DNA of 64,000 nucleotides, from NCBI RefSeq assembly GCF_035917235.1, contig NZ_CP108423.1:4989501-5053500 (forward strand). The letters run 5' to 3'. Position numbers and translations under genes: made by a program. The notes under the pieces were generated by a model. The model had not been told where the DNA came from and searched no databases. It was given only the letters and a program-made list of their open reading frames with translations. This document shows, piece by piece, positions 1 to 64,000 of this stretch (position 1 is its first letter; each line of letters begins with the position of its first letter). This DNA comes from Streptomyces sp. NBC_01294. GTDB lineage: Bacteria > Actinomycetota > Actinomycetes > Streptomycetales > Streptomycetaceae.

Positions 1-193
1 CGAGGCGCTCGGAACCGGCGTACAGCACGACCGTGCCCCCGGTGTCGGGCCCGCCGACGGTCGCCGCGAGCCCGGAGGCGACCGCGGCCAGCGGGGTGCC
101 GGCGGGTGCGGTGACGAGTACGTCACAACTCGCGGGGGCGGGCGCGGTCTGGTGGCCGCTGCGCGACCCAAGGACGGTCAGCCGGATCTGCAT
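1..193 (-). CDS. FtsK/SpoIIIE-type ATPase, N-terminal fragment (partial)
   Basis: The window opens inside this gene. Only the first 64 codons are visible, read leftwards from an ATG at 191-193 (N-terminus MQIRLTVLGSRSGHQ, then CDVLVTAPAGT). This opening resembles the start of the large FHA-FtsK/SpoIIIE ATPases of Streptomyces that I recall standing divergently beside the pkaA/pkaB kinases. The catalytic part lies outside the window, so the call rests on a short N-terminus and on context. The reading frame is open to the window edge. Another large actinobacterial protein with a similar start cannot be excluded. Confidence 0.55.
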   Translation of the reverse strand, partial: MQIRLTVLGSRSGHQTAPAPASCDVLVTAPAGTPLAAVASGLAATVGGPDTGGTVVLYAGSERL

Positions 194-631
194 CGCCGTC
201 AGCGGTCCCTTCTGCGCGGTGCGTGCGCCCGGCAGGGAGGTCCGGGGCATGGCTGCCCGGTCGCCCCCCACCCGGCACGGACGCGTCGTCCGGTCAGGTC
301 TGCCGGATGGCGGGGCTCCCGTCCCGTGCCGTCCGTACGGGTGCATCCTCGCACCTGTCGCGGACAACACGCCCGGGGCCCACCGATAAATGATCTTGAT
401 TGATCACGGCCCGCGGCGGACCTCGACCGGATACCGACGGCGAGCCGGGGAAAGAGGGGGAAAAACGCCTCCGGCATACCCCGCAAACATCACCCTTCGC
501 GCATATGTGCGGCAACCAACCTCCGGGGACCGGCGTCTTCCCGGGGGACACCCCCTAGAGTGGGCCGGAAAACCCATCAGGGGATCGACCACAGCAAGAC
601 GACAGCAGACGACAGCAGGGGAGCGCGAGAC
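194..631. promoter_or_regulatory. Divergent intergenic region upstream of pkaA
   Basis: No convincing gene is seen in these 438 bp. A TAGAGT hexamer at 556-561 is a plausible Streptomyces -10 element for pkaA and would start transcription about 65 nt before its GTG. No good TTGAC -35 lies 17 bp upstream. An AT-rich patch with two TGATC motifs (391-405) is unusual in this GC-rich setting and could serve either direction. Confidence 0.35.
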
Positions 632-2419
632 GTGCGGCCAGTCGGCAGCAAGTACCTGCTCGAGGAGCCGCTCGGGCGCGGCGCCACGGGCACTGTCTGG
701 CGTGCACGCCAGAGGGAGGCCGCCGGCGCGGAGGCGGCGGTCGCCGGGCAGCCCGGCGAGACCGTGGCCATCAAGGTCCTCAAGGAGGAGCTGGCCCAGG
801 ACCCCGACATCGTGATGCGCTTCCTGCGCGAGCGTTCGGTCCTGCTGCGCCTGACCCACCCCAACATCGTGCGCACCCGCGACCTCGTCGTCGAGGGCGA
901 TCTGCTCGCCCTGGTCATGGACCTGATCGACGGCCCGGACCTGCACAAGTACCTCCGCGAGAATGGCCCCTTCACACCCGTCGCCGCGAGCCTGCTGACC
1001 GCCCAGATCGCGGACGCGCTCGCCGCCAGCCACGCCGACGGCGTGGTGCACCGCGACCTGAAGCCGGCCAACGTGCTGCTCGACGAGCGCGGCGGCCAGA
1101 TGAAGCCGATGCTCACCGACTTCGGCATCGCCCGCCTCGCCGACTCCCCGGGCCTGACCCGCACCCACGAGTTCGTCGGCACCCCGGCCTACGTCGCCCC
1201 CGAGTCCGCGGAGGGCCGGCCGCAGACCTCCGCCGTCGACATCTACGGCGCCGGCATCCTCCTCTACGAGCTGCTCACCGGCCGCCCGCCGTTCGCCGGC
1301 GGCAACGCGCTCGAAGTGCTCCACCGCCACCTCAGCGAGGAGCCGCAGCGCCCCTCGACCGTGCCTGAGCCGCTGTGGACGGTCATCGAGCGCTGCCTGC
1401 GCAAGGAGCCGAACGAGCGCCCCAGCGCCGTGAGCCTGGCCCGCGGCCTGCGCGTGGTCGCCGCCGGCATCGGCGTGCACTCCTCGGCCGCCGAGGTCGA
1501 GGCCGCGCTCGGCGTCGGCGCGCTGCTCGCGCCCGACCCCTCGCCGGCGCCGGTCCCCGAGACCCCGGGCGCCGCGGACCCCACCCAGATGCTCCCGTCC
1601 GGGGCGGGCGGGCCCGCGGGCGCCTACGACCCGAACGCCATGACCAGCGTCATGCCGCCGGTCGGCGCGGCCGACGCCACCTCGGTGCTGCAGAGCACAG
1701 GGACCCCCGGGGCCGACCCGACCTCCGTGATGCCCCCCGTACAGCGGCCGGACCAGCCGCATCCGTGGCAGTCGCAGATGCAGGCCGCCCGCGACCGCAA
1801 CGAGCAGACGCAGATCCAGTACCTCGACCCGAACGAGGACCCGCTGCGCCGCCGTCCGCAGCGGCAGGCGCCCCCGCCGCCGCAGCACCGGCCCCAGCAG
1901 CCCCAGCAGCAGCCGTACGGGCAGGGTCCGCCGCAGCAGCAGTACCAGCAGCCGCAGCAGCCCCAGTACCGCCGGCCGCAGCAGCCGCCCCAGCAGCAGT
2001 ACGCGCCGCCCCCGCCGCCGCAGCACTACCAGCCGCAGCAGCACCAGCCCCAGCCGTACCAGCAGCAGCCTCAGGCGCAGCAGCCCCAGTACCGCCAGCC
2101 CCAGCCGCAGCAGCAGCCCCCGCAGGCTCCGCCGCCGCAGCGGCCGGCTCCCCGGGAGCCGCGCGAGCCGCGCCGCCGCAGCGCCAACCCGGTGCGGATC
2201 CCCGGCCTCGGCTGCCTCAAGGGCTGCCTGGTCGTGATCCTGATGTTCTTCGTGGCGGGCTGGCTGGTCTGGGAGCTCACCCCGCTCCAGGAGTGGGTCG
2301 GCACGGGCCGGGGCTGGTGGGACCAGCTGTGGACCTGGGGCTCGGACGTCGTCGACTGGGTCGGCACGGTCGGGGACGCCACGGGCTCGACGGGCTCCTC
2401 GGGGTCCACCCAGCCCTGA
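632..2419 (+). CDS. pkaA: Eukaryotic-type Ser/Thr protein kinase PkaA
   Basis: Membrane-anchored Hanks-type kinase of about 595 residues. The GTG at 632 is preferred because AGGGGAG sits 8 nt upstream; an in-frame ATG at 560 has no ribosome site. Kinase landmarks appear in order: glycine loop (GRGATGTV), VAIK lysine, HRDLKPAN catalytic loop, DFG and APE. A low-complexity region rich in Pro and Gln follows, then one hydrophobic segment (LVVILMFFVAGWLVW) near the C-terminus that should anchor the kinase in the membrane with a short outside tail. An insert of roughly 18 residues separates the glycine loop from the catalytic Lys. It is followed by pkaB on the same strand, the tandem I recall from S. 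coelicolor. Targets are not indicated by the sequence. Confidence 0.9.
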   Translation: MRPVGSKYLLEEPLGRGATGTVWRARQREAAGAEAAVAGQPGETVAIKVLKEELAQDPDIVMRFLRERSVLLRLTHPNIVRTRDLVVEGDLLALVMDLIDGPDLHKYLRENGPFTPVAASLLTAQIADALAASHADGVVHRDLKPANVLLDERGGQMKPMLTDFGIARLADSPGLTRTHEFVGTPAYVAPESAEGRPQTSAVDIYGAGILLYELLTGRPPFAGGNALEVLHRHLSEEPQRPSTVPEPLWTVIERCLRKEPNERPSAVSLARGLRVVAAGIGVHSSAAEVEAALGVGALLAPDPSPAPVPETPGAADPTQMLPSGAGGPAGAYDPNAMTSVMPPVGAADATSVLQSTGTPGADPTSVMPPVQRPDQPHPWQSQMQAARDRNEQTQIQYLDPNEDPLRRRPQRQAPPPPQHRPQQPQQQPYGQGPPQQQYQQPQQPQYRRPQQPPQQQYAPPPPPQHYQPQQHQPQPYQQQPQAQQPQYRQPQPQQQPPQAPPPQRPAPREPREPRRRSANPVRIPGLGCLKGCLVVILMFFVAGWLVWELTPLQEWVGTGRGWWDQLWTWGSDVVDWVGTVGDATGSTGSSGSTQP

Positions 2420-2579
2420 AGGGAACCCCGGTAGCGCCGACTTCGTGGATTTGTCGACTTCTGGGGCGTGATTTCGCCCGCAGAAGTGAAGGTCGCCGCG
2501 AATCCGGCCCCCTGGCGGCCTCCAACGCCCATCCGGCCGCGTAGCTTTGGTGCGTACGCCAGCCGCTGAGGGAGCAGTC

Positions 2580-3827
2580 GTGGCACGGAAGATCGGCAGC
2601 CGGTACACCGCGCACCAGATCCTGGGGCGCGGGAGCGCGGGCACGGTGTGGCTGGGCGAGGGTCCTGACGGGCCCGTCGCCGTCAAACTGCTGCGCGAGG
2701 ACCTCGCGTCCGACCAGGAACTGGTCGGACGGTTCGTCCAGGAGCGCAGCGCGCTCCTCGGCCTGGACCATCCGCACGTCGTCTCCGTCCGCGACCTCGT
2801 CGTGGACGGCAACGACCTCGCCCTCGTCATGGACCTCGTCCGCGGTACGGACCTGCGCACGCGCCTCGACCGCGAGCGGCGGCTCGCCCCCGAGGCGGCC
2901 GTCGCGATCGTCGCGGACGTCGCCGACGCGCTGGCCGCCGCGCACGCGGCGGGGGTCGTCCACCGGGACGTCAAGCCGGAGAACGTCCTGCTGGACATGC
3001 AGGGCCCGCTCGGCCCCGGCGGCGCGCATCCCGCGCTGCTGACCGACTTCGGCGTGGCCAAGCTGATCGACTCGCCCCGGCGGGCCTCCGCGGGCCGGGC
3101 CTCGGCCCCCACGACCCGGATCATCGGCACCCCGGACTACCTGGCCCCCGAGATCGTGGAGGGCCTGCCCCCGCGGGCGGCGGTGGACATATACGCCCTG
3201 GCCACCGTCCTGTACGAGCTGCTGGCCGGTTTCACCCCCTTCGGCGGCGGCCACCCCGGCGCGGTCCTGCGGCGGCACGTGACCGAGACGGTCGTCCCGC
3301 TGCCGGGGATCCCCGACGAGCTGTGGCAGCTCATCGTGCAGTGCCTGGCCAAGGCCCCGGCCTCGCGGCTGCGGGCCTCGGAGCTGTCGGTCCGGCTGCG
3401 GGACATGCTGCCGATGCTGGCCGGCATGCCGCCGCTGGACGTGGACGAGCCGGACGACGCGGAACCGGACCCCGAGCCCTCGGAGGAGCCGGCCGCCGAT
3501 CCGGTACGGCGGCGGGGCGTGGTCCCGCTGGTGCCGGGGTCCGCGACGGACTCCAACCGTGACACCCACACCTCGATGCGGGTGCCGGGGCCGGACGAGC
3601 TGGCGGGCGGGGCGCTGGGCACGGCGCGGGTCCCGCGGCCGGCCGGCGGGCACCGGCCGGGCGCGGCCCGGCACCGGGCGGAGGCTGCGCGCAAGCGGCG
3701 GCTGGTGCTGTCCGTGTGTGCCGTGGCGTTGGCCGCCGCCGTGGGCCTGGGCGGCTGGCTGGCCTTCTCCGGGGGCGATGAGCCCCCACCCCAGGACAGC
3801 AAGCAGTCGGTCCCGCGGGTCCCGTAG
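2580..3827 (+). CDS. pkaB: Eukaryotic-type Ser/Thr protein kinase PkaB
   Basis: Second Hanks-type kinase, 415 residues. The GTG at 2580 is chosen because GAGGGAG ends 5 nt before it. Motifs: GRGSAGTV loop, VAVKLL lysine, HRDVKPEN catalytic loop, DFGVAKL and APEIVEG. The kinase core covers about the first 280 residues. An acidic Pro/Glu-rich linker follows, then a basic stretch and one membrane segment (LSVCAVALAAAVGLGGWLAF), leaving a short extracytoplasmic tail without PASTA repeats. It lies about 160 bp after pkaA, so co-transcription is possible but separate promoters cannot be excluded. No sensor domain is visible, so the activating signal is unknown. Confidence 0.88.
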   Translation: MARKIGSRYTAHQILGRGSAGTVWLGEGPDGPVAVKLLREDLASDQELVGRFVQERSALLGLDHPHVVSVRDLVVDGNDLALVMDLVRGTDLRTRLDRERRLAPEAAVAIVADVADALAAAHAAGVVHRDVKPENVLLDMQGPLGPGGAHPALLTDFGVAKLIDSPRRASAGRASAPTTRIIGTPDYLAPEIVEGLPPRAAVDIYALATVLYELLAGFTPFGGGHPGAVLRRHVTETVVPLPGIPDELWQLIVQCLAKAPASRLRASELSVRLRDMLPMLAGMPPLDVDEPDDAEPDPEPSEEPAADPVRRRGVVPLVPGSATDSNRDTHTSMRVPGPDELAGGALGTARVPRPAGGHRPGAARHRAEAARKRRLVLSVCAVALAAAVGLGGWLAFSGGDEPPPQDSKQSVPRVP

Positions 3828-3846
3828 CCTGCGGCCCGGCCTCCTG

Positions 3847-4062
3847 GGGCTCCGCCCCAGACCCCGCGCCTCAAACGCCGGCGAGGCTCAAAAGATCGCC
3901 TCAAACGCCGGCGGGGCTGGAAGAGCGCCTCAAACGCCGGCGAGGCTGGAAAGATCGCCGGCGGGGCTGGGTTTTCCAGCCCCGCCGGCGTTTGAGGCGC
4001 GGGCGCGGAGCGCCGTAGGGGTGCGGGCGCGGAGCCCCGGCGGGGTGCGGGGCGGAGCCCCG
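3847..4062. repeat. Intergenic repeat cluster between convergent genes
   Basis: The 19-bp unit CTCAAACGCCGGCGAGGCT (or G for A) occurs directly at 3871, 3901 and 3930 and inverted at 3979-3997. Companion GGGGCTCCGCCCC-type segments stand at both edges. The inverted copy can pair with any direct copy, giving strong hairpins between convergent pkaB and the oxygenase gene, so the block may act as a two-way terminator. The same unit recurs at 18407-18502, showing a dispersed family. Confidence 0.85.
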
Positions 4063-4063
4063 T

Positions 4064-5065
4064 TTAGACGCCGACCAGTTCCGGGTGCCAGCGCCGCGCC
4101 ACGGCCGGGTGCGCGCGGACCCAGCCCTTCAGCTCGTTGCGGCCGTACTCGGCGTGCAGCGGGTTCGACGCGTCGTGCGCGATGCCCGGCGCCGAGCGCA
4201 GGTAGTCGCCCGGGACCGTGTCGACGACCGCGTCGAGGCGCGGGTTGTAGAAGAACGGGACCGAATACCGCTCCACCGCACCCGGCGGGCTGACCACCCG
4301 GTGGTCGGTCGCCGTCAGGTAGCCCTCGGTCGCGATCTCCAGCAGCTCGCCCAGGTTCACCACGAACGCGCCCGGCAGCGGCGGCACGTCCACGTAGCCC
4401 CCGTCGCGGACGACCTGGAGGCCTCCCACCGAGTCCTGCAGCAGCAGGGTCAGGAAGCCGTAGTCCTTGTGCGCGCCGACGCCCTGGTCCGCGCCGGACG
4501 GGGCCGACCCCGGGTAGCGGATCAGCTTGGTGTGCAGATGGGGGCGGTCCGCGAAGGCCTCGTCGAAGAAGTCCGCCGGGGCGCCGATCGAGGTGAGGAG
4601 CTCCTGGAGCAGACGGTGGGCCACCGCCGCGAGCCGGGACTGCCAGTCCAGGACCGCCGTGCGGAGCTCCGGCAGGGCGGCCGGCCACTGGTTGGGGCCC
4701 TCCAGCCACAGGTACGCCGGGTCGTCCGGCCCCACCGCCGGCGCGGGGCGCTCGGCGCCGACGTCCAGCTGGTCCCGCCAGTCGGAGGCCCCACCGGTCA
4801 GCTCGTGGCCGATCCGGGTGTAGCCGCGGAAGTGCGGGGAGTTCAGATTGCTCACGGCCAGCCGGTCGGCCTCCGGGAGGGAGAAGAAGGCCCTGGTCAG
4901 GTCCAGGATGCGGGCGCTCTCGGCGGCGGTCACGCCATGCCCGGTCAGGTGCAGGAAACCGGTGTCCCTGGCGGCTGCGTGCAGCTGCTTCAGGAAGTCG
5001 GCCCGCTGGGCCGGGTCGTCGGCCTGGGACAGGTCCAGGACGGGGAGAGTGTGCGCGGACGGCAT
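4064..5065 (-). CDS. Isopenicillin N synthase-like 2-oxoglutarate/Fe(II) dioxygenase
   Basis: 333-residue soluble oxidoreductase of the 2OG-Fe(II) family. The N-terminal non-haem dioxygenase domain (LPVLDLSQ, then GFLHLTGHGV) covers about residues 5-120. The jelly-roll core carries the iron triad H199-x-D201 (GAHKDYG) and H255 (ATDHRV), and the 2-oxoglutarate-binding R266-x-S268. The ATG at 5063-5065 is preceded by CGGAG. Such enzymes hydroxylate or desaturate small molecules; the substrate cannot be read from sequence. It is a single gene convergent with pkaB and divergent from prfB, and no biosynthetic cluster surrounds it, so a housekeeping or detoxifying role is as likely as specialised metabolism. 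Confidence 0.85.
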   Translation of the reverse strand: MPSAHTLPVLDLSQADDPAQRADFLKQLHAAARDTGFLHLTGHGVTAAESARILDLTRAFFSLPEADRLAVSNLNSPHFRGYTRIGHELTGGASDWRDQLDVGAERPAPAVGPDDPAYLWLEGPNQWPAALPELRTAVLDWQSRLAAVAHRLLQELLTSIGAPADFFDEAFADRPHLHTKLIRYPGSAPSGADQGVGAHKDYGFLTLLLQDSVGGLQVVRDGGYVDVPPLPGAFVVNLGELLEIATEGYLTATDHRVVSPPGAVERYSVPFFYNPRLDAVVDTVPGDYLRSAPGIAHDASNPLHAEYGRNELKGWVRAHPAVARRWHPELVGV

Positions 5066-5368
5066 GACGGCTCCGTTTCGGATGTCACGGGGTCCTGTTC
5101 CCCTTGTGGTGTCGGGGGCCGCGGGCGGGGAGGGTCGCCGGCGGGGATGGTGCCGGGACCGCGTGAGCCGCGTACAGGACCAAGTCGGATCGGGGTGGAT
5201 CAGGCTTGGGGTTGGTCCGGCGGCAGACAGCTCGTCGTCGTGACACGCATGTGGTCCACATGGCGGCGCTTGACGAGGAGAACGGTCATAGGGTGAGCGT
5301 ACGCCCGTGCGAGCCGTCATCAGTACGGGTGATCCGGCCTGCCCGGACGGCGTTGTCCGAGGACCGGC

Positions 5369-5380
5369 TACGCTGGACCC
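5369..5380 (+). promoter_or_regulatory. prfB -10 element, probable leaderless start
   Basis: TACGCT at 5369-5374 stands 6 nt before the GTG of prfB, so transcription would begin at or next to the start codon. The only purine-rich stretch (GAGGA, about 5359-5363) is about 17 nt from the GTG, too far for a ribosome site. The rest of 5066-5368 holds nothing I can support. Confidence 0.5.
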
Positions 5381-6490
<1,110 letters not shown>

Positions 6491-6528
6491 CGCAGACCAC
6501 ATCACGCGGAGCGCGCGCAGACGCAACA

Positions 6529-6567
6529 CACGAGGGCCCGGACACCGATGGTGTCCGGGCCCTCGTG
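6529..6567. terminator. Bidirectional terminator between prfB and the zinc-ribbon gene
   Basis: A perfect 18-bp stem (CACGAGGGCCCGGACACC and its complement) closes a three-base loop. It lies between prfB and the convergent small membrane gene, serving both. Confidence 0.85.
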
Positions 6568-6612
6568 TTCGAGTGTGATCGGTACGCGGCACGGAGACCG
6601 CGGGCACCGCGA

Positions 6613-6807
6613 CTAGGCGGTCTGCTGGGCCACCAGTACCAGAGCGGCCACGAGGACCACCATGAGCACGATGAGGGCCACGGGGTTCAGGCCGGAGAAG
6701 GGGCCCTCCTGCTGCTGGAGGCGCTCCCGGTTCGCCCGGCACACCGGGCAGCGGCCCTGGCTGACGGGTGCGGCGCAGTTCGCGCACACGAGCCGGTCAT
6801 ATGTCAT
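6613..6807 (-). CDS. Small zinc-ribbon membrane protein
   Basis: 64-residue protein of unknown function. Two CxxC pairs (CANC at about residue 8 and CPVC at about 20) form a likely zinc ribbon. A charged linker follows, then one C-terminal membrane helix (NPVALIVLMVVLVAALVLV). The topology suggests a tail-anchored protein with its metal ribbon in the cytoplasm. It is convergent with prfB. A protein of this form is conserved at this place in Streptomyces as far as I recall, but its role is not known to me. Confidence 0.75.
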   Translation of the reverse strand: MTYDRLVCANCAAPVSQGRCPVCRANRERLQQQEGPFSGLNPVALIVLMVVLVAALVLVAQQTA

Positions 6808-7044
6808 GCGCTCCTCCTCTCGTCCCCTCGGTCGTGTCGATGCCTATAACGGCGTGGGGAACCAGACCGTTCCCCCTACCACTGTGCCAGCTTCGCCGAC
6901 ATTCGGCGCGGCCCGTCCGGGCAATCACGCTCAGGACCCCCCATGACCCCGGGATAAATCGGGCAAGTCCGGATGCCGGGTCCACACCTCGCGCCCGTTC
7001 GCGTATGGTCACGCACACCTACTCCCGGCGACCGTGGTGCACCC

Positions 7045-7734
7045 GTGATCCGATTCGACAGTGTCTCCAAGTCCTACCCGAAGCAGAGCCGTCCCGCACT
7101 CAGAGAAGTCTCCCTCGACATCGCGAAGGGCGAGTTCGTCTTCCTGGTCGGCTCCTCCGGCTCCGGCAAGTCCACGTTCCTGCGCCTCCTGCTGCGCGAG
7201 GAGCGGGCGAGCCACGGCCAGGTGCACGTCCTGGGCAAGGACCTCGCCAAGCTCTCCAACTGGAAGGTCCCGCAGATGCGGCGCCAGTTGGGGACCGTCT
7301 TCCAGGACTTCCGCCTGCTGCCCAACAAGACGGTGGCCGAGAACGTGGCCTTCGCGCAGGAGGTCATCGGCAAGCCGCGGGGCGAGATCCGCAAGGCCGT
7401 CCCGCAGGTCCTCGAACTGGTCGGTCTGGGCGGCAAGGAGGAGCGGATGCCCGGCGAGCTCTCCGGCGGTGAGCAGCAGCGCGTGGCCATCGCCCGCGCC
7501 TTCGTCAACCGCCCCGCCCTGCTGATCGCGGACGAGCCCACCGGCAACCTCGACCCGCAGACCTCCGTCGGGATCATGAAGCTGCTGGACCGGATCAACC
7601 GGACCGGCACCACCGTGATCATGGCGACGCACGATCAGCAGATCGTGGACCAGATGCGCAAGCGCGTCATCGAACTCGAACAGGGCCGACTCGTACGCGA
7701 CCAGTCGCGCGGCGTCTACGGCTACCAGCACTGA
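7045..7734 (+). CDS. ftsE: Cell division ATP-binding protein FtsE
   Basis: 229-residue ABC ATPase that pairs with membrane protein FtsX and couples the divisome to cell-wall hydrolase activation. Walker A (GSSGSGKST), Q-loop ([11 protein letters not shown], typical of FtsE), signature LSGGEQQR, Walker B (LLIADEPTG) and switch His (MATHDQ) are all intact. The GTG at 7045 gives the standard N-terminus ([12 protein letters not shown]). No clear ribosome site precedes it, so it may be leaderless or weakly initiated. The stop lies 17 bp before ftsX, indicating one operon. Confidence 0.96.
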
Positions 7735-7751
7735 AAGGCCCTTGAGACGTC

Positions 7752-8714
7752 ATGCGCGCCCAGTTCGTCATGTCGGAGATCGGCGTCGGCCTCCGTCGCA
7801 ATCTCACCATGACCTTCGCGGTCATCATCTCGGTGGCCCTGTCACTGGCCCTGTTCGGCGGCTCCCTGCTCATGAGCGAGCAGGTGAGCAGGATGAAGGG
7901 CTACTGGTACGACAAGGCCAACATCTCGATCTACCTCTGCAACAAGCAGGACGCCCAGGAGGCCGGTGAGGCCGCGGCCAAGGCCAAGGAATCGGGCGCC
8001 ACGGGGGTCACGGTCTGCGGCAAGGGCGCCGTGACCGACGAGCAGAAGAAGCAGATCGAGTCCGAGCTCAAGCAGATGTCCCTGGTCAAGTCGGTGGCCT
8101 ACGAGTCGGCCGACGAGGCGTACAAGCACTACCAGGAGCAGTACGGCCACACCGCGCTGGCCTCCTCCATCACGCCCGACCAGATGCAGGAGTCCTTCCG
8201 GGTCAAGCTCAAGAACCCGGAGAAGTACAAGGTGGTCACCTCCGCCTTCGTGGGCCGCGACGGCATCCACACCGTCGACGACCAGCGCCAGGCGATCGAC
8301 GACCTCTTCCGGATCCTCAACTACCTCAACATCGCCGCCATCGCGATCATGCTGATCATGCTGATCGTGGCGCTGCTGCTGATCGTCAACACCGTGCGCG
8401 TCTCGGCGTTCAGCCGCAGGCGGGAGACCGGGATCATGCGGCTGGTGGGTGCGTCCAGCTTCTACATCCAGGTCCCCTTCATCATGGAGGCCGCCGTCGC
8501 GGGCCTCATCGGCGCGCTCTTCGCCTGCGCCATGCTCGTCTCCGGGCAGTACTTCGTGATCGACCACGGCGTCGGACTGCGGGACAAGATCCAGCTGATC
8601 GACTTCATGGGCTGGGGATCGGTGCTGGCCAAGCTCCCGTACGTGTTGTTCATCGGCCTCCTGATGCCCTCCATGGCCGCCTTCATCGCCCTGCGCAAGT
8701 ACCTGAAGGTGTGA
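7752..8714 (+). CDS. ftsX: Cell division permease-like protein FtsX
   Basis: 320-residue membrane partner of FtsE. One N-terminal helix (TMTFAVIISVALSLALFGGSLL) is followed by a large extracytoplasmic domain (about residues 45-190) that in other bacteria contacts peptidoglycan hydrolases. Three C-terminal helices with the MacB/FtsX signature (SRRRETGIMRLVGASS) complete it. The external loop has two cysteines (YLCNKQ and VTVCGKG) that could form a disulfide. Start ATG 7752, directly downstream of ftsE. No ATPase motif is present, as expected for the permease partner. Confidence 0.95.
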   Translation: MRAQFVMSEIGVGLRRNLTMTFAVIISVALSLALFGGSLLMSEQVSRMKGYWYDKANISIYLCNKQDAQEAGEAAAKAKESGATGVTVCGKGAVTDEQKKQIESELKQMSLVKSVAYESADEAYKHYQEQYGHTALASSITPDQMQESFRVKLKNPEKYKVVTSAFVGRDGIHTVDDQRQAIDDLFRILNYLNIAAIAIMLIMLIVALLLIVNTVRVSAFSRRRETGIMRLVGASSFYIQVPFIMEAAVAGLIGALFACAMLVSGQYFVIDHGVGLRDKIQLIDFMGWGSVLAKLPYVLFIGLLMPSMAAFIALRKYLKV

Positions 8715-8781
8715 CAAGCGCCCCGCTAGCGGTCCGGCCAACCATCCGTACCGGAGCGGGGCTTGTCCTAGACTCGGCGCC

Positions 8782-9972
8782 ATGCCGGGTCTGCCCGCCT
8801 TCTGTCTCCGGCCCCGCGACCTGCGTCGCGGGGCCGTTTTGACGTTGGCCTTCCTCGCCGCCGTCGCCACCGGTGCCTTAACCGGATGCTGGGACCGCGA
8901 GGACGCCGCCGCGGCCGCCGCGGCCGCCGCGGTCCGTACGGACCTCCCCGCTTCCGGTGCCCCCCGTGAGGCGGGCACCGCCGACCGCGACGCGGTGGCC
9001 CGCGCCGCCGCCGAGGCCGTGGCCGAGGGGAAGTCGGGCAAGAAGGCGGCCCAGGACGTGGTCAGCCGCAGCGGAGACCGCTGGGGCACCGTCTACGACC
9101 AGGGCGAGTACGCCGCCTTCGCCGAGGGCCTCGACGGTCACTGGACCGGCGTCGGGGTCTGGGCCGGGCGCGCCCACGACGGCGTGATCAAGGTCGACAA
9201 GGTCCAGCCCGGCAGCCCCGCCGCACGGGCCGGCCTGCGCGCCGGGGACCGGCTGCTGAGCGTCGACGGGCACGCCGTCACCGGCCTCACCGTGACCGAC
9301 GTGGTCGCCCTGCTGCGCGGCGCGGCCGGCACCCCCGTGGTGCTGAACCTGAGCCGGGACGGCGCCGACCTCACCGAGACCGTCCGCCGCGAGCAGCTGC
9401 GCACCGAGCCGGTGACCGTACGCCAGCGCGCGGACGGCGTCACCGTCATCAAGGTCATCTCCTTCACCCGCGGTTCCGGCGAGCGGGTCAGGGCAGCCGT
9501 CCGCGCGGCACCGCCCGGCGCCGGGGTGGTGCTCGACCTGCGCGGCAATCCGGGCGGGCTGGTCGCCGAGGCGGTCACGGCAGCCTCAGCCTTCCTGGAC
9601 GGCGGGCTCGTGGCGACGTACGACGTACGGGGCGACCAGCGCGTCCTGCACGCGGCCCCGGGCGGGGACACGGCCCGGCCGCTGGTGGCCCTCGTCGACG
9701 GCGGCACGATGAGTGCGGCCGAGCTGGTGACGGGCGCCCTCCAGGACCGGGGCCGGGCGGTGGCGGTCGGCAGCCGGACCTTCGGCAAGGGTTCGGTGCA
9801 GATGCCGACCGAGCTCCCGGACGGCTCGGTGGCCGAGCTGACGGTGGGCACGTACCGCACGCCGGCGGGCCGCAGCCTGGACGGCAGCGGCATCACGCCG
9901 GACGTGGCGGCGGGCGACCGGGTCGAGGAACGGGCCGTCACGGTATTGGGTGGCCTCGGGGTGGGTCCATAG
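8782..9972 (+). CDS. S41-family C-terminal processing protease, lipoprotein
   Basis: 396-residue carboxyl-terminal protease with PDZ domain. The N-terminal hydrophobic stretch ends in a lipobox (ALTGC, Cys36), so it should be lipid-anchored outside the membrane. The PDZ domain lies at about residues 120-195 (GSPAARAGLRAGDRLLSVDG). The S41 core carries the LDLRGNPGG motif, nucleophile Ser311 (GGTMSAAE) and base Lys336 (FGKGSVQ). TAGACT at 8769-8774 stands 7 nt before the ATG, so the mRNA is probably leaderless. It lies between ftsX and smpB; a link to FtsEX-controlled wall turnover is only suggested by position. Confidence 0.9.
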   Translation: MPGLPAFCLRPRDLRRGAVLTLAFLAAVATGALTGCWDREDAAAAAAAAAVRTDLPASGAPREAGTADRDAVARAAAEAVAEGKSGKKAAQDVVSRSGDRWGTVYDQGEYAAFAEGLDGHWTGVGVWAGRAHDGVIKVDKVQPGSPAARAGLRAGDRLLSVDGHAVTGLTVTDVVALLRGAAGTPVVLNLSRDGADLTETVRREQLRTEPVTVRQRADGVTVIKVISFTRGSGERVRAAVRAAPPGAGVVLDLRGNPGGLVAEAVTAASAFLDGGLVATYDVRGDQRVLHAAPGGDTARPLVALVDGGTMSAAELVTGALQDRGRAVAVGSRTFGKGSVQMPTELPDGSVAELTVGTYRTPAGRSLDGSGITPDVAAGDRVEERAVTVLGGLGVGP

Positions 9973-9990
9973 TGCGAAAATGACCGCACT

Positions 9991-10476
9991 ATGGCTAAGG
10001 AAAAAGGGCGCAAGCTGATCGCCCAGAACAAGAAGGCGCGGCACGACTACACGATCATCGACACCTACGAGTGCGGTCTCGTGCTCACGGGGACCGAGGT
10101 CAAGTCCATGCGCCAGGGCCGGGCCTCGCTGGTGGACGGCTTCGTGTCGGTGGAGGGCGGGGAGGCCTGGCTCTACAACGTGCACGTGCCGGAGTACAGC
10201 CAGGGCACCTGGACCAACCACAGCGCCCGGCGCAAGCGCAAGCTCCTCATGCACCGGGAGGAGATCGACAAGCTGGAGCGCAAGTCGGAGGAGACGGGTC
10301 ACACGATCGTGCCCCTGTCGCTGTACTTCAAGGACGGCCGAGCGAAGGTCGAGATCGCGCTGGCGAAGGGCAAGAAGGAGTACGACAAGCGCCAGACCAT
10401 GCGGGAGAAGCAGGACACCCGCGAGACGAACCGGACGATCTCGGCGATTCGCCGCCGTCAGCGGGGTACGGTTTAA
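9991..10476 (+). CDS. smpB: SsrA-binding protein SmpB
   Basis: 161-residue RNA-binding protein that delivers tmRNA to stalled ribosomes. The beta-barrel core contains the conserved segments [20 protein letters not shown] and the basic C-terminal tail ([16 protein letters not shown]) that enters the ribosome. Length is normal for the family. The start ATG at 9991 is 18 bp after the protease gene. Its RNA partner ssrA begins 84 bp downstream, the classical arrangement. Confidence 0.97.
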
Positions 10477-10560
10477 TCTCCTGGCACGCGGTGGTCCACT
10501 TCGCGTACCATGGCGTCAGCACCCCCCGCTTGCGGGTGGAGCACATTGTTAAAAAAACAT

Positions 10561-10946
10561 GGGGATGATCGGTTTCGACAGCGGATGTCGATGCAGGGGA
10601 AGCGAGCCGAGGAAGCGGCAATGATCTCGCAAACCACATGTCGCAAACAATAATCGCCAACTCCAAGAGCGATAACTCCCGCTTCACCCTCGCTGCCTAA
10701 TAACAGTGAGCTGAAGCCTCTGTGAGGAGCGTCAGCCCGGAAGTGGTCCCGGTCCGGATCCTGGCGTCAATTAGGGATCTAAACCTCTAGCCCCGGTCAC
10801 GGGGGTTGGAGGGAAACCAAACAGTGACTGAGCCCGTCGGAGACTTGTCCGTGTGATCTCCGGGGCTGAGAAAAGCGCAGCGGACTGCGCTCGGAGAAGC
10901 CCTGCTTCTGCACCGTTGGACGCGGGTTCGATTCCCGCCATCTCCA
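10561..10946 (+). ncRNA. ssrA: Transfer-messenger RNA (tmRNA)
   Basis: A 386-nt one-piece tmRNA. The 5' GGGGATG pairs with CATCTCC near the 3' end (10939-10945), followed by discriminator A10946; CCA is not encoded. The T-arm GGGTTCGATTCCC is present. The tag frame starts at resume codon GCC (10656) and encodes ANSKSDNSRFTLAA before tandem TAA stops at 10698. This is a typical proteolysis tag ending in LAA. Pseudoknot-rich sequence fills 10700-10850. A terminator hairpin follows at 10964. Confidence 0.95.
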
Positions 10947-10963
10947 CTCATCCCATGTGGGCA

Positions 10964-10995
10964 AAGGCCCCGCAGCCTCTCGGCTGCGGGGCCTT
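10964..10995. terminator. ssrA terminator (copy 1)
   Basis: A perfect 14-bp stem (AAGGCCCCGCAGCC) with a short loop follows tmRNA. It lies in a 42-bp block (10961-11002) repeated with one mismatch at 11388-11429. Confidence 0.85.
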
Positions 10996-11041
10996 CGTCA
11001 TGTCTGGAACAATCCCACCCGGGTTGCGAAGTGGACACTCC

Positions 11042-11317
11042 TCACTCCTCGCCTCCGGCCAGCTCCCTCAGCTCATCCAGTGTCTTCATGAACGTGGACG
11101 CGCCCTCCCGGTCGCGTGCGACAGCTTCCATCAGCTGCTGGGCATTGGCGGGGGAGCGCAGAAGGTGGACGGTCTCCTGCCAGGAGTCGTAGTCGTCGGC
11201 GGACATCAGGACGGCGTCACCGCTCTTTGAGGTGATGCGCACCGGGGTGTGGTCGGTGTTGACGCGCTCGATCAGGGGAAGCAGGGTCGCCCTGGCTTCG
11301 CTGGCGCTTATGGACAT
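11042..11317 (-). CDS. Orphan Phd/YefM-family antitoxin
   Basis: 91-residue protein with the Phd/YefM fold: N-terminal DNA-binding part (MSISASEARATLLPLIERV), then the conserved PVRITSKSGDAVLMSADDYDSWQET segment and a helical C-terminal tail that would wrap the toxin. AGAGGAG precedes the ATG at 11317. In intact modules a RelE/YoeB toxin follows within a few bases. Here only 46 bp separate the stop from the ssrA terminator, and no toxin frame is present on either side. It is therefore an orphan, either a relic or acting in trans on another toxin. Confidence 0.85.
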   Translation of the reverse strand: MSISASEARATLLPLIERVNTDHTPVRITSKSGDAVLMSADDYDSWQETVHLLRSPANAQQLMEAVARDREGASTFMKTLDELRELAGGEE

Positions 11318-11390
11318 GGTGTCCGCTCCTCTCTGACTTGTACGAGTCTGCGGTACGGGACTGGTACTGAAAAACTGGTGCGAGTGTGCA

Positions 11391-11422
11391 AAGGCCCCGC
11401 AGCTTCTCGGCTGCGGGGCCTT
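11391..11422. terminator. Terminator of the collagen-like gene (copy 2)
   Basis: A perfect 13-bp stem (AAGGCCCCGCAGC) with a six-base loop. It is nearly identical to the ssrA terminator and serves the leftward gene that ends at 11445. Confidence 0.8.
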
Positions 11423-11444
11423 CGTCATGCCCGGCTGGTTGGCG

Positions 11445-12608
11445 TCAGCAGAACGGCACCTTGTTGAGGTTCAGGGCGTAGCGGGCGGAGATCCAGCCGC
11501 TGCCGTCGGCGAGCTTGTACCAGATCGAATTGCCTTCGACGTTCTGGCCGTTGACCTTGCACTGGAGCGCGACCACCGTGCCGGTCGGGATCTTGCCGTG
11601 CTGCTTGTAGTGGGTGCCGGGGCCGGAGCGGACGCCGAGGCCCTTGCCGGGGGTGACGATCTTGGCCTTCGGGGTGTCGTGGTGGCCGCCGCCGCACTTG
11701 CAGTCGCCGGGCTTGCCGGTGTCGCCCTTCGGGCCCTTCGGCCCCTGGGGCCCCTTCGGTCCCTGCTGGCCGGGCCTCCCCTGGTCACCCTTGTGGCCCT
11801 TCGGCCCCTGCGGTCCCTTGGGGCCGGGCCTGCCCGGGTCGCCCTTCGGCCCCTGGGACGGGCCCTGTTCGCCCTGTGGCCCCCGGGGCCCCTGAGGTCC
11901 GACGGGTCCCTGCGGGCCCTTCGGTCCGCGGGGGCCGGCGGGTCCCGCGGCGCCGTTCTTGCCCGTGTCGCCGCGTTCGCCCCGGGGGCCCGCGTCGCCC
12001 TTCTCGCCGCGCTCCCCCTTGTCGCCCTTGTCGCCCTTGGGGCCGGGCTTGCCCTTGTGCCCGGGCCGTCCGTCGTGGCCCGGTTTGCCGTCGTGCCCGT
12101 CGTCTCCCTTGTCGCCCTTGGGGCCGGCCACCGCGGTGGCGACGGCGAACAGGGCGGGCGCGTGGACGTCGGTCGCCCACTCGCCGCCGGTCAGCGTCGT
12201 TCCTTCCGGGGCGTCCGCGTCGACCCGTACGGACACTCCCAGTTGGGTCTGCGCCTCCGCGGGGAACTGGAAGCCGGCGCGGGTTCCGGCGTCGCAGGTC
12301 AGCAGCCGGGCGTCGGCCGACCGCGTACAGGGAGCGGCGGCGCGGCGGCCGTTCCAGTAGAAGCGGGTCTCCGGGAAGGTCGTCCGGTCCGGAGCGGCGA
12401 TGCGGAAGGTTCCGCTGACGGCCGGTTCCGTCCCGCCCAGGGCGGCGATGACGACGCGGCCCGTCTTGCCGGGGGCGATCGAGGGTACGTAGGGCTGGGA
12501 GAACCGGAGCGTCGAGTCGGCGAGGGCCGGCGTCGCGGGCACCAGGGCGCCGGCGGTGACGGCCGCGACGATCAGGGCCGCGGACAGGGAGCGGGAAGCA
12601 GACAGCAA
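11445..12608 (-). CDS. Secreted collagen-like protein with SH3-type C-terminus
   Basis: 387-residue exported protein. A signal peptide (cleavage near ALA-DS, residue 30) is followed by a roughly 130-residue globular domain with two cysteines. About 47 uninterrupted Gly-X-Y triplets come next (residues 162-303), broken once by a four-residue step (GPSQ, about 249-252). The C-terminal domain (about 315-387, [24 protein letters not shown]) resembles bacterial SH3 domains that bind cell wall. The start is TTG at 12606-12608 with GGAGG 8 nt upstream. Triplets rich in GPK, GDK and GPQ suggest a charge-stabilised triple helix without hydroxyproline. No LPxTG sorting signal is present, so it is secreted or held by the SH3 domain. 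Function is unknown. Confidence 0.88.
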
Positions 12609-12655
12609 GGGGTGTTCCTCCGCAAAGGGAAGGGCGCTGGGGAAGGCACCCCCAG

Positions 12656-13981
12656 TTATTGCGGATCGCGCGCGGCCGCCGTGCGTACCACGCGGGCATG
12701 ATCACTCGGCCGCCGCATGAATCGGCCCGGCACGGTCGTCGCGAGGGCGAGCAGCGCGGCCGTGGTGGGCACCGCATAGGCGGCGGTCGGGCCCACGTTC
12801 TCCACGGCCCAGCCGGTGGCGGCCGCGCCGACCGCGATGCCCGCGAAGATGGCGGTGACCGCGAGGGTCATGCCCTCGTTGAGGCGTCCCTCGGGGGTCA
12901 GGGCGTGGACCCGGGACATCGCCGTGACCATCGTCGGGGCGGTGGCCATGCCGGCCAGCAGGAGCGCGCAGGCGAGTGCGGGCAGCGAGCCGGTGGCCGC
13001 CGCGGCCCAGGGGAGGGCCATGAGGACGGCCAGGGCGCACACGCAGGCCTTCAACGAGCGGGGGCGCAGGGTGCCGTAGAGCAGACCGGCCGCGCAGGAG
13101 CCCGCCGCCTGGAGGGCCAGGACCAGGCCGGAGGCGGCGCCCAGCCCCCGGGCGTCGAGGTGGGCGATCGAGGCGATCTCCATCGAGCCGAAGATCACGC
13201 CCGTGATGAGGAAGAGGGGCAGCAGCGGGCCGAGGGCGCGCAGCGGTGAGCCGCGCCGGGGCGCCGCCGTGACCGGGGGCTGGGTGGAGCGGCAGGAGGT
13301 GAAGACCAGCATGCCGGTGAGCAGCAGGGCGGCGGCGGCGAGGGTGCCCGCCTCGGGGAAGACGGCGCCGCAGAGGAAGGCCGCCAGGACCGGGCCGAGC
13401 ATGAAGCACATTTCGTCGGCGGCCTGTTCGAAGGACATCGCCGTGTGGTGCGAGGCCGGGGAGTCGCGCAGCAGGTGGGTCCAGCGGGCGCGGGACATGC
13501 CGCCGATGTTGGGGGTGGTGGCGGTCGCGGCGTACGCGGCGAAGAGGGTCCAGGCGGGGGCCCCGGTACGGACGCACGCGATCAGGGCCAGCGAGCCGAG
13601 GACCGCGATCAGGGTGGCCGGGACGGCGATCCGGGCCTGGCCGTGGCGGTCGATCAGCCGGGCGGTCCAGGGTGCGACCAGCGCCGTGGCGGCCAGGCCG
13701 GTCGCCGTGACCGCGCCGGCGAGGGCGTACGAGCCGCGCTGGCCGGCGATCATCATGACCGCGCTGACGCCGAACATGCCCATGGGGAGCCGGGCGAGCA
13801 GGTTCCCGGCGGTGAACCCGCGGGCGCCGGGCAGGGCGAACAGGCGGCGGTACGGGCCCTGGGGCCCCCGGCCCGGCCGGGGGGAGCGGGCGGAACGCGC
13901 GGGCGCGGCGGCGAGGACGAGGGTGTTGCCGGTGACGGTCATGCGGGGCGCACGGGCGGTGGTCGTGGTCGAGGCGGGCAT
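12656..13981 (-). CDS. MFS transporter
   Basis: 441-residue transporter with about 12 predicted membrane helices. MFS-type features include the loop [11 protein letters not shown] after helix 2-3 and the second half starting near [25 protein letters not shown]. The ATG at 13981 is preceded by GAGG. It is divergent from a LysR regulator 84 bp away, the usual arrangement for a regulator controlling its neighbouring exporter, so a drug or metabolite efflux role is likely. The substrate is unknown. Confidence 0.85.
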
Positions 13982-14065
13982 GGGAAAAGCCTCGGGCCGC
14001 CTCCCCGCCCCGGTCCAACACCTGTTCCGAGGCCATTCACCCGGATTTGTTGTTAGTCTCCGGGG

Positions 14066-15040
14066 ATGATGCCCCGTGATGTGGACCCCCGGCTGCTGCG
14101 CGGGTTCGTCGCGGCCGCCGAGGAACTGCACTTCACCCGCGCCGCCGCCCGCCTCTACGTCGCCCAGCAGGCGCTCAGCCGCGACATCCGGCGGCTCGAA
14201 CAGGTCCTGGGCACCTCGCTGTTCGTACGGACCACCCGGCAGGTGGAGCTGACCGCCGACGGGCAGCGGCTGCTGCCGCCGGCCCGGCGCGTGCTGCGCG
14301 CGCACGAGGAGCTGGCCGCCGCCTTCGGCCGGAACGCCGAGCCCCGCCCGCTGCTCGTCGACCTGAACACCGACGGGCCCGGCACCGGCCGCACGGTCCT
14401 GGAGCGGGCCCGCGAACTCGCCCCGGACTGCGAGCTGATGGCCCGCTTCGAGAGCGGGCTCACCCACGCCGCCGCCGAGATCGCGGCCGGGCGGCTCGAC
14501 GTCTCCTTCGGGTACGCCGACGGACTGGACCCGGTGCTGCGGGCGCCGCTCGCGCGCAGCCCCGTACGGTACGAGCCGCTCGCCGTGCTGCTGCCCGAGG
14601 GGCACGCCCTGGCCGGGCAGGCGTCCGTACCGCTGGACGCGCTCGCCGGGGAGACCGTGTACGTGGGCGCCGGGAACCCGCGGACGCTGGAGTGGACGGG
14701 GCTGGCGCGCGAGCTGTTCGCCGGGCGGGGGATCCTCATGGCGCCGCCCGCGCCGGTCGCCGTGGGCAAGGACGAGTTCCGCCGGGTCATGGCCAAGACC
14801 CGAAATCCGGTGCTGGCGACCGTGGACTTCCTGGACATGCCGGGATGCGTGAAGCTGCCGCTGACCGATCCGGTGCCGCTGTCACCGCTGTCGATGGTGT
14901 GGCGCGAGGGCCTGCGCCACCCCGGGCTGGACGCCCTGCTTGCCGCGGCCGCCGAACTGGCGGCCGAGCGGGGATGGCTCGAACAGCCGCCCGGCAGCCG
15001 TCTGCCCGCACGGCTCACACACGGCCCGGGCGGTGGGTGA
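14066..15040 (+). CDS. LysR-family transcriptional regulator
   Basis: 324-residue LysR regulator. The N-terminal winged helix covers residues 6-65 (LLRGFVAAAEELHFTRAAARL, then QQALSRDIRRLEQVLG), followed by the periplasmic-binding-protein-like effector domain. TAGTCT at 14054-14059 lies 6 nt before ATG 14066, suggesting a leaderless transcript. The 84-bp gap to the divergent MFS gene should contain the shared operator. It probably controls the transporter and itself; the ligand is unknown. Confidence 0.9.
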   Translation: MMPRDVDPRLLRGFVAAAEELHFTRAAARLYVAQQALSRDIRRLEQVLGTSLFVRTTRQVELTADGQRLLPPARRVLRAHEELAAAFGRNAEPRPLLVDLNTDGPGTGRTVLERARELAPDCELMARFESGLTHAAAEIAAGRLDVSFGYADGLDPVLRAPLARSPVRYEPLAVLLPEGHALAGQASVPLDALAGETVYVGAGNPRTLEWTGLARELFAGRGILMAPPAPVAVGKDEFRRVMAKTRNPVLATVDFLDMPGCVKLPLTDPVPLSPLSMVWREGLRHPGLDALLAAAAELAAERGWLEQPPGSRLPARLTHGPGGG

Positions 15041-15047
15041 GACCAAG

Positions 15048-15086
15048 GTTTCCCGGCGGTCATCCGGCGGGGACCGAGGCCGAAAC
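15048..15086 (+). promoter_or_regulatory. GlnR-box-like half-sites upstream of narK
   Basis: Two GTNAC-n6-GAAAC-type patterns are visible: GTTTC-n6-GTCAT on the reverse strand (15048-15063) and GGACC-n6-GAAAC forward (15071-15086). Each is imperfect. GlnR control of nitrate genes is known in Streptomyces, so this is a reasonable but unproven operator. Confidence 0.3.
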
Positions 15087-15137
15087 GCGCCCTTCCTACG
15101 GTCGTCACCACGGACGCGACAGCTGTGGAGGCGTGTG

Positions 15138-16508
15138 ATGACCAGTACGACCGCACCGCGCAGGGGAGGCCGCTGGATCGAGCAGTGGGATCCCGAGGAC
15201 GAGACCTTCTGGAAGGAGACGGGGGAGCGGACCGCCCGCCGCAACCTCGTCTACTCCGTGCTCTCCGAGCACATCGGCTTCTCCATCTGGTCGCTCTGGT
15301 CCGTGATGGTCCTCTTCATGGGGCCCGAATACGGCATCGACCCCGCCGCAAAGTTCTTCCTGATCGCGACGGCGACCGTCGTGGGCGCGCTGGTGCGGGT
15401 GCCGTACACCTTCGCCGTCGCCCGCTTCGGCGGCCGGAACTGGACCGTCTTCAGCGCGCTGATGCTGCTCGCGCCGACGGTGGCCGCCCTGGTGGTGATG
15501 GAGCCCGGCACCTCGTACGGGACCTTCCTGCTCGTCGCGGCCCTCACGGGGGTGGGCGGCGGCAACTTCGCCTCCTCCATGACCAACATCAACGCCTTCT
15601 TCCCGCTGCGCAAGAAGGGCTGGGCCCTCGGCCTGAACGCCGGCGGCGGCAACATCGGCGTGCCCGTGGTGCAGTTGGCCGGACTCCTGGTCATCGCCAC
15701 CGCCGGAGCCACGCACCCGCGGCTCCTGCTCGCCGCCTACATCCCGCTGATCGTGATCGCGGCGGTGCTGGCGGCCGCGCGGATGGACAACCTGGCGCCC
15801 GTGCGCAACGACACCGGCGCGGTCCGCGAGTCCCTCAAGGACGCGCACACCTGGATCATGGCGTTCCTCTACATCGGGACGTTCGGCTCCTTCATCGGCT
15901 ACAGCTTCGCCTTCGGGCTGGTGCTCCAGACCCAGTTCGGCCGCACCCCGCTGCAGGCCGCCTCGCTGACCTTCATCGGACCGCTCCTCGGCTCGCTGAT
16001 CCGGCCGGTGGGCGGCGCGCTGGCGGACCGGTTCGGCGGGGCGCGGATCACCCTGGGCACGTTCGTGGCGATGGCGGCGGCGACCGGAGTGGTCGTCTTC
16101 GCCTCGGAGCGGTCCTCGCTGCCGGTCTTCCTCGTCGGGTTCGTGGCGCTGTTCGTCCTGAGCGGGCTCGGCAACGGGTCGACGTACAAGATGATCCCGG
16201 GCATCTTCCAGGCGAAGGCGCTGGCGCGCGGGATGAGCGGCGAGACCGCGGCGGCCTACGGGCGGCGGCTCTCCGGGGCCGCCATGGGCCTGATCGGGGC
16301 GGTCGGGGCGCTCGGCGGGCTGGGCATCAACCTGGTCTTCCGGGAGGCGTTCCTCACCTCCGGCTCGGGCACGGCGGCCTTCGTCACCTTCCTCGCCTTC
16401 TACGCCGTGTGCTGCGCGGTGACGTGGGCGGTATACCTTCGCCGGCCGGCGGCCGCGGTGATCCAGACCACCGGGGTCGAGACGAAACCGCAGCTCACGT
16501 CGGTGTAA
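15138..16508 (+). CDS. narK: Nitrate/nitrite transporter NarK
   Basis: 456-residue MFS protein of the NarK/NasA nitrate porter family with about 12 membrane helices. The nitrate signature is present in the first half (GVGGGNFASSMTNINAFFP, then GLNAGGGNIGVP) and its partner in the second (GLGNGSTYKMIPGIF). The ATG at 15138 follows GGAGG. NnaR is encoded 94 bp downstream on the same strand, so the pair forms a nitrate-assimilation unit. An insertion in the last third (RGMSGETAAAYGRRLSGAA) is typical of actinobacterial NarK. Confidence 0.93.
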   Translation: MTSTTAPRRGGRWIEQWDPEDETFWKETGERTARRNLVYSVLSEHIGFSIWSLWSVMVLFMGPEYGIDPAAKFFLIATATVVGALVRVPYTFAVARFGGRNWTVFSALMLLAPTVAALVVMEPGTSYGTFLLVAALTGVGGGNFASSMTNINAFFPLRKKGWALGLNAGGGNIGVPVVQLAGLLVIATAGATHPRLLLAAYIPLIVIAAVLAAARMDNLAPVRNDTGAVRESLKDAHTWIMAFLYIGTFGSFIGYSFAFGLVLQTQFGRTPLQAASLTFIGPLLGSLIRPVGGALADRFGGARITLGTFVAMAAATGVVVFASERSSLPVFLVGFVALFVLSGLGNGSTYKMIPGIFQAKALARGMSGETAAAYGRRLSGAAMGLIGAVGALGGLGINLVFREAFLTSGSGTAAFVTFLAFYAVCCAVTWAVYLRRPAAAVIQTTGVETKPQLTSV

Positions 16509-16602
16509 CCCGGGCGAAATACAGGTGAACCGAGTCCGACACGCCGAGTTGACAGGCTCGGTCCACCCGTACCGCCCCCCTTGCGTCACTAGGCAGGTCA
16601 CG

Positions 16603-17778
16603 ATGGACGACACGAACACCGGTCCCCTCGCGGGCTTCACCGTCGGGGTGACCGCCGCCCGGCGGGCGGACGAGCTGATCGCGCTGCTGCGGCGGCGCGG
16701 AGCGGCGGTGCTGCACGCGCCGGCGCTGCGGATCGTGCCGCTCGCCGACGACAGCGAGCTGCTGGCCGCCACCAGGGAACTGATCGGCCGCGCACCGGAC
16801 GTGGTCGTGGCCACCACCGCCATCGGCTTCCGGGGGTGGATCGAGGCGGCCGACGGCTGGGGGGTCGGGGAGGAGCTGCTGGAGCGGCTGCGGGCCGCCG
16901 AACTGCTCGCGCGCGGACCGAAGGTGAAGGGGGCCATCCGGGCCGCCGGGCTCGTCGAGACCTGGTCCCCGGACTCGGAATCGCTCGCCGAGGTACTGCA
17001 GCGGCTGCTGTCGGCGGGGGTGGCCGGAAGGCGGATCGCGCTCCAGCTGCACGGGGAGCCGCTGCCCGGCTTCGTCGAGGCGCTGCGGGCCGGCGGGGCC
17101 GACGTGGTGGTCGTCCCGGTGTACCGGTGGATGGCGCCGGAAGACCTCGGGCCGCTGGACCGGCTGCTGGACGCGATGGTCGTCGGGGGCGTGGACGCCG
17201 TCAGCTTCACCTCGGCGCCGGCGGCGGCCTCGCTGCTGTCCCGCGCCGAGGAGCGGGGCGTACTGGAGGCCGTACTGGACGCGCTGCGCGGCAGGCTGCT
17301 GACCGCGTGCGTCGGTCCGGTGACCGCGCTGCCGCTGCAGGCGCACGGGGTGGGCACGGTGCAGCCGGAACGGTTCCGGCTGGGCCCGCTGGTGCAGCTG
17401 CTCTGCAAGGAGCTGCCCGGCCGGGCCCGGGTGCTGCCGGTGGCCGGGCACCGCGTGGAGCTGCGGGGGCACGCGGTCCTGGTGGACGACGTGCTGCGGC
17501 CGGTGCCGCCGGCCGGGATGGCCCTGCTGCGGGCGCTGGCCCGGCGGCCCGGCTGGGTGGTGTCCCGCGCGGAGCTGCTGCGGGCCCTGCCGGGCGCGGG
17601 GCGCGACGAGCACGCCGTGGAGACCGCGATGGCCCGGCTGAGGGCGGCGCTGGGGGCGCCGAACCTGATCCAGACGGTGGTCAAGCGGGGCTACCGGCTG
17701 TCGCTGGACGCGGGCGGCGACGCCAAGTACGGGGAGCTTCCCGTGGACGCCGTGACGGCCAGGGGCGTCCTCGGCTAG
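16603..17778 (+). CDS. nnaR: Uroporphyrinogen-III synthase-like/winged-helix regulator NnaR
   Basis: 391-residue two-domain protein. Residues about 10-265 have the HemD (uroporphyrinogen-III synthase) fold (FTVGVTAARRADEL, VSFTSAPAA, LLTACVGPVTA). Residues about 290-380 form an OmpR-type winged helix (GWVVSRAELLRALPG, then TVVKRGYRLSLD). This fusion beside narK is the nitrate-assimilation regulator NnaR described in S. coelicolor, which acts with GlnR; enzymatic activity is not needed for that role. The start is ATG 16603. A TTGACA at 16549-16554 may be its -35 element, but no convincing -10 follows at normal spacing. Confidence 0.88.
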   Translation: MDDTNTGPLAGFTVGVTAARRADELIALLRRRGAAVLHAPALRIVPLADDSELLAATRELIGRAPDVVVATTAIGFRGWIEAADGWGVGEELLERLRAAELLARGPKVKGAIRAAGLVETWSPDSESLAEVLQRLLSAGVAGRRIALQLHGEPLPGFVEALRAGGADVVVVPVYRWMAPEDLGPLDRLLDAMVVGGVDAVSFTSAPAAASLLSRAEERGVLEAVLDALRGRLLTACVGPVTALPLQAHGVGTVQPERFRLGPLVQLLCKELPGRARVLPVAGHRVELRGHAVLVDDVLRPVPPAGMALLRALARRPGWVVSRAELLRALPGAGRDEHAVETAMARLRAALGAPNLIQTVVKRGYRLSLDAGGDAKYGELPVDAVTARGVLG

Positions 17779-17787
17779 CGTGCCGGG

Positions 17788-18336
17788 ATGATCATTGACG
17801 GGGTGGAGATGAGGGGCCTCGCGCTCGGCGACGCCGCCGGGCTGGCCGAGGCGTTCGCGCGCAACCGGGCGTTCATGGCGTACGTGGAGCCGATCCGGTC
17901 GGACGCGTACTACACGGAGCAGGGGCAGCGGGAACGCATCGAGGGGGTCCTCGCCGAGCGGGAGGCGGGGCGGATCGTCCCGTACGTGTTCGTGGAGACG
18001 GCCACGGGTGCGCCCGTCGGCGCGATCAACCTCGGCAACATCGTGCGCGGGCCGCTGTGCAGCGGAGGCGTGGGCTACTGGGTCGACCCCGCCTGGCACG
18101 GCAAGGGGCTGGCCACCGCGGCGCTGGAGGAGGTCTGCCGGGCCGCCCGCGACGAGATCGGGCTGCACCGGGTGGAGGCCGGGACGCTGGTGGACAACCT
18201 GGCCTCGCAGCGGGTGCTGGCGAAGGCGGGCTTCGAGCGGTACGGCCTCGCGCCGCGCTACCTCCACATCAACGGTGCGTGGCGGGACCACCGCCTCTTC
18301 CAGCGCCTCCTGCACGACGACCCGCCGGCCCCTTAG
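17788..18336 (+). CDS. GNAT acetyltransferase, RimJ/RimL type
   Basis: 182-residue GCN5-related N-acetyltransferase. The acetyl-CoA loop is visible (GVGYWVDPAWHGKGLATAAL) and the family C-terminal pattern follows (HRVEAGTLVDNLASQRVLAKAGF). Such proteins acetylate N-termini, amino sugars or antibiotics; the target is not predictable. TAGCGT (17776-17781) stands 6 nt before the ATG, so it is probably leaderless and has its own promoter overlapping the end of nnaR. Confidence 0.9.
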   Translation: MIIDGVEMRGLALGDAAGLAEAFARNRAFMAYVEPIRSDAYYTEQGQRERIEGVLAEREAGRIVPYVFVETATGAPVGAINLGNIVRGPLCSGGVGYWVDPAWHGKGLATAALEEVCRAARDEIGLHRVEAGTLVDNLASQRVLAKAGFERYGLAPRYLHINGAWRDHRLFQRLLHDDPPAP

Positions 18337-18406
18337 GCGGGGTGCGGTGCGGTGATGCGGGGCGCGCGGCGCCGTTGCCGGGGGCGCTGCCCCCGGACCC
18401 CCGCGA

Positions 18407-18502
18407 CTCAAACGCCGGCGAGGCTGAGATTGCCTGCGGACGGCGCCGGCGAAATCCAGCCCCGCCGGCGTTTGAGGCGCGGGGTCTGGGGCGGAGCCCC
18501 AG
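18407..18502. repeat. Dispersed intergenic inverted repeat
   Basis: CTCAAACGCCGGCGAGGCT at 18407-18425 faces its inverted copy at 18458-18476, followed by a GGGGTCTGGGGCGGAGCCCC tail. It is the same family as at 3847-4062. It lies just after the GNAT gene and could form a terminator. Confidence 0.8.
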
Positions 18503-18602
18503 GGGGCCGCGGAGCGGCCCGGACCGTACCGGTTCGGGGGCTTCCGCTGTGACCCGCCCGGGGGCAATCTGGTACGGCACCCCACGACGGGAGGCTGACG
18601 GC

Positions 18603-19163
18603 ATGCGGTTCGATTCCGGGCGGGTCTGCCTGGACCTGGTGGCCACCTTCACCCCGCACGAGTGGATCCGGGACGGCGACGAGCTGCGGCTGTGGCTCGC
18701 CGGGGCCGGGCTGGTGCCCGACCGGACGCCGCTCGCCCGGGTGGGGGCCGACTGGGTCGCCGCCTTCCGGGCCCTGCGCGGCGACGTGGAAACCCTCGTA
18801 CGGGCGGAGCTGCTCGGGAGCGATCCCGACGAGGACGCCCTCGCCCGGGTCAACGCGCTGGCCGCCGGACCACCCCCGGGCGTGTGCGCCGTACGGGACC
18901 AAGAAGGTCACCTCGTGCGGGAGTTGTGCGGCGGCGTGGAATGCGGCGCGCTGCTCGCCGCCGTCGCCCGCGACGCCGTCGAGCTGCTGACCGACCCCGG
19001 CGACCTCGCCCTGCTGCGGGCCTGCGAGGGCGACGGCTGCACCCGCGTCTACCTGGACACCTCCCGCGGACACCGGCGCCGCTGGTGCTCCAGCGAGCTG
19101 TGCGGCAACCGCGAGCGCGTCGCCCGGCACCGCCGCCGCGTCCTGGCGGCCGGATCGCACTAG
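18603..19163 (+). CDS. CGNR zinc-finger (ABATE) regulator
   Basis: 186-residue protein with an N-terminal ABATE-type domain (FDSGRVCLDLVATF, residues 1-120) and a C-terminal CGNR zinc finger (residues 135-180). The finger has paired cysteines CEGDGC and CSSELCGN and the basic end NRERVARHRRR. The family is thought to bind nucleic acid and act as stress-linked regulators. Start ATG 18603. It stands alone between the GNAT gene and the helicase; nothing indicates its target. Confidence 0.88.
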   Translation: MRFDSGRVCLDLVATFTPHEWIRDGDELRLWLAGAGLVPDRTPLARVGADWVAAFRALRGDVETLVRAELLGSDPDEDALARVNALAAGPPPGVCAVRDQEGHLVRELCGGVECGALLAAVARDAVELLTDPGDLALLRACEGDGCTRVYLDTSRGHRRRWCSSELCGNRERVARHRRRVLAAGSH

Positions 19164-19267
19164 GCGCCCGTACCACCCCGCGAGACCGGTTCCGGAACGG
19201 GCGTGCGGACAGGGGGCCGGGTCGCGTACGGTTGACGGTCGCCCATGCACGTCAGAAGGGGGCCTTG

Positions 19268-21574
19268 GTGGCCGCGCAGAATGCCGCTGTCGACAGCACG
19301 GCGGATTCCGTCCGCGATCGGGAGATCGCGGTCGAGCAGACGCATCTCGACCGGGTGTACCGACGTCTGGAGGAGAAGATCCACGAGGCCGAATTCCTCA
19401 TGAACGACGCCGCCAAGCGCGGCCAGGTGGGGACGCCCGGCGCGCTCGCCGAGCGCGACGCGCAGGTCTTCCGGGCGGGCATCCACCTGAACCGGCTGAA
19501 CAACGAGTTCGAGGACTTCCTCTTCGGCCGCGTCGACCTGGTGCTCGGCAAGGACGGCGAGCGCGGCGCGGACGGCGCGTACACCTCCGTCGAGCCCGCC
19601 GACGACGCGATCCGCGAGGACCTCACGGCCGACATCGCCGAGACGCTGCACATCGGCCGCATCGGAGTCCTGGACTCCGACTACGCGCCGCTGGTCATCG
19701 ACTGGCGCGCCCCGGCCGCCGCGCCGTTCTACCGCTCCACGCCCAAGGAGCCCGGCCGCGTCGTGCGCCGCCGCGTCATCCGCTCCAAGGGCCGCAAGGT
19801 GCTCGGCGTCGAGGACGACCTGATGAGGCCGGAGGTCACGGCCTTCCTCGACGGCCGCGAGCTGCCCGCCATCGGCGACGGCGCGCTCATGGCCGCGCTC
19901 GGCCGCGCCCGCACGCACTCGATGCGGGACATCGTCTCCTCCATCCAGGCCGAGCAGGACCTGGTCATCCGGGCCCCCGCCGCCTCCGTCGCGGAGGTCG
20001 CCGGCGGACCGGGCACCGGCAAGACCGCCGTCGCCCTGCACCGCGCCGCCTACCTGCTCTACCAGGACCGGCGCCGCTACTCCGGCGGCATCCTGATCGT
20101 CTCCCCGACGCCGCTGCTCGTCGCGTACACCGAGGGCGTGCTCCCCTCCCTCGGCGAGGAGGGCCAGGTCGCCATCCGCGCGCTCGGCTCGCTCGTCGAC
20201 GGCGCGGAGGCCACCACCTACGACTCCCCGGCCGTCGCCCGCGTCAAGGGCTCCTCCCGGATGCTCAAGGTGCTCCGCAAGGCCGTACGGGGCGCACTGG
20301 AGCTCGGCGGCGCCCCCGATCGGCTGCGCGTGGTGGCCTTCGGCCGCCGCCAGGAGCTGGAGGCCGACGAGCTGAACCGGATCCGGCAGAACGTGCTCAG
20401 CGGCACCGCCCCGGTCAACCTGCTGCGCCCGCGCGCCCGCAAGCTGCTCCTCGACGCCCTGTACGCGAAGTCCGGCGGCGCCGGCCGGCACAGCGACCCG
20501 GAGCTGGCCGCCGAGCTGCGCTCCGCCTTCGACGAGGACATCTCCACCGAGGACGCCTTCATCGGCTTCCTGAACGCCTGGTGGCCCGAGCTGACCCCGC
20601 GCACGGTGCTCGCCGCGCTGGCCGACGAGCGCCACCTCGGCCGCTGGTCGCGCCGCGACCTGAACCCGCGCGAGACCCGCCAGCTGGCCCGCTCGCTGCG
20701 CCGGGTGGGCCCGGACGGCAAGGGTCCGCTGTCCGTGCACGACGTGGCGCTGCTCGACGAGCTCCAGCAGCTGCTGGGCGCCCCCGCGCGGCCCAGGCGG
20801 AGGCGGGAGATGGACCCGCTCGACCAGCTCAGCGGGCTGGAGGAGCTGATGCCGACCCGCGAGGAGACCCAGTGGGAGCGGGCCGAGCGGCTCGCGGCGG
20901 AGCGCACCGAGTACGCGCACGTCATCGTGGACGAGGCCCAGGACCTGACGCCGATGCAGTGGCGGATGGTGGGCCGCCGGGGCCGGCACGGCACCTGGAC
21001 GGTGGTCGGCGACCCGGCGCAGTCCTCCTGGACCGACCCGGAGGAGGCGGCCGCGGCCCGCGACGAGGCCCTGGGCAGCCGGCCGCGCCGGCGGTTCACA
21101 CTGACGGTCAACTACCGCAACCCGGCGGAGGTCGCCGAGGTCGCCTCCCGGGTGCTGCGCCTGGCGATGCCCGGCATGGAGCCGCCGACGGCGGTGCGTT
21201 CCACGGGCCTGGAGCCCCGTTTCACGGCCGCGCGGGGCGACCTGGGCACCGCGGTCCGCGAGGAGACCCGGCGGCTGCTGGAGCAGGTGGACGGCACCGT
21301 CGGCGTGGTCGTGGCCATGGACCGGCGCGAGCAGGCCGCGGGCTGGCTCGCCGACCTGGGCGAGCGGGCGGTGGCGCTGGGCAGCCTGGAGGCCAAGGGC
21401 CTGGAGTACGACGCCACGGTGGTCGTCTCCCCGGCGGAGATCGCGGACGAGTCCCCGGCGGGCCTGCGGGTGCTGTACGTGGCGCTGACGCGTGCGACGC
21501 AGCAGCTGACGGTGGTCTCGTCCGACCGGGACAAGCCCGACGCGGACGGGGTGGCGGAGCTGCTGCTTCCGTAG
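19268..21574 (+). CDS. helD: HelD-like UvrD/Rep-family ATPase
   Basis: 768-residue superfamily 1 ATPase of the HelD type, proteins that bind RNA polymerase and release it from stalled or drug-bound complexes. The N-terminal coiled arm (about 1-150, EQTHLDRVYRRLEEKIHEAE) is typical. Walker A lies near residue 245 (GGPGTGKTAV), Walker B near 552 (VIVDEAQDLT), and C-terminal helicase motifs end in LYVALTRATQQL. The GTG at 19268 is chosen with AAGGGG upstream; a TTG three bases earlier is possible. I see no rifamycin-associated promoter element in the 100 bp upstream, so this copy is not obviously drug-inducible. Confidence 0.85.
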   Translation: MAAQNAAVDSTADSVRDREIAVEQTHLDRVYRRLEEKIHEAEFLMNDAAKRGQVGTPGALAERDAQVFRAGIHLNRLNNEFEDFLFGRVDLVLGKDGERGADGAYTSVEPADDAIREDLTADIAETLHIGRIGVLDSDYAPLVIDWRAPAAAPFYRSTPKEPGRVVRRRVIRSKGRKVLGVEDDLMRPEVTAFLDGRELPAIGDGALMAALGRARTHSMRDIVSSIQAEQDLVIRAPAASVAEVAGGPGTGKTAVALHRAAYLLYQDRRRYSGGILIVSPTPLLVAYTEGVLPSLGEEGQVAIRALGSLVDGAEATTYDSPAVARVKGSSRMLKVLRKAVRGALELGGAPDRLRVVAFGRRQELEADELNRIRQNVLSGTAPVNLLRPRARKLLLDALYAKSGGAGRHSDPELAAELRSAFDEDISTEDAFIGFLNAWWPELTPRTVLAALADERHLGRWSRRDLNPRETRQLARSLRRVGPDGKGPLSVHDVALLDELQQLLGAPARPRRRREMDPLDQLSGLEELMPTREETQWERAERLAAERTEYAHVIVDEAQDLTPMQWRMVGRRGRHGTWTVVGDPAQSSWTDPEEAAAARDEALGSRPRRRFTLTVNYRNPAEVAEVASRVLRLAMPGMEPPTAVRSTGLEPRFTAARGDLGTAVREETRRLLEQVDGTVGVVVAMDRREQAAGWLADLGERAVALGSLEAKGLEYDATVVVSPAEIADESPAGLRVLYVALTRATQQLTVVSSDRDKPDADGVAELLLP

Positions 21575-21744
21575 CGGGGACGGCCCGGGCCGGCGGTCCG
21601 GGACCCGGGTCCCGCCCTCGAGACCCGGGTCCCGCCCTGCTCGGGGCCGCGTACGGCCGTATGGTCCGCGGCCGGGAGCGTGGTGTGACGAACCGGCTGC
21701 GAGCAGGGGGATCACATTCCGGGATCCTTTGTTAGCCTGGGTAC

Positions 21745-21890
21745 GGCACCGACTCGATCCAAGCCCCCGGGCCCAACCTTCGTCGCTTAGAGCGACCACT
21801 TGCCGCGAGGCGAGCATGGCGGGTCGGTGTCATCAACGTGTGAATCACCAGGTCCGCGCCCTCCACCAGTGGAGGGCGCGGACCTGTTTT
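21745..21890 (+). ncRNA. Candidate small RNA upstream of malic enzyme
   Basis: A vegetative-type -10 (TAGCCT, 21733-21738) is followed about 110 bp later by an outstanding intrinsic terminator, with no credible reading frame between. The interval holds a small perfect hairpin (GTCGCT-TAG-AGCGAC) near 21780-21800. This promoter-structure-terminator order fits a roughly 145-nt independent RNA. A terminated leader of the malic enzyme gene (riboswitch or attenuator) is the alternative. No -35 match is seen. Confidence 0.4.
21849..21890 (+). terminator. Strong intrinsic terminator
   Basis: A 17-bp perfect stem (CAGGTCCGCGCCCTCCA) with a four-base loop is followed by TTTT, rare in this GC-rich genome. 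It is rightward by its T tract. It stands about 275 bp after helD and 185 bp before malic enzyme. Confidence 0.88.
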
Positions 21891-22075
21891 GTATGGACCC
21901 ACCATTCCGAACACCCCTGCTATCTCGTATGGTGGAAGAGTCTTTCCGGAATTTGTAGCTGGTTACCTTGTACCGGCCGGTAGGTGGGACGATCGGACAA
22001 CAGGTCCTGCCACACCTGCTGTGGAGCGGGGCCCTGTGTGTTAAGCGAACCAGGGACAGAAGAGGAAACACGGCC

Positions 22076-23479
22076 ATGGCAACGGCGCCCAGCGTCTCGT
22101 ATTCGATGACGGTCCGTCTGGAAGTGCCCGCGAGCGGAACCGCGGTCTCCCAGCTCACCACCGCCGTGGAGTCCTCCGGCGGCTCGGTCACCGGCCTCGA
22201 CGTGACCGCTTCCGGCCACGAGAAGCTCCGGATCGACGTCACCATCGCCGCCACCTCCACCGCCCACGCCGACGAGATCGTCGAGAAGCTGCGCGGGATC
22301 GAGGGCGTCAGCCTCGGCAAGGTCTCCGACCGCACCTTCCTGATGCACCTCGGCGGCAAGATCGAGATGGCGTCCAAGCACCCCATCCGCAACCGTGACG
22401 ACCTCTCGATGATCTACACCCCGGGCGTGGCCCGCGTGTGCATGGCCATCGCCGAGAACCCCGAGGACGCGCGCCGCCTCACCATCAAGCGCAACTCCGT
22501 CGCAGTCGTGACGGACGGCTCCGCCGTGCTGGGCCTCGGCAACATCGGCCCCATGGCCGCACTGCCCGTCATGGAGGGCAAGGCCGCCCTCTTCAAGCGC
22601 TTCGCCGGCATCGACGCCTGGCCGATCTGCCTCGACACCCAGGATTCCGACGAGATCGTCGCCATCGTCAAGGCCATCGCCCCGGGCTTCGCCGGCATCA
22701 ACCTGGAGGACATCTCCGCGCCGCGCTGCTTCGAGATCGAGGCCCGGCTGCGCGAGGCCCTCGACATCCCCGTCTTCCACGACGACCAGCACGGCACCGC
22801 GATCGTCGTGCTCGCGGCCCTCACCAACGCACTTCGCGTGGTGGGCAAGGCAGTTGGCGACGTCAAGGTCGTCATGTCGGGCGCCGGCGCGGCCGGCACC
22901 GCCATCCTCAAGCTGCTCCTCGCGGCGGGCGTCAAGAACGCGGTGAGCGCCGACATCCACGGTGTCGTGCACGCGGGCCGCCCCGACCTCGTCGACGCGG
23001 CCTCGGACTCCCCGCTGCGCTGGATCGCCGACAACACCAACCCCGAGGGCTACACGGGCACGCTGAAGGAGGCCGTGGTCGGCGCCGACGTCTTCATCGG
23101 CGTCTCGGCCCCGAACGTGCTGTCCGGCGAGGACGTCGCCGCCATGGCGGAGGGTGCGATCGTGTTCGCGCTCGCGAACCCGGACCCCGAGGTGGACCCG
23201 GCCATCGCCCGCCAGACCGCCGCCGTCGTCGCCACCGGCCGCTCCGACTTCCCGAACCAGATCAACAACGTGCTGGTCTTCCCGGGCGTCTTCCGCGGCC
23301 TGCTGGACGCCCAGTCCCGCACGGTGAACACCGACATGATGCTGGCCGCCGCGAGCGCGCTGGCGGACGTCGTCGGCGAGGACGAGCTGAACGCGAACTA
23401 CATCATCCCGTCGGTGTTCAACGACAAGGTCGCCGGCGCGGTCGCGGGCGCCGTCCGCAAGGCCGCCTCCGCCGGCTGA
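22076..23479 (+). CDS. Malic enzyme with N-terminal ACT domain
   Basis: 467-residue NAD(P)-dependent malic enzyme that decarboxylates malate to pyruvate. Residues about 8-85 form an ACT regulatory domain (YSMTVRLEVPASG). The catalytic part has the malic signature (DDLSMIYTPGVARVC), the metal site (FHDDQHGTA) and the Rossmann motif (VVMSGAGAAGTAI). The ATG at 22076 follows AGAGGAA. The long leader (from about 21890) could hold regulation. The S. coelicolor homologue at this place is reported as NAD-dependent, but cofactor choice cannot be settled here by reading. Confidence 0.93.
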   Translation: MATAPSVSYSMTVRLEVPASGTAVSQLTTAVESSGGSVTGLDVTASGHEKLRIDVTIAATSTAHADEIVEKLRGIEGVSLGKVSDRTFLMHLGGKIEMASKHPIRNRDDLSMIYTPGVARVCMAIAENPEDARRLTIKRNSVAVVTDGSAVLGLGNIGPMAALPVMEGKAALFKRFAGIDAWPICLDTQDSDEIVAIVKAIAPGFAGINLEDISAPRCFEIEARLREALDIPVFHDDQHGTAIVVLAALTNALRVVGKAVGDVKVVMSGAGAAGTAILKLLLAAGVKNAVSADIHGVVHAGRPDLVDAASDSPLRWIADNTNPEGYTGTLKEAVVGADVFIGVSAPNVLSGEDVAAMAEGAIVFALANPDPEVDPAIARQTAAVVATGRSDFPNQINNVLVFPGVFRGLLDAQSRTVNTDMMLAAASALADVVGEDELNANYIIPSVFNDKVAGAVAGAVRKAASAG

Positions 23480-23829
23480 GGGCGCCGGGGGCCGTCTGTG
23501 ACGGCCCTCACGGCCTGCTCGTACCGGCGCGTCGCGAGATGCGGCCCCGGCGGGGCGCCTCTAGGGTTGCGGGGATGCCCGCGTCGTCCGCGGTCCGCAT
23601 CGGCGTGCGAGCGAGGGCGTGGACGGAGTGTCACCGCGGGGTGACTGTGGCGCTTTTCGTGTGACCCCGGCGGGTGCCGGATTGGCTTTCCCGCCGCTGG
23701 TGGGGGCAGGATGCGTAACCGGGCGAGAGGGTCTGACGTTCAGACCCGGGTCCGGGGACTGTCCTAGGGCCCTGGCAGCATCGGCTTCGATCTCACGCCT
23801 CTAAGGCAAGTTGAACACGGGAGTACAAC
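23480..23829 (+). promoter_or_regulatory. Intergenic region upstream of HU with a palindrome
   Basis: No gene is supported here. A 15-bp palindrome GTCTGACGTTCAGAC (23731-23745) lies about 85 bp before the HU start and could be an operator or a hairpin. The 5' untranslated segment ends with CGGGAG before ATG 23830. Confidence 0.4.
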
Positions 23830-24111
23830 ATGAACCGCAGTGAGCTGGTGGCCGCTCTGTCCGAGCGCGCCGAGGTGACCCGCAAGGACGCCGACGCCGT
23901 TCTGGCCGCGCTCGCCGAGACCGTCGGCGAGATTGTCGCCAAGGGCGACGAGAAGGTCACCATCCCCGGCTTCCTGACCTTCGAGCGCACCCACCGTGCC
24001 GCTCGCACCGCGCGCAACCCGCAGACCGGCGACCCCATCCAGATCCCGGCCGGCTACAGCGTGAAGGTCTCCGCGGGCTCCAAGCTCAAGGAAGCCGCCA
24101 AGGGCAAGTAG
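23830..24111 (+). CDS. hupA: DNA-binding protein HU
   Basis: 93-residue histone-like protein that bends DNA as a dimer. The family pattern runs through the whole length: MNRSELVAALSERA, then GFLTFERTHRAARTARNPQTG with the DNA-clasping beta arms, ending SAGSKLKEAAKGK. There is no lysine-rich C-terminal extension, so it is the short HupA type rather than the long HupS type of Streptomyces. Start ATG 23830 with GGGAG upstream. A strong terminator follows at 24192. Confidence 0.96.
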   Translation: MNRSELVAALSERAEVTRKDADAVLAALAETVGEIVAKGDEKVTIPGFLTFERTHRAARTARNPQTGDPIQIPAGYSVKVSAGSKLKEAAKGK

Positions 24112-24191
24112 TCCTGCCCCCGGCGCCGAAGGCCGCACAGGCCTTTGGAACGGCATGCACGGCAGAAGTGCCGCAGTGATACGTAGTACGG

Positions 24192-24229
24192 CGAAGGGCG
24201 GCCACCCCGGGCGGGGCGGCCGCCCTTCG
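24192..24229. terminator. HU terminator hairpin
   Basis: A 12-bp stem (CGAAGGGCGGCC) with a GC-rich loop lies about 80 bp after the HU stop. Confidence 0.8.
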
Positions 24230-24336
24230 GCCTGTCCGGGCCCGGGCGTGACCGGCGGGCCCTGCACGGCCCCGTGAGGCCCCGTCAGGGCGCGTCGGGC
24301 CCCCGGGTGACCCCCGCCCCCGCGCCGGGCCACGGA

Positions 24337-24374
24337 AAAGCCCCCCGGGCCCCTTGCGGGGCCCGGGGGGCTTT
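24337..24374. terminator. murA terminator hairpin
   Basis: A 17-bp perfect stem (AAAGCCCCCCGGGCCCC) with loop TTGC lies between convergent HU and murA, nearer murA. It ends in an A/T run on each side, so it can act both ways. Confidence 0.85.
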
Positions 24375-24427
24375 CGTCCGTACTGCCGTACTGCCGTGCT
24401 TCCCGACGGCCGCACGGACAGGCGGAC

Positions 24428-25768
24428 TCAGACGAGGTCGCCGCCCGGGAGCTCGACCTTCGCGCCGAGCTCGACGAGCTTCTCCATGAAGTTCTCGTAG
24501 CCGCGGTTGATGAGGTCGATGCCGTGGACGCGCGAGGTGCCCTCGGCGGCCAGCGCCGCGATCAGGTACGAGAATCCGCCGCGCAGGTCCGGGATGACCA
24601 GGTCGGCGCCCTGCAGCTTGGTGGGGCCGGAGACGACCGCCGAGTGCAGGAAGTTGCGCTGGCCGAAGCGGCAGGCCGAGCCGCCCAGGCACTCGCGGTA
24701 CAGCTGGATGTGAGCACCCATCTGATTGAGCGCCGAGGTGAAGCCGAGCCGGGACTCGTAGACCGTCTCGTGGACGATCGAGAGGCCGGAGGCCTGCGTC
24801 AGGGCCACGACCAGCGGCTGCTGCCAGTCGGTCTGGAAACCGGGGTGGACGTCGGTCTCCAGCGCGATGGCCTTGAGCGGGCCGCCCGGGTGCCAGAAGC
24901 GGATGCCGTCGTCGTCGATCTCGAACGCCCCGCCGACCCGGCGGAAGGTGTTCAGGAAGGTCATCATCGAACGCTGCTGGGCGCCGCGCACGTAGATGTT
25001 GCCGCCGGTGGCCAGCGCCGCGGAAGCCCAGGAGGCGGCCTCCAGGCGGTCCGGGAGGGCCTTGTGGTTGTAGCCGCCGAGGCGGTCGACGCCCGTGATC
25101 CGGATGGTCCGGTCGGTGTCGACGGAGATGATCGCGCCCATCTTCTGCAGGACGCAGATGAGGTCCTCGATCTCCGGCTCCACCGCGGCGTTGCTGAGCT
25201 CGGTGACGCCCTCGGCCAGGACGGCCGTCAGCAGCACCTGCTCGGTCGAGCCGACCGACGGGTAGGGCAGGCGGATCTTGCAGCCGCGCAGCCGCTGGGG
25301 GGCCTCGAGGTACTGGCCGCCTTCGCGCTTCTCGATGGTCGCGCCGAACTGGCGGAGCACGTCGAAGTGGAAGTCGATCGGCCGGCCGCCGATGTCGCAG
25401 CCGCCGAGGCCGGGGATGAAGGCGTGGCCGAGGCGGTGCAGCAGGGGGCCGCAGAACAGGATCGGGATGCGCGACGAGCCCGCGTGGGCGTCGATGTCGG
25501 CGACGTTCGCGCTCTCGACGTGGGTGGGGTCGAGCACGAGCTCGCCCGGCTCCTCGCCGGGACGGACCGTCACCCCGTGGAGCTGGAGCAGCCCGCGTAC
25601 GACACGCACGTCACGGATGTCGGGAACGTTGCGCAGCCGGCTGGGTTCGCTGCCGAGCAGAGCGGCGACCATGGCCTTGGGCACGAGGTTCTTCGCACCG
25701 CGGACACGGATCTCGCCCTCAAGCGGGGTACCGCCGTGGACAAGCAGGACATCGTCTGTGCCGGTCAT
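24428..25768 (-). CDS. murA: UDP-N-acetylglucosamine 1-carboxyvinyltransferase MurA
   Basis: 446-residue enzyme for the first committed step of peptidoglycan precursor synthesis (enolpyruvyl transfer from PEP to UDP-GlcNAc, cytoplasm). The fold pattern is clear (GGTPLEGEIRVRGAKN at the N-terminus). The catalytic-loop cysteine is present in GGCDIGGRPID, where mycobacteria have Asp, so fosfomycin sensitivity is expected. The ATG at 25768 is preferred over an upstream in-frame start, which would add an atypical 20-residue extension. It is convergent with HU and divergent from yqgE. Confidence 0.94.
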   Translation of the reverse strand: MTGTDDVLLVHGGTPLEGEIRVRGAKNLVPKAMVAALLGSEPSRLRNVPDIRDVRVVRGLLQLHGVTVRPGEEPGELVLDPTHVESANVADIDAHAGSSRIPILFCGPLLHRLGHAFIPGLGGCDIGGRPIDFHFDVLRQFGATIEKREGGQYLEAPQRLRGCKIRLPYPSVGSTEQVLLTAVLAEGVTELSNAAVEPEIEDLICVLQKMGAIISVDTDRTIRITGVDRLGGYNHKALPDRLEAASWASAALATGGNIYVRGAQQRSMMTFLNTFRRVGGAFEIDDDGIRFWHPGGPLKAIALETDVHPGFQTDWQQPLVVALTQASGLSIVHETVYESRLGFTSALNQMGAHIQLYRECLGGSACRFGQRNFLHSAVVSGPTKLQGADLVIPDLRGGFSYLIAALAAEGTSRVHGIDLINRGYENFMEKLVELGAKVELPGGDLV

Positions 25769-26031
25769 GAATCTCGCGTTCCGGAGAGGGGTGGGCAGGG
25801 GGCCAGGGAAAAGGGTAAGGGCCACCACCCCCTTGTTCGTAAGGCCGACGTGGCCGTAGGACTGTCATGAATTCGGCACAACACCCTCCGTACCCACCAC
25901 ATGGCGGAGTGTTGCGTTCCGGCTGCTCCGTCCGCGCGCGCTCCTCGCTGCTGCCGTGCGCCCTGAGCTGCGCGAGATCCGATCTCCCCGCCCGCTCCCC
26001 GCAAAAGGCGAATGTGCGGGATCATGGCGGC

Positions 26032-26592
26032 ATGACCGAGGTGTCCTCCCTCACAGGGCGGCTGCTCGTGGCCACCCCCACCCTCGCGGACCCGAATTTC
26101 GACCGCGCGGTGGTGCTGCTGCTCGACCACGACGAGCAGGGCTCCCTCGGCGTGGTCCTCAACAGACCGACCCCCGTGGGCGTCGGCGACGTCCTGCTGC
26201 CCTGGGCGCCCCTGGCCGGCGCCCCGGGCGTGGTCTTCCAGGGCGGGCCCGTGGCCCTGGACTCGGCGCTGGGACTGGCCGTCATCCCGGGCGAGGAGGG
26301 TCCGCTCGGCTGGCGGCGGGTGCACGGGGCGATCGGGCTGGTCGACCTGGAGGCGCCGCCGGAGCTGCTGGCCGCGGCCCTGGGGGCGTTGCGCATCTTC
26401 GCCGGCTACTCGGGCTGGGGCCCGGGCCAGCTGGAGGAGGAGCTGGGCGAGGGGGCCTGGTACGTCGTGGAGTCCGAGCCCGGGGACGTGTCCTTCCCGG
26501 ACCCGGAGCGGCTGTGGCGGGCGGTCCTGCGCCGTCAGCGCAACGAGCTCGCGATGGTCGCCACCTATCCGGACGACCCGTCGCTCAACTGA
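26032..26592 (+). CDS. YqgE/AlgH family protein (UPF0301)
   Basis: 186-residue soluble protein of the YqgE/AlgH family. Typical motifs are LVATPTLADPNFDRAVVLLL, GVVLNRPT and IFAGYSGWGPGQLEEE. Despite its AlgH name the biochemical role remains unclear. Start ATG 26032. It is followed by a DUF3039 gene 29 bp later on the same strand, which has its own leaderless-type promoter. Confidence 0.92.
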   Translation: MTEVSSLTGRLLVATPTLADPNFDRAVVLLLDHDEQGSLGVVLNRPTPVGVGDVLLPWAPLAGAPGVVFQGGPVALDSALGLAVIPGEEGPLGWRRVHGAIGLVDLEAPPELLAAALGALRIFAGYSGWGPGQLEEELGEGAWYVVESEPGDVSFPDPERLWRAVLRRQRNELAMVATYPDDPSLN

Positions 26593-26621
26593 CGGGCGCG
26601 CGGTTAAGTACCCTGGGTGCC

Positions 26622-26909
26622 ATGAGCACTCTTGAGCCCGAGCGCGGGACTGGCACGGGGACCCTCGTAGAGCCGACGCCGCAGGTGTCGCACGGTGACG
26701 GCGACCACGAGCGCTTCGCCCACTACGTCCAGAAGGACAAGATCATGGCGAGCGCGCTCGACGGGACCCCCGTCGTCGCGCTCTGCGGCAAGGTCTGGGT
26801 ACCGGGCCGGGACCCGAAGAAGTACCCGGTCTGCCCCATGTGCAAGGAGATCTACGAGTCCATGGGCCCCGGCGGGGACAAGGACAAGGGCGGCGGCAAG
26901 GACAAGTAG
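26622..26909 (+). CDS. DUF3039 zinc-binding protein
   Basis: 95-residue actinobacterial protein of unknown function. The core (about 25-80) contains HERFAHYVQKDKI, then CGKVWVP and CPMCKEIYE, which provide three cysteines and a histidine for a probable zinc site. The tail is Gly/Lys/Asp-rich. TACCCT (26609-26614) lies 7 nt before the ATG, suggesting a leaderless transcript. A hairpin terminator follows at 26943. Confidence 0.88.
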   Translation: MSTLEPERGTGTGTLVEPTPQVSHGDGDHERFAHYVQKDKIMASALDGTPVVALCGKVWVPGRDPKKYPVCPMCKEIYESMGPGGDKDKGGGKDK

Positions 26910-26942
26910 TCCGCCCCGAGGTCCTCGCCCTTCCGCGGGACC

Positions 26943-26979
26943 AAGGCCCCCGGTGCGCTTCGGTGCGTCCGGGGGCCTT
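26943..26979 (+). terminator. Terminator after DUF3039 gene
   Basis: An 11-bp stem (AAGGCCCCCGG) with a 15-nt loop that itself has pairing potential lies just after the stop. A second weaker hairpin (CCCACGGG/CCGTGGG) follows near 26988-27013. Confidence 0.75.
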
Positions 26980-27045
26980 TGCCGTGCCCACGGGCCTTTT
27001 CCGTGCCCGTGGGCCGCGTTAGGGTCGGCGGCGACGAGCACTCTG

Positions 27046-27080
27046 CGCAGCGGCCGTTGCGCACAGTGCAACGCGCTGCG
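27046..27080 (+). promoter_or_regulatory. Two-part inverted repeat before the GH20 gene
   Basis: CGCAGCG-gc-CGTTGC, a 7-bp spacer, then GCAACG-CGCTGCG: 13 bp of pairing arms. It ends just before the AAGG ribosome site and 12 bp before the ATG. It could be an operator or an mRNA hairpin masking initiation. It does not match the DasR-type site I would expect for chitin genes. Confidence 0.55.
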
Positions 27081-27092
27081 AAGGGCTGACGC

Positions 27093-28730
27093 ATGGACCT
27101 GATCCCCGCACCCCGGGTCGTCCTCCTCGACGAGGACGGGCGCCGCTTCGCGTGCGGACCCGAGCCGGTCCTCGACGCCGGGCCGGGCACCGGTTCCGTT
27201 GCCCGCTGGCTGCGGCGGGAGCTGGGGGCGGCCACCGGCTGGGAACTGCCTGCCGCAGGGGCCGGCGTGGTCGCCGAGCTGCGGCTGTCCATCGACCCGG
27301 ACGTCGCGGGGGACCGGGGGCCGGAGTCGTACCGCATCGACATCGGCCCGGACGGCGCGGAGCTGACGGGGGCGACGGCCGCCGGGCTGTTCTGGGGCGC
27401 TCAGACGCTGCGTCAACTGCTGGGGCCCGACGCGTACCGGAAGGCGCCGCTGCCCGGCCGCACGTGGAGCCTGCCGTACGTGACCGTCGCGGACGGTCCG
27501 CGGTTCGGCTGGCGCGGGATCATGCTGGACGTGGCCCGGCACTTCATGCCCAAGGACGGGGTGCTGCGGTACATCGACCTGCTCGCCGCGCACAAGCTCA
27601 ACGTGCTGCACCTGCATCTGACCGACGACCAGGGCTGGCGGGTCGAGATCAAGCGCCACCCGCGCCTCACCGAGGTCGGCGCGTGGCGGGCGCGCAGCCG
27701 GTGGGGGCACCGGGCCTCGCCGCTGTGGAACGAGACCCCGCACGGCGGCTTCTACACGCAGGACGACATCCGCGAGATCGTCGCGTACGCCGCCGAACGG
27801 CACGTCCGGGTGGTCCCGGAGATCGACGTACCGGGGCACTCGCAGGCCGCGATCGCCGCGTACCCGGAGCTGGGGAACGCGGACGTCGTCGACACCGCGG
27901 CGCTGGGGGTGTGGGACGACTGGGGGATCAGCGAGAACGTGCTCGCCCCGACCGAGGCCGTGCTGCGCTTCTACGAGGGGGTCTTCGAGGAGCTGCTGGA
28001 GCTGTTCCCTGCGGAGGTCTCCCCCTTCGTGCACGTGGGCGGGGACGAATGCCCCAAGACGCAGTGGCGGGCCTCGGCCGCCGCGCAGGAGCAGATCCGC
28101 GCGCTGGGGGTGGACGGTGAGGACGGTCTGCAGTCCTGGTTCGTCCGGCACTTCGACGGCTGGCTCGCCGAGCGAGGCCGCCGCCTGATCGGGTGGGACG
28201 AGATCCTGGAGGGCGGGCTCGCGCCGGGGGCGGCCGTGTCGTCGTGGCGCGGCTACGCGGGCGGGATCGCCGCCGCCGAGGCCGGGCACGACGTGGTCAT
28301 GTGCCCCGAGCAGCAGGTGTACCTGGACCACCGTCAGGCGGCCGGGGACGAGCCGATGCCCATCGGGTACGTGCGCTCCCTGGAGGACGTCTACCGCTTC
28401 GAGCCCGTGCCGCCGAAACTGTCGCCGGAGGCGGCCGCCCACGTGCTGGGCGCGCAGGCCAACGTGTGGACCGAGGCGATGGAGAACCAGGACCGGGTCG
28501 ACTACCAGGTGTTCCCGCGGCTGGCGGCCTTCGCCGAGGTGGTCTGGTCGTGGCAGCCCGCCCCGGAGGAGCGCGACTTCGCCTGGTTCGAGGGCCGGAT
28601 GGCCGCGGCGCACTACGCGCGGCTGGACGCGCTCGGGGTCGCCTACCGGCCACCGGGCGGTCCGCTGCCGTGGCAGCGGCGGCCCGGGGTCCTCGGCCGC
28701 CCGATCGAGGGCGCGCCCCCGATCGTGTGA
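27093..28730 (+). CDS. Beta-N-acetylhexosaminidase, GH20
   Basis: 545-residue glycoside hydrolase of family 20 that removes terminal GlcNAc/GalNAc from chitobiose or wall-derived sugars. An N-terminal GH20b domain (about 1-135) is followed by the TIM barrel (FGWRGIMLDVARHFMP). The barrel carries the substrate-assisted catalytic pair in HVGGDECPK (Asp-Glu) and tryptophan-rich sugar sites near the C-terminus (QANVWTEAM). There is no signal peptide, so it should be intracellular and act on imported oligosaccharides. Start ATG 27093, preceded by AAGG and a strong inverted repeat. Confidence 0.92.
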   Translation: MDLIPAPRVVLLDEDGRRFACGPEPVLDAGPGTGSVARWLRRELGAATGWELPAAGAGVVAELRLSIDPDVAGDRGPESYRIDIGPDGAELTGATAAGLFWGAQTLRQLLGPDAYRKAPLPGRTWSLPYVTVADGPRFGWRGIMLDVARHFMPKDGVLRYIDLLAAHKLNVLHLHLTDDQGWRVEIKRHPRLTEVGAWRARSRWGHRASPLWNETPHGGFYTQDDIREIVAYAAERHVRVVPEIDVPGHSQAAIAAYPELGNADVVDTAALGVWDDWGISENVLAPTEAVLRFYEGVFEELLELFPAEVSPFVHVGGDECPKTQWRASAAAQEQIRALGVDGEDGLQSWFVRHFDGWLAERGRRLIGWDEILEGGLAPGAAVSSWRGYAGGIAAAEAGHDVVMCPEQQVYLDHRQAAGDEPMPIGYVRSLEDVYRFEPVPPKLSPEAAAHVLGAQANVWTEAMENQDRVDYQVFPRLAAFAEVVWSWQPAPEERDFAWFEGRMAAAHYARLDALGVAYRPPGGPLPWQRRPGVLGRPIEGAPPIV

Positions 28731-28834
28731 CACGGGGGCGGGGGCGCGCACCGGAACCGAAAGGGAACGGGAGTGGAACTCTGGCTCGATTCACCCCTAT
28801 ACAGGGAAAAACGGGCGATCGGGGAGGAGCGGCG

Positions 28835-28987
28835 GTGAAGGCGGCACGGCGGCGCGTACGGGCCTTACGGGGCACCGCGCGGAGGCCGGGGGGCGCCGGG
28901 CGGACCCTCGCGCCGGGCGGCCCGGAAGATGTGCCAGAGTTGCCACGTCCCGGCGGTGAGGACGTACCGTACGGCGGACAGGCGTGA
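28835..28987 (+). CDS. Possible small basic protein
   Basis: A 50-residue frame starting at GTG 28835 with a strong GGGGAGGAG ribosome site and ending 36 bp before the molybdenum hydroxylase operon. The product begins VKAARRRVRALRGTARRPGG and is very basic. A TATACA hexamer at 28798-28803 may be a promoter element. Amino acid content is what any GC-rich frame could give, so only the ribosome site argues for translation. It may instead be the leader of the next operon. Confidence 0.3.
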   Translation: MKAARRRVRALRGTARRPGGAGRTLAPGGPEDVPELPRPGGEDVPYGGQA

Positions 28988-29023
28988 GCGCCGGGACCGG
29001 GACATCGGGAAGGGGCAGCTGGG

Positions 29024-29932
29024 TTGACCACGCACGCACCGCACGCACTGGACTCACCTCAGGGGCCTCGGGGCCCGCAGGCGGCGCAGTCCGTGACGCT
29101 GCCGGCCTCGCTCGACGAGGCCGTGGCGGCGCTCACCGCCATGCCCGCCGCCGTGCCCGTCGCGGGCGGCACCGACCTCATGGCCGCCGTCAACGCCGGG
29201 CTGCTGCGGCCCGCCGCCCTGGTGGGCCTGGGCCGGATCAACGAGATCCGCGGCTGGCAGTACCAGGACGGCCACGCGCTGCTCGGTGCCGGCCTCACCC
29301 ACGCGCGGATGGGACGGCCGGATTTCGCCGCCCTGATCCCCGCGCTGGCGGCCGCCGCGCGCGCCGCAGGGCCCCCGCAGATCCGCAACGCCGGCACCCT
29401 CGGCGGGAACATCGCCACCTCCGCCCCCACGGGCGACGCGCTGCCCGTGCTGGCCGCGCTGGAGGCCGTACTCGTGATCGTCGGCCCGGGCGGGCAGCGG
29501 GAGATCCCGGTGTCGCACCTGCTGGCCGGCCGGGAGATGCTGCGTCCCGGTGAGCTGATCGGCTTCGTGCGGGTGCCGCTGCTGCACGCGCCGCAGGTGT
29601 TCCTGAAGGCCACGGGACGTACGGGGCCGGGGCGCGCTGTGGCGTCCGTGGGGCTCGTACTGGATCCCGCGCACCGGGGTGTGCGCTGTGCGATCGGTGC
29701 GGTGGCCCCGATGCCCCTGCGGCCGCTGGAGGCCGAGCAGTGGGTGGCCTCGCTGATCGACTGGGACGGCGAGCGGGGCCTGGCCCCCGAGGCGCTGGAG
29801 GCCTTCGGCGAGTACGTCGCGGCCGCCTGTGTGCCCGACCAGGGGGAACCGGTGGCTCCCGGTGTACTGCATCTGCGGCGGACGGTGGCCGTGCTGGCGC
29901 GCAGGGCCCTCGGGAGGGCGCTGACCTCATGA
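29024..29932 (+). CDS. Molybdenum hydroxylase FAD-binding subunit
   Basis: 302-residue medium subunit of the xanthine dehydrogenase/CO dehydrogenase class. The FAD-binding motifs are seen (PVAGGTDLMAAV, LGAGLTHARM, NAGTLGGNIATSAPTGD), with the C-terminal CO_deh_flav domain after about residue 180. The start is TTG 29024 with GGAAGGGG 8 nt upstream. The stop overlaps the next start (ATGA), so the three subunits are translationally coupled. It passes electrons from the iron-sulfur subunit to NAD or another acceptor. Confidence 0.9.
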   Translation: MTTHAPHALDSPQGPRGPQAAQSVTLPASLDEAVAALTAMPAAVPVAGGTDLMAAVNAGLLRPAALVGLGRINEIRGWQYQDGHALLGAGLTHARMGRPDFAALIPALAAAARAAGPPQIRNAGTLGGNIATSAPTGDALPVLAALEAVLVIVGPGGQREIPVSHLLAGREMLRPGELIGFVRVPLLHAPQVFLKATGRTGPGRAVASVGLVLDPAHRGVRCAIGAVAPMPLRPLEAEQWVASLIDWDGERGLAPEALEAFGEYVAAACVPDQGEPVAPGVLHLRRTVAVLARRALGRALTS

Positions 29933-32160
29933 GCGAGAACGAGAACGAGAACGTGACCCAGGGGAACGGCACGGCGGGCTGGGGCTGGGAACCGGTCCCG
30001 CAGGGCGGCGAGTACGACTCGGACGCCACGGCCTTCGTGAAACTGCCGCAGGACATGCTGGACGCGCTCGGCACCGGGGAGCCGCTCGCGGCGCCCGGGC
30101 ACGGGTACGTGCCGCCGCCGATGATCGTGCCGCTCGGCTCGGCCAGCACGGATCCGGCGGCCACGGGGACCTGGACGATTCCGGTGCAGTGGCCGGAGGC
30201 GGCGGGTTCGGTTCCGGCCGAACCGGCGCCCGGGGCGGGTTCCGGGGCAGGGGCCGGGTCCGTGGGCGGGCCGATCCCGGCATCGATCCCGATCCCGGCG
30301 TCGGTCGCGGCGGCGTTCGCCGAAGCGGAGCCGGAGCCGGCGTCCGATCCGGGCGAAACGGCGGAGTGGCGCTTCCCCGAGGCGACGCACGAGCCCGGGG
30401 CCGCGGCTTCGACGACCGGCCAGTGGGCCGTTCCGGGCTTCGCCGAATACCCCGAACAGCAGGGTGACTTCCGGCCGGGCACGCTGGACGCCGACTGGAG
30501 CCAGGCTCCGGCGACGCTGCCGGGCGGCGCCCCGACCCCGTGGGCCTACCTGACGCAGCAGCCGGCCGGGGACCAGGACCACCAGAACCACAACCCGAAC
30601 CAGAACCACAACCAGAGCCAGAACCTGCACGCGGACGCGGGCATGCTGCCGGGCACGGACGCGGCCGCAGCCGCTTCGGCCGCTGCCGCCGCCACGGCGC
30701 ACGCCGCCGGCCGGCTGGTCGGCGGGCCCGGCGTGGGCGCGGCAGGGCGCGGGCCGCGGGTGCTGGGCGGCCCCGGTGTGGGCACCCCGCTGCCCGAGGG
30801 CGAGCCGGCGCATCCGGCCCCGCACGACATCGAGGTCGCGCACGGCCCGGCGGCGGAGCAGGCCGAGGGCGCCCGCGGCGGCGACCACGCGCAGCTCGCC
30901 GAGCACGTGGGGCAGGCCGGACACCTGACGCAGGCCGGGCACGCGGAGCACACCGAGCACGCGGAGTCGGCCCGGCACCTGGGGCACGGCGACCACGCGG
31001 GGCACGGCGACCACGCGGGGCACGGCGAGCCCGCGCAGCCCCTGAGCACCAACGGGCACGGCTTCGCGTTCTTCCCCGGGGCACCGGAACCGGGCGGGGC
31101 CGCCGAGCCCGCCGCGACCGCCGCCGGGCAGCCGGTGGCTTCCGGTGGACTGGATCTCTTCGGCTCCATGCGGGCCGAGGCGGAGCCCGCCGAGCCCGCG
31201 CAGCCCGCCGGCACCGACGGCCGCGGCTTCTCGGCCTTCGGCCACACGCCCGAGCCCGCCCCCGTCTCCGCCGCCGTCTCCGCCCCCGTCCCGGTTGTTC
31301 CCGTCCCCGTCGAGGCGCACGACGCCGAGCCCGAGGCGGAGCCGGCCGCGCCGGAGCCCGACGGTGCGGACGGGCACGGCCCCGCCGAGACCGGGCTGGC
31401 CGCGGCGGAGCTCCCGGCCGACCGGACACCGGGTGCGGACACCGCCGACAGCGCTTCGGAGCTCCCGGACGAGGGAACCGGCAAACGGCTCCCGGCTGCG
31501 GTGCCGACGTACGAAGAGGAAACGGGCACCGGGGCCGACGCCCATCACGAGCACCCGCACGCGTCCTACGTACTGCGCGTCAACGGCGCCGACCGGCCCG
31601 TCACCGGCGCCTGGATCGGCGAGTCCCTCCTCTACGTGCTGCGCGAGCGCCTCGGCCTCGCCGGCGCCAAGGACGGGTGCTCGCAGGGCGAGTGCGGCGC
31701 CTGCGCCGTGCAGGTCGACGGCCGGCTGGTCGCCTCCTGCCTGGTCCCGGCCGCGACGGCCGCCGGCAGCGAGGTCCGTACCGTCGAGGGCCTCGCGACG
31801 AACGGGGAACTCTCGGACGTGCAGCAGGCGTTGTGCAGGTCGGGTGCGGTGCAGTGCGGGTTCTGCGTGCCCGGCATGGCGATGACCATCCACGACCTGC
31901 TGGAGGGCAACCACGCCCCGAGCGAGCTGGAGACCCGGCAGGCGCTGTGCGGCAATCTGTGCCGCTGCTCCGGCTACGCGGGGGTCATCGACGCCGTGCG
32001 CGAGGTCGTGTCCGAGCGCGAGGCGGCGGCGTCCGAGCCGGTACCGCAGGCGCCCCATGCGCCCCATGCGCCTCAGGCAGCTCAGGCGTTGTCCGAGCCG
32101 CGCATTCCGCATCAGGCAGCGCCCGGCGAGGGCGGCATCCACCACGGAGGCACGGCGTGA
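29929..32160 (+). CDS. Iron-sulfur subunit with long disordered N-terminal extension
   Basis: 743 residues, against about 160-200 usual for this subunit. The C-terminal part (about 545-715) is a standard [2Fe-2S] subunit: plant-type cluster CSQGECGAC with a fourth Cys in ASCL, and second cluster CGFC plus CGNLCRC. The first 540 residues are low-complexity Ala/Pro/Gly/Glu. They include Asn-Gln repeats near 215-230 and a His-rich block at about 320-370 (repeats of GHGDHA, HAEHTEHAE). No signal peptide is present. Start ATG 29929 overlaps the FAD gene stop. The frame is continuous, so this is a real fusion or extension and not a missed start. The extension might bind metal or tether the enzyme, but nothing demonstrates this. 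Confidence 0.85.
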   Translation: MSENENENVTQGNGTAGWGWEPVPQGGEYDSDATAFVKLPQDMLDALGTGEPLAAPGHGYVPPPMIVPLGSASTDPAATGTWTIPVQWPEAAGSVPAEPAPGAGSGAGAGSVGGPIPASIPIPASVAAAFAEAEPEPASDPGETAEWRFPEATHEPGAAASTTGQWAVPGFAEYPEQQGDFRPGTLDADWSQAPATLPGGAPTPWAYLTQQPAGDQDHQNHNPNQNHNQSQNLHADAGMLPGTDAAAAASAAAAATAHAAGRLVGGPGVGAAGRGPRVLGGPGVGTPLPEGEPAHPAPHDIEVAHGPAAEQAEGARGGDHAQLAEHVGQAGHLTQAGHAEHTEHAESARHLGHGDHAGHGDHAGHGEPAQPLSTNGHGFAFFPGAPEPGGAAEPAATAAGQPVASGGLDLFGSMRAEAEPAEPAQPAGTDGRGFSAFGHTPEPAPVSAAVSAPVPVVPVPVEAHDAEPEAEPAAPEPDGADGHGPAETGLAAAELPADRTPGADTADSASELPDEGTGKRLPAAVPTYEEETGTGADAHHEHPHASYVLRVNGADRPVTGAWIGESLLYVLRERLGLAGAKDGCSQGECGACAVQVDGRLVASCLVPAATAAGSEVRTVEGLATNGELSDVQQALCRSGAVQCGFCVPGMAMTIHDLLEGNHAPSELETRQALCGNLCRCSGYAGVIDAVREVVSEREAAASEPVPQAPHAPHAPQAAQALSEPRIPHQAAPGEGGIHHGGTA

Positions 32161-34502
32161 GCGGGCAGGACGCGGCGACGGCGACGACGGCGCTGAACAC
32201 GATGGTGACGGCCCTGGCCGCGACGGAGGACGAGTCCGCGGAGCCGCACGTACCGCGCGGAATCGGCGCGTCCGTCCCCTCCGACCACACCCGCGCCAAG
32301 ACCGAGGGGACCTTCCCCTACGCCGCCGACCTGTGGGCCGAGGGCCTCCTGTGGGCCGCCGTGCTGCGCTCCCCGCACGCCCACGCCCGCATCCTCTCCA
32401 TCGACACCACGGCCGCCGCCGAGATGCCCGGCGTGCGGGCCGTCGTCACCCACGCCGACGTCCCCGGCGCCACCACGCACGGCCGCCGGATCGCCGACCG
32501 GCCGGTGTTCGCGCATGACGTGGTACGCCACCACGGCGAGCCCATCGCCGCCGTCGCCGCCGACCACCCGGACACCGCGCGGCTCGCCGCGGCCGCGATC
32601 GCCGTCGAGTACGAACTCCTCGACCCGGTCACCGACCCCGAGCAGTCCTTCGGCGCCCCCGCGCTGCACCCCGACGGCAACCTGATCCGGCACATCCCGC
32701 TGCGCTACGGCGACCCGGAGGCGACCGGCGACGTGGTCGTCGAGGGCCTGTACCGGATCGGCCGCCAGGACCCCGCCCCCATCGGCGCGGAGGCCGGGCT
32801 GGCCGTGCCGCGCCCCGACGGCGGCGTCGAGCTCTACACCGCCTCCACCGACCCGCACTCCGACCGCGACCTGGCCGCCGCCTGCTTCGGGCTGGAACCG
32901 GACCGCGTGCGCGTGGTGGTCACCGGCGTGCCGGGCGCGACGGCCGACCGCGAGGACGCCGCCTTCCAGCTGCCGCTCGGCCTGCTCGCCCTGCGCACCG
33001 GCTGCCCGGTCAAGCTGGCCGCCACCCGCGAGGAGTCCTTCCTCGGCCACACCCACCGCCACCCGACCCTGCTGCGCTACCGCCACCACGCGGACGCGGA
33101 GGGCCGGCTGGTCAAGGTCGAGGCGCAGATCCTGATGGACGCGGGCGCGTACGCCGACGCCTCCTCCGAGTCCCTGGCGGCGGCGGTGGCCTTCGCCTGC
33201 GGCCCGTACGTCGTCCCGCACGCCTTCGTCGAAGGCTGGGCGGTACGCACCAACAACCCGCCGTCGGGCCACGTCCGCGGCGAGGGCGCGATGCAGGTGT
33301 GCGCCGCGTACGAGGGCCAGATGGACAAGCTCGCGGCCGCCCTCGGCATCGACGGCGCGGAGCTGCGCATGCGCAACGTCCTGGCGACGGGGGACCTGCT
33401 GCCCACGGGCCAGACGGTGACCTGCCCGGCTCCGGTGGCGGAACTCCTGCGCGCGGTCCGCGACTGCGAGCTGCCCGCCCTCCCCAAGGACACCCCCGAG
33501 GACGAATGGCTGCTGCCGGGCGGCCCGGAGGGCGCGGGCGAACCGGGCGCGGTGCGGCGCGGGGTCGGCTACGGCGTCGGCATGGTGCACATGCTCGGCG
33601 CCGAGGGCGCCGACGAGGTCTCCACCGCCACGGTGAAGGTGGTCAACGGCGTGGCCACGGTCATCTGCGCGGCGGTCGACACCGGCCAGGGCTTCGGCAC
33701 GCTGGCCCGCCAGATCGTCCAGGAGGTCCTGGGCGTCGACCAGGTCGCGGTGGCCCCGGTGGACACCGACCAGCCGCCGGCCGGACCGGCGGCGCACGGC
33801 CGCCACACGTGGGTGTCGGGCGGCGCGGTGGAGCGCGCGGCGAAGATGGTCCGCACGCAGCTCCTGCAGCCGATGGCCCACAAGCTGGGCATGTCCACCG
33901 AGCTGCTCCAGATCGCGGACGGCCGGATCACGTCGTACGACGGCGCGTTCTCGATGACGGTCACGGAGGCCATGGAGGGCAAGGAACTCTGGGCGACGGC
34001 CCAGTGCCGCCCCCACCCGACGGAACCCCTGGACGCGGACGGCCAGGGCGACGCCTTCGTGGGCCTCGCCTTCTGCGCGATCCGCGCGGTGGTGGACGTG
34101 GACATCGAGCTGGGCTCGGTACGGGTCGTGGAACTCGCGGTCGCCCAGGACGTGGGCCGCATCCTCAACCCCCGCCAGCTGGAAGCCCGTATCGAGGCGG
34201 GCGTCACCCAGGGCGTGGGCGCGGCCCTGACGGAGAACCTCCGCACGGTCTCCGGCCTGGTCCGCCACCCGGACCTGACCGGCTACGCCCTGCCGACCTC
34301 GCTGGACGCCCCGACCGTTCGCATCGTCAAACTGGTCGAGGAACGCGACGTGGTGGCCCCGTTCGGCGCGAAGGCGGCGAGCGCGATCCCCGTGGTCACG
34401 ACCCCGGCGGCGGTGGCCTCGGCGGTCCGCGCGGCCACGGGCCGCCCGGTCAACAGGCTCCCGATCAGGCCCTCTGCAGCGGTGGCCGCGCCCAACTCGT
34501 GA
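32157..34502 (+). CDS. Molybdopterin-binding large subunit, divergent active site
   Basis: 781-residue large subunit of the xanthine dehydrogenase family. The a/b hammerhead region (GIGASVPSDHTRAKTEGTFPYAAD) and Moco-binding domains are recognisable. The GTG start at 32157 overlaps the previous stop (GTGA). Two canonical motifs are altered. The FRGFG-type loop reads HVRGEGAMQ. The C-terminal GxGEP motif, which carries the catalytic Glu, reads GAKAASAIPVV, apparently with Ala at the Glu position. The substrate is therefore unlikely to be plain xanthine, or catalysis differs. No XdhC or cofactor-maturation gene is nearby. Confidence 0.85.
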   Translation: MSGQDAATATTALNTMVTALAATEDESAEPHVPRGIGASVPSDHTRAKTEGTFPYAADLWAEGLLWAAVLRSPHAHARILSIDTTAAAEMPGVRAVVTHADVPGATTHGRRIADRPVFAHDVVRHHGEPIAAVAADHPDTARLAAAAIAVEYELLDPVTDPEQSFGAPALHPDGNLIRHIPLRYGDPEATGDVVVEGLYRIGRQDPAPIGAEAGLAVPRPDGGVELYTASTDPHSDRDLAAACFGLEPDRVRVVVTGVPGATADREDAAFQLPLGLLALRTGCPVKLAATREESFLGHTHRHPTLLRYRHHADAEGRLVKVEAQILMDAGAYADASSESLAAAVAFACGPYVVPHAFVEGWAVRTNNPPSGHVRGEGAMQVCAAYEGQMDKLAAALGIDGAELRMRNVLATGDLLPTGQTVTCPAPVAELLRAVRDCELPALPKDTPEDEWLLPGGPEGAGEPGAVRRGVGYGVGMVHMLGAEGADEVSTATVKVVNGVATVICAAVDTGQGFGTLARQIVQEVLGVDQVAVAPVDTDQPPAGPAAHGRHTWVSGGAVERAAKMVRTQLLQPMAHKLGMSTELLQIADGRITSYDGAFSMTVTEAMEGKELWATAQCRPHPTEPLDADGQGDAFVGLAFCAIRAVVDVDIELGSVRVVELAVAQDVGRILNPRQLEARIEAGVTQGVGAALTENLRTVSGLVRHPDLTGYALPTSLDAPTVRIVKLVEERDVVAPFGAKAASAIPVVTTPAAVASAVRAATGRPVNRLPIRPSAAVAAPNS

Positions 34503-34516
34503 CCGTGTGACCCGCA

Positions 34517-34565
34517 TTGCACGTGCAACCCCGGACTTGGGGCTGTCGGTGCCGGTCGCTAGAGT
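34517..34565 (+). promoter_or_regulatory. Promoter and palindrome of the type VII-like locus
   Basis: A 12-bp perfect palindrome TTGCACGTGCAA (34517-34528) stands just upstream of a good promoter: TTGGGG (34537-34542), 17-bp spacer, TAGAGT (34560-34565). A regulator bound to the palindrome would lie immediately before the -35. A leader of about 100 nt follows. Confidence 0.55.
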
Positions 34566-34669
34566 GATCCGTACGAGTGTGCACGCGCGCGTGGACACTG
34601 GTGCGAACGGGGACGGGGAGCGGCGCTGGCGCTGCGACCTCGGGGAGACGGGGAGTCGGGGAGACCAAC

Positions 34670-35167
34670 GTGGCAGAGGACAACGGGTCGGGTCTGGCCG
34701 GAATCGGCACCGCCATGGGCGCGACGAGCGCGGCGATCGCCGCACAGGCGACCGCGCAGGCCGCCGCTGCGCTGCGGATCCAGTACGAGGACCTGAAGGG
34801 CTACAAGAACCTGGTGGACGGCCTCCTGACGACGCTTCAGGAGTCCCCGGCGCACCACGGGAAGATCGCCGACGGCACCCTGCCGACGGGTGCACTGGGC
34901 AAGGGCTTCGCCGAGGCCGAAAACCTCTACAAGGCGTACAACACCGTCCACTCGGAGCTGCAGAAGCTGTCGAAGGGGCTGGCGGCGCAGATCGAGGGCC
35001 TGGGCATCGCCATCCAGTCGGCGGGCGGCGGCTACGCCGAGGTGGATGAAGAAGCGAAGCGGCGGATGGCCCTGATCGCCAAGCAGGCCCACGAGGACTA
35101 CGTCCCGAAGCGCGACCCGTACGCGGACAAGATGGCCGACGCGACGGACAAGGGCAGTGGCTTCTGA
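34670..35167 (+). CDS. Type VII secretion-associated helical protein, YxxxD motif
   Basis: 165-residue mostly helical protein without signal peptide. Ala-rich helices cover residues 10-40 and charged helices 75-115. A YxxxD motif follows (Tyr122, Asp126, GGGYAEVDEE), the C-terminal export signal pattern of type VII substrates. The start is GTG 34670 with GGGGAG 6 nt before. The stop overlaps the next gene (TGATG), a WXG-like protein, so the two probably form a heterodimer as EsxA/EsxB or PE/PPE pairs do. Exact family unknown to me. Confidence 0.7.
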   Translation: MAEDNGSGLAGIGTAMGATSAAIAAQATAQAAAALRIQYEDLKGYKNLVDGLLTTLQESPAHHGKIADGTLPTGALGKGFAEAENLYKAYNTVHSELQKLSKGLAAQIEGLGIAIQSAGGGYAEVDEEAKRRMALIAKQAHEDYVPKRDPYADKMADATDKGSGF

Positions 35168-36651
35168 TGACGGATTTTGAGGGTTACACACACGCCCAGC
35201 TCCACGCGATGGTCGCGTCGCTCGACCCGGGCAAGGTCGAAGAGTTGGGCACGCAGCTCACCGAAGCCGCCAAGACGATCGAGACGATCGGGAACAAGCT
35301 CAAGGATCACAAGGTCAAGGGCTGGGAGGGCGAAGCGGCCACGGCGTTCCAGAACTGGGTGAACCAGGCGGGCAGCGCCACGCTCGTGCTGTCCAAGTAC
35401 AGCGCCGACGGCGGCAAGTACATGACCGACGCGGCCCAGGTCATGCGCGAGGTCAAGCCCACCGCGGACGACAAGGGGGGCATGCCCCCTTACAACGCGG
35501 GCGAGGACGCCTCGCGCAAGCAAGCGCTCGAGATCGCACGCGAGCACCGCAACGAACCGGATGCGATCGCGCTCGGCCAGACGGCGTGGCATGAGCTGAA
35601 TGACAACCACAATCGCGCCGTGATCGCGCTGAACAAGCTGGCCGGGGCGTACGAGCAGTCGACCTTGCAGATGAACAAGGCGGAGATCCCGACGTTCCCG
35701 CCTCCGCCGGCGGTGCTGGTGCCAGAGGTTCGCTACGACAACGGCGAGATGGCGCGTTCCGGTGGAGGGAGCACGGCGCATGGCGGGGGAGGTTCGGGCA
35801 CTGGCTCCTACACGCCGTCCGGCAGTCCTGGCGGAGCGTCCTCCAACGAGCCTGGATGGGTGCCTGGGCACCAGCCGCGGCCGGACAACACGGTCCCATC
35901 GGTGTCCGTGCCGTCGATCCCGGACCGCGATGTGAACGTGGACCTCGACTCGGTTGCCACGCTCCCGGAGCGGACCGCGCCTCCGGTGACGACCGCGCCC
36001 GGTGGCCCGCTGCCCACAGGCCCCGGCGGCCCCCACCCCGGTCCCGTTCCGCCGCCCCTGACCTTCCCCGGGGTCGGCGGTGGGAAGCCGCCCAGCATGG
36101 TCACCGGCCCGGGCGGAATCGGTCCGTTCCCGGGTCCGAGCGGTCCCGGTGCTTCCGGTGGCCGGTTCGGCGGCATGCCGGCGGGCGTACCGCCACGTGA
36201 CTCCGGCATCATGGGCGGCCGCCCCGTGACGTCCACCGGCCCCAGTGCGGGCATCCCGCGTGGCACTGTCATCGGCGAAGGCACTCAGGCCGGCCGCCCC
36301 GTGGGCGGTGGCGGCATGGGTCCCGGCGTCGGTGGTGGCCACGGCAGCCAGAGTGGCTTCCCGGCGGGCCGTCGACTGGCCTCGGAGCCGGGCGGCGTCG
36401 TCGGAGGGCGCCAGTCTGGTGTGGCGGGTCGTCCGATCGTGGCCGGTCAGCCGTTCACCCAGGGTGGCTCGGGCCTCGTCCGCAACGGCGCGGGTGGTGC
36501 GGGCGTCGGTGCCATGGGGCATGCGGGTGCCGGTGCGCAGACTCCGGGCAGGCGACGGGACGACCAGCGGGGCGAACGCCCCGACTACCTGGCCGAAGAC
36601 GAAGAGACCTGGCAGGGCAACCGTCGTGTTGTCCCGCCGGTGATCGACTGA
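35167..36651 (+). CDS. WXG/PPE-like protein with Gly/Pro-rich tail
   Basis: 494 residues. The N-terminal helical hairpin (about 1-150) contains a WxG turn (Trp53, VKGWEGEAATAF) typical of WXG100/PPE-like proteins. From about 180 onward it is low-complexity Gly/Pro/Ser sequence, ending in a basic, polar tail (RRDDQRGERPDYLAEDEETWQGN). The C-terminal GERPDYLAEDEETWQG pattern is shared by many Streptomyces type VII-associated proteins as I recall. It is translationally coupled to the 34670 gene and followed 21 bp later by a mycosin, which fits a secreted or surface protein processed during export. Confidence 0.75.
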   Translation: MTDFEGYTHAQLHAMVASLDPGKVEELGTQLTEAAKTIETIGNKLKDHKVKGWEGEAATAFQNWVNQAGSATLVLSKYSADGGKYMTDAAQVMREVKPTADDKGGMPPYNAGEDASRKQALEIAREHRNEPDAIALGQTAWHELNDNHNRAVIALNKLAGAYEQSTLQMNKAEIPTFPPPPAVLVPEVRYDNGEMARSGGGSTAHGGGGSGTGSYTPSGSPGGASSNEPGWVPGHQPRPDNTVPSVSVPSIPDRDVNVDLDSVATLPERTAPPVTTAPGGPLPTGPGGPHPGPVPPPLTFPGVGGGKPPSMVTGPGGIGPFPGPSGPGASGGRFGGMPAGVPPRDSGIMGGRPVTSTGPSAGIPRGTVIGEGTQAGRPVGGGGMGPGVGGGHGSQSGFPAGRRLASEPGGVVGGRQSGVAGRPIVAGQPFTQGGSGLVRNGAGGAGVGAMGHAGAGAQTPGRRRDDQRGERPDYLAEDEETWQGNRRVVPPVID

Positions 36652-36672
36652 GTAGAACGGACATCGCACGGG

Positions 36673-37854
36673 ATGCACATGCGTAAGGCGACCGCGGCTC
36701 TGGTGGGTCTCCTGCTGGCCGGGGTTGCCGCGACCCCGGCTCACGCGGACACCATTCGATCGCAGCAATGGCATCTCGACGCCATGAAGGCTAACGAAAT
36801 TTGGAAGATCAGCACAGGTAAGGGAATCACCGTCGCGGTGATCGACACGGGCGTTAACCGAATCCCGGAACTCGAAGGGCAAGTCCTGCCCGGCGCGGTC
36901 TTTCCTGTTGGCGATGCTCCAGGTGACAAGGACAACGACTACAACGGTCACGGCACCGGCATTTCGGCGATGATCGCAGGGACTGGAAAGCACCCGAGTG
37001 GTGACGGGGCCTACGGGCTTGCACCTGGCGTCAAGATCCTCCCGATCCGTGTGCCCGACATCTTGGAGGATGCAAAGGCTCCATCGAAAGTCGCGGCCAT
37101 TCGATACGCGGCAGACTCGGACGCCAAGATCATCAACATCTCCCAGGGTAGGTCCGGCAAGCCGGAGGATGATCGGGAACGTGCCGAGGCGGTGAAGTAC
37201 GCCCTCTCAAAGGGCAAGCTGATCTTTGCCTCTGTCGGCAACACAGGGAATTCGACCAACGAGCTTGAATACCCGGCCGGGACGCCGGGAGTAGTCGGAG
37301 TTGGTGCGGTGGACTCCACGGGCGAACCAACTAGCGAGTCTCAACACGGTCCGCAGGTTGACTTGGCCGCGCCAGGCAAGGACGTCATCACGGCTTGCAC
37401 CGCTAAATCTGGCGTCTGTAAGACCAGCGGCACCAGTGACGCCTCCGCCCTGGCCTCCGCCTCCGCCGCCCTCATCTGGTCCGCCCACCCCGAGTGGACC
37501 AACAACCAGGTCCTCCGGGTCCTCCTGAACACCGCAGGCAAGCCCACCGACGGCTCGCAGCGCAACGATTACATCGGCTATGGCATCGCCCGCCCCCGGA
37601 TCGCGCTCCAGACCCCCGGCGACCCCGGCCCGGCCGACGTCTATCCGTTGCCCGACCTGGCCGCGGCGGACGCGAGCAAGAAGCCGTCCGGCTCGCCGGA
37701 CGCCAAGGCCCCCGACTCGGCTGCGCCCAAGCCCGCGCCCCAGGCCGAGGAGAAGAAGAGCGGCAGCGTGCTTCCCTGGATCGGGCTCGGGCTGGGAGCC
37801 TGCGTGCTGATCGGTGGGGCCGTGACCGTGGTCGTCGTACGCCGCAACCGCTGA
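36673..37854 (+). CDS. mycP: Mycosin-type S8 serine protease, membrane anchored
   Basis: 393-residue subtilase of the type VII secretion-associated MycP type. A signal peptide (residues 1-25) precedes the catalytic domain with Asp58 (VIDTG), His93 (NGHGTGISAMIAG) and Ser255 (SGTSDASALAS). A Pro/Lys linker and C-terminal membrane helix (VLPWIGLGLGACVLIGGAVTVVVV) with RRNR anchor follow. The active-site context TSDAS replaces the usual TS-(F/Y)-AA/VA pattern but retains Ser. About 36760-37430 is visibly less GC-rich at third positions than the last 400 bp, suggesting a mosaic gene. It stands between two pairs of WXG-like genes. Confidence 0.9.
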   Translation: MHMRKATAALVGLLLAGVAATPAHADTIRSQQWHLDAMKANEIWKISTGKGITVAVIDTGVNRIPELEGQVLPGAVFPVGDAPGDKDNDYNGHGTGISAMIAGTGKHPSGDGAYGLAPGVKILPIRVPDILEDAKAPSKVAAIRYAADSDAKIINISQGRSGKPEDDRERAEAVKYALSKGKLIFASVGNTGNSTNELEYPAGTPGVVGVGAVDSTGEPTSESQHGPQVDLAAPGKDVITACTAKSGVCKTSGTSDASALASASAALIWSAHPEWTNNQVLRVLLNTAGKPTDGSQRNDYIGYGIARPRIALQTPGDPGPADVYPLPDLAAADASKKPSGSPDAKAPDSAAPKPAPQAEEKKSGSVLPWIGLGLGACVLIGGAVTVVVVRRNR

Positions 37855-37886
37855 TCCATCTGAACCCGCACCACCTGAACGGGCAC

Positions 37887-37925
37887 GACCTGATCCGACC
37901 TGACCTGACCTGACCTGATCCGACC
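37887..37925. repeat. Pentanucleotide tandem repeat
   Basis: Seven tandem 5-bp units (CCTGA with two TCCGA variants) lie between the mycosin stop and the next start. Slippage here would alter only spacing. Confidence 0.7.
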
Positions 37926-37949
37926 GGCTCTGACTCGGGAGTTCACGCG

Positions 37950-38378
37950 ATGTCGTTCGACGAGGAATGGTCGGCGGCTCGCGCCACGGCCACCGCGCAC
38001 GTCTCCATGCGGCTCAACCAGGCCCCCACCGATCCGGGCGGCGGCAGCGGCAGCGGCGGCGGCCTCGATCTCAATCAGGACCACATCGGTGCCATCGGCT
38101 CCGAGGCGTACAAGCTGCACACCCGCCTGCAGACCGACGGCAAGCACGCCGCCACCGCGACCGCCGAGGCCGCCGGGGCCCTCACCAAGGAGGGCTTCGC
38201 GAGCGGGGCGGCGCTGCTCAAGGCCAACAGCGTCTGGGAGAGCCAGGTGAAGACCCTCGTGGCGGCCTGCGCCACGATCTCCAACGGCCTGAACTACTCG
38301 CTCGCCTCGCACGCCAAGGACGAGCAGCAGCTCCACGCCGACTTCACGGCGTCCGCCATCGACAAGTACCTGAAGTAG
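37950..38378 (+). CDS. Type VII-like small helical protein
   Basis: 142-residue protein without signal peptide. A short N-terminal helix, a Gly/Ser linker (about 31-39) and a long helical region (GSEAYKLHTRLQTDGKHAATATAEAAG onwards) are visible. It contains a Trp (NSVWESQ) but no clear WxG. Eight bases separate it from the next gene, a WXG-bearing large protein, so it probably acts as its small partner, as in the 34670/35167 pair. ATG 37950 is preceded by GGGAG. Function is inferred from context. Confidence 0.65.
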   Translation: MSFDEEWSAARATATAHVSMRLNQAPTDPGGGSGSGGGLDLNQDHIGAIGSEAYKLHTRLQTDGKHAATATAEAAGALTKEGFASGAALLKANSVWESQVKTLVAACATISNGLNYSLASHAKDEQQLHADFTASAIDKYLK

Positions 38379-38386
38379 GCGCCGGC

Positions 38387-40672
38387 ATGCTGACGTACGA
38401 GAACGTCATGAACGCACCCCTCGACAAACTCCAGACGGCGGTCACCGACTGGACGGCGATGGCCGGCAAGCTGGACGAAATGGCCGAGGCCGCGCGCAAC
38501 AGCATGAAGGTCAAGTCCGACAAGGCCGAGTGGAGCGGGGTCACGGCGGGAGTGGCGCGGCCGTTCGTCGACAAGACGGCCAAGGAGTTCGATGACGCGG
38601 CCAAGGCCGCCAAGGGCATGCACCTGGTCCTGGCCGACGCGTACGCGACCTTCAAGGCCGCCCAGGCCGAGCTGAAGAAGCTCGCCACGGAGGCCCCGGC
38701 GGCCGGCTTCCAGGTCGACGCCACGGGGCGGGTCACCGCCATCCCCCTCCCCACGGAGGCGGAACGGAACGCGGCCCGGCACGATCCCGACTACCAGCAG
38801 ACCCTGAACGCGAACCGCAACGCGTGGCAGGCCCGTATCGACCGGGCGGTCGAGGACGCACAGGACGCCGACGACTCCCTGGTCCGCGTCCTCCAGGCGA
38901 ACGTCGCCGACGAACACGACTTCAGCGGGCCGAAGTTCAACACCCTCGACGCCGAGCAGGCGGCCCGCGCCGCCGACCTGATGAAGAAGGTCACCGGCGA
39001 CGGCGGCACGGCGCGCAACGTCGAGGCGCTGCGCGAGCTGGAGGAGCTGCTCGACGACAACCGGACGGACCCCGAGTTCTCCACGGGCTTCTACCGGACG
39101 ATCGGCGCCGAGGGCACCCTGGAGATGTACTCCAAGATGTCCCTGGACGCGACGAGCCTGGGCGCCGCCGGCAAGGACCGGGCGCTGATGGTCGCGAACA
39201 TCCAGAGCGACATGGGCGCGATGCTCGGCCTGGCCACGCACAAGGACGTCCCCCACCACCTCGACGCGGCCTGGACGACCCAGCTGATGAAGGCCGGACG
39301 CAAGGAGCTGGACGTCTTCGGCGGCGTCCGGCAGATCTACGGCTACCAGGCCCTCGGCGCGCTGCTGCGCGAGGGAAAGTACGACACGGAGTTCCTGACC
39401 TCGGTCGGCCGCGACATGATCGCCATGGACCGCAAGGACCCGAGGGCGTGGGAGTTCCACACTCCGTACGGCCTGGAGTCGGTCCTCAACCAGGGCAAGG
39501 AGGGCGGCCGCGGTTTCTACCCGCTGACCGGGCTCATGGAGGCGCTGGGCAACAACCCGGACGCGGCGACGGCGTTCTTCAACGAGCCGGTCCGCGAGGA
39601 CACCGACAAGGACGGCATCGTCACGAAGGACGACAAGCCGGTCAAGGGGCAGCACGGCCAGGACCGGGGCATGGTCGACTACATGCTCGACAAGAAGCCG
39701 TACATGGACAGCTTCGACATCACCCGGACCGGCGACCTGCACCCGGCCCAGCAGGCGCTCGGCGACGCGCTGGTGGCGGCGGTCTCCCACCGGAGTCCCG
39801 GCGACGAGGACGCGCCGCCGGTCGCGCACACCAAGGAGATGGCGGCCGTCATGGAACGGGTCGTCGAGAAGATCGGCGACAAGCCGGAACTGGTCGTGGC
39901 GAAGCCGGGGGACCCGGAGGGCCCGCTGAACGGCCTGTCCGGGCACTTCGGGCAGATGGCGGCGGAGTACATGCCGGACATCCAGGCGGCGGCGGGCAAC
40001 GACAGCCGGATGATCAAGGCCAACGGTGAGATGGCCGAGTTCGGCAAGTCCGGTATGGCCAGTTTCATCGGGGTGGTGGGACAGGACCCGGACGCCTACG
40101 GCGCGATGACCACGGCCCAGCGGACCTTCACCACGGCACTCGTCAACGACGTCTTCGCCCATCGGAGCGAGCACGACGATCTCGACGCGGCGATCAAGGT
40201 CGCGGTGCACCCGGGCGGCCAGATCGCAGGCATCCTGTCCGAGGCCCGGGCCGAGGGCGTCTTCGCCGAGAACGGCCACAAGGTGGAGGAGTACGTCAAG
40301 GGCGTCGAGGACAACGCCAAGTGGGTCAACCGCGTCATCAGCGCGGCCGGCGGGAAGTACCTGGAGATGGTGCCGCTGGCCGGGGATGTCGTGGGGGCGC
40401 TTCAGGAGGACATCGCGGCGAGCGCGGTCGAGAGCGCCAAGAAGGAGATCGAGGACAAGGTCGCGGGCGGCAATCAGCAGGCGGGGATCGACTACGCGGA
40501 ATCGGAGCGGATCGCGGGCTCGTCCGCGGCGACCTCGGTGCGCCTCGCGGCGGAAGGAACGGGCCTGTCCCAACGCACTGTCGACGCTCTCGCCGGTGTG
40601 GCGTCCACCGAGACGGCCAATGCCCATTCCGTCGGCCGTGACCTGGTCGCCACGTCGAACGGCGGCTCCTGA
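38387..40672 (+). CDS. Large WXG-type protein (DUF6571-like)
   Basis: 761-residue protein. The N-terminus (MLTYENVMNAPLDKL, Trp49-Ser-Gly in KAEWSGV) matches the WXG-like start of the Streptomyces DUF6571 family as I remember it. The middle is helical and charged. The C-terminal 100 residues contain a small apolar helix (GGKYLEMVPLAGDVVGALQ) and end in a polar tail. There is no signal peptide, so export would depend on type VII machinery encoded elsewhere. A polymorphic-toxin role was considered, but no known toxin motif or immunity gene is visible. It abuts the following lipoprotein gene (TGA directly followed by ATG). Confidence 0.7.
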   Translation: MLTYENVMNAPLDKLQTAVTDWTAMAGKLDEMAEAARNSMKVKSDKAEWSGVTAGVARPFVDKTAKEFDDAAKAAKGMHLVLADAYATFKAAQAELKKLATEAPAAGFQVDATGRVTAIPLPTEAERNAARHDPDYQQTLNANRNAWQARIDRAVEDAQDADDSLVRVLQANVADEHDFSGPKFNTLDAEQAARAADLMKKVTGDGGTARNVEALRELEELLDDNRTDPEFSTGFYRTIGAEGTLEMYSKMSLDATSLGAAGKDRALMVANIQSDMGAMLGLATHKDVPHHLDAAWTTQLMKAGRKELDVFGGVRQIYGYQALGALLREGKYDTEFLTSVGRDMIAMDRKDPRAWEFHTPYGLESVLNQGKEGGRGFYPLTGLMEALGNNPDAATAFFNEPVREDTDKDGIVTKDDKPVKGQHGQDRGMVDYMLDKKPYMDSFDITRTGDLHPAQQALGDALVAAVSHRSPGDEDAPPVAHTKEMAAVMERVVEKIGDKPELVVAKPGDPEGPLNGLSGHFGQMAAEYMPDIQAAAGNDSRMIKANGEMAEFGKSGMASFIGVVGQDPDAYGAMTTAQRTFTTALVNDVFAHRSEHDDLDAAIKVAVHPGGQIAGILSEARAEGVFAENGHKVEEYVKGVEDNAKWVNRVISAAGGKYLEMVPLAGDVVGALQEDIAASAVESAKKEIEDKVAGGNQQAGIDYAESERIAGSSAATSVRLAAEGTGLSQRTVDALAGVASTETANAHSVGRDLVATSNGGS

Positions 40673-41233
40673 ATGTTGTGCTTCCCTGCCTCGCGCGCGC
40701 TGCTCGCTGTCGTTGCCGGTGTCGTTGCCGGTTCAGCACTGCTGACCGGCTGTGCCGGAGAGAAGGAGGCGGCCGCCCCGGTCCTGCCCGACTCCACCTG
40801 CTTCGGAGCGTTCACTCCTGCGGATCTTGCCCCCCTCATGGGTACGGGGAAAGAAGTGCAGGTGGACGCTCCGGCCGACCTCCGCTTGACCGCGGACTGG
40901 AAAGAGGCGAACTGTCGCATCCTCGTCGACGGTCAGGGTCGCTTCAGCGCATTGGCAACCCGTAAGCCCGCGGGGCTGAACATGCCGTTCGGCCCCGAAA
41001 TCGAGAAGAGCAATCCGGAGGCGCTGCCCTACGCGGGCAACAGCAGGCTGTGGGACACCGGGGCAGCCGTCGTCCTCAACTGCAAGGGCCCCACGGACTC
41101 CTTCGATCTTGATCTGTTCGTCAATGCCTCTGTGCCCGCCACGCTGAAGCAGGAGGACCGGCGCCCCACGTTCGCCGCCCTGATGAAGAAGTTCATGGAC
41201 TTGGCCAAGCAGCAGAACCAGTGCGGCGGGTAA
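40673..41233 (+). CDS. DUF3558-like lipoprotein
   Basis: 186-residue lipoprotein. A signal sequence with lipobox (ALLTGC) is followed by a soluble domain with three cysteines in conserved-looking positions (DSTCFGAFTPADL, EANCRIL, VLNCKG) and a final NQCGG. The layout is that of the actinobacterial DUF3558 lipoproteins found with type VII loci. It starts at the base after the DUF6571 stop. It is the last chromosomal gene before the integrated element, whose left boundary is 59 bp downstream. Confidence 0.75.
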   Translation: MLCFPASRALLAVVAGVVAGSALLTGCAGEKEAAAPVLPDSTCFGAFTPADLAPLMGTGKEVQVDAPADLRLTADWKEANCRILVDGQGRFSALATRKPAGLNMPFGPEIEKSNPEALPYAGNSRLWDTGAAVVLNCKGPTDSFDLDLFVNASVPATLKQEDRRPTFAALMKKFMDLAKQQNQCGG

Positions 41234-41291
41234 GGCCTCGGACATGGCGAAGGCTGCCCGGGGGTGCGCCTTCCCCCGAGCAGCCCGCCGC

Positions 41292-41334
41292 GAAGCCGTG
41301 ACCGGAATCGAACCGGCGTAACTCGCTTTGCAGG
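41292..41334. other. attL: 43-bp copy of the tRNA-Cys 3' half
   Basis: Identical to 60355-60397. It covers the T-arm, variable region, 3' anticodon stem and anticodon loop of the tRNA, ending in TTTGCAGG. The lack of a 5' half shows it is the target-site remnant and not a tRNA gene. Confidence 0.93.
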
Positions 41335-41445
41335 TTTGTCCGCGCTGAGAAGAGCTTGGTTCGGGCTCGTTCATGGTCATTCAATCGCGCGCAGCCATGT
41401 TGGGCCTCGGTGTCGATTGAACCGCTCCGGACGTCCACGTACGAC

Positions 41446-41472
41446 GACGAATGAGACGGAAACTGAGACGGT
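41446..41472. other. Left integrase arm-site pair
   Basis: TGAGACGGAAACTGAGACGG (41452-41471) holds two direct TGAGACG motifs 12 bp apart, 117 bp inside attL. Near-identical pairs occur at 43647 and 60271, matching arm-type sites of a tyrosine integrase. Confidence 0.6.
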
Positions 41473-41876
41473 CATGGCTGAACCAGCCAGCCAGGCGCGG
41501 CTAGTTGCCGGATGCGTCGATGGGTCGACCTGTATCGGCCCCGCGCCGTGATGCCTCCGGGGCGTGTCGACCGGAGCTCTGCAGCGACCGGTTCCCTACG
41601 GCGTGCAGGGCCCCTCTTGGCGTCTTGGTCACCTGCCTGCGACGGCCAAGCCGAGAGACAGAGGAAGCGACCCGCAGCGGATGCGACTCCGCCTGATCAG
41701 TGGTTGCCTGGAAGGAGGATTTGGCACCCCGTGATCGCTAGGGCTCTGCTAGAGGCGGGCATACGGCACACGCTCGGTATGGCCCGTGCAGACTCCCGGG
41801 CGGCGTCTGCCAGTCGCTTCGTGGGCACAACAAGCAGCCGAGCCTGATCGCCGTCCAGTCGCCCCGGAGGTACTCG
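41473..41876. other. Element left-end region without recognised gene
   Basis: These 404 bp hold no frame I can support. Only the last bases matter: CGGAGG ends about 7 nt before the protease ATG. Confidence 0.5.
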
Positions 41877-43013
41877 ATGACCATCCAGAAGCAGATGGTG
41901 ACTCCCCTGCGCTACGCCAGTAACGGCGCGCGGCCCCTGACGCCGTGGGAACTCACGCAGCTGCGACCCAGCCTAGGAACAGGGGAACGGCCTGCCGAGA
42001 TGGTTGAGCTCGCCAGCCGCCAGCGCATCCATGTCTTCGCCGATGGTGACGGCCCCCCTGAGCCGGAGATCTGCCGCGTGGATGGAGCCGGGGGTAATTT
42101 GTGGCGTGTCGATGTGCCGGTTGGGACCGCAGGCGACGTTGCCTTGCCTGGCAGAACGGCGATCCGCGGCTTTCCGCGAGAGCCGATGTCCGGGACCGAT
42201 CCCGAGGTTGATTTGGCACCCTATCGTCCGGAGTGGCTCGACCTCCTCTATGTGCCACGCGTTCTTCCCAGCCGCAGGAAAAAGCCGATCAGACCACTGG
42301 ACAGGGATACGCTGCAGCCGAAATGGGTCATCGGTCCCGACAACCGGCAGGAACTAAACGAAACAAGCTGGCCTTGGGGCTGCGTGGGTAAAATCTTTAC
42401 CAGCGCAGGAGAGGCAGGCTCAGGGGCACTCGTTGGCGGCCGCGTTCTCCTCACAGCCGGCCATGTGGTGCCATGGGATGACGTCGCAGCAGGCAATTGG
42501 TGGATGCGTTTCGTGCCTGCGTACTACAACGGCAAGTCGCTCCATGGCGCTGGCGTTCAATCCTACGTCTCGGATGTATATGGCTTCGACCCAGACTTGG
42601 CGGGCGGCGCGACAGCGGCCTACGACCGGGCCGTTTGCCGACTGTACGAGCCGCTCGGGGGCCCACTCGGTTACTTCGGATTGGGGCACTACAATCCTGA
42701 TTGGAACGGCCAGCGGTGGTGGACCCACATGGGTTACCCCGGCCAAATGTGGTTCCTGGGGACCAGCTACGAGAGTGGCATCAGTATCAACGCCGCCTAT
42801 AGTGACATCAATGGAGGCGTGGAATGCCGCCATTACGGCGACATCACTCCCGGTAATTCCGGCGGCCCGATGTTCACCTTCTTTGGTGCGGACAATCCCC
42901 GCATCATTGCGGTTCAGTCATCGGACAGTGCGGATGGAGAAATGGTCAACTACGCGGCCGGCGGCCCAGGCCTTGTCGACGACGTGATACGGGCACGCCG
43001 CGACTGGCCCTAA
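41877..43013 (+). CDS. Trypsin-like serine protease (cytoplasmic, element cargo)
   Basis: 378-residue protein. The C-terminal half (about 160-375) is a chymotrypsin/V8-fold protease with His196 (VLLTAGHVV), Asp250 (AAYDRAVCRL) and Ser328 (DITPGNSGGPMF). The first 150 residues form an unassigned domain. There is no signal peptide or lipobox and several cysteines are present, so it should act inside the cell, unlike typical secreted trypsins. A strong GGAGG ribosome site precedes ATG 41877. Third positions are less GC-rich than in core genes, indicating transfer. Intracellular trypsin-like effectors are known in bacterial conflict systems, and a neighbouring TPR-gene relic fits that, but the role is inference. 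Confidence 0.82.
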   Translation: MTIQKQMVTPLRYASNGARPLTPWELTQLRPSLGTGERPAEMVELASRQRIHVFADGDGPPEPEICRVDGAGGNLWRVDVPVGTAGDVALPGRTAIRGFPREPMSGTDPEVDLAPYRPEWLDLLYVPRVLPSRRKKPIRPLDRDTLQPKWVIGPDNRQELNETSWPWGCVGKIFTSAGEAGSGALVGGRVLLTAGHVVPWDDVAAGNWWMRFVPAYYNGKSLHGAGVQSYVSDVYGFDPDLAGGATAAYDRAVCRLYEPLGGPLGYFGLGHYNPDWNGQRWWTHMGYPGQMWFLGTSYESGISINAAYSDINGGVECRHYGDITPGNSGGPMFTFFGADNPRIIAVQSSDSADGEMVNYAAGGPGLVDDVIRARRDWP

Positions 43014-43028
43014 CCTCGATCTTGCGTG

Positions 43029-43056
43029 AGGGGCCGTCAGCTTGCTGACGGCCCCT
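43029..43056 (+). terminator. Protease gene terminator
   Basis: A 12-bp stem (AGGGGCCGTCAG) with loop CTTG, followed by TT, 16 bp after the protease stop. Confidence 0.82.
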
Positions 43057-43087
43057 TTCTGCTCGTTCACAGCGGAGGTGTCTGCGT

Positions 43088-43615
<528 letters not shown>

Positions 43616-43695
43616 ACGGGTCTGGACGCCCGCGGACGGAGACGAATGAGACGGAGACTGAGACGGTGGCAGAACTCCGGCACCGTTGGCCGGTG

Positions 43696-44373
43696 CTAGC
43701 TCACAGGCTTCCAGGCTCCTCCGCACCCTTCGGACCTGAACAGTCCGTCAGATGCTCGGATGGTTACGGTGATCTCTCGGGCAGCAGAGGCAAAGTTGTT
43801 GTCGATGATCTCGCCAGAGCGAGTCAGTCGCTCCCAGTAGCAGTTCTTAAGGTCTCCCTTGATTCGGTAAGTACCAGGCTTGATCATGTTCTCGCCAGGC
43901 TTCAGCTCTGAGTTGACCTCATAGCCGCCGCTGCTGAACCAGACCTCGTAGTCCCCTGACGCCGCTTCCTTCAGGGTCTTTGTCCACGTAGGACAGAGCT
44001 TCGGGATCCCCGCCTCCAAGACTGCTCGGCCGTCACCCTCCAGGTATTCCGCCAACCATTGAGGTCGTGAAGCCCCGTCGATGGCGCTGACGGGAAGTGA
44101 TTCACACATGTCTCGCACGAAGGCTGATGCTGAGGGGTAGAGCTCATCGACATCCCAGCCGTTCGTCGCCGCAAGCCTGTCGATCTCCCCCTCAGGGGTC
44201 GGCGGCAACACCGGTGCAGGAGACGGGGTCGGCACGGCGAGGGTGGGGGACGGGGACGGCCCCGCAGTCGCGGAGCGCGCAGCCCTGGGCGAGTCCGCCG
44301 GCTCCCCACAACTGACTAACATCATTCCGGTGCCAACTGCTATCGCGATTCCCGCAGCTATATTGCGTCTCAT
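43696..44373 (-). CDS. Lipoprotein of the cargo operon
   Basis: 225-residue predicted lipoprotein. The lipobox ends MLVSC (Cys22), followed by a Ser/Pro/Thr linker (about 25-65), a helical segment, and a C-terminal beta domain. The last domain (from YEVNSELKPGENMIKPGTY to FRSEGCGGAW, with KNCYWERLTRSGEI) is common in Streptomyces lipoproteins of unknown function, often plasmid- or phage-linked. ATG 44373 has only a weak ribosome site, as if translation depends on the upstream gene 97 bp away. It is the last gene of a four-gene minus-strand run. Confidence 0.75.
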   Translation of the reverse strand: MRRNIAAGIAIAVGTGMMLVSCGEPADSPRAARSATAGPSPSPTLAVPTPSPAPVLPPTPEGEIDRLAATNGWDVDELYPSASAFVRDMCESLPVSAIDGASRPQWLAEYLEGDGRAVLEAGIPKLCPTWTKTLKEAASGDYEVWFSSGGYEVNSELKPGENMIKPGTYRIKGDLKNCYWERLTRSGEIIDNNFASAAREITVTIRASDGLFRSEGCGGAWKPVS

Positions 44374-44470
44374 GAGCGGAGGATCCCACTGGGAACGCTC
44401 AAGCGGAGCGAAATTCCCAAAACCCTGATCCACGATGGCAAGCAGGTTCCAGCCAGGAGGCCGCCCCCTG

Positions 44471-45460
44471 CTACTTGCCGCGGGCGATGTCGATCTGGAG
44501 TTGCACTTCTCGATCGACGTCCAACGCCGCCTTCTCGACAAGCTGCTCGAAGGGTTCGAAGGCGTCTTCGATGGCTGCGTACTCGCGTACGAGGTCGTGC
44601 TTGTCGCTGATGGACTCCAGTGCGGAGATCTCGTTTCGCCACCGCTCCATGTCTGCCTTGGAGTACGGGTACTTTTTCCCGCGGACCTGTTCAAGAGTTG
44701 GGTTCGTGGCGAGGTTCGCCTGCACGAGACGAAGAGCGTCGCCGCGCACGAGTTGCGGGACACCAAGGTTGTCCTCGATGAACGCGAGACTGTCGCTGAT
44801 TTCGTCCAGCCGGGCATCGAGGTACTGGGCCAGAGCGCTGCGGACCTGGGGCAGGTCGAGTCCTACCTCGCGACGTAGCTGCGCGGCGATCTTCTGCGGG
44901 AGGTTCTGCTGCATGAAGCCCGAGCCGCCTCCGGTGAACCGCGATATCTCCGGCCCTAGAGGGGCACTGCCAAAGGCCATGAACCGGCTATATGACTCCA
45001 GCGCGGTACAGGCGGAGTCGAAGTAGATCAAAGTGGCCGGCATGAGGACTTCGCGCCTCAGCTTGTCGCGGTGGTACATCTCGTTGCGGTACTTGTGCAA
45101 CTTCTCCAGGACGGGGCCGAGTGCCGGATCGAGCGTCCCGCGATCGACCAAGAGCGTCACCTTGGCGTCGAAGTTGCGGTCGATGTTCTTCAGTTCCGAC
45201 TTGGGAATGATCCTGGCCTCGATCGAAGGGATCTCTGCCGCTGCTTCTGCGTGCCCGCTGGCGGCCAGCTCTTTGCACGTGGCTAGCATGCCCGTGAGTA
45301 TCTTCTGGTCCCAGAGCGCTGACTGAACCGTCCGGTGAAGAATCAGCTCGGTCACGCTGTCGAGGAGTATGAACGCCAGTCGCAGGTGGGGCACACGCCC
45401 CTTCTCGATCAGGCCCTTGGCCTCTTCGAGCTGCACGACAATCAGTTCCAGCCGCTCCAT
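44471..45460 (-). CDS. HEPN-like protein with RX4H motif
   Basis: 329 residues, not recognised as a named family. The N-terminal 140 residues are helical and end with Arg125-Asn126-x3-His130 in LHKYRNEMYHRDK. This is the RX4-6H pattern, with the typical polar Asn, that marks the ribonuclease site of HEPN domains. The remainder is long charged helices (coiled-coil likely, residues 190-320). The ATG at 45460 has GGAGG 7 nt upstream, the best ribosome site of the operon. HEPN RNases occur in abortive-infection and toxin systems. The motif was found by eye, so family membership needs structural proof. Confidence 0.55.
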   Translation of the reverse strand: MERLELIVVQLEEAKGLIEKGRVPHLRLAFILLDSVTELILHRTVQSALWDQKILTGMLATCKELAASGHAEAAAEIPSIEARIIPKSELKNIDRNFDAKVTLLVDRGTLDPALGPVLEKLHKYRNEMYHRDKLRREVLMPATLIYFDSACTALESYSRFMAFGSAPLGPEISRFTGGGSGFMQQNLPQKIAAQLRREVGLDLPQVRSALAQYLDARLDEISDSLAFIEDNLGVPQLVRGDALRLVQANLATNPTLEQVRGKKYPYSKADMERWRNEISALESISDKHDLVREYAAIEDAFEPFEQLVEKAALDVDREVQLQIDIARGK

Positions 45461-45577
45461 GTCGATCCTCCGTCGCCTTCTGCTCCACATCATCCTGCCT
45501 TGCAGTGGAGGCGGCACGCGATATTGCTTGCGGCCTGAGAGGGCACGGCCTAGCCTCCCGCGCCTATCCAGCCGTGA

Positions 45578-46516
45578 TCACCGTTTTTGGGATGCCATCT
45601 GCGCCGGCGTCGCCGTGCAGCGAAACCCGGTGTCGTCGTCGTGCATCATGTTGTTGGCATCGTTGGGGACAGCTGGGGCTCCCCGAAAAAGTGGGCTTGT
45701 GAAGGCACTGCCGCGGAGTTCGTAGCGACCTGGCGTGGTCGCCGTTGCGAGCCACTCCCACACGTTGCCCACCATGTCGTACACGCCGTACGGCGAGACG
45801 CCGCTGTGGTACCGGGAGACGGACGTCGTGCTCTCCACGCCGGTTTCTCGGACGTTGCATTTGGCCGCTGTCTTTTGATCGCCCCAAGGGAAAGTGCGCC
45901 CGGACGTGCCGCGCGCTGCTTTCTCCCACTGCTCGGCTGTTGGCAGCGACTTCCCCGCCCACGTCGCGTAGGCATCGGCGTCTCGCCAAGTTACGTGCAC
46001 GACGGGGTGGTCGTAGAGGTCACGGGGACATCGGCCGTTCTCCCAGTGCTCGGGCACGGCGTGACGGGTTGCCGCGCAGAACCGCGCGTAGTCGGCGTTG
46101 GTCGTAGGGAACGTGTCTATGAGGAACTCGTCCACCCAGATGGGTTCATCGCGGGGCCCAGACAGGAAGATCCCTTCCGGAACGCATGCCATGAGCCTTC
46201 CATCACCCGGATACTTGACGTAGTCGCCGCTGCTCGTCCCCTCGCCTTCAGGTTCGATGACAGTGTGTGTGGGCACGTCGTCCGCAGCCAGAATGCCGAC
46301 GAAGCGGCCTTGGGTGTCCTTATCGGCCTTGGCGAGCAAAGTGTCCAACGCCGCTTGATTCACCATGCGGATGGACGCTTGTTCGCCGTCCGCCTCCCAC
46401 CGGGAAACGATCCGATCGGATACCCCAAGTTTGTCGGCGAACTCCATGAGACTCATCCGTACGGCTTCGCGTAGCGCCTTAACTTCACGTCCGGTCCATT
46501 TCGTAACGAGCGGCAT
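45578..46516 (-). CDS. XRE helix-turn-helix fused to SUMF1/FGE-type domain
   Basis: 312 residues. Residues about 8-60 are an XRE-type helix-turn-helix (LREAVRMSLMEFADKLGVSDRIVSRWE). Residues about 105-305 form a formylglycine-generating-enzyme/SUMF1 domain (ETGVESTTSV.., PYGVYDMVGNVWEW, GFRC). The catalytic cysteine pair of true FGE (GGS-x-C-H-x3-C) is absent, the segment reading LRGSAFTSPLFRGAP, so it should not make formylglycine. It may use the SUMF1 fold as a binding or ergothioneine/iron-type enzyme domain coupled to DNA binding. It lies upstream of the HEPN-like gene on the same strand. Confidence 0.78.
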   Translation of the reverse strand: MPLVTKWTGREVKALREAVRMSLMEFADKLGVSDRIVSRWEADGEQASIRMVNQAALDTLLAKADKDTQGRFVGILAADDVPTHTVIEPEGEGTSSGDYVKYPGDGRLMACVPEGIFLSGPRDEPIWVDEFLIDTFPTTNADYARFCAATRHAVPEHWENGRCPRDLYDHPVVHVTWRDADAYATWAGKSLPTAEQWEKAARGTSGRTFPWGDQKTAAKCNVRETGVESTTSVSRYHSGVSPYGVYDMVGNVWEWLATATTPGRYELRGSAFTSPLFRGAPAVPNDANNMMHDDDTGFRCTATPAQMASQKR

Positions 46517-46567
46517 GGGCTACCTCTGTCGAGGGCCGCCACCCTCTTGGGCGGCGGCGCACGTCGT

Positions 46568-47353
46568 CTACAGGCGCTCGCCGGGGATTCCGGCGTAGGC
46601 GTCACGCAATGCGGTGAGCGTGGGGTGATCCATGGGGAACTGCACGTCGTCGATTGCGCTGACTGAGCGCACACCGATCGTCGTGTTCGTGGCGAACGCG
46701 GCCGCCATGTTCGGGATGTCCGCGAGGAGTACCGGTGCAGAGATCTGCTTGGGTGCGTTGAGTGCTTGGAGGAGAAGCATCGTCGTGCCAGGGAGTACAG
46801 GGGCGTCCGGCCAGATGACCGTACCGTCCCGGTCGATGAACCCCAGATTCCAGGTTCCGCCCTCGGACACCCTTCCGTTCGGTTCGACGAAAATGGCGTC
46901 ATCGAACCCAGCGATCTGGGCGTCACGGCGTAGGCGCAGCTGAGGATGAAGGCCGATGTGCTTCACCGCCGCGCTGTCGCGGGTGAAGGCGTAGGTCTTG
47001 GCCGTGAGAGGTGGCGGCGGCATGGCACCTGCGGGCCGCAGGTTCACCAGGATGTGCGGGTCTTTCGCGTCGCTGGGACGCCCCATGTCGAGTGCAGGGT
47101 CGAAGATGGTGACGCGCAGGCCGGCGGTCCCGGTAATGCCGCTGGCTGCCTGGCGGATGTAGTTCAGCGTCCGTGCGCGGTCCAACTCGACGCCGAAGAC
47201 GATGCGGCAGTCGCGTACCAGGCGGTCAAGATGGAGCGACAGACCCCTGATGGTGCCGTCCTCCATCCGCATGGAGGTGAAGTGCCCGTAGTTCGTGAGC
47301 GCGAGGCCCTGGAGGTCGTCGAGGGTGACGGGGTTTCCGTTGAGTTCGGCCAT
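46568..47353 (-). CDS. Class IV aminotransferase
   Basis: 261-residue PLP enzyme of fold type IV (branched-chain/D-amino-acid aminotransferase or aminodeoxychorismate lyase group). The catalytic Lys131 lies in AAVKHIGLHPQLRLRR, followed by the diagnostic DDAIFVEPNGRVSEGGTWNLGF. The ATG at 47353 has GGGGGG close upstream. It is the first gene of the four-gene minus-strand run (gaps 51, 117 and 97 bp). A possible inverted repeat (AAGAGTG/CACTCTT, 47437-47475) lies in its promoter region. Such enzymes on an AICE are unusual; the substrate is unknown. Confidence 0.85.
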   Translation of the reverse strand: MAELNGNPVTLDDLQGLALTNYGHFTSMRMEDGTIRGLSLHLDRLVRDCRIVFGVELDRARTLNYIRQAASGITGTAGLRVTIFDPALDMGRPSDAKDPHILVNLRPAGAMPPPPLTAKTYAFTRDSAAVKHIGLHPQLRLRRDAQIAGFDDAIFVEPNGRVSEGGTWNLGFIDRDGTVIWPDAPVLPGTTMLLLQALNAPKQISAPVLLADIPNMAAAFATNTTIGVRSVSAIDDVQFPMDHPTLTALRDAYAGIPGERL

Positions 47354-47507
47354 GCCCCCCAGTCTTGCAGCAGGCTGGACTGCGCCAACACCCCGTAAGG
47401 GAGTGGAAGTTCGGATTAGTTCGGTGCGGGCGCTGCAAGAGTGCGTACACATAACGCCTCCCCCGCGACACTCTTAATGCATGACGACATGCGCACCGCG
47501 AGAGACG

Positions 47508-47891
47508 CTAGGGGCCGGACTGCCCCTCAGCGGACCTCACGACTTCCTCCAGCTGACCGACTCGTTTGATGAGGCCGGCCAGTTCGGTCGAGACGCGCGT
47601 GACCTCGGCCTGCAAGTCGGCCAGACTCTGGGCAGCCTCGCGGGGTCCCTGCTCGCCAGGGGTGGTTTCGCGGACGTAGGTACCGCTCCCCGAGACACCC
47701 TCCACCAGCCCCTCATCCCGCAGCTGGGTGTATGCGTTCTGGACTGTCATGAGGGAAACGCCGAGCTTCTTGGCGTAGGCCCGTCCTCCGGGGAGTCGGT
47801 CCCCAGGGCCGAACGTCCCCGCGGCGATCTCGCCCCTGATCCTGGCGGCGATCTCACGGGCGTTGGGCTTCCTCTTCGGCTCTGAATCCAT
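47508..47891 (-). CDS. GntR-family regulator (KorSA-like)
   Basis: 127-residue protein with an N-terminal GntR winged helix (REIAARIRGEIAAGTFGPGDRLPG, then SLMTVQNAYTQLRDEGLVEGVSGSGTYV). A short helical tail without an effector domain follows. Short GntR proteins of this kind (KorSA in pSAM2) repress AICE transfer and replication genes. Three GACCTAGGTC-type operators lie directly upstream (47907-47997), so it is probably autoregulated and controls the divergent conjugation genes. It could also read through into the aminotransferase gene 154 bp downstream. Confidence 0.85.
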   Translation of the reverse strand: MDSEPKRKPNAREIAARIRGEIAAGTFGPGDRLPGGRAYAKKLGVSLMTVQNAYTQLRDEGLVEGVSGSGTYVRETTPGEQGPREAAQSLADLQAEVTRVSTELAGLIKRVGQLEEVVRSAEGQSGP

Positions 47892-47906
47892 CCCGAAAGC
47901 GTACTT

Positions 47907-47997
47907 GACCTAGGTCGATTCGAATCGGACAGCGTGCCACTTGACGATCCGTAAGCGACCTAGGTAGCTTTCTCATCAACGGCAAGTGACCTAGGTC
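47907..47997. promoter_or_regulatory. Three GntR operator palindromes
   Basis: GACCTAGGTC at 47907-47916 and 47988-47997, with GACCTAGGTA at 47957-47966. All are in the divergent gap. The first lies 16 bp before the regulator's start codon and includes a possible -35 (TTGACC). Confidence 0.8.
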
Positions 47998-48744
47998 GCT
48001 TTGCTCTACGGGCCCCTAAGCCTGTGGAGATGCCTGGCCTCGTCGTGCTCCTCAGGGCACGGAGGGGCTCTGCACCACCAGGCGGCTCTTTGAGCTGCCG
48101 CTCGGTTCCGGCGTGTGTCCCGTGTGCCCGTGCTCACGGGAGGTCGTCTTCGGCCTACCGCGCCTCGCCGGAAGCCTCCGTTCCTTAAGAACTCAACAGA
48201 GTGCCAAGCGAAACGAGACGGGGCGTGACCCCCGTCCCCATGGCGACGGGCAGTCGTCGGCGGCAACACCTTGTCTTGCGTTCTGGCTCTGGAGAACACC
48301 TCGCTTCAAAGGGGGTGCCACCCGTTACGCGCCGCCCTGCTGGCGTCAGAGCAGTGACGATGACGCACCCGACTCCCAGGCTCGGGACCGGAGCGCCGTG
48401 GCAACGGTGCGCCGGTGAAGCCTCGCCCCTCCGGCTTGGAGGCTCCTGTCATCCACCGACATCTACGGGCGCTCGCCGTACTGGACCGGTACGGCCAGCC
48501 GCGCCCCTCGCGTCACCGCTCAACCGCCTTGCGAGGCATCTCCAGGCTTCACCGCCCGGCATTGCTCGCACGGCCCGCTCTCCCTTCCGCAGTGCTCGCA
48601 GCGCTGCGGCCGGTTGCCTCCCCCGCCCGTCACGTACGGGCGGGGTGGAGGGGAGCCGCGAAGTTCGGGCTTCACCCCCGGGGCGCTGCCTCTCACCACG
48701 GACCGAGGCGCCCCGGTTCCCTTCGCTCATCAGGAGAGATCGAC
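47998..48744 (+). other. Long untranslated region with hairpins before the transfer operon
   Basis: No convincing gene in about 750 bp. It has three inverted repeats: GCCGTAC/GTACGGC (48475-48495), CCCCGCCCGT/ACGGGCGGGG (48621-48645) and CCGGGGCG/CGCCCCGG (48678-48716). It is probably the long leader of the operon starting at 48745, or a site for transfer or replication proteins. Confidence 0.5.
48678..48716 (+). other. Hairpin A with CCTCTCACCAC loop
   Basis: Arms CCGGGGCG/CGCCCCGG enclose an inner CCTC/GAGG pair and the loop CCTCTCACCACGGACC. It lies 28 nt before ATG 48745. The loop is shared with the hairpin at 55918-55958 although the stems differ. Confidence 0.6.
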
Positions 48745-49065
48745 ATGCGTTCGTACATCGGTAACCACCAGATCGTGAACCCGGCTGAGTTCGAAGAGCT
48801 GGCGCTCGGCTTCGATGAACTGCCCCTCGGGCTCGACCGTGACCTGTTCCGCGGCCCGCTGACCCCGGAGACGCTCCAGGAGCGGGCCGCCCGTGAGGCG
48901 GTAGCCCGCGAGGTCATCGCCGAGCTGGCCGCCCTGGGGGAGGGTGGCGACGAGATCGCCGCGTGGGACGCGCTCTACGCCGACGCGCTGACTCGCACGG
49001 TGCCCTTCCTGCGGGGCGCTGCCCGCGACGCCGGCCGTTCCGCCCGGATGGGGGAAGCGGCATGA
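48745..49065 (+). CDS. Small AICE protein, first gene of the transfer operon
   Basis: 106 residues, acidic and mostly helical (FEELALGFDELPLGLDRDLF, then TLQERAAREAVAREVIAELAAL). No known domain is recognised. AGGAGA lies upstream of ATG 48745. Its stop overlaps the GGDEF gene start (ATGA), so the two are translationally coupled. Similar small proteins begin AICE operons, but I cannot assign a role. Confidence 0.65.
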   Translation: MRSYIGNHQIVNPAEFEELALGFDELPLGLDRDLFRGPLTPETLQERAAREAVAREVIAELAALGEGGDEIAAWDALYADALTRTVPFLRGAARDAGRSARMGEAA

Positions 49066-49709
49066 GCCACACCATGACGGCTCTGGCCGCAGCGCTTCCG
49101 CTCTTGTCGGGCTGGTCCGTACACAGTCTGTGGATGCGGCGCCGGATTGAGGCCGCTCGCCGCGATCCCCTGTCTGGCCTGCTGACTCGGGATGGCTTTA
49201 CGGAGCGTGCCGAGCGTTGGCTGCGATTCAGGCCGAGGGCGGTCTGCCTGATCGACCTCAACAAGTTCAAGCAGATCAACGACACCTACGGCCATGCCGC
49301 CGGCGACGCGGTCATCCGTGCTGCTGGCGAGCGGCTGAGTGAGTGGGCCCTCAACAACTCCGCCGTCGTGGGCCGCTTGGGCGGCGACGAGTTCGCAGCC
49401 GTCGCCCCTGCCTACAGCCAGGGTCAGCTCACCGAGACTCTCGACAGCCTGCTCGCCGCACTAGAGCAGCCGGTAGTGGCGGGGGGCCACGTGCTGACGG
49501 TCAGCGCTTCGATCGGCGCGGCCGTCTTCAACCCTCGTGCGGATCAGGCAGGCCTCTCCGAGTTGCTGCGGCTGGCGGATGAGCAGATGTACAAGGCCAA
49601 GCAGCGCGGCGGAGGCTGGCGCATCGCTCACCGGCTGACGGTCCCTGCGGCGGGCACGGTCAACGGCCGCCGTGACGGCCGCCGCGGCACCAGCGGGGAG
49701 GCGGCGTGA
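49062..49709 (+). CDS. GGDEF-domain diguanylate cyclase
   Basis: 215 residues. After a short hydrophobic N-terminus (MTALAAALPLLSGWSVHSLW), a complete GGDEF domain covers about 35-195. Metal and substrate motifs (CLIDLNKFKQINDTYGHAAGD) and the intact RLGGDEF signature (about residue 105) are present, so it should make cyclic di-GMP. No RxxD inhibitory site precedes the signature and no sensor domain is present. Cyclic di-GMP represses sporulation through BldD in Streptomyces, so an element-borne cyclase could influence when its host differentiates. It overlaps both neighbouring genes in the transfer operon. Confidence 0.88.
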   Translation: MSHTMTALAAALPLLSGWSVHSLWMRRRIEAARRDPLSGLLTRDGFTERAERWLRFRPRAVCLIDLNKFKQINDTYGHAAGDAVIRAAGERLSEWALNNSAVVGRLGGDEFAAVAPAYSQGQLTETLDSLLAALEQPVVAGGHVLTVSASIGAAVFNPRADQAGLSELLRLADEQMYKAKQRGGGWRIAHRLTVPAAGTVNGRRDGRRGTSGEAA

Positions 49710-50797
49710 TGGCGACCCGCAAGGCACTGACCAAGGCGCAGAAGATCGTGTTGACGGCTGCCTTCGTGCCCATGCTCGCTACCGGTGTCGCCGGTGGTGT
49801 GGGGACGTTCAGCAACATCAGCCGCGCCTACGGCTCGGGTACGGCGCTGGGCGCGGTGGCGGCCGGTGAGGGCGCGACCGCCGTTCTGGCGCTGGTACTG
49901 CTCGGGCTGACGATGCTGGGCCAGTCCTCCCCGGGAATCATCCGGGTGGGCCTGTGGGCCCTGCCGGCCGCCGCGTCGGTGATGGCCGCGATGGCCGCCG
50001 ATGACCCGGGCCGCACCGTGATCTACGCCGTGACGCCGATGGGCATGTGCGTCGCGGCAGAGGGCATGGCGTTCCTCGCCCGGCGGATCGTGGTCCACCA
50101 GGACGGCCGCGACATCGAGGCGGAAGCGAAGGCAGCCGCCGTGGTGCGGTCTCTGGCCTACCACCGGGCCCGCGCGGTGAACCACCCGCAGGCATGGGTG
50201 CGGAAGTCGTCCGACCGGACATCGTGGAAGCTGGCCCGGAAGGTCGGGCTGGGTGACGCGTCGTTGGGTGCGCGACTCCTGGACGTCCAGCGCGACCGGC
50301 TCACCAGCGGTGCGGACGCCGCCCTGGCCGCCATGTTCACCGCCCCCGCAAACCAGCATGAAACGGCAGAGTTCACCGTAAATCGGTTGGGGTCTGACCT
50401 GCGGGAGTCGGCCCCCGAGGCCCCGCTTGTGACGGCCGAACTCCCCGCCCCCGAGTCGGCCGACCCGGTACCGGTCATCGAGTCGGTGAAGCTGGCCGAG
50501 GCGGTTGCGGTAGTCGAGCCGGTCGAGCTTCCCCAGTCGGCCCCGGTGAAGTCGGTCGCCGCTGCGGAGTCGGTTCCGCGTCGGGCGACCGGCCGGGTAC
50601 CGAAGTCGGCCCGCACTCCCCGACCGACGCGCGATTCGAATGAGCTACTGGACGAGGCCCGGTCGGTCACGGCCAACTGGACCGATGGCGAGCTGACAGC
50701 CGAGGCCATCCGCAAGGCGGTCCGTACCTCGTCCGCCAACGGCCGTCTCCTGCGCGACACGCTCAAGGCCGAGCGCGCCGAACGGGCGGCTGCCTGA
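49709..50797 (+). CDS. SpdB-like conjugal spread membrane protein
   Basis: 362 residues. Four hydrophobic segments lie in the first 135 residues (LTAAFVPMLATGVAGGVG, AVAAGEGATAVLALVLLGLTML, IIRVGLWALPAAASVMAAM, ITPM-type helix). A charged, Pro/Glu/Val-rich tail follows, with SVTANWTDGELTAEAIRKAV near the end. This is the layout of Spd-type proteins that help the element spread between mycelial compartments. ATG 49709 shares its A with the preceding stop; a GTG three bases earlier is equally possible. It is followed by an overlapping gene. Confidence 0.65.
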   Translation: MATRKALTKAQKIVLTAAFVPMLATGVAGGVGTFSNISRAYGSGTALGAVAAGEGATAVLALVLLGLTMLGQSSPGIIRVGLWALPAAASVMAAMAADDPGRTVIYAVTPMGMCVAAEGMAFLARRIVVHQDGRDIEAEAKAAAVVRSLAYHRARAVNHPQAWVRKSSDRTSWKLARKVGLGDASLGARLLDVQRDRLTSGADAALAAMFTAPANQHETAEFTVNRLGSDLRESAPEAPLVTAELPAPESADPVPVIESVKLAEAVAVVEPVELPQSAPVKSVAAAESVPRRATGRVPKSARTPRPTRDSNELLDEARSVTANWTDGELTAEAIRKAVRTSSANGRLLRDTLKAERAERAAA

Positions 50798-51180
50798 TGA
50801 GGTCGCTGACATACGGCAAGTGCCTCGACCCGGATGGCGCCCGCTTCGGGATACCCACCTACCCGTGGCGCCTCGCCCCCGAAGGCATGGCCACCCGCCG
50901 GCAGCTCCGCGCCGAGGGGCTACGGCCTGGTGGCCAGCCGATCGCCGCGCAGCTCCTCCGGCCTCGGTTCAGGCGCGGGCCGCTGGTGGCCTACCTCTAC
51001 CGCATCGAGCTGGCCAAGCCTGTACGGCCCATGACCTCACGCAAGTGGGGCGCGCTCGCCTTGGCGATGCTCGCCCGCCGCACCTGCCCCGAGTGCTCCA
51101 CCGACGCCGGATACGTCATCCCGGCATCGCTCGGCATGTGCGTGCCCTGTGCCTACCCCGAAGAACAGCGCGCCGCCTGA
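50797..51180 (+). CDS. RRQRL-motif-like zinc-binding protein
   Basis: 127 residues. The conserved block PWRLAPEGMATRRQLRAEGLRPGGQP corresponds to the RRQRL-motif proteins of actinomycete plasmids and AICEs. Two cysteine pairs near the C-terminus (CPEC at about 97, CVPC at about 115) should bind zinc. The start overlaps the previous stop (TGATG). A hairpin at 51199 follows, separating it from the translocase gene. Function is unknown but always linked to transfer genes as far as I recall. Confidence 0.72.
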   Translation: MRSLTYGKCLDPDGARFGIPTYPWRLAPEGMATRRQLRAEGLRPGGQPIAAQLLRPRFRRGPLVAYLYRIELAKPVRPMTSRKWGALALAMLARRTCPECSTDAGYVIPASLGMCVPCAYPEEQRAA

Positions 51181-51198
51181 CCTGCACCTCTGCTGCTC

Positions 51199-51234
51199 AG
51201 GGGGACCCGGACGCCTCGCCGTCCGGGTCCCCCT
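51199..51234 (+). terminator. Terminator or attenuator before the translocase gene
   Basis: A perfect 15-bp stem (AGGGGGACCCGGACG) with a six-base loop, followed by TTCC. It lies inside the operon 35 bp before the translocase start, so it may reduce its expression relative to upstream genes. Confidence 0.8.
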
Positions 51235-51268
51235 TCCATCCCACTCGATCTGAGGGAGCAGACCCACC

Positions 51269-53419
51269 GTGTCCGATGTCTACGTCACCGGCCAGAACGA
51301 AGAGCCCGAGCGTCCCGGCGCCGAGGTCTTCGACATCACCACCAAACGTCCCACCAACCCCGCCCCCGCCCCGCCGGCAGACCCTGACGACGACGAGGAC
51401 GAGTCGCCGCCCCTCCGGCCCGTCGACTCGCCCGACCTGCCGGCCCCGGGCGTCACCACCTACAAGCGGCTCCCGATCATTCCGACCTGGCTTAAGTCGA
51501 AGCCGGGGTTCGTCTCCACCACCCAGCGCGCCGCGAGCAACGCGTTCTACTCGACCGTCTTCCACGGCATTCGCACCCCCTGGTACGCGCTGCAGCTCGG
51601 GCTGCACGCCCCGCGCGGCGTGGCCCGTCTGGTGCGTGACACCAACCGCTGGGTGTGGGACGCCGAAGCGGCCCCCCTCCGCGCCTACGAGGTCTACAAG
51701 GAGAACACTGCCGAATACCTGAAGCTGTCGCGGCAGCGCGACAGCCGGGTACGCCTGCGGACGCTGGTCACCACAGTGGCGCTGATCTTCGGCGCTGGCT
51801 TCGCGCTGACCATGTACGTCATGGCCCCCGGCTGGCTCGCGGTCCTGGCCTCGGCCGCAGTCCTCACCGCCGGATTCTGGGGCGCACCGCAGGACCAGCC
51901 CGTGATCGGTCCCGCCGTACTCAAGACCGAGATCCAGAAGCTGACCGGGGCGATCGTGCTCCGGGCTCTGGACAACATCGGCAACGCGAAGCTGTCGGCC
52001 GCCATCAAGAAGGGCGGCGACATGAACGGCTTGAGGTTCACCTCGGAGATCACCCGGGACGGGCCCGGCTACCGCGCCGACCTTGACCTTCCCTGGGGTG
52101 TCACCCCCGAGGACATCATGGAGGCCCGCAAGCCGCTCGCCTCCGGCCTGCGTCGCAAGGTCGGCTCCGTGTGGCCGTCGTCCGACCCTGAGGAGCACGA
52201 GGGCCGACTGATCCTGTGGGTGGGTGACAAGCCCATGAACGAGACCAAGAAGCCCGCGTGGCCGCTGCTGAAGTCGGGCAGCGTGGACCTGTTCAAGCCG
52301 GTCGTCTTCGGCAACGACCAGCGCATGGGCGACGTCGCTGTGACCCTGATGTTCGCCAGTGTGGTCGTCGGCTCCATCCCGCGCATGGGCAAGACGTTCC
52401 TGATGCGCCTGTTCCTGCTCATCGCCGCACTCGACCCGCGCGCCCAGCTGTACGCGTTCGACTTCAAGGGCACCGGCGACTTCGGGGCGCTGGAGCCGGT
52501 CTGCCACCGCTACCGGGCCGGGGACGACGACGAGGACATCCTCTACGTCCTCGAATCGCTGCGGGAGCTGCGCCAGGAACTGCGCCGCAGGGCCAAGGTC
52601 ATCAAGTCTCTGCCGCGTTCGCGGTGCCCGGAGTCGAAGGTGACCCCGGACCTGGCCAACGACAAGAGCCTGGGCCTGCACCCGATCGTGGCCGCGTTCG
52701 ATGAGTGCCAAGTTCCCTTCGAGCACGACAAGTACGGTGCCGAAATCGAAGAGATCTGCACTGACCTCGGCAAGCGCGGCCCGGCCCTCGGCATGGTCAC
52801 CCTGTTCGGGACGCAGCGCCCCGACGCGAAGTCGCTGCCCACCGGCATCTCCGCGAACGCGGTGCTGCGGTTCTGCCTGAAGGTCATGGGCCAGCCCGCC
52901 AACGACATGGTGCTGGGCACCTCGATGTACAAGGCCGGATACCGGGCCACGATGTTCTCCCGCACCGACCGCGGCATCTGTTGGATGGCCGGTGAAGGAG
53001 ACGACCCCCGCATCGTCGCCTCCGCGTTCGTGGACGCGCTCGGCGCCGAACAAGTCGTCGTCCGGGCCCGCCGGATGCGCGAGGAGTACGGCAACGTCAC
53101 CGGCCACGCCATCGGCCAGGAACCCGAAAGCGGCGAAGCCTCCTTCGACCTCCTCGCCGACATCCTCAAGGTCGTGCCGGCCGACGAAGAGAAGGTCTGG
53201 AACGAGAAGGTCGCCGCCCGCCTCGCCGCCCTGCGCCCCGAGATCTACAGCGGCTGGAAGGCCGAAACGGTCACCACCAACCTCAAGCCGCACGGCATCA
53301 CCGCCCAGGACGTATGGGGCTCCACCACCGCCGGCAAGGGCACCACCCGACGCGGCGTCGCCCGCGCCGACATCACCACCGCCATCACTCACCGTGACGG
53401 GAAGCGGTCTGCGAACTGA
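51269..53419 (+). CDS. FtsK/SpoIIIE-type conjugative DNA translocase (TraB/TraSA-like)
   Basis: 716 residues. A disordered acidic N-terminus is followed by two membrane helices (about 165-204). The motor domain has Walker A near 366-378 (GSIPRMGKTF), Walker B near 470 (IVAAFDEC) and the family region RGPALGMVTLFGTQRPD. The last 120 residues contain a helix-rich, winged-helix-like part that in related TraB proteins reads clt repeats. The start is GTG 51269 with GAGGGAG upstream. It is the key transfer protein, moving double-stranded DNA between mycelia. The repeat block just downstream is a natural clt candidate. Confidence 0.9.
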   Translation: MSDVYVTGQNEEPERPGAEVFDITTKRPTNPAPAPPADPDDDEDESPPLRPVDSPDLPAPGVTTYKRLPIIPTWLKSKPGFVSTTQRAASNAFYSTVFHGIRTPWYALQLGLHAPRGVARLVRDTNRWVWDAEAAPLRAYEVYKENTAEYLKLSRQRDSRVRLRTLVTTVALIFGAGFALTMYVMAPGWLAVLASAAVLTAGFWGAPQDQPVIGPAVLKTEIQKLTGAIVLRALDNIGNAKLSAAIKKGGDMNGLRFTSEITRDGPGYRADLDLPWGVTPEDIMEARKPLASGLRRKVGSVWPSSDPEEHEGRLILWVGDKPMNETKKPAWPLLKSGSVDLFKPVVFGNDQRMGDVAVTLMFASVVVGSIPRMGKTFLMRLFLLIAALDPRAQLYAFDFKGTGDFGALEPVCHRYRAGDDDEDILYVLESLRELRQELRRRAKVIKSLPRSRCPESKVTPDLANDKSLGLHPIVAAFDECQVPFEHDKYGAEIEEICTDLGKRGPALGMVTLFGTQRPDAKSLPTGISANAVLRFCLKVMGQPANDMVLGTSMYKAGYRATMFSRTDRGICWMAGEGDDPRIVASAFVDALGAEQVVVRARRMREEYGNVTGHAIGQEPESGEASFDLLADILKVVPADEEKVWNEKVAARLAALRPEIYSGWKAETVTTNLKPHGITAQDVWGSTTAGKGTTRRGVARADITTAITHRDGKRSAN

Positions 53420-53427
53420 CGCGCACC

Positions 53428-53516
53428 GCTGCTAGACCTAGCAGCCCGCGCTGCTAGGTCTAGCACCCCTACTAGCAGACCAAACCGGCTCCCATCAGCG
53501 ATCTCGCACCTAGCAG
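53428..53516. repeat. CTAGCAG repeat block, candidate clt
   Basis: GCTGCTAGACCTAGCAGC (53428-53445) is a palindrome with 8-bp arms. A second (TGCTAG-GT-CTAGCA, 53452-53465) and single CTAGCAG copies at 53472 and 53510 follow. It lies directly after the translocase gene, where clt transfer loci are usually found. Confidence 0.55.
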
Positions 53517-53559
53517 CCGACCTGCGAAAACACCGGAAACCCCGCCCGAGAGGCACCCC

Positions 53560-53841
53560 ATGACCCTCACCTTCCTTGCTAGCGCCTGCCTGCTCCTCGT
53601 CACCGTCGGTTACATCAGCCTGTATGCGTCTTCGCCGTTCGGCAACTGCCGCAAGTGCAAGGGCTTCGGCTACGCGATGAAGACTGACCGCAAGGGCCGC
53701 CTCAAGCGCGGCAAGCACTGCCGCCGCTGCGACGGCCACGGCAAGCGCATCCGCCTCGGCCGCCACCTCTACAACCTCTGGCTGCACCTCTACCGCGACG
53801 CCAACCCCGCCCCGCGCAAGACGTTCGCCCCGAAGGGATAA
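53560..53841 (+). CDS. Small membrane protein with DnaJ-type zinc motifs
   Basis: 93 residues. An N-terminal membrane helix (LTFLASACLLLVTVGYISLYA) is followed by two CxxCxGxG motifs (CRKCKGFG, CRRCDGHG) like the zinc centre of DnaJ, and a basic C-terminus. ATG 53560 is preceded by GAGAGG. The next gene starts 3 bp after its stop. It is a typical AICE accessory gene beside the translocase; function unknown. Confidence 0.72.
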   Translation: MTLTFLASACLLLVTVGYISLYASSPFGNCRKCKGFGYAMKTDRKGRLKRGKHCRRCDGHGKRIRLGRHLYNLWLHLYRDANPAPRKTFAPKG

Positions 53842-53844
53842 CCC

Positions 53845-54042
53845 ATGGCCATCACCCTCTCCCTCGTCGCCCTATTCGGGCTGGTCCTGTTCTTCCTGCT
53901 CCGCTCCAAAACCCTCGGCTACGGCTCCGCGTTCGTCGCCATGATGTTCGGCTTCTTCCTCGCCTCCACCGGCGCCTCCGGCCCCATCAACGAACTCACC
54001 ACCGCCGTCATCAGCGCCGTCTCCGACCTCGGGGGTCAGTGA
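53845..54042 (+). CDS. Small membrane protein of the transfer region
   Basis: 65 residues with two hydrophobic segments (ITLSLVALFGLVLFFLL and GSAFVAMMFGFFLAST). No domain is recognised. Its stop overlaps the start of the next gene. Its position and size match the small hydrophobic Spd-region proteins of AICEs. Confidence 0.7.
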   Translation: MAITLSLVALFGLVLFFLLRSKTLGYGSAFVAMMFGFFLASTGASGPINELTTAVISAVSDLGGQ

Positions 54043-54644
54043 TGGAACCCATCAGTTACCAGCACTGGGCCATCGACCTCGCCCCCAAGGCGGCCCCCGC
54101 CCTGGCCACCACGACCGTGCTCATTCTGGGCCGGATCTGGAACGCCAACGGCGCCGAACACTCCGTCGGCAACGCCGCGCTGATGGTCGTCCTCGCCACC
54201 GGCGCCGCGGCGGCCGGCGCGTTCGCCTCCGGCGGCCGATCCGGTGACAGCGTGATCGCCGGAACCGCGTTCGCCGCCTCCGGAGGCCTGGCCCTCGCCG
54301 GAGTCGCCGGATACGCCGACGGCCTCTCACTGCCGATCCTCCTGTGGGCGCTGGCCACCGCCGTCGCCTACGGACTCGCGGCCCGCTACTGGCGCACCGA
54401 CCGCCGCGAGAGCGTCGCCCATGAGCGGCAGACCCTCGGCCGGCGCGAAGACCACGCCCACGTCGAACGCGTCGAAGCGCTGCGCGCCGGAGCGCAGATC
54501 GAGGTGGCCCGCTCCGGCGCCGCCTACGCCGAGCAGCTCGCCAACGCCCTCATCACCCGCGCCGCCCTGCCCGGCTTCAACCCGCAGGCCCTCACGGACG
54601 CCGGGCTGCCCAAACTCCCCAGCGTCCACCGCAAGGAGATCTGA
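54042..54644 (+). CDS. Spread-type membrane protein
   Basis: 200 residues. Four hydrophobic segments lie between 15 and 120 (ALATTTVLILGRIW, AALMVVLATGAAAAGAFA, GTAFAASGGLALAGVAGYA, PILLWALATAVAYGLAARYW). A basic helical cytoplasmic tail follows. ATG 54042 overlaps the previous stop; a GTG three bases upstream is possible. It is probably part of the intramycelial spread complex with the 49709 product and the translocase. No enzymatic motif is seen. Confidence 0.65.
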   Translation: MEPISYQHWAIDLAPKAAPALATTTVLILGRIWNANGAEHSVGNAALMVVLATGAAAAGAFASGGRSGDSVIAGTAFAASGGLALAGVAGYADGLSLPILLWALATAVAYGLAARYWRTDRRESVAHERQTLGRREDHAHVERVEALRAGAQIEVARSGAAYAEQLANALITRAALPGFNPQALTDAGLPKLPSVHRKEI

Positions 54645-54645
54645 C

Positions 54646-54807
54646 ATGGACACCGACCCCGACGAGATCGTGACCGTCGAACTCGACTGCTGGGACTGGA
54701 ACCGCGCCTACTCCCGACGCCTCACCCGCCGCCAGCTCGGTGAACTCCTCCTCAAGCTGGACGAGATGGCCGACCGCACCGAAGACGCCTCCGAGGGCGC
54801 CGCGTGA
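54646..54807 (+). CDS. Small acidic AICE protein
   Basis: 53 residues, acidic, with a helix (SRRLTRRQLGELLLKLDEMA). AAGGAG precedes ATG 54646, and the stop overlaps the next start. No domain is recognised. Confidence 0.6.
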   Translation: MDTDPDEIVTVELDCWDWNRAYSRRLTRRQLGELLLKLDEMADRTEDASEGAA

Positions 54808-55088
54808 TGCGGCTGCGCATCCAGCGCACCACATGGCCGCGCCCGGCCCTGCTCCTCACCGACACGCCCCGCCCCGACTGCCGCACCTGCGACGGCAACG
54901 GCGGCATCGAGCACCCCCACGGCCACCCCGAGACCGGCGAATACGACGGCTCCGACTGGGAGCCCTGCCACTGCTGGAACGAAGACCGCCGCTGGACCCT
55001 GCTGCCCCTGCCGCGCCTGCCCCGCCGTTGGCGACGCGCCCACCGCGACCCCTGGGCCAACGGCTACAGCGACGAACCGCCCTTCTGA
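54807..55088 (+). CDS. Small AICE protein with CxxC zinc motifs
   Basis: 93 residues. Central CRTCDGNGG and a later CHCW give a probable zinc site similar to half of a DnaJ zinc finger, with basic segments at both ends. Coupled to the preceding gene by TGATG overlap. Function unknown; the related zinc motif in the 53560 product suggests a shared metal-binding theme in this operon. Confidence 0.62.
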   Translation: MRLRIQRTTWPRPALLLTDTPRPDCRTCDGNGGIEHPHGHPETGEYDGSDWEPCHCWNEDRRWTLLPLPRLPRRWRRAHRDPWANGYSDEPPF

Positions 55089-55101
55089 CCGAGAGGAAGC
55101 C

Positions 55102-55608
55102 ATGTTTGAGATCCGCGTCATCTGCGCCCCGACCGAAGCCGACGAGATCACCAAGGCCCTGTCCGAGACGTTCGCGACCAGCGCGGTACGCCAGCTCCCC
55201 GCCCGCGACGGGGACCGCGTCCGCCTCTACGTCACCGGCGAACAGCAGCCCAGCCACTGGCCGGCACCCGAGACCGCCTACGCCACCGCGCCGAGCATCA
55301 TCAGCGAGATCGGCTGGACCTTCCGAGGTGCCCGGGACTGCCTGCACGGCATCGCGATCCGCGAGTTCTGGCTCCGCAAGGCCGCACTCCTGGACCGCAT
55401 CGCCCTCACCGACGACGACCCCGTCCACGGCGACGCCGCCACCCTCGCCGTCGAAGCGGCCCGACGGCTGATGGAGATCGACCACGCCGCCGGCCTCGGA
55501 CCGTCCGGCTACGCGGACGGCCCCTACACCCCCGACCACCCGGACAGCATCCGCGAGCCCCGCGGCTACGTCCGCCAGGAATACGCCCTCTGGATCCGCC
55601 ACCACTGA
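55102..55608 (+). CDS. AICE protein of unknown function
   Basis: 168 residues, soluble, with an alpha/beta-looking N-terminus (FEIRVICAPTEADEITKALSETF), typical of a small ferredoxin-like fold. The middle is Ala/Arg-rich and the end reads GYVRQEYALWIRHH. No motif identifies a function. GAGAGGAAG precedes ATG 55102. It belongs to the operon between spread and replication genes. Confidence 0.62.
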   Translation: MFEIRVICAPTEADEITKALSETFATSAVRQLPARDGDRVRLYVTGEQQPSHWPAPETAYATAPSIISEIGWTFRGARDCLHGIAIREFWLRKAALLDRIALTDDDPVHGDAATLAVEAARRLMEIDHAAGLGPSGYADGPYTPDHPDSIREPRGYVRQEYALWIRHH

Positions 55609-55620
55609 GGAGAGATCGCC

Positions 55621-55911
55621 ATGAGCTCCAGCCCCGCCCTGAGCACCACGCAGCACCCCACGATGCACACGCAGGTCGACGGTCTCAGCTACCGGCCCGA
55701 GCGCATCAGCGTGATCGCGGCCCTGTCCCACATCCGCAGCGCCCGCAAGAGCCCCAAGAACGTCGACGCGGTCAACGTCTACGCCTTCACCAGCCGCGAC
55801 GGAATCCCGCTGCACGTGGTCTACATCCACCACACCCCCGGGCGCTGGCACGGCGTGAACGACGTCATCGACGTCTACGAAATCCCCACCGCCGCACTCA
55901 CCGACCTCTAG
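55621..55911 (+). CDS. AICE protein of unknown function
   Basis: 96 residues, soluble, no recognised domain. A middle segment alternates charged and apolar residues (DAVNVYAFTSRDGIPLHVVYIHHTPGRW). GGAGAG lies just before ATG 55621. A strong hairpin (55918-55958) follows its stop, ending this gene block before the replication genes. Confidence 0.6.
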   Translation: MSSSPALSTTQHPTMHTQVDGLSYRPERISVIAALSHIRSARKSPKNVDAVNVYAFTSRDGIPLHVVYIHHTPGRWHGVNDVIDVYEIPTAALTDL

Positions 55912-55917
55912 CTATGC

Positions 55918-55958
55918 CCGGGGCGGTCGCCTCTCACCACAAGACCCGACCGCCCCGG
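55918..55958 (+). other. Hairpin B with CCTCTCACCAC loop
   Basis: A 12-bp perfect stem (CCGGGGCGGTCG) holds the loop CCTCTCACCACAAGACC. It lies 37 nt before ATG 55996. The loop repeats that of hairpin A at 48678-48716. Confidence 0.7.
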
Positions 55959-55995
55959 CTTCTCCGTCCCTTCGCAGAAACAGGAGACCCCCAGC

Positions 55996-56922
55996 ATGAC
56001 ACCAACCCCCAACCCCGCGCTGCTGCGCGCCGCCCTGGCCGCCGCGGAACGCGGCTGGCCCGTCTTCCCGCTCCGCCCCGGAGACAAGCGGCCCGCCGGA
56101 CACCCCGAACGCAACTGCCCCCGCACCGGCCGCTGCACGGACGGCCACCGCACCCCCGAACAGCGCGCCACCCTTGCTGCCGAGCAGATCAACGCCTGCT
56201 GGCAGGCGGCCCCTTACAACGTCGGCATCGCCACCGGCCCCGCCGGACTCCTGGTGGTGGATCTCGACATCCCGAAGGACGACGACGGACCCGCCCCCGC
56301 AGACTGGGCGGGGGCGACCGATGGCCTGGACGTGTTCGCCATGATCTGCGAGCGGGCCGGTGAGAGGCTGCCGACCGAGACGTTCACGGTGCGCACCCGC
56401 CGCGGCGGACAGCACCTGTACTTCACCGCCCCCGCCGAAAAGCAGCTACGTGGGAGCGCAGGACGCCTGGGGTGGAAGGTCGACACGCGCGCCTGGGGCG
56501 GGTACGTGGTCGCGGCCAGCAGCACCGTCGGCACCGGCTCGTACGACATCATTCACGACACGCCCCCGGCCCCCCTCCCCACGTGGCTCTGTGACCTCCT
56601 CACCACGCCACCCGCACCCGACCCGGTCCCCGTGGCCGTGCTCCGCGCCCGCATCGGGAAGGCAGACCGGTACGCGACAGCCGCCCTGAACGGCGAGGTC
56701 GCCAAGGTCGCGGCTGCTGTCACCGGAGCACAGAACACGACGCTCTACAACGCGGCGTACGCCCTCGGCCGCCTCATCGCCGTGGGGACCCTGACGGAGT
56801 CGGAGGTCACCGACGCGCTCACCGACGCCGCCCCGGAGGGGCTCGCGCCTTCCCGCATCGCGGCCAGCATCCGCGACGGCATCCACCGCAGTACCCGCAA
56901 CGCCATGGGAGGGGCGGCATGA
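55996..56922 (+). CDS. Bifunctional primase/polymerase (RepPP type)
   Basis: 308 residues. The prim-pol domain spans about 5-200: the N-terminal LAAAERGWPVFPLRPGDKRP is family-typical, the metal pair sits in LLVVDLDIPKDD (about residue 88), and the nucleotide His in RRGGQHLYF (about 137). A helical C-terminal part (GAQNTTLYNAAYALGRLI) follows. Start ATG 55996, stop overlapping the DUF3987 gene start. Primase-polymerases of this type define one of the three replication classes of AICEs, so the element probably replicates after excision without a rolling-circle Rep. Confidence 0.9.
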   Translation: MTPTPNPALLRAALAAAERGWPVFPLRPGDKRPAGHPERNCPRTGRCTDGHRTPEQRATLAAEQINACWQAAPYNVGIATGPAGLLVVDLDIPKDDDGPAPADWAGATDGLDVFAMICERAGERLPTETFTVRTRRGGQHLYFTAPAEKQLRGSAGRLGWKVDTRAWGGYVVAASSTVGTGSYDIIHDTPPAPLPTWLCDLLTTPPAPDPVPVAVLRARIGKADRYATAALNGEVAKVAAAVTGAQNTTLYNAAYALGRLIAVGTLTESEVTDALTDAAPEGLAPSRIAASIRDGIHRSTRNAMGGAA

Positions 56923-58469
56923 CCACACAGCCTGTGGACAGCTCGGAACTGTGGGCCGGATTCGAGGCTTTGGACGCTCAGCAGGCCGTCACCGCGCCGT
57001 GGGAAGACCCCATCCCGCTTACCGCCCGCCGCGAACTCCCCGCCTTCCCCACCGAGGTCTTCCCGGTCTGGCTCGGAGACTTCGTGCGCGGTGTGGCAGA
57101 GGAGACGCAGACGTCCGTGGATGCGGCCGCCTCTCTTGCCCTCGCGGTCTTGTCCACGGCCGCTGGGGGCCGCGCCGTGGTTCACGTCCGAGGTCGGTGG
57201 CGCGAGCCCGTCAACGTGTTCGTCGTCATGGCCTTGCCCCCGGGCAGCCGGAAATCGGCGGTGTTCGCCCTGATGACCAACCCGCTCTACAGGTGCGAGG
57301 CACTGCTTGTAGCAGCGTCAGCCGGAGCGATCATCGAAGCCGAGCTCACGGCGAAACTTGCCAAGGAGGTTGCCGACAACGCAGCCACGAAGGCAGCCCG
57401 CGCGGAGGCAGACAAGCGCGACCAGCTTGTAGCCGAGGCCATCGGCCTCGCGCAGGTCGCAGAGTCCATCGTCGTGCCCACCAAGCCCCGGCTCCTGGCC
57501 GACGACGCCACCCCCGAGGTCATCGCCTCGCTGCTGGCCGAACAGGGCGGCAGGCTCTCGGTCATGTCCGCCGAGGGCGGCATCTTCGACATCATCGCCG
57601 GACGCTATTCGGGCACCCCCAACATGGAAGTCTTCCTCAAGGGGCAGGCGGGCGACCGGCTGCGCGTCGACCGCCGGGGGCGCGAGGAGTTCATCGAATC
57701 CCCCGCTCTAACCATGGGGCAGACGGTGCAGCCCTCGGTTCTGGAAGACATCAGCCGCATCAAAGGAGCGGGGGACAGGGGACTGCTGGGGCGGTTTCTC
57801 TACTCCTTGCCCGAAGACCTCGTGGGCTACCGGGAAGTGCTCCCCGAGCCTCTCTCTGAGGACGTAGCCGATGCCTACGAGGAGCGCGTCACCGCGTTGA
57901 CCATGTCCCTCGCAGGCTGGACCGACCCGGCAGTACTCCAACTCACGCCCGAGGCGAACGAAGCGCTGGCCGCCTACGAGCGGCGACAGGAACCGCGGCT
58001 GCGCAAGCGCGGCGGAGACCTCGGCCACATCAGGAACTGGGCCGCGAAACTGGGCGGTGCCACTTGCCGCCTGGCAGGGCTGCTGCACCTGGCCGCCCAC
58101 ACCGAGAACGGGCACACCCAGCCCATCACCGCCGACACCATGCGCGATGCGGTCAAGCTCTCGGACTACTTCACCGGCCACGCCCTCGCCGTCTTTGACC
58201 TCATGGGCGCCGACCAGACCGCCCCCCGCGCTCACGCCGTGCTGGAGCTGCTGCGCACCCAGAAGTGGAGCGAGGTCAGCAAGCGCGACCTCATGGTGAA
58301 GCTCTCCCGCTCGGAGTTCCCCACGGTCGCCGATCTGGACCCCGCGCTGGACCTGTTGGAAGACCACGGCTACGTCCGCTTTCAGCCCGCCCAGCGCACC
58401 GGCGGGCGCGGCCGGCCGCCGTCCCCGCGCTACCTCATCCACCCCCAGCTGAGCGAACCCACCATCTGA
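56919..58469 (+). CDS. DUF3987/YfjI-family replication partner
   Basis: 516 residues. The central ATPase-like domain has a P-loop variant (ALPPGSRKSA, near residue 108) and a Walker-B-like region. VLSTAAGGRAVVHVRG and AKLGGATCRLAGLLHLA are typical of DUF3987 proteins. The C-terminal 80 residues look like a winged helix (WSEVSKRDLMVKLSRSEF). It overlaps the primase-polymerase gene by 4 bp, the usual helicase-like partner arrangement. An iteron-like array lies immediately downstream. Confidence 0.85.
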   Translation: MTTQPVDSSELWAGFEALDAQQAVTAPWEDPIPLTARRELPAFPTEVFPVWLGDFVRGVAEETQTSVDAAASLALAVLSTAAGGRAVVHVRGRWREPVNVFVVMALPPGSRKSAVFALMTNPLYRCEALLVAASAGAIIEAELTAKLAKEVADNAATKAARAEADKRDQLVAEAIGLAQVAESIVVPTKPRLLADDATPEVIASLLAEQGGRLSVMSAEGGIFDIIAGRYSGTPNMEVFLKGQAGDRLRVDRRGREEFIESPALTMGQTVQPSVLEDISRIKGAGDRGLLGRFLYSLPEDLVGYREVLPEPLSEDVADAYEERVTALTMSLAGWTDPAVLQLTPEANEALAAYERRQEPRLRKRGGDLGHIRNWAAKLGGATCRLAGLLHLAAHTENGHTQPITADTMRDAVKLSDYFTGHALAVFDLMGADQTAPRAHAVLELLRTQKWSEVSKRDLMVKLSRSEFPTVADLDPALDLLEDHGYVRFQPAQRTGGRGRPPSPRYLIHPQLSEPTI

Positions 58470-58475
58470 CCCCCG

Positions 58476-58729
58476 CCACAGAAACCACAGAATCACAGAA
58501 ATAGCCCTACCCGGCCCCTGGCCTGCGCGAATGTCCTCAAGGAGGGCTCCCGGGCGGCTGCCACAGAAACCCGCAGAAGAGCCACACAAATACGAGCCCA
58601 CCCCGGCCCGCCTATTTCTGTGGGACTTCCCGCCCTTTCTGTGGCAGCCCACCCACCGGTCCCCACCCCGCCGTTCCCGCAGGTCAGCGGCCCCACCCCG
58701 GGTTTCTGTGTATTTCGTGGTTTCTGTGG
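58476..58729. other. CCACAGAAA iteron array, candidate replication origin
   Basis: CCACAGAAA-type repeats lie at 58476, 58485, 58494 and 58561. The same motif inverted (TTTCTGTGG) lies at 58614, 58636, 58703 and 58721. The two arms face each other about a centre near 58600, between the replication genes and xis. Confidence 0.65.
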
Positions 58730-58750
58730 CGGCCCGCCAAGGAGCGAGCC

Positions 58751-58987
58751 ATGCACGACACCCATGTCGCCGCGTCCCACGCGGCAGATTCAACGCTGGT
58801 GCTGCTGACCGTCGAGGAAGCCGCCCGGCGACTTTCCATCGGCCGGACCACGTGCTTTCACCTCATCGGCTCCGGACAGCTGGAGTCCGTGCCCATCGGC
58901 AGGCTTCGCCGCGTGCCGGCGGAAGCCGTGAACGACTTCCTCGCACGGCTCCGCGAAGCGCACCGCCCTACCTCCACCGCTGCCTGA
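58751..58987 (+). CDS. xis: Excisionase (Xis)
   Basis: 78-residue DNA-binding protein with a MerR/excisionase-type winged helix (LLTVEEAARRLSIGRTTCFHLIGSGQLESVPIGRLRRVP). This is the standard recombination directionality factor of actinomycete elements. GGAGCG precedes ATG 58751, and int starts 11 bp after its stop. It would bend DNA at the att arms to favour excision. Confidence 0.88.
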   Translation: MHDTHVAASHAADSTLVLLTVEEAARRLSIGRTTCFHLIGSGQLESVPIGRLRRVPAEAVNDFLARLREAHRPTSTAA

Positions 58988-58998
58988 AGGGGCTGCCC

Positions 58999-60273
58999 AT
59001 GACAGAGAACAAGCGGACCCGCCAGCCCAACGGCCGCAGCTCCATCTATCTCGGGAAGGACGGAAAGTGGCACGGCCGCGTCACGGTCGGCGTGCGCGAC
59101 GACGGCTCACCTGACCGGCGCCACGTCGAGCGCAAGACCCGTGCCGAAGTCACGACCGCCGTACGGAAACTGGAGAAGGAGCGAGAGGCTAAGGCGGTGC
59201 GGAAGCCGGGCAAGGCCATGACGGTCAAGGCCTGGCTGACGCACTGGATCGAGAACGTCGCCCCGCTCGGGGTCAACGACAACACGATGGTCGGGTACGG
59301 AGTCGCCGTGCGAAAGCACCTCATCCCCGGCCTGGGAGCTCACCGTCTCGACAGGCTCACGCCCGAGCACATCGAGATCTTCTACGCGAAGATGCAGGCC
59401 AACGGCAGCAAGCCCGCGACTGCCCATCAGGTGCACCGCACCTTCCGCACCGCCCTCAATGAGGCCGTACGCCGCGGGCATCTCGGCAAGAACCCGGTCC
59501 AGTTGGCCAAGGCGCCGAAGACGGGCGACTACGAGGCGGAGCCCTACACCGTTAAAGAGGTACAGCGGCTGCTGGAGGCCTCTGGTCGGCAGCGGAATTC
59601 TGCGCGCTGGGCCGTCGCGCTCGCCCTCGGGCTGCGTCAGGGGGAGGTGCTGGCCCTGAAGTGGGATGACGTAGATCTTGAGGGTGGGTTCCTTGTGGTC
59701 CGCCGTAGTCGCCACCGCCCGCAGTACGCGCACGGGTGCAGCGCCCCCTGCGGCCGGAAGGCCGGGTACTGCCCGGAGAAGCGGCGCAGCAACCCGGAGA
59801 CCTCCGTCACCAAGTCGCGTGCCGGTCGCCGCGCGGTCGGTCTCCCGGAACAGCTCGTTGACCTACTGCGAGCCCACCGCGAGGCCCAGGACGCGGAGCG
59901 ACAGGCAGTTGGGAAGCGCTGGGTAGAAGGGGAGTGGGTGTTCCCCGACGAGCACGGGCGCAGCCCCTCGCACCGAAGGGACTGGGCGGAGTGGAAGGCC
60001 CTGCTCGTGGAAGCGAAGGTTCGTGACGGACGGCTCCACGACGCACGGCACACTGCGGCCACGGTGCTGCTCATCCTCGGAGTGCCCGAGCGGGCCGTGA
60101 TGGGCCTCATGGGATGGTCGACCACGGCCATGGCCGCGCGGTATCAGCACATGGTCGACGCAGTGCGGACCGACGTGGCGAGGCAGGTCGACGGACTGAT
60201 CTGGAAGACCGAGACGGACCGGCCGGATGAGGACGACGACGGTGCGGCCGGCGTGCTCGTACCGGCCAACTGA
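58999..60273 (+). CDS. int: Tyrosine site-specific integrase
   Basis: 424-residue tyrosine recombinase. The N-terminal AP2-like arm-binding domain covers about 10-60 (SSIYLGKDGKWHGRVTVG), the core-binding SAM-like domain about 75-165. The catalytic domain has Arg213 (LGLRQGEVLALKW), His347-x2-Arg350 (HDARH) and nucleophile Tyr382 (AARYQHM), all present. A cysteine-rich insertion (HGCSAPCGRKAGYC) near 250 is common in AICE integrases. ATG 58999 is chosen with GAAGGGG upstream. It lies beside its att site in the tRNA. Confidence 0.94.
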   Translation: MTENKRTRQPNGRSSIYLGKDGKWHGRVTVGVRDDGSPDRRHVERKTRAEVTTAVRKLEKEREAKAVRKPGKAMTVKAWLTHWIENVAPLGVNDNTMVGYGVAVRKHLIPGLGAHRLDRLTPEHIEIFYAKMQANGSKPATAHQVHRTFRTALNEAVRRGHLGKNPVQLAKAPKTGDYEAEPYTVKEVQRLLEASGRQRNSARWAVALALGLRQGEVLALKWDDVDLEGGFLVVRRSRHRPQYAHGCSAPCGRKAGYCPEKRRSNPETSVTKSRAGRRAVGLPEQLVDLLRAHREAQDAERQAVGKRWVEGEWVFPDEHGRSPSHRRDWAEWKALLVEAKVRDGRLHDARHTAATVLLILGVPERAVMGLMGWSTTAMAARYQHMVDAVRTDVARQVDGLIWKTETDRPDEDDDGAAGVLVPAN

Positions 60274-60289
60274 GACGGGAACTGAGACG
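60271..60289. other. Right integrase arm-site pair
   Basis: TGAGACGGGAACTGAGACG overlaps the int stop and repeats the direct pairs of the left end (41452, 43647). It lies about 100 bp from the core. Confidence 0.6.
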
Positions 60290-60300
60290 AACAGCCGAAT

Positions 60301-60328
60301 GGGCGGCACCCCGGGTGGGGTGCCGCCC
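60301..60328 (+). terminator. Integrase gene terminator
   Basis: A 12-bp perfect stem (GGGCGGCACCCC) with a four-base loop, followed by ATTTGTTTT. It insulates the tRNA gene from int transcription. Confidence 0.88.
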
Positions 60329-60354
60329 ATTTGTTTTGGCTGGTCGGGCCATTA

Positions 60355-60397
60355 GAAGCCGTGACCGGAATCGAACCGGCGTAACTCGCTTTGCAGG
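60355..60397. other. attR: 43-bp repeat within the intact tRNA-Cys
   Basis: Identical to 41292-41334, ending in the anticodon loop (TTTGCAGG). The element supplies the tRNA 3' half here, so the gene stays functional. Confidence 0.93.
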
Positions 60398-60427
60398 CGA
60401 GTCCCTCAACCACTCGGGCACACGGCT
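60356..60427 (-). tRNA. tRNA-Cys(GCA)
   Basis: Read on the minus strand. The acceptor AGCCGTG pairs perfectly with CACGGCT. A three-pair D stem, anticodon stem CTCGC/GCGAG with loop CTGCAAA (anticodon GCA) and T-arm GCCGG-TTCGATT-CCGGT follow. The discriminator is U73, the identity base of tRNA-Cys. CCA is not encoded. It hosts the AICE in its 3' half. Confidence 0.92.
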
Positions 60428-60609
60428 GTGAGGTGGTGATGTCCATGACCGTACGGGGGGTCCCCGGGGCGGGGAAGGGCTTCGGGGGCGCCGCAATGTG
60501 ACTGCCATGCCGCGTTCACACGGGACCGTGGGACTAGGTCTCGGGGACCAGGGCGGGATCCGTCGAATTGACAGGGTCACAGAGCGGGTACGCACCTTAC
60601 TCTGGGGCG

Positions 60610-62073
60610 ATGAGCGCCCTAGAACCCCGTGTGCCCCAGAGAACCGCGCCGGTCCCGCCCCTGCCGCAGGACGGGATCCTGGGGCCCGCGTACCGGACGA
60701 TCAGCATCGGGATCATCTCCGTCGTCTTCCTGATCGCCTTCGAGGCCACCGCCGTGGGCACGGCCATGCCCGTCGCCGCGCGGGAGCTGGACGGGATCGG
60801 GCTCTACGCGTTCGCCTTCTCCGCCTACTTCACGACCAGCCTCTTCGGCATGGTCCTGGCCGGGCAGTGGGCGGACCGGCAGGGGCCGCTGCGGCCGCTG
60901 GCCGTCGGCATCGCCTCGTTCGCCTCGGGGCTCGTCGTCTCCGGGACCGCCGGGGCCATGTGGGTGTTCGTCCTGGGCCGGGCCGTGCAGGGCTTCGGCG
61001 GCGGGCTGGTCATCGTCGCCCTGTACGTGGTGGTCAGCCGGGCCTACGAGGAGCGCGTGCGCCCCGCCATCATGGCCGCCTTCGCCGCGTGCTGGGTGGT
61101 CCCCTCGATCGTCGGCCCGCTGGCCTCGGGCACGGTCACCGAGCACCTCGGCTGGCGGTGGGTGTTCCTCGGGATACCGGCGCTCGTCGTCGTACCGCTG
61201 ATCGTGGCCCTGCCCGCGATACGGCGGACCGCGTCCGGGCCCGTCGACCCCGACGCGCCGCCCGCGGCCTTCGACCGGCGCCGGATCCGGCTGGCCCTCG
61301 GCATCTCGGCGGGCGCGGGTCTCCTCCAGTACGCCGCCCAGGACCTGCGGTGGCTGTCGCTGGCACCGGGCATCGCCGGCGCGGCCCTGCTGGTGCCCGC
61401 CGTGCTCGGGCTGCTGCCGCGCGGGACCTACCGGGCGCGGCGCGGACTGCCGTCCGTGGTGCTGTTGCGCGGGGTGGCCGCGGGTTCCTTCATCGCGGCG
61501 GAGAGCTTCGTACCGCTGATGCTGGTCACCCAGCGGGGGCTGAGCCCGACGATGGCCGGGTTCTCCCTCGCGCTCGGCGGGGTGACCTGGGCGGGCGGCT
61601 CGTGGGTGCAGTCGAAGGGGCGGATGGCCCCGTACCGGGAACGGCTCATGGTGACCGGCATGGTGCTGGTGGCGCTCGCCATCGCCGCGGCCCCCGCCGT
61701 GCTGATCGAGTCCGTGCCGGTGTGGACGCTGGCGCTGGCCTGGGCGGTCGGCTGCCTCGGCATGGGGCTGGTGATCGGCTCGACGAGCGTGCTGCTGCTG
61801 AAGCTGTCGGCGCCGGAGGAGGCGGGCTCGAACTCCGCCTCGCTGCAGATCTCGGACGCGCTGGCGAACGTGGTGCTGCTGGCCGGCGGGGGCGCCGCCT
61901 TCGCCGCACTGGGGGGCGGCGCGGTGGGCGCCGCGCACGCCGTCACCGCCGGGGGCACGGCCTCGCACCCCGCCGCGTTCGTCGTGGTGTTCCTGCCGAT
62001 GGCGTGCGTGGCGCTGGTGGGGGCCTGGGTCGCGACCCGGCTGGAGCCCGTCCCAGCGCCTGCCGCAATGTAG
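60610..62073 (+). CDS. MFS transporter, drug-exporter type
   Basis: 487-residue transporter with about 12-14 membrane helices. The N-terminal half has the family loop GMVLAGQWADRQGPLRPLAVG after helix 2 and the promiscuous-exporter segment LGRAVQGFGGGLVIVALYVVVSRAY. TACTCT (60598-60603) lies 6 nt before ATG 60610, suggesting a leaderless transcript. The substrate is unknown; antibiotic or metabolite efflux is most likely by family. It is the first chromosomal gene right of the element. Confidence 0.87.
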   Translation: MSALEPRVPQRTAPVPPLPQDGILGPAYRTISIGIISVVFLIAFEATAVGTAMPVAARELDGIGLYAFAFSAYFTTSLFGMVLAGQWADRQGPLRPLAVGIASFASGLVVSGTAGAMWVFVLGRAVQGFGGGLVIVALYVVVSRAYEERVRPAIMAAFAACWVVPSIVGPLASGTVTEHLGWRWVFLGIPALVVVPLIVALPAIRRTASGPVDPDAPPAAFDRRRIRLALGISAGAGLLQYAAQDLRWLSLAPGIAGAALLVPAVLGLLPRGTYRARRGLPSVVLLRGVAAGSFIAAESFVPLMLVTQRGLSPTMAGFSLALGGVTWAGGSWVQSKGRMAPYRERLMVTGMVLVALAIAAAPAVLIESVPVWTLALAWAVGCLGMGLVIGSTSVLLLKLSAPEEAGSNSASLQISDALANVVLLAGGGAAFAALGGGAVGAAHAVTAGGTASHPAAFVVVFLPMACVALVGAWVATRLEPVPAPAAM

Positions 62074-62101
62074 TACCACGGTGGCCCCACCCTGGTGGTA
62101 C
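62073..62101. promoter_or_regulatory. Toxin-antitoxin operator
   Basis: GTACCAC (62073-62079) faces GTGGTAC (62095-62101) with inner CGGTGG/CCACC symmetry, 10 bp before the antitoxin ATG. A ribbon-helix-helix antitoxin would bind here for autoregulation. Confidence 0.65.
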
Positions 62102-62110
62102 CGTTTTGGT

Positions 62111-62314
62111 ATGGCGATGAACCTGCGTCTCCGTGACGACCAGCAAGAGGCCCTCAAGATCCGCGCTGAGGAGGAGGGCCGCAGTATGCACGCCATAGTG
62201 CTTCAGGCGATCGACCGCTATCTCGACCAGGAGGCGGATCGCGAGACGGTCCGCCGGCTGGGCGAGAAATACGCCAAGGGTCACGCCGACCTGCTGCGCC
62301 GCCTGGGGGAGTGA
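62111..62314 (+). CDS. Ribbon-helix-helix antitoxin
   Basis: 67 residues. The N-terminal MAMNLRLRDDQQEALKIRAEEEGRSMHAIVLQAIDRYL is a typical Arc/CopG-like DNA-binding fold, followed by a helical toxin-binding tail. The stop is immediately followed by the Doc gene start. No clear ribosome site precedes ATG 62111. It neutralises the downstream Doc toxin and represses the operon. Confidence 0.88.
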   Translation: MAMNLRLRDDQQEALKIRAEEEGRSMHAIVLQAIDRYLDQEADRETVRRLGEKYAKGHADLLRRLGE

Positions 62315-62698
62315 GTGAAGTACCTGACCGTCCAGGAAGCCCTGGACCTGGCTGAGCTCGCCATGGCGGGACAGCAGGTCGCGGTCCGCGACCTGGGCCT
62401 GCTCAGCTCCGCCGTGCACCGGCCGCAGTCGCAGATGTTCGGGGTCGAGGCGTACACGGACCTGTTCGAGAAGGCGGGCGCACTGCTCCAGTCGCTCGCC
62501 GTCAATCACCCCTTGGTCGACGGCAACAAGCGCATGGCGTGGATGTGCACCGTCGTGTTCCTCGACTTCAACGGGACCGACATGATCGACGTCGACCAGG
62601 ACGAGTCGTACAAGCTGGTGATCGAAGTGGCGACCGGCAGCCTCGAGGACGTGGCGCAGATCGCGCGCCGGCTCCGGTCGCTGCACGAAGCGATGTGA
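62315..62698 (+). CDS. doc: Doc-type toxin (Fic fold)
   Basis: 127-residue Fic/Doc protein. The active-site motif HPLVDGNKRMA (consensus HxF-x-DGNKR) is intact, so it should phosphorylate EF-Tu like Doc of phage P1 and stop translation. The GTG start at 62315 follows directly after the antitoxin stop, giving translational coupling. The pairing of Doc with a ribbon-helix-helix antitoxin rather than Phd is a known variant. It lies on the chromosome 1.9 kb outside the AICE boundary. Confidence 0.9.
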   Translation: MKYLTVQEALDLAELAMAGQQVAVRDLGLLSSAVHRPQSQMFGVEAYTDLFEKAGALLQSLAVNHPLVDGNKRMAWMCTVVFLDFNGTDMIDVDQDESYKLVIEVATGSLEDVAQIARRLRSLHEAM

Positions 62699-62834
62699 CG
62701 CTCGCCGCACCCGCCGAGGTCACGGGCCTGTCCCTCCGCGAGGGGCGGGCCCGTCCCGGTAGGGTGGCCCGGTTGTCCTACGTACGACTGCCTGCCACCC
62801 GTACCAGATACACCGAGAGCACGAACCGGAGACC

Positions 62835-64000
62835 GTGACTACTACCGCCTCCCACCACCTCTCACCCGCCTTCCCCGGCCGTGCCCCCTGGGGTACCGCC
62901 AGTGCGCTGCGCGCCTGGCAGCAGGGGGCGCTGGACCGCTACATCCAGACCCAGCCGCGGGACTTCCTCGCGGTCGCGACGCCCGGCGCAGGCAAGACCA
63001 CCTTCGCGCTGACCCTCGCCTCCTGGCTGCTGCACCACCACGTCGTCCAGCAGGTGACCGTGGTCGCGCCGACCGAACACCTCAAGAAGCAGTGGGCGGA
63101 GGCGGCGGCGAGGATAGGCATCCGACTCGACCCCGAGTACTCCGCCGGACCGCTCAGCAAGGACTACCACGGGGTCGCCGTCACCTACGCCGGTGTCGGC
63201 GTGCGGCCGATGCTGCACCGCAACCGCTGCGAGCAGCGCAAGACCCTGGTGATCCTCGACGAGATCCACCACGCCGGCGACTCGAAGTCCTGGGGCGAGG
63301 CCTGCCAGGAGGCCTTCGACCCGGCGACCCGGCGCCTGGCCCTGACCGGCACGCCCTTCCGGTCCGACACCAACCCCATCCCCTTCGTCACCTACGAAGA
63401 GGGCAACGACGGCATCCGGCGGTCGTCCGCCGACTACACCTACGGCTACGGCAACGCGCTCGGCGACGGCGTCGTCCGGCCTGTCATCTTCCTCTCCTAC
63501 AGCGGCAACATGCGCTGGCGGACCAAGGCCGGCGACGAGATCGCCGCCCGGCTCGGCGAGCCGATGACCAAGGACGCCATCTCGCAGGCCTGGCGCACGG
63601 CGCTGGACCCGCGCGGCGACTGGATGCCGAACGTGCTGCGCGCCGCCGACCAGCGGCTGACGGAGGTCAGGAAGGGCATCCCGGACGCGGGCGGCCTCGT
63701 CATCGCCGCCGACCAGGACTCGGCGCGCGCCTACGCCAAGCTGCTGCGGGAGATCACCGGCAGCAAGGCGACCGTGGTGCTCTCCGACGACACCGGCGCC
63801 TCGAAGCGGATCGACGAGTTCAGCGCGGACGGCAGCCGCTGGATGGTCGCGGTCCGCATGGTGTCCGAGGGCGTCGACGTGCCGCGCCTCGCGGTCGGCG
63901 TGTACGCGACGACGATCTCCACCCCGCTGTTCTTCGCCCAGGCCGTCGGGCGCTTCGTGCGTTCGCGCCGGCGCGGCGAGACGGCCTCCGTGTTCCTTCC
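62835..64000 (+). CDS. DEAD/DEAH-box helicase (partial, runs off the window)
   Basis: The frame opens at GTG 62835 (CCGGAG upstream) and is still open at the window end, giving 388 codons. Superfamily 2 motifs: a Q-like region (RAWQQGALDRYIQTQ), Walker A (TPGAGKTT), VVAPTEHLKKQW, DEIHHAGD (motif II), LTGTPFRSD (motif III-like) and, near the end, MVSEGVDVPRL and QAVGRFVRSRR. It resembles the Streptomyces DEAD/DEAH helicases of the UvsW/RadD type. The C-terminus is not visible. Confidence 0.88.
   Translation, partial: MTTTASHHLSPAFPGRAPWGTASALRAWQQGALDRYIQTQPRDFLAVATPGAGKTTFALTLASWLLHHHVVQQVTVVAPTEHLKKQWAEAAARIGIRLDPEYSAGPLSKDYHGVAVTYAGVGVRPMLHRNRCEQRKTLVILDEIHHAGDSKSWGEACQEAFDPATRRLALTGTPFRSDTNPIPFVTYEEGNDGIRRSSADYTYGYGNALGDGVVRPVIFLSYSGNMRWRTKAGDEIAARLGEPMTKDAISQAWRTALDPRGDWMPNVLRAADQRLTEVRKGIPDAGGLVIAADQDSARAYAKLLREITGSKATVVLSDDTGASKRIDEFSADGSRWMVAVRMVSEGVDVPRLAVGVYATTISTPLFFAQAVGRFVRSRRRGETASVFL

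Follow-up and report, generated by a model that had tools for sequence, protein, structure and literature searches.

Do four closely spaced genes on one strand of an actinobacterial mobile element make up a single system, or are they separate pieces of cargo? The question arises in a window of 64,000 nucleotides (the whole stretch of DNA analysed) from Streptomyces sp. NBC_01294, where an earlier note had described a class IV aminotransferase (AT4), an XRE-SUMF1 fusion, an RX4H HEPN-like protein and a lipoprotein as one minus-strand operon, possibly a defence or addiction unit. The four open reading frames (Table 1) and the gaps of 97, 117 and 51 bp between them are exactly as described; domain matches confirm the aminotransferase, the fusion and the lipoprotein, and the RX4H motif is kept in 37/37 aligned relatives. 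The cargo genes do have the lower GC3 that was claimed, 0.70-0.82 against 0.79-0.92 in the nine genes measured on the plus strand (48.9-60.3 kb), with the integrase (0.79) and a GGDEF gene (0.80) overlapping the cargo range. The analysis does not confirm the single four-gene unit: among the loci fetched, only AT4 and XRE-SUMF1 recur together.

The placement within an AICE is correct. The 3' end of tRNA-Cys is repeated exactly over 43 bp, and the two copies bound a 19-kb element; an integrase gene lies adjacent to the tRNA, and the element encodes a replication protein and an FtsK/TraB-type transfer protein. Taken alone, the FtsK_SpoIIIE match (6.8e-4, 19.6 bits) makes for a weak TraB assignment, since it falls under the Pfam cut-off of 24.

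Table 1. Features of the element and its cargo, in coordinates of the window.
Feature	Coordinates	Strand	Remarks
att site, distal	41292..41334	.	43-bp exact repeat of tRNA-Cys 3' end
Lipoprotein, Rv1352/Rv1906c domain	43696..44373	-	unlinked cargo
Stand-alone HEPN-family protein, 329 aa	44471..45460	-	
RX4H motif, R125-N126-x3-H130	45071..45088	-	37/37 aligned relatives; coordinates by arithmetic
HEPN gene leader	45461..45577	-	stretch GATGATGTGGAGCAG also present at other loci in its closest relatives; may include a promoter of its own
XRE-SUMF1 fusion	45578..46516	-	HTH residues 12-51; FGE-sulfatase match 127-261; without FGE cysteine pair
AT4, class IV aminotransferase, PRK09266 subfamily	46568..47353	-	K131 and E164 conserved
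AAGACT, -10-like box	47361..47366	-	7 nt ahead of AT4 start codon
GAACT-N5-GAACT phased direct repeat, candidate XRE operator	47408..47422	-	sole strict match in the 64-kb window
GntR-family regulator	47508..47891	-	upstream of AT4/XRE-SUMF1 in the window and in L077-L081
FtsK-like TraB transfer protein	51269..53419	+	weak Pfam match
Prim-Pol replication protein	55996..56922	+	1.7e-43
Tyrosine integrase	58531..60273	+	
att site, tRNA-Cys side	60355..60397	.	43-bp exact repeat
tRNA-Cys	60355-60427	-	

The reading of all four genes as one defence or addiction operon draws on their shared strand, short gaps and similar GC3, and on a genuine RX4H motif. Against it, AT4, XRE-SUMF1 and the lipoprotein gene, whose co-occurrence the earlier note had proposed to check, are found in 0/45 loci of HEPN relatives. 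Besides the window's own stretch, no fetched locus carries the lipoprotein gene, and none carries HEPN and XRE-SUMF1 together. Furthermore, the HEPN leader is common to relatives at other loci, and one genome has both the HEPN gene and the AT4/XRE-SUMF1 pair, unlinked, on separate contigs. A four-gene defence or addiction unit thus has no co-occurrence support; the neighbourhood surveys of HEPN and XRE-SUMF1 loci led us to reject it, and we regard the one-operon reading as very improbable. The four genes are probably a stack of separate cargo at the distal end of the AICE. The gap sizes would allow transcription to run on from the pair into the HEPN gene. The lipoprotein gene accompanies neither the pair nor the HEPN gene in the loci fetched and looks like separate cargo with no known linkage. 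Unrelated cargo genes stacked on a mobile element can pass for a compact 'operon'.

AT4 and XRE-SUMF1 are a conserved, mobile two-gene unit. AT4 or a remnant of it lies upstream of XRE-SUMF1 at 36 of 38 other loci examined: in 24 of 25 other genomes with a match in the genus sample, in 6 of 7 additional genomes from the class sample, at all five plasmid loci read and at the sole full-length match in IMG/VR. The hosts are Streptomyces, Nocardia and further genera of the same class, and the loci sit on chromosomes, AICEs and plasmids. The pair is patchy (26/295 genomes of the genus sample), and broken copies occur. A phylum-wide XRE-SUMF1 alignment search, in which five candidates were scored per genome, gave 2/396 among the matches listed and was excluded from prevalence. 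IMG/VR yielded 37 loci matching the XRE-SUMF1 profile, one near full length (L128, the only one at which AT4 presence was examined) and the rest partial FGE-domain matches; in the phage collection the matches were likewise partial and FGE-domain only, none with at least 80% query coverage. In related AICEs, GntR, AT4 and XRE-SUMF1 form a terminal module followed by differing cargo or by none. Four elements have exact att repeats: in two of them 0.14-0.16 kb separates XRE-SUMF1 from an att copy, and the other two continue after it with differing cargo. A search for a third gene kept beside the pair across clades found none; the ORF caller used was crude and frequently returned antisense frames. 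The pair did not surface among the open-access literature matches listed.

AT4 has the fold type IV domain of the class IV aminotransferases (Pfam PF01063, 6.6e-33; 301.7 bits to NCBIfam PRK09266, whose cut-off is 202), together with a lysine and a glutamate, K131 and E164, that are kept in 34/34 pair-linked proteins and by analogy would be the catalytic positions. It looks like a competent PLP enzyme. In the PDB the sequences nearest to it are those of aminodeoxychorismate lyase and of branched-chain aminotransferases.

XRE-SUMF1 joins an HTH_3 domain to an FGE-sulfatase domain (1.9e-35), and among PDB sequences SUMF2 matches it best (1.8e-22). FGE carries a copper-binding cysteine pair in a C-terminal motif. 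The window protein has cysteines at 111, 147, 163, 220 and 300 only, and no pair five residues apart is conserved across the 23 rows of an alignment of this protein with 22 of 120 matches listed. Nor does it resemble the EgtB sulfoxide synthase over its length, scoring 67.4 bits against a full-length model cut-off of 360. The structure model was poor (mean pLDDT 68.6, too low for a structure search), so that the proposed sensor role is argued from sequence and analogy. The FGE-like fold is known mainly from enzymes and from the targets of diversity-generating retroelements. If the domain senses, XRE-SUMF1 would represent a small-molecule-responsive XRE family built on such a fold.

Upstream of AT4 we identified a candidate operator and promoter. 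The strict direct repeat occurs in 16/34 AT4 upstream regions (Markov-shuffle mean 0.04, maximum 1) and a -10-like box 5-10 nt before the ATG in 30/34 (shuffle mean 1.5, maximum 6), shuffle figures that overstate the case because both patterns were defined once the sequences had been inspected and because the 34 regions are mutually related. Most of the 18 regions that lack the strict repeat have half-sites that, by eye, have drifted; in those of L098, L101 and L128 the repeat could not be placed. It is absent from all seven loci whose AT4 has no XRE-SUMF1. Background matches to the strict form number two in 208 kb of control DNA and seven across the HEPN loci (666 kb); pair loci themselves contain four outside the operator position, and the 8.5-Mb genome holds two further sites against two for the reversed control. 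The position of the box suggests that the AT4 promoter is probably leaderless; against this, a promoter scan of this region returned no sigma-70 type site. The box is not pair-specific, since it is also present at one unlinked AT4 (L114).

Taken together, we favour, with moderate confidence, an explanation in which the stack comprises a self-regulated mobile AT4/XRE-SUMF1 operon, a solitary HEPN RNase-like gene and an unlinked lipoprotein gene. The XRE domain would bind the direct repeats and control its own operon; their location upstream of the presumed -35 would be an activator-type position. The FGE-like domain, which lacks the FGE cysteine pair, may sense a small-molecule ligand that AT4 makes or consumes, closing a feedback loop, such that XRE-SUMF1 would be the sensor and AT4 the output of a one-component switch. 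Of the earlier interpretation, the DNA-binding sensor with an accessory enzyme stands, as a conserved mobile unit of two genes with its own candidate operator; the four-gene defence or addiction unit is unsupported by co-occurrence.

Two other readings concern the purpose of the pair only. It could be an ordinary metabolic cargo operon, for example for an aminodeoxychorismate lyase or a D-amino-acid transaminase, with a local regulator. The PDB matches of AT4 are consistent with this, as is one genome in which an AT4 relative (45%) and a pabAB-type gene are divergently arranged; yet the five plasmid loci read show no annotated pab gene in the vicinity of the pair, and it would, to our knowledge, be unusual for an ordinary metabolic operon to have an FGE-like regulator together with a repeated operator. 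We consider this reading possible but rather doubtful. Alternatively, the pair might be a defence or addiction module in which XRE-SUMF1 acts as a regulator and senses invasion or loss, while AT4, as a metabolic effector, drains a pool of amines or poisons it; this reading overlaps with the stacked-cargo explanation. Its two-gene, mobile and patchy nature, its XRE domain, its varied contexts and its broken copies would fit, and FGE-type C-type-lectin folds have been proposed as sensors or effectors of conflict systems (PMC10907252 and PMC7159879). However, AT4 has no PADLOC match and XRE-SUMF1 has HTH-level matches only, the crude ORF calling showed no third gene kept across clades, the one Wadjet JetA match beside a pair falls outside the att site, and the phage collection gave only the partial matches described above. 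We judge this reading unlikely.

The cargo beyond XRE-SUMF1 was inspected at several loci. The JetA match adjoins the pair in G290, where the att repeat places it outside the element. At L077 (G193), matches to IetA and IetS lie about 3 kb past XRE-SUMF1 in an element whose ends were not found, and in G240 a TIR/NB-ARC/TPR protein adjoins a broken pair. Four proteins scanned downstream of XRE-SUMF1 at L078 (G218) and L080 (G040) had no family match. A defence slot after XRE-SUMF1 is conjectural. A broader speculation, to which we assign a decidedly low probability, is that the pair represents a new class of actinobacterial mobile module for conflict or signalling. A sensor bound to DNA and built on the FGE-like C-type-lectin fold would recognise an invasion- or neighbour-derived ligand and turn on a PLP enzyme, which would affect the cell through its product or through depletion, and the adjoining place would hold interchangeable cargo such as the HEPN RNase. 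As the pair recurs on plasmids, AICEs and chromosomes of several actinobacterial genera with a candidate operator, it is amenable to binding, reporter and enzyme assays.

The HEPN gene stands alone, without a conserved partner at 45 loci (12 of them shorter than 12 kb): no neighbour cluster occurs in more than three, except an integrase-like one in nine. The protein has an RX4-6H motif with a polar residue after the arginine (R125, N126 and H130, invariant in the 37 of 61 matches that were aligned) and an extra helical C-terminal half, which ends in RGK in 31/37 relatives. No Pfam family scored above cut-off, a Foldseek search of the model against the PDB gave nothing significant, and the phage collection held no match. 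Judged by its motif the HEPN identity appears genuine, and the fold is plausible. The gene probably has its own promoter, as the shared leader suggests; the relatives that share it are close (69-82% identity), and common descent could by itself account for some of the likeness. By analogy the product is most likely a conflict RNase of the abortive-infection type. PADLOC matched 120 families for 150 proteins near HEPN genes (of 167 neighbours of at least 90 aa; the 17 left out include those over 1000 aa) against 57 for 126 of 126 proteins from 13 arbitrary stretches, a weak and confounded contrast that counts families rather than proteins. Among ten chosen large neighbours, type III restriction-modification (L060) and PDC-S06 (L053) were clear, and the others weak or without a match.

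Compared with known systems, the element resembles AICEs of the pSAM2 type in its tRNA att sites, tyrosine integrase, TraB/FtsK-like protein, Prim-Pol and GntR regulator; PMC8584621 describes the AICE GntR regulators KorSA and SCO3932, and PMC9513070 shows varied cargo to be already known. A term search of the main texts of AICE papers including these two found no AT4/XRE-SUMF1 module. Unlike the HEPN RNases SO_3166, Csm6 and Csx1, the window protein is stand-alone, has no recurring partner and bears the extra C-terminal half. Nor does it look like part of a HEPN/MNT pair, as its neighbours AT4, XRE-SUMF1 and the lipoprotein are not MNT; at the 45 loci MNT was judged from neighbour clusters. 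The XRE-DUF397 pairs of Streptomyces (Scr1/Scr2) are likewise two-gene XRE modules; such pairs had been proposed as toxin-antitoxin systems and Scr1/Scr2 turned out to be a positive regulator of antibiotic production (PMC6262351). None of seven proteins scanned matches DUF397, and here the partner is a PLP aminotransferase (PF01063) and the regulator bears an FGE-like domain. That domain recalls FGE/SUMF1 enzymes and SUMF2 in its FGE-sulfatase and top PDB sequence matches, but differs from them in being fused to an XRE HTH and in lacking the copper-binding cysteine pair.

The class IV aminotransferase AT4 and XRE-SUMF1, a fusion of HTH and FGE-sulfatase domains, form a linked pair, with AT4 or a remnant of it accompanying XRE-SUMF1 at 36 of 38 loci overall. 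XRE-SUMF1 was matched in 26 of 295 genus-sample genomes (1e-40) and in 10 of 296 class-sample genomes (1e-50), three genomes being common to both. AT4 or its remnant lies upstream on the same strand in 24 of the 25 other genus-sample genomes, the exception (G152) holding an XRE-SUMF1 fragment only. The pair is broken in G240 and G198, the AT4 end alone remains in G009, and in G104 a distant AT4 (44%) stops 0.76 kb ahead of a partial XRE-SUMF1 match. AT4 is also present in six of seven further class-sample genomes (the seventh, G897, has a fragment without AT4), at all five plasmid loci read, which belong to a set of 12 records covered to 80% or more, and at the sole full-length IMG/VR match. 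Nine phylum-sample genomes matched AT4, and in seven of them the AT4 is a distant one (33-51% across the aligned portion), unaccompanied by XRE-SUMF1. The pair was not found in the open-access literature among the matches listed, nor in the main text of AICE papers. A TIR/NB-ARC/TPR protein adjoins the broken pair of G240. At locus L114 an unpaired, distant AT4 gene and the gene for a fused, pabAB-type aminodeoxychorismate synthase are divergently oriented, which hints at the chemistry of AT4.

The earlier note had described four genes on one strand, with gaps of 97, 117 and 51 bp, as one AICE cargo operon shaped like a defence or addiction unit. The genes, strand and gaps agree with that description, and the exact 43-bp tRNA-Cys repeat and the element genes place all four inside an AICE. 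The window covers G000:C1:4989501-5053500 of an 8.5-Mb genome, and the 19.1-kb element between the att repeats is, on its sequence, an AICE, because the tRNA-Cys repeat is combined with an integrase, a Prim-Pol, a GntR regulator and a weakly matched FtsK-like TraB. It also carries a GGDEF protein gene; a 46% relative of that protein lies near a HEPN gene on an S. rochei plasmid (L110). Lower GC3 in the cargo holds as a range (0.70-0.82, vs 0.79-0.92 for nine genes of the plus strand between 48.9 and 60.3 kb), but the integrase and GGDEF genes overlap the cargo values. The trypsin-like stretch at 41.3-43.5 kb is flanked by diverged repeats and is thus probably a remnant, added by accretion, of an earlier end of an element.

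Features of the window element and of related loci
Feature	Position	Strand	Detail
att repeat, tRNA-Cys 3' end	41292-41334 and 60355-60397		exact, 43 bp
Diverged repeat	41324-41384 vs 43519-43579		75%
Diverged repeat	41418-41472 vs 43613-43667		84%
att-side copies	41324-41472 / 43519-43667		diverged, 2195 bp apart, flanking trypsin-like gene
Trypsin-like gene	41877-43013		
Lipoprotein	43696-44373	-	
HEPN protein	44471-45460	-	
XRE-SUMF1	45578-46516	-	
AT4	46568-47353	-	
GAA[CG]T repeat	47408		single site in 64 kb
GntR regulator	47508-47891	-	
GGDEF protein	48963-49709		
TraB-like	51269-53419	+	
Prim-Pol	55996-56922	+	
Integrase	58531-60273	+	
G218 element, tRNA-Ser			exact repeat, 58 bp
G069 element, tRNA-Ser			exact repeat, 54 bp
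G290 element, tRNA-Thr			exact repeat, 44 bp
JetA gene	L081 (G290):6171-7898		PADLOC 1.2e-169
TIR/NB-ARC/TPR protein	L096 (G240):5273-7969		
AT4 and synthase	L114:2966-6036		
GAAC-type repeats	L203 (G000:C2:7529-7544)		three, 10-bp period

Co-occurrence of all four genes elsewhere was not borne out. None of 45 HEPN loci (flanks up to 8 kb; contig ends cut 12 of them to less than 12 kb) contains AT4, XRE-SUMF1 or the lipoprotein (tblastn, 1e-4), and all three are absent from four plasmid and two IMG/VR HEPN loci. Across all fetched loci, HEPN with a long XRE-SUMF1 match, and any lipoprotein match, came solely from the window's own stretches. ORF clustering gave no HEPN partner in more than three of the 45 loci, an integrase-like cluster in nine excepted. 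The HEPN gene is rare (two of 295 genus-sample genomes, the window's own counted), its closest relatives are in Streptomyces, and in the same-genus genome G163 it lies on a separate contig from the pair. It would form its own transcription unit, its product most likely cleaving RNA in a conflict setting. A C-terminal RGK in 31 of 37 aligned relatives (ARGK in 25) suggests that this end is functional.

The order GntR, AT4, XRE-SUMF1 is common to the window and loci L077-L081. Exact tRNA repeats were found in four of six compared elements (window, G218, G069, G290) and not for those of G193 and G040. The att copy lies 163 bp from XRE-SUMF1 in G069, which has an additional 41-bp copy 2.5 kb further out, and 143 bp from it in G290. 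XRE-SUMF1 is followed by two low-GC3 genes in G218, and by the HEPN gene, lipoprotein and trypsin stretch in the window. Given this att proximity and the differing genes beyond XRE-SUMF1, the pair is the terminal module of the element and the window HEPN gene looks like later cargo. Directly outside the att site in G290 is a Wadjet-type JetA gene, adjoining a large ORF.

Upstream of AT4, GAA[CG]T-N5/6-GAA[CG]T occurs in 16 of 34 regions (first-order Markov shuffles: mean 0.04, maximum 1) and a -10-like A-N-[AGC]-CT box 5-10 nt before the ATG in 30 of 34 (shuffle mean 1.5, maximum 6), both patterns having been defined post hoc from these mutually related regions, so that the shuffle figures overstate the contrast. 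The repeat is absent from all seven loci of AT4 without XRE-SUMF1, one of which (L114) has the box. Other DNA carries the repeat at a background rate, with 2 sites in 208 kb of control sequence and 7 sites in the 666 kb of HEPN loci. Anchored by hand, leaving out L098, L101 and L128, the last copy begins 47-69 bp before the ATG in 31 of 34 regions; in one clade the half-sites of both copies are altered (TGACTT/TGACGT). A generic sigma-70 scan found no site in this control region; the position of the box suggests leaderless AT4 transcripts. Genome-wide there are three strict CGAACT repeats vs two for the reversed control, so the XRE-SUMF1 switch may control itself alone. The GAAC-type repeats on the second contig, just ahead of a possible start codon, could serve a related regulator as its binding site.

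All 34 pair-linked AT4 proteins retain Lys131, Glu164, Asn169, Arg44 and Thr191, and AT4 therefore looks like a competent PLP enzyme. These residues, the pair linkage and the upstream repeats are the observations behind a proposed mechanism in which XRE-SUMF1 would bind the repeats and, since they sit upstream of the presumed -35, activate transcription. Its FGE-like domain would sense a ligand, and AT4 would act on a related amine or keto acid.

The copper site of FGE requires a cysteine pair five residues apart. XRE-SUMF1 differs from FGE here: its 23 aligned rows contain no conserved pair at that spacing, and the window protein has cysteines at 111, 147, 163, 220 and 300 only. It matches FGE-sulfatase, with SUMF2 as the best PDB sequence relative. 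Two papers propose that folds of the FGE type act in conflict systems, either as sensors or as effectors (PMC10907252, PMC7159879).
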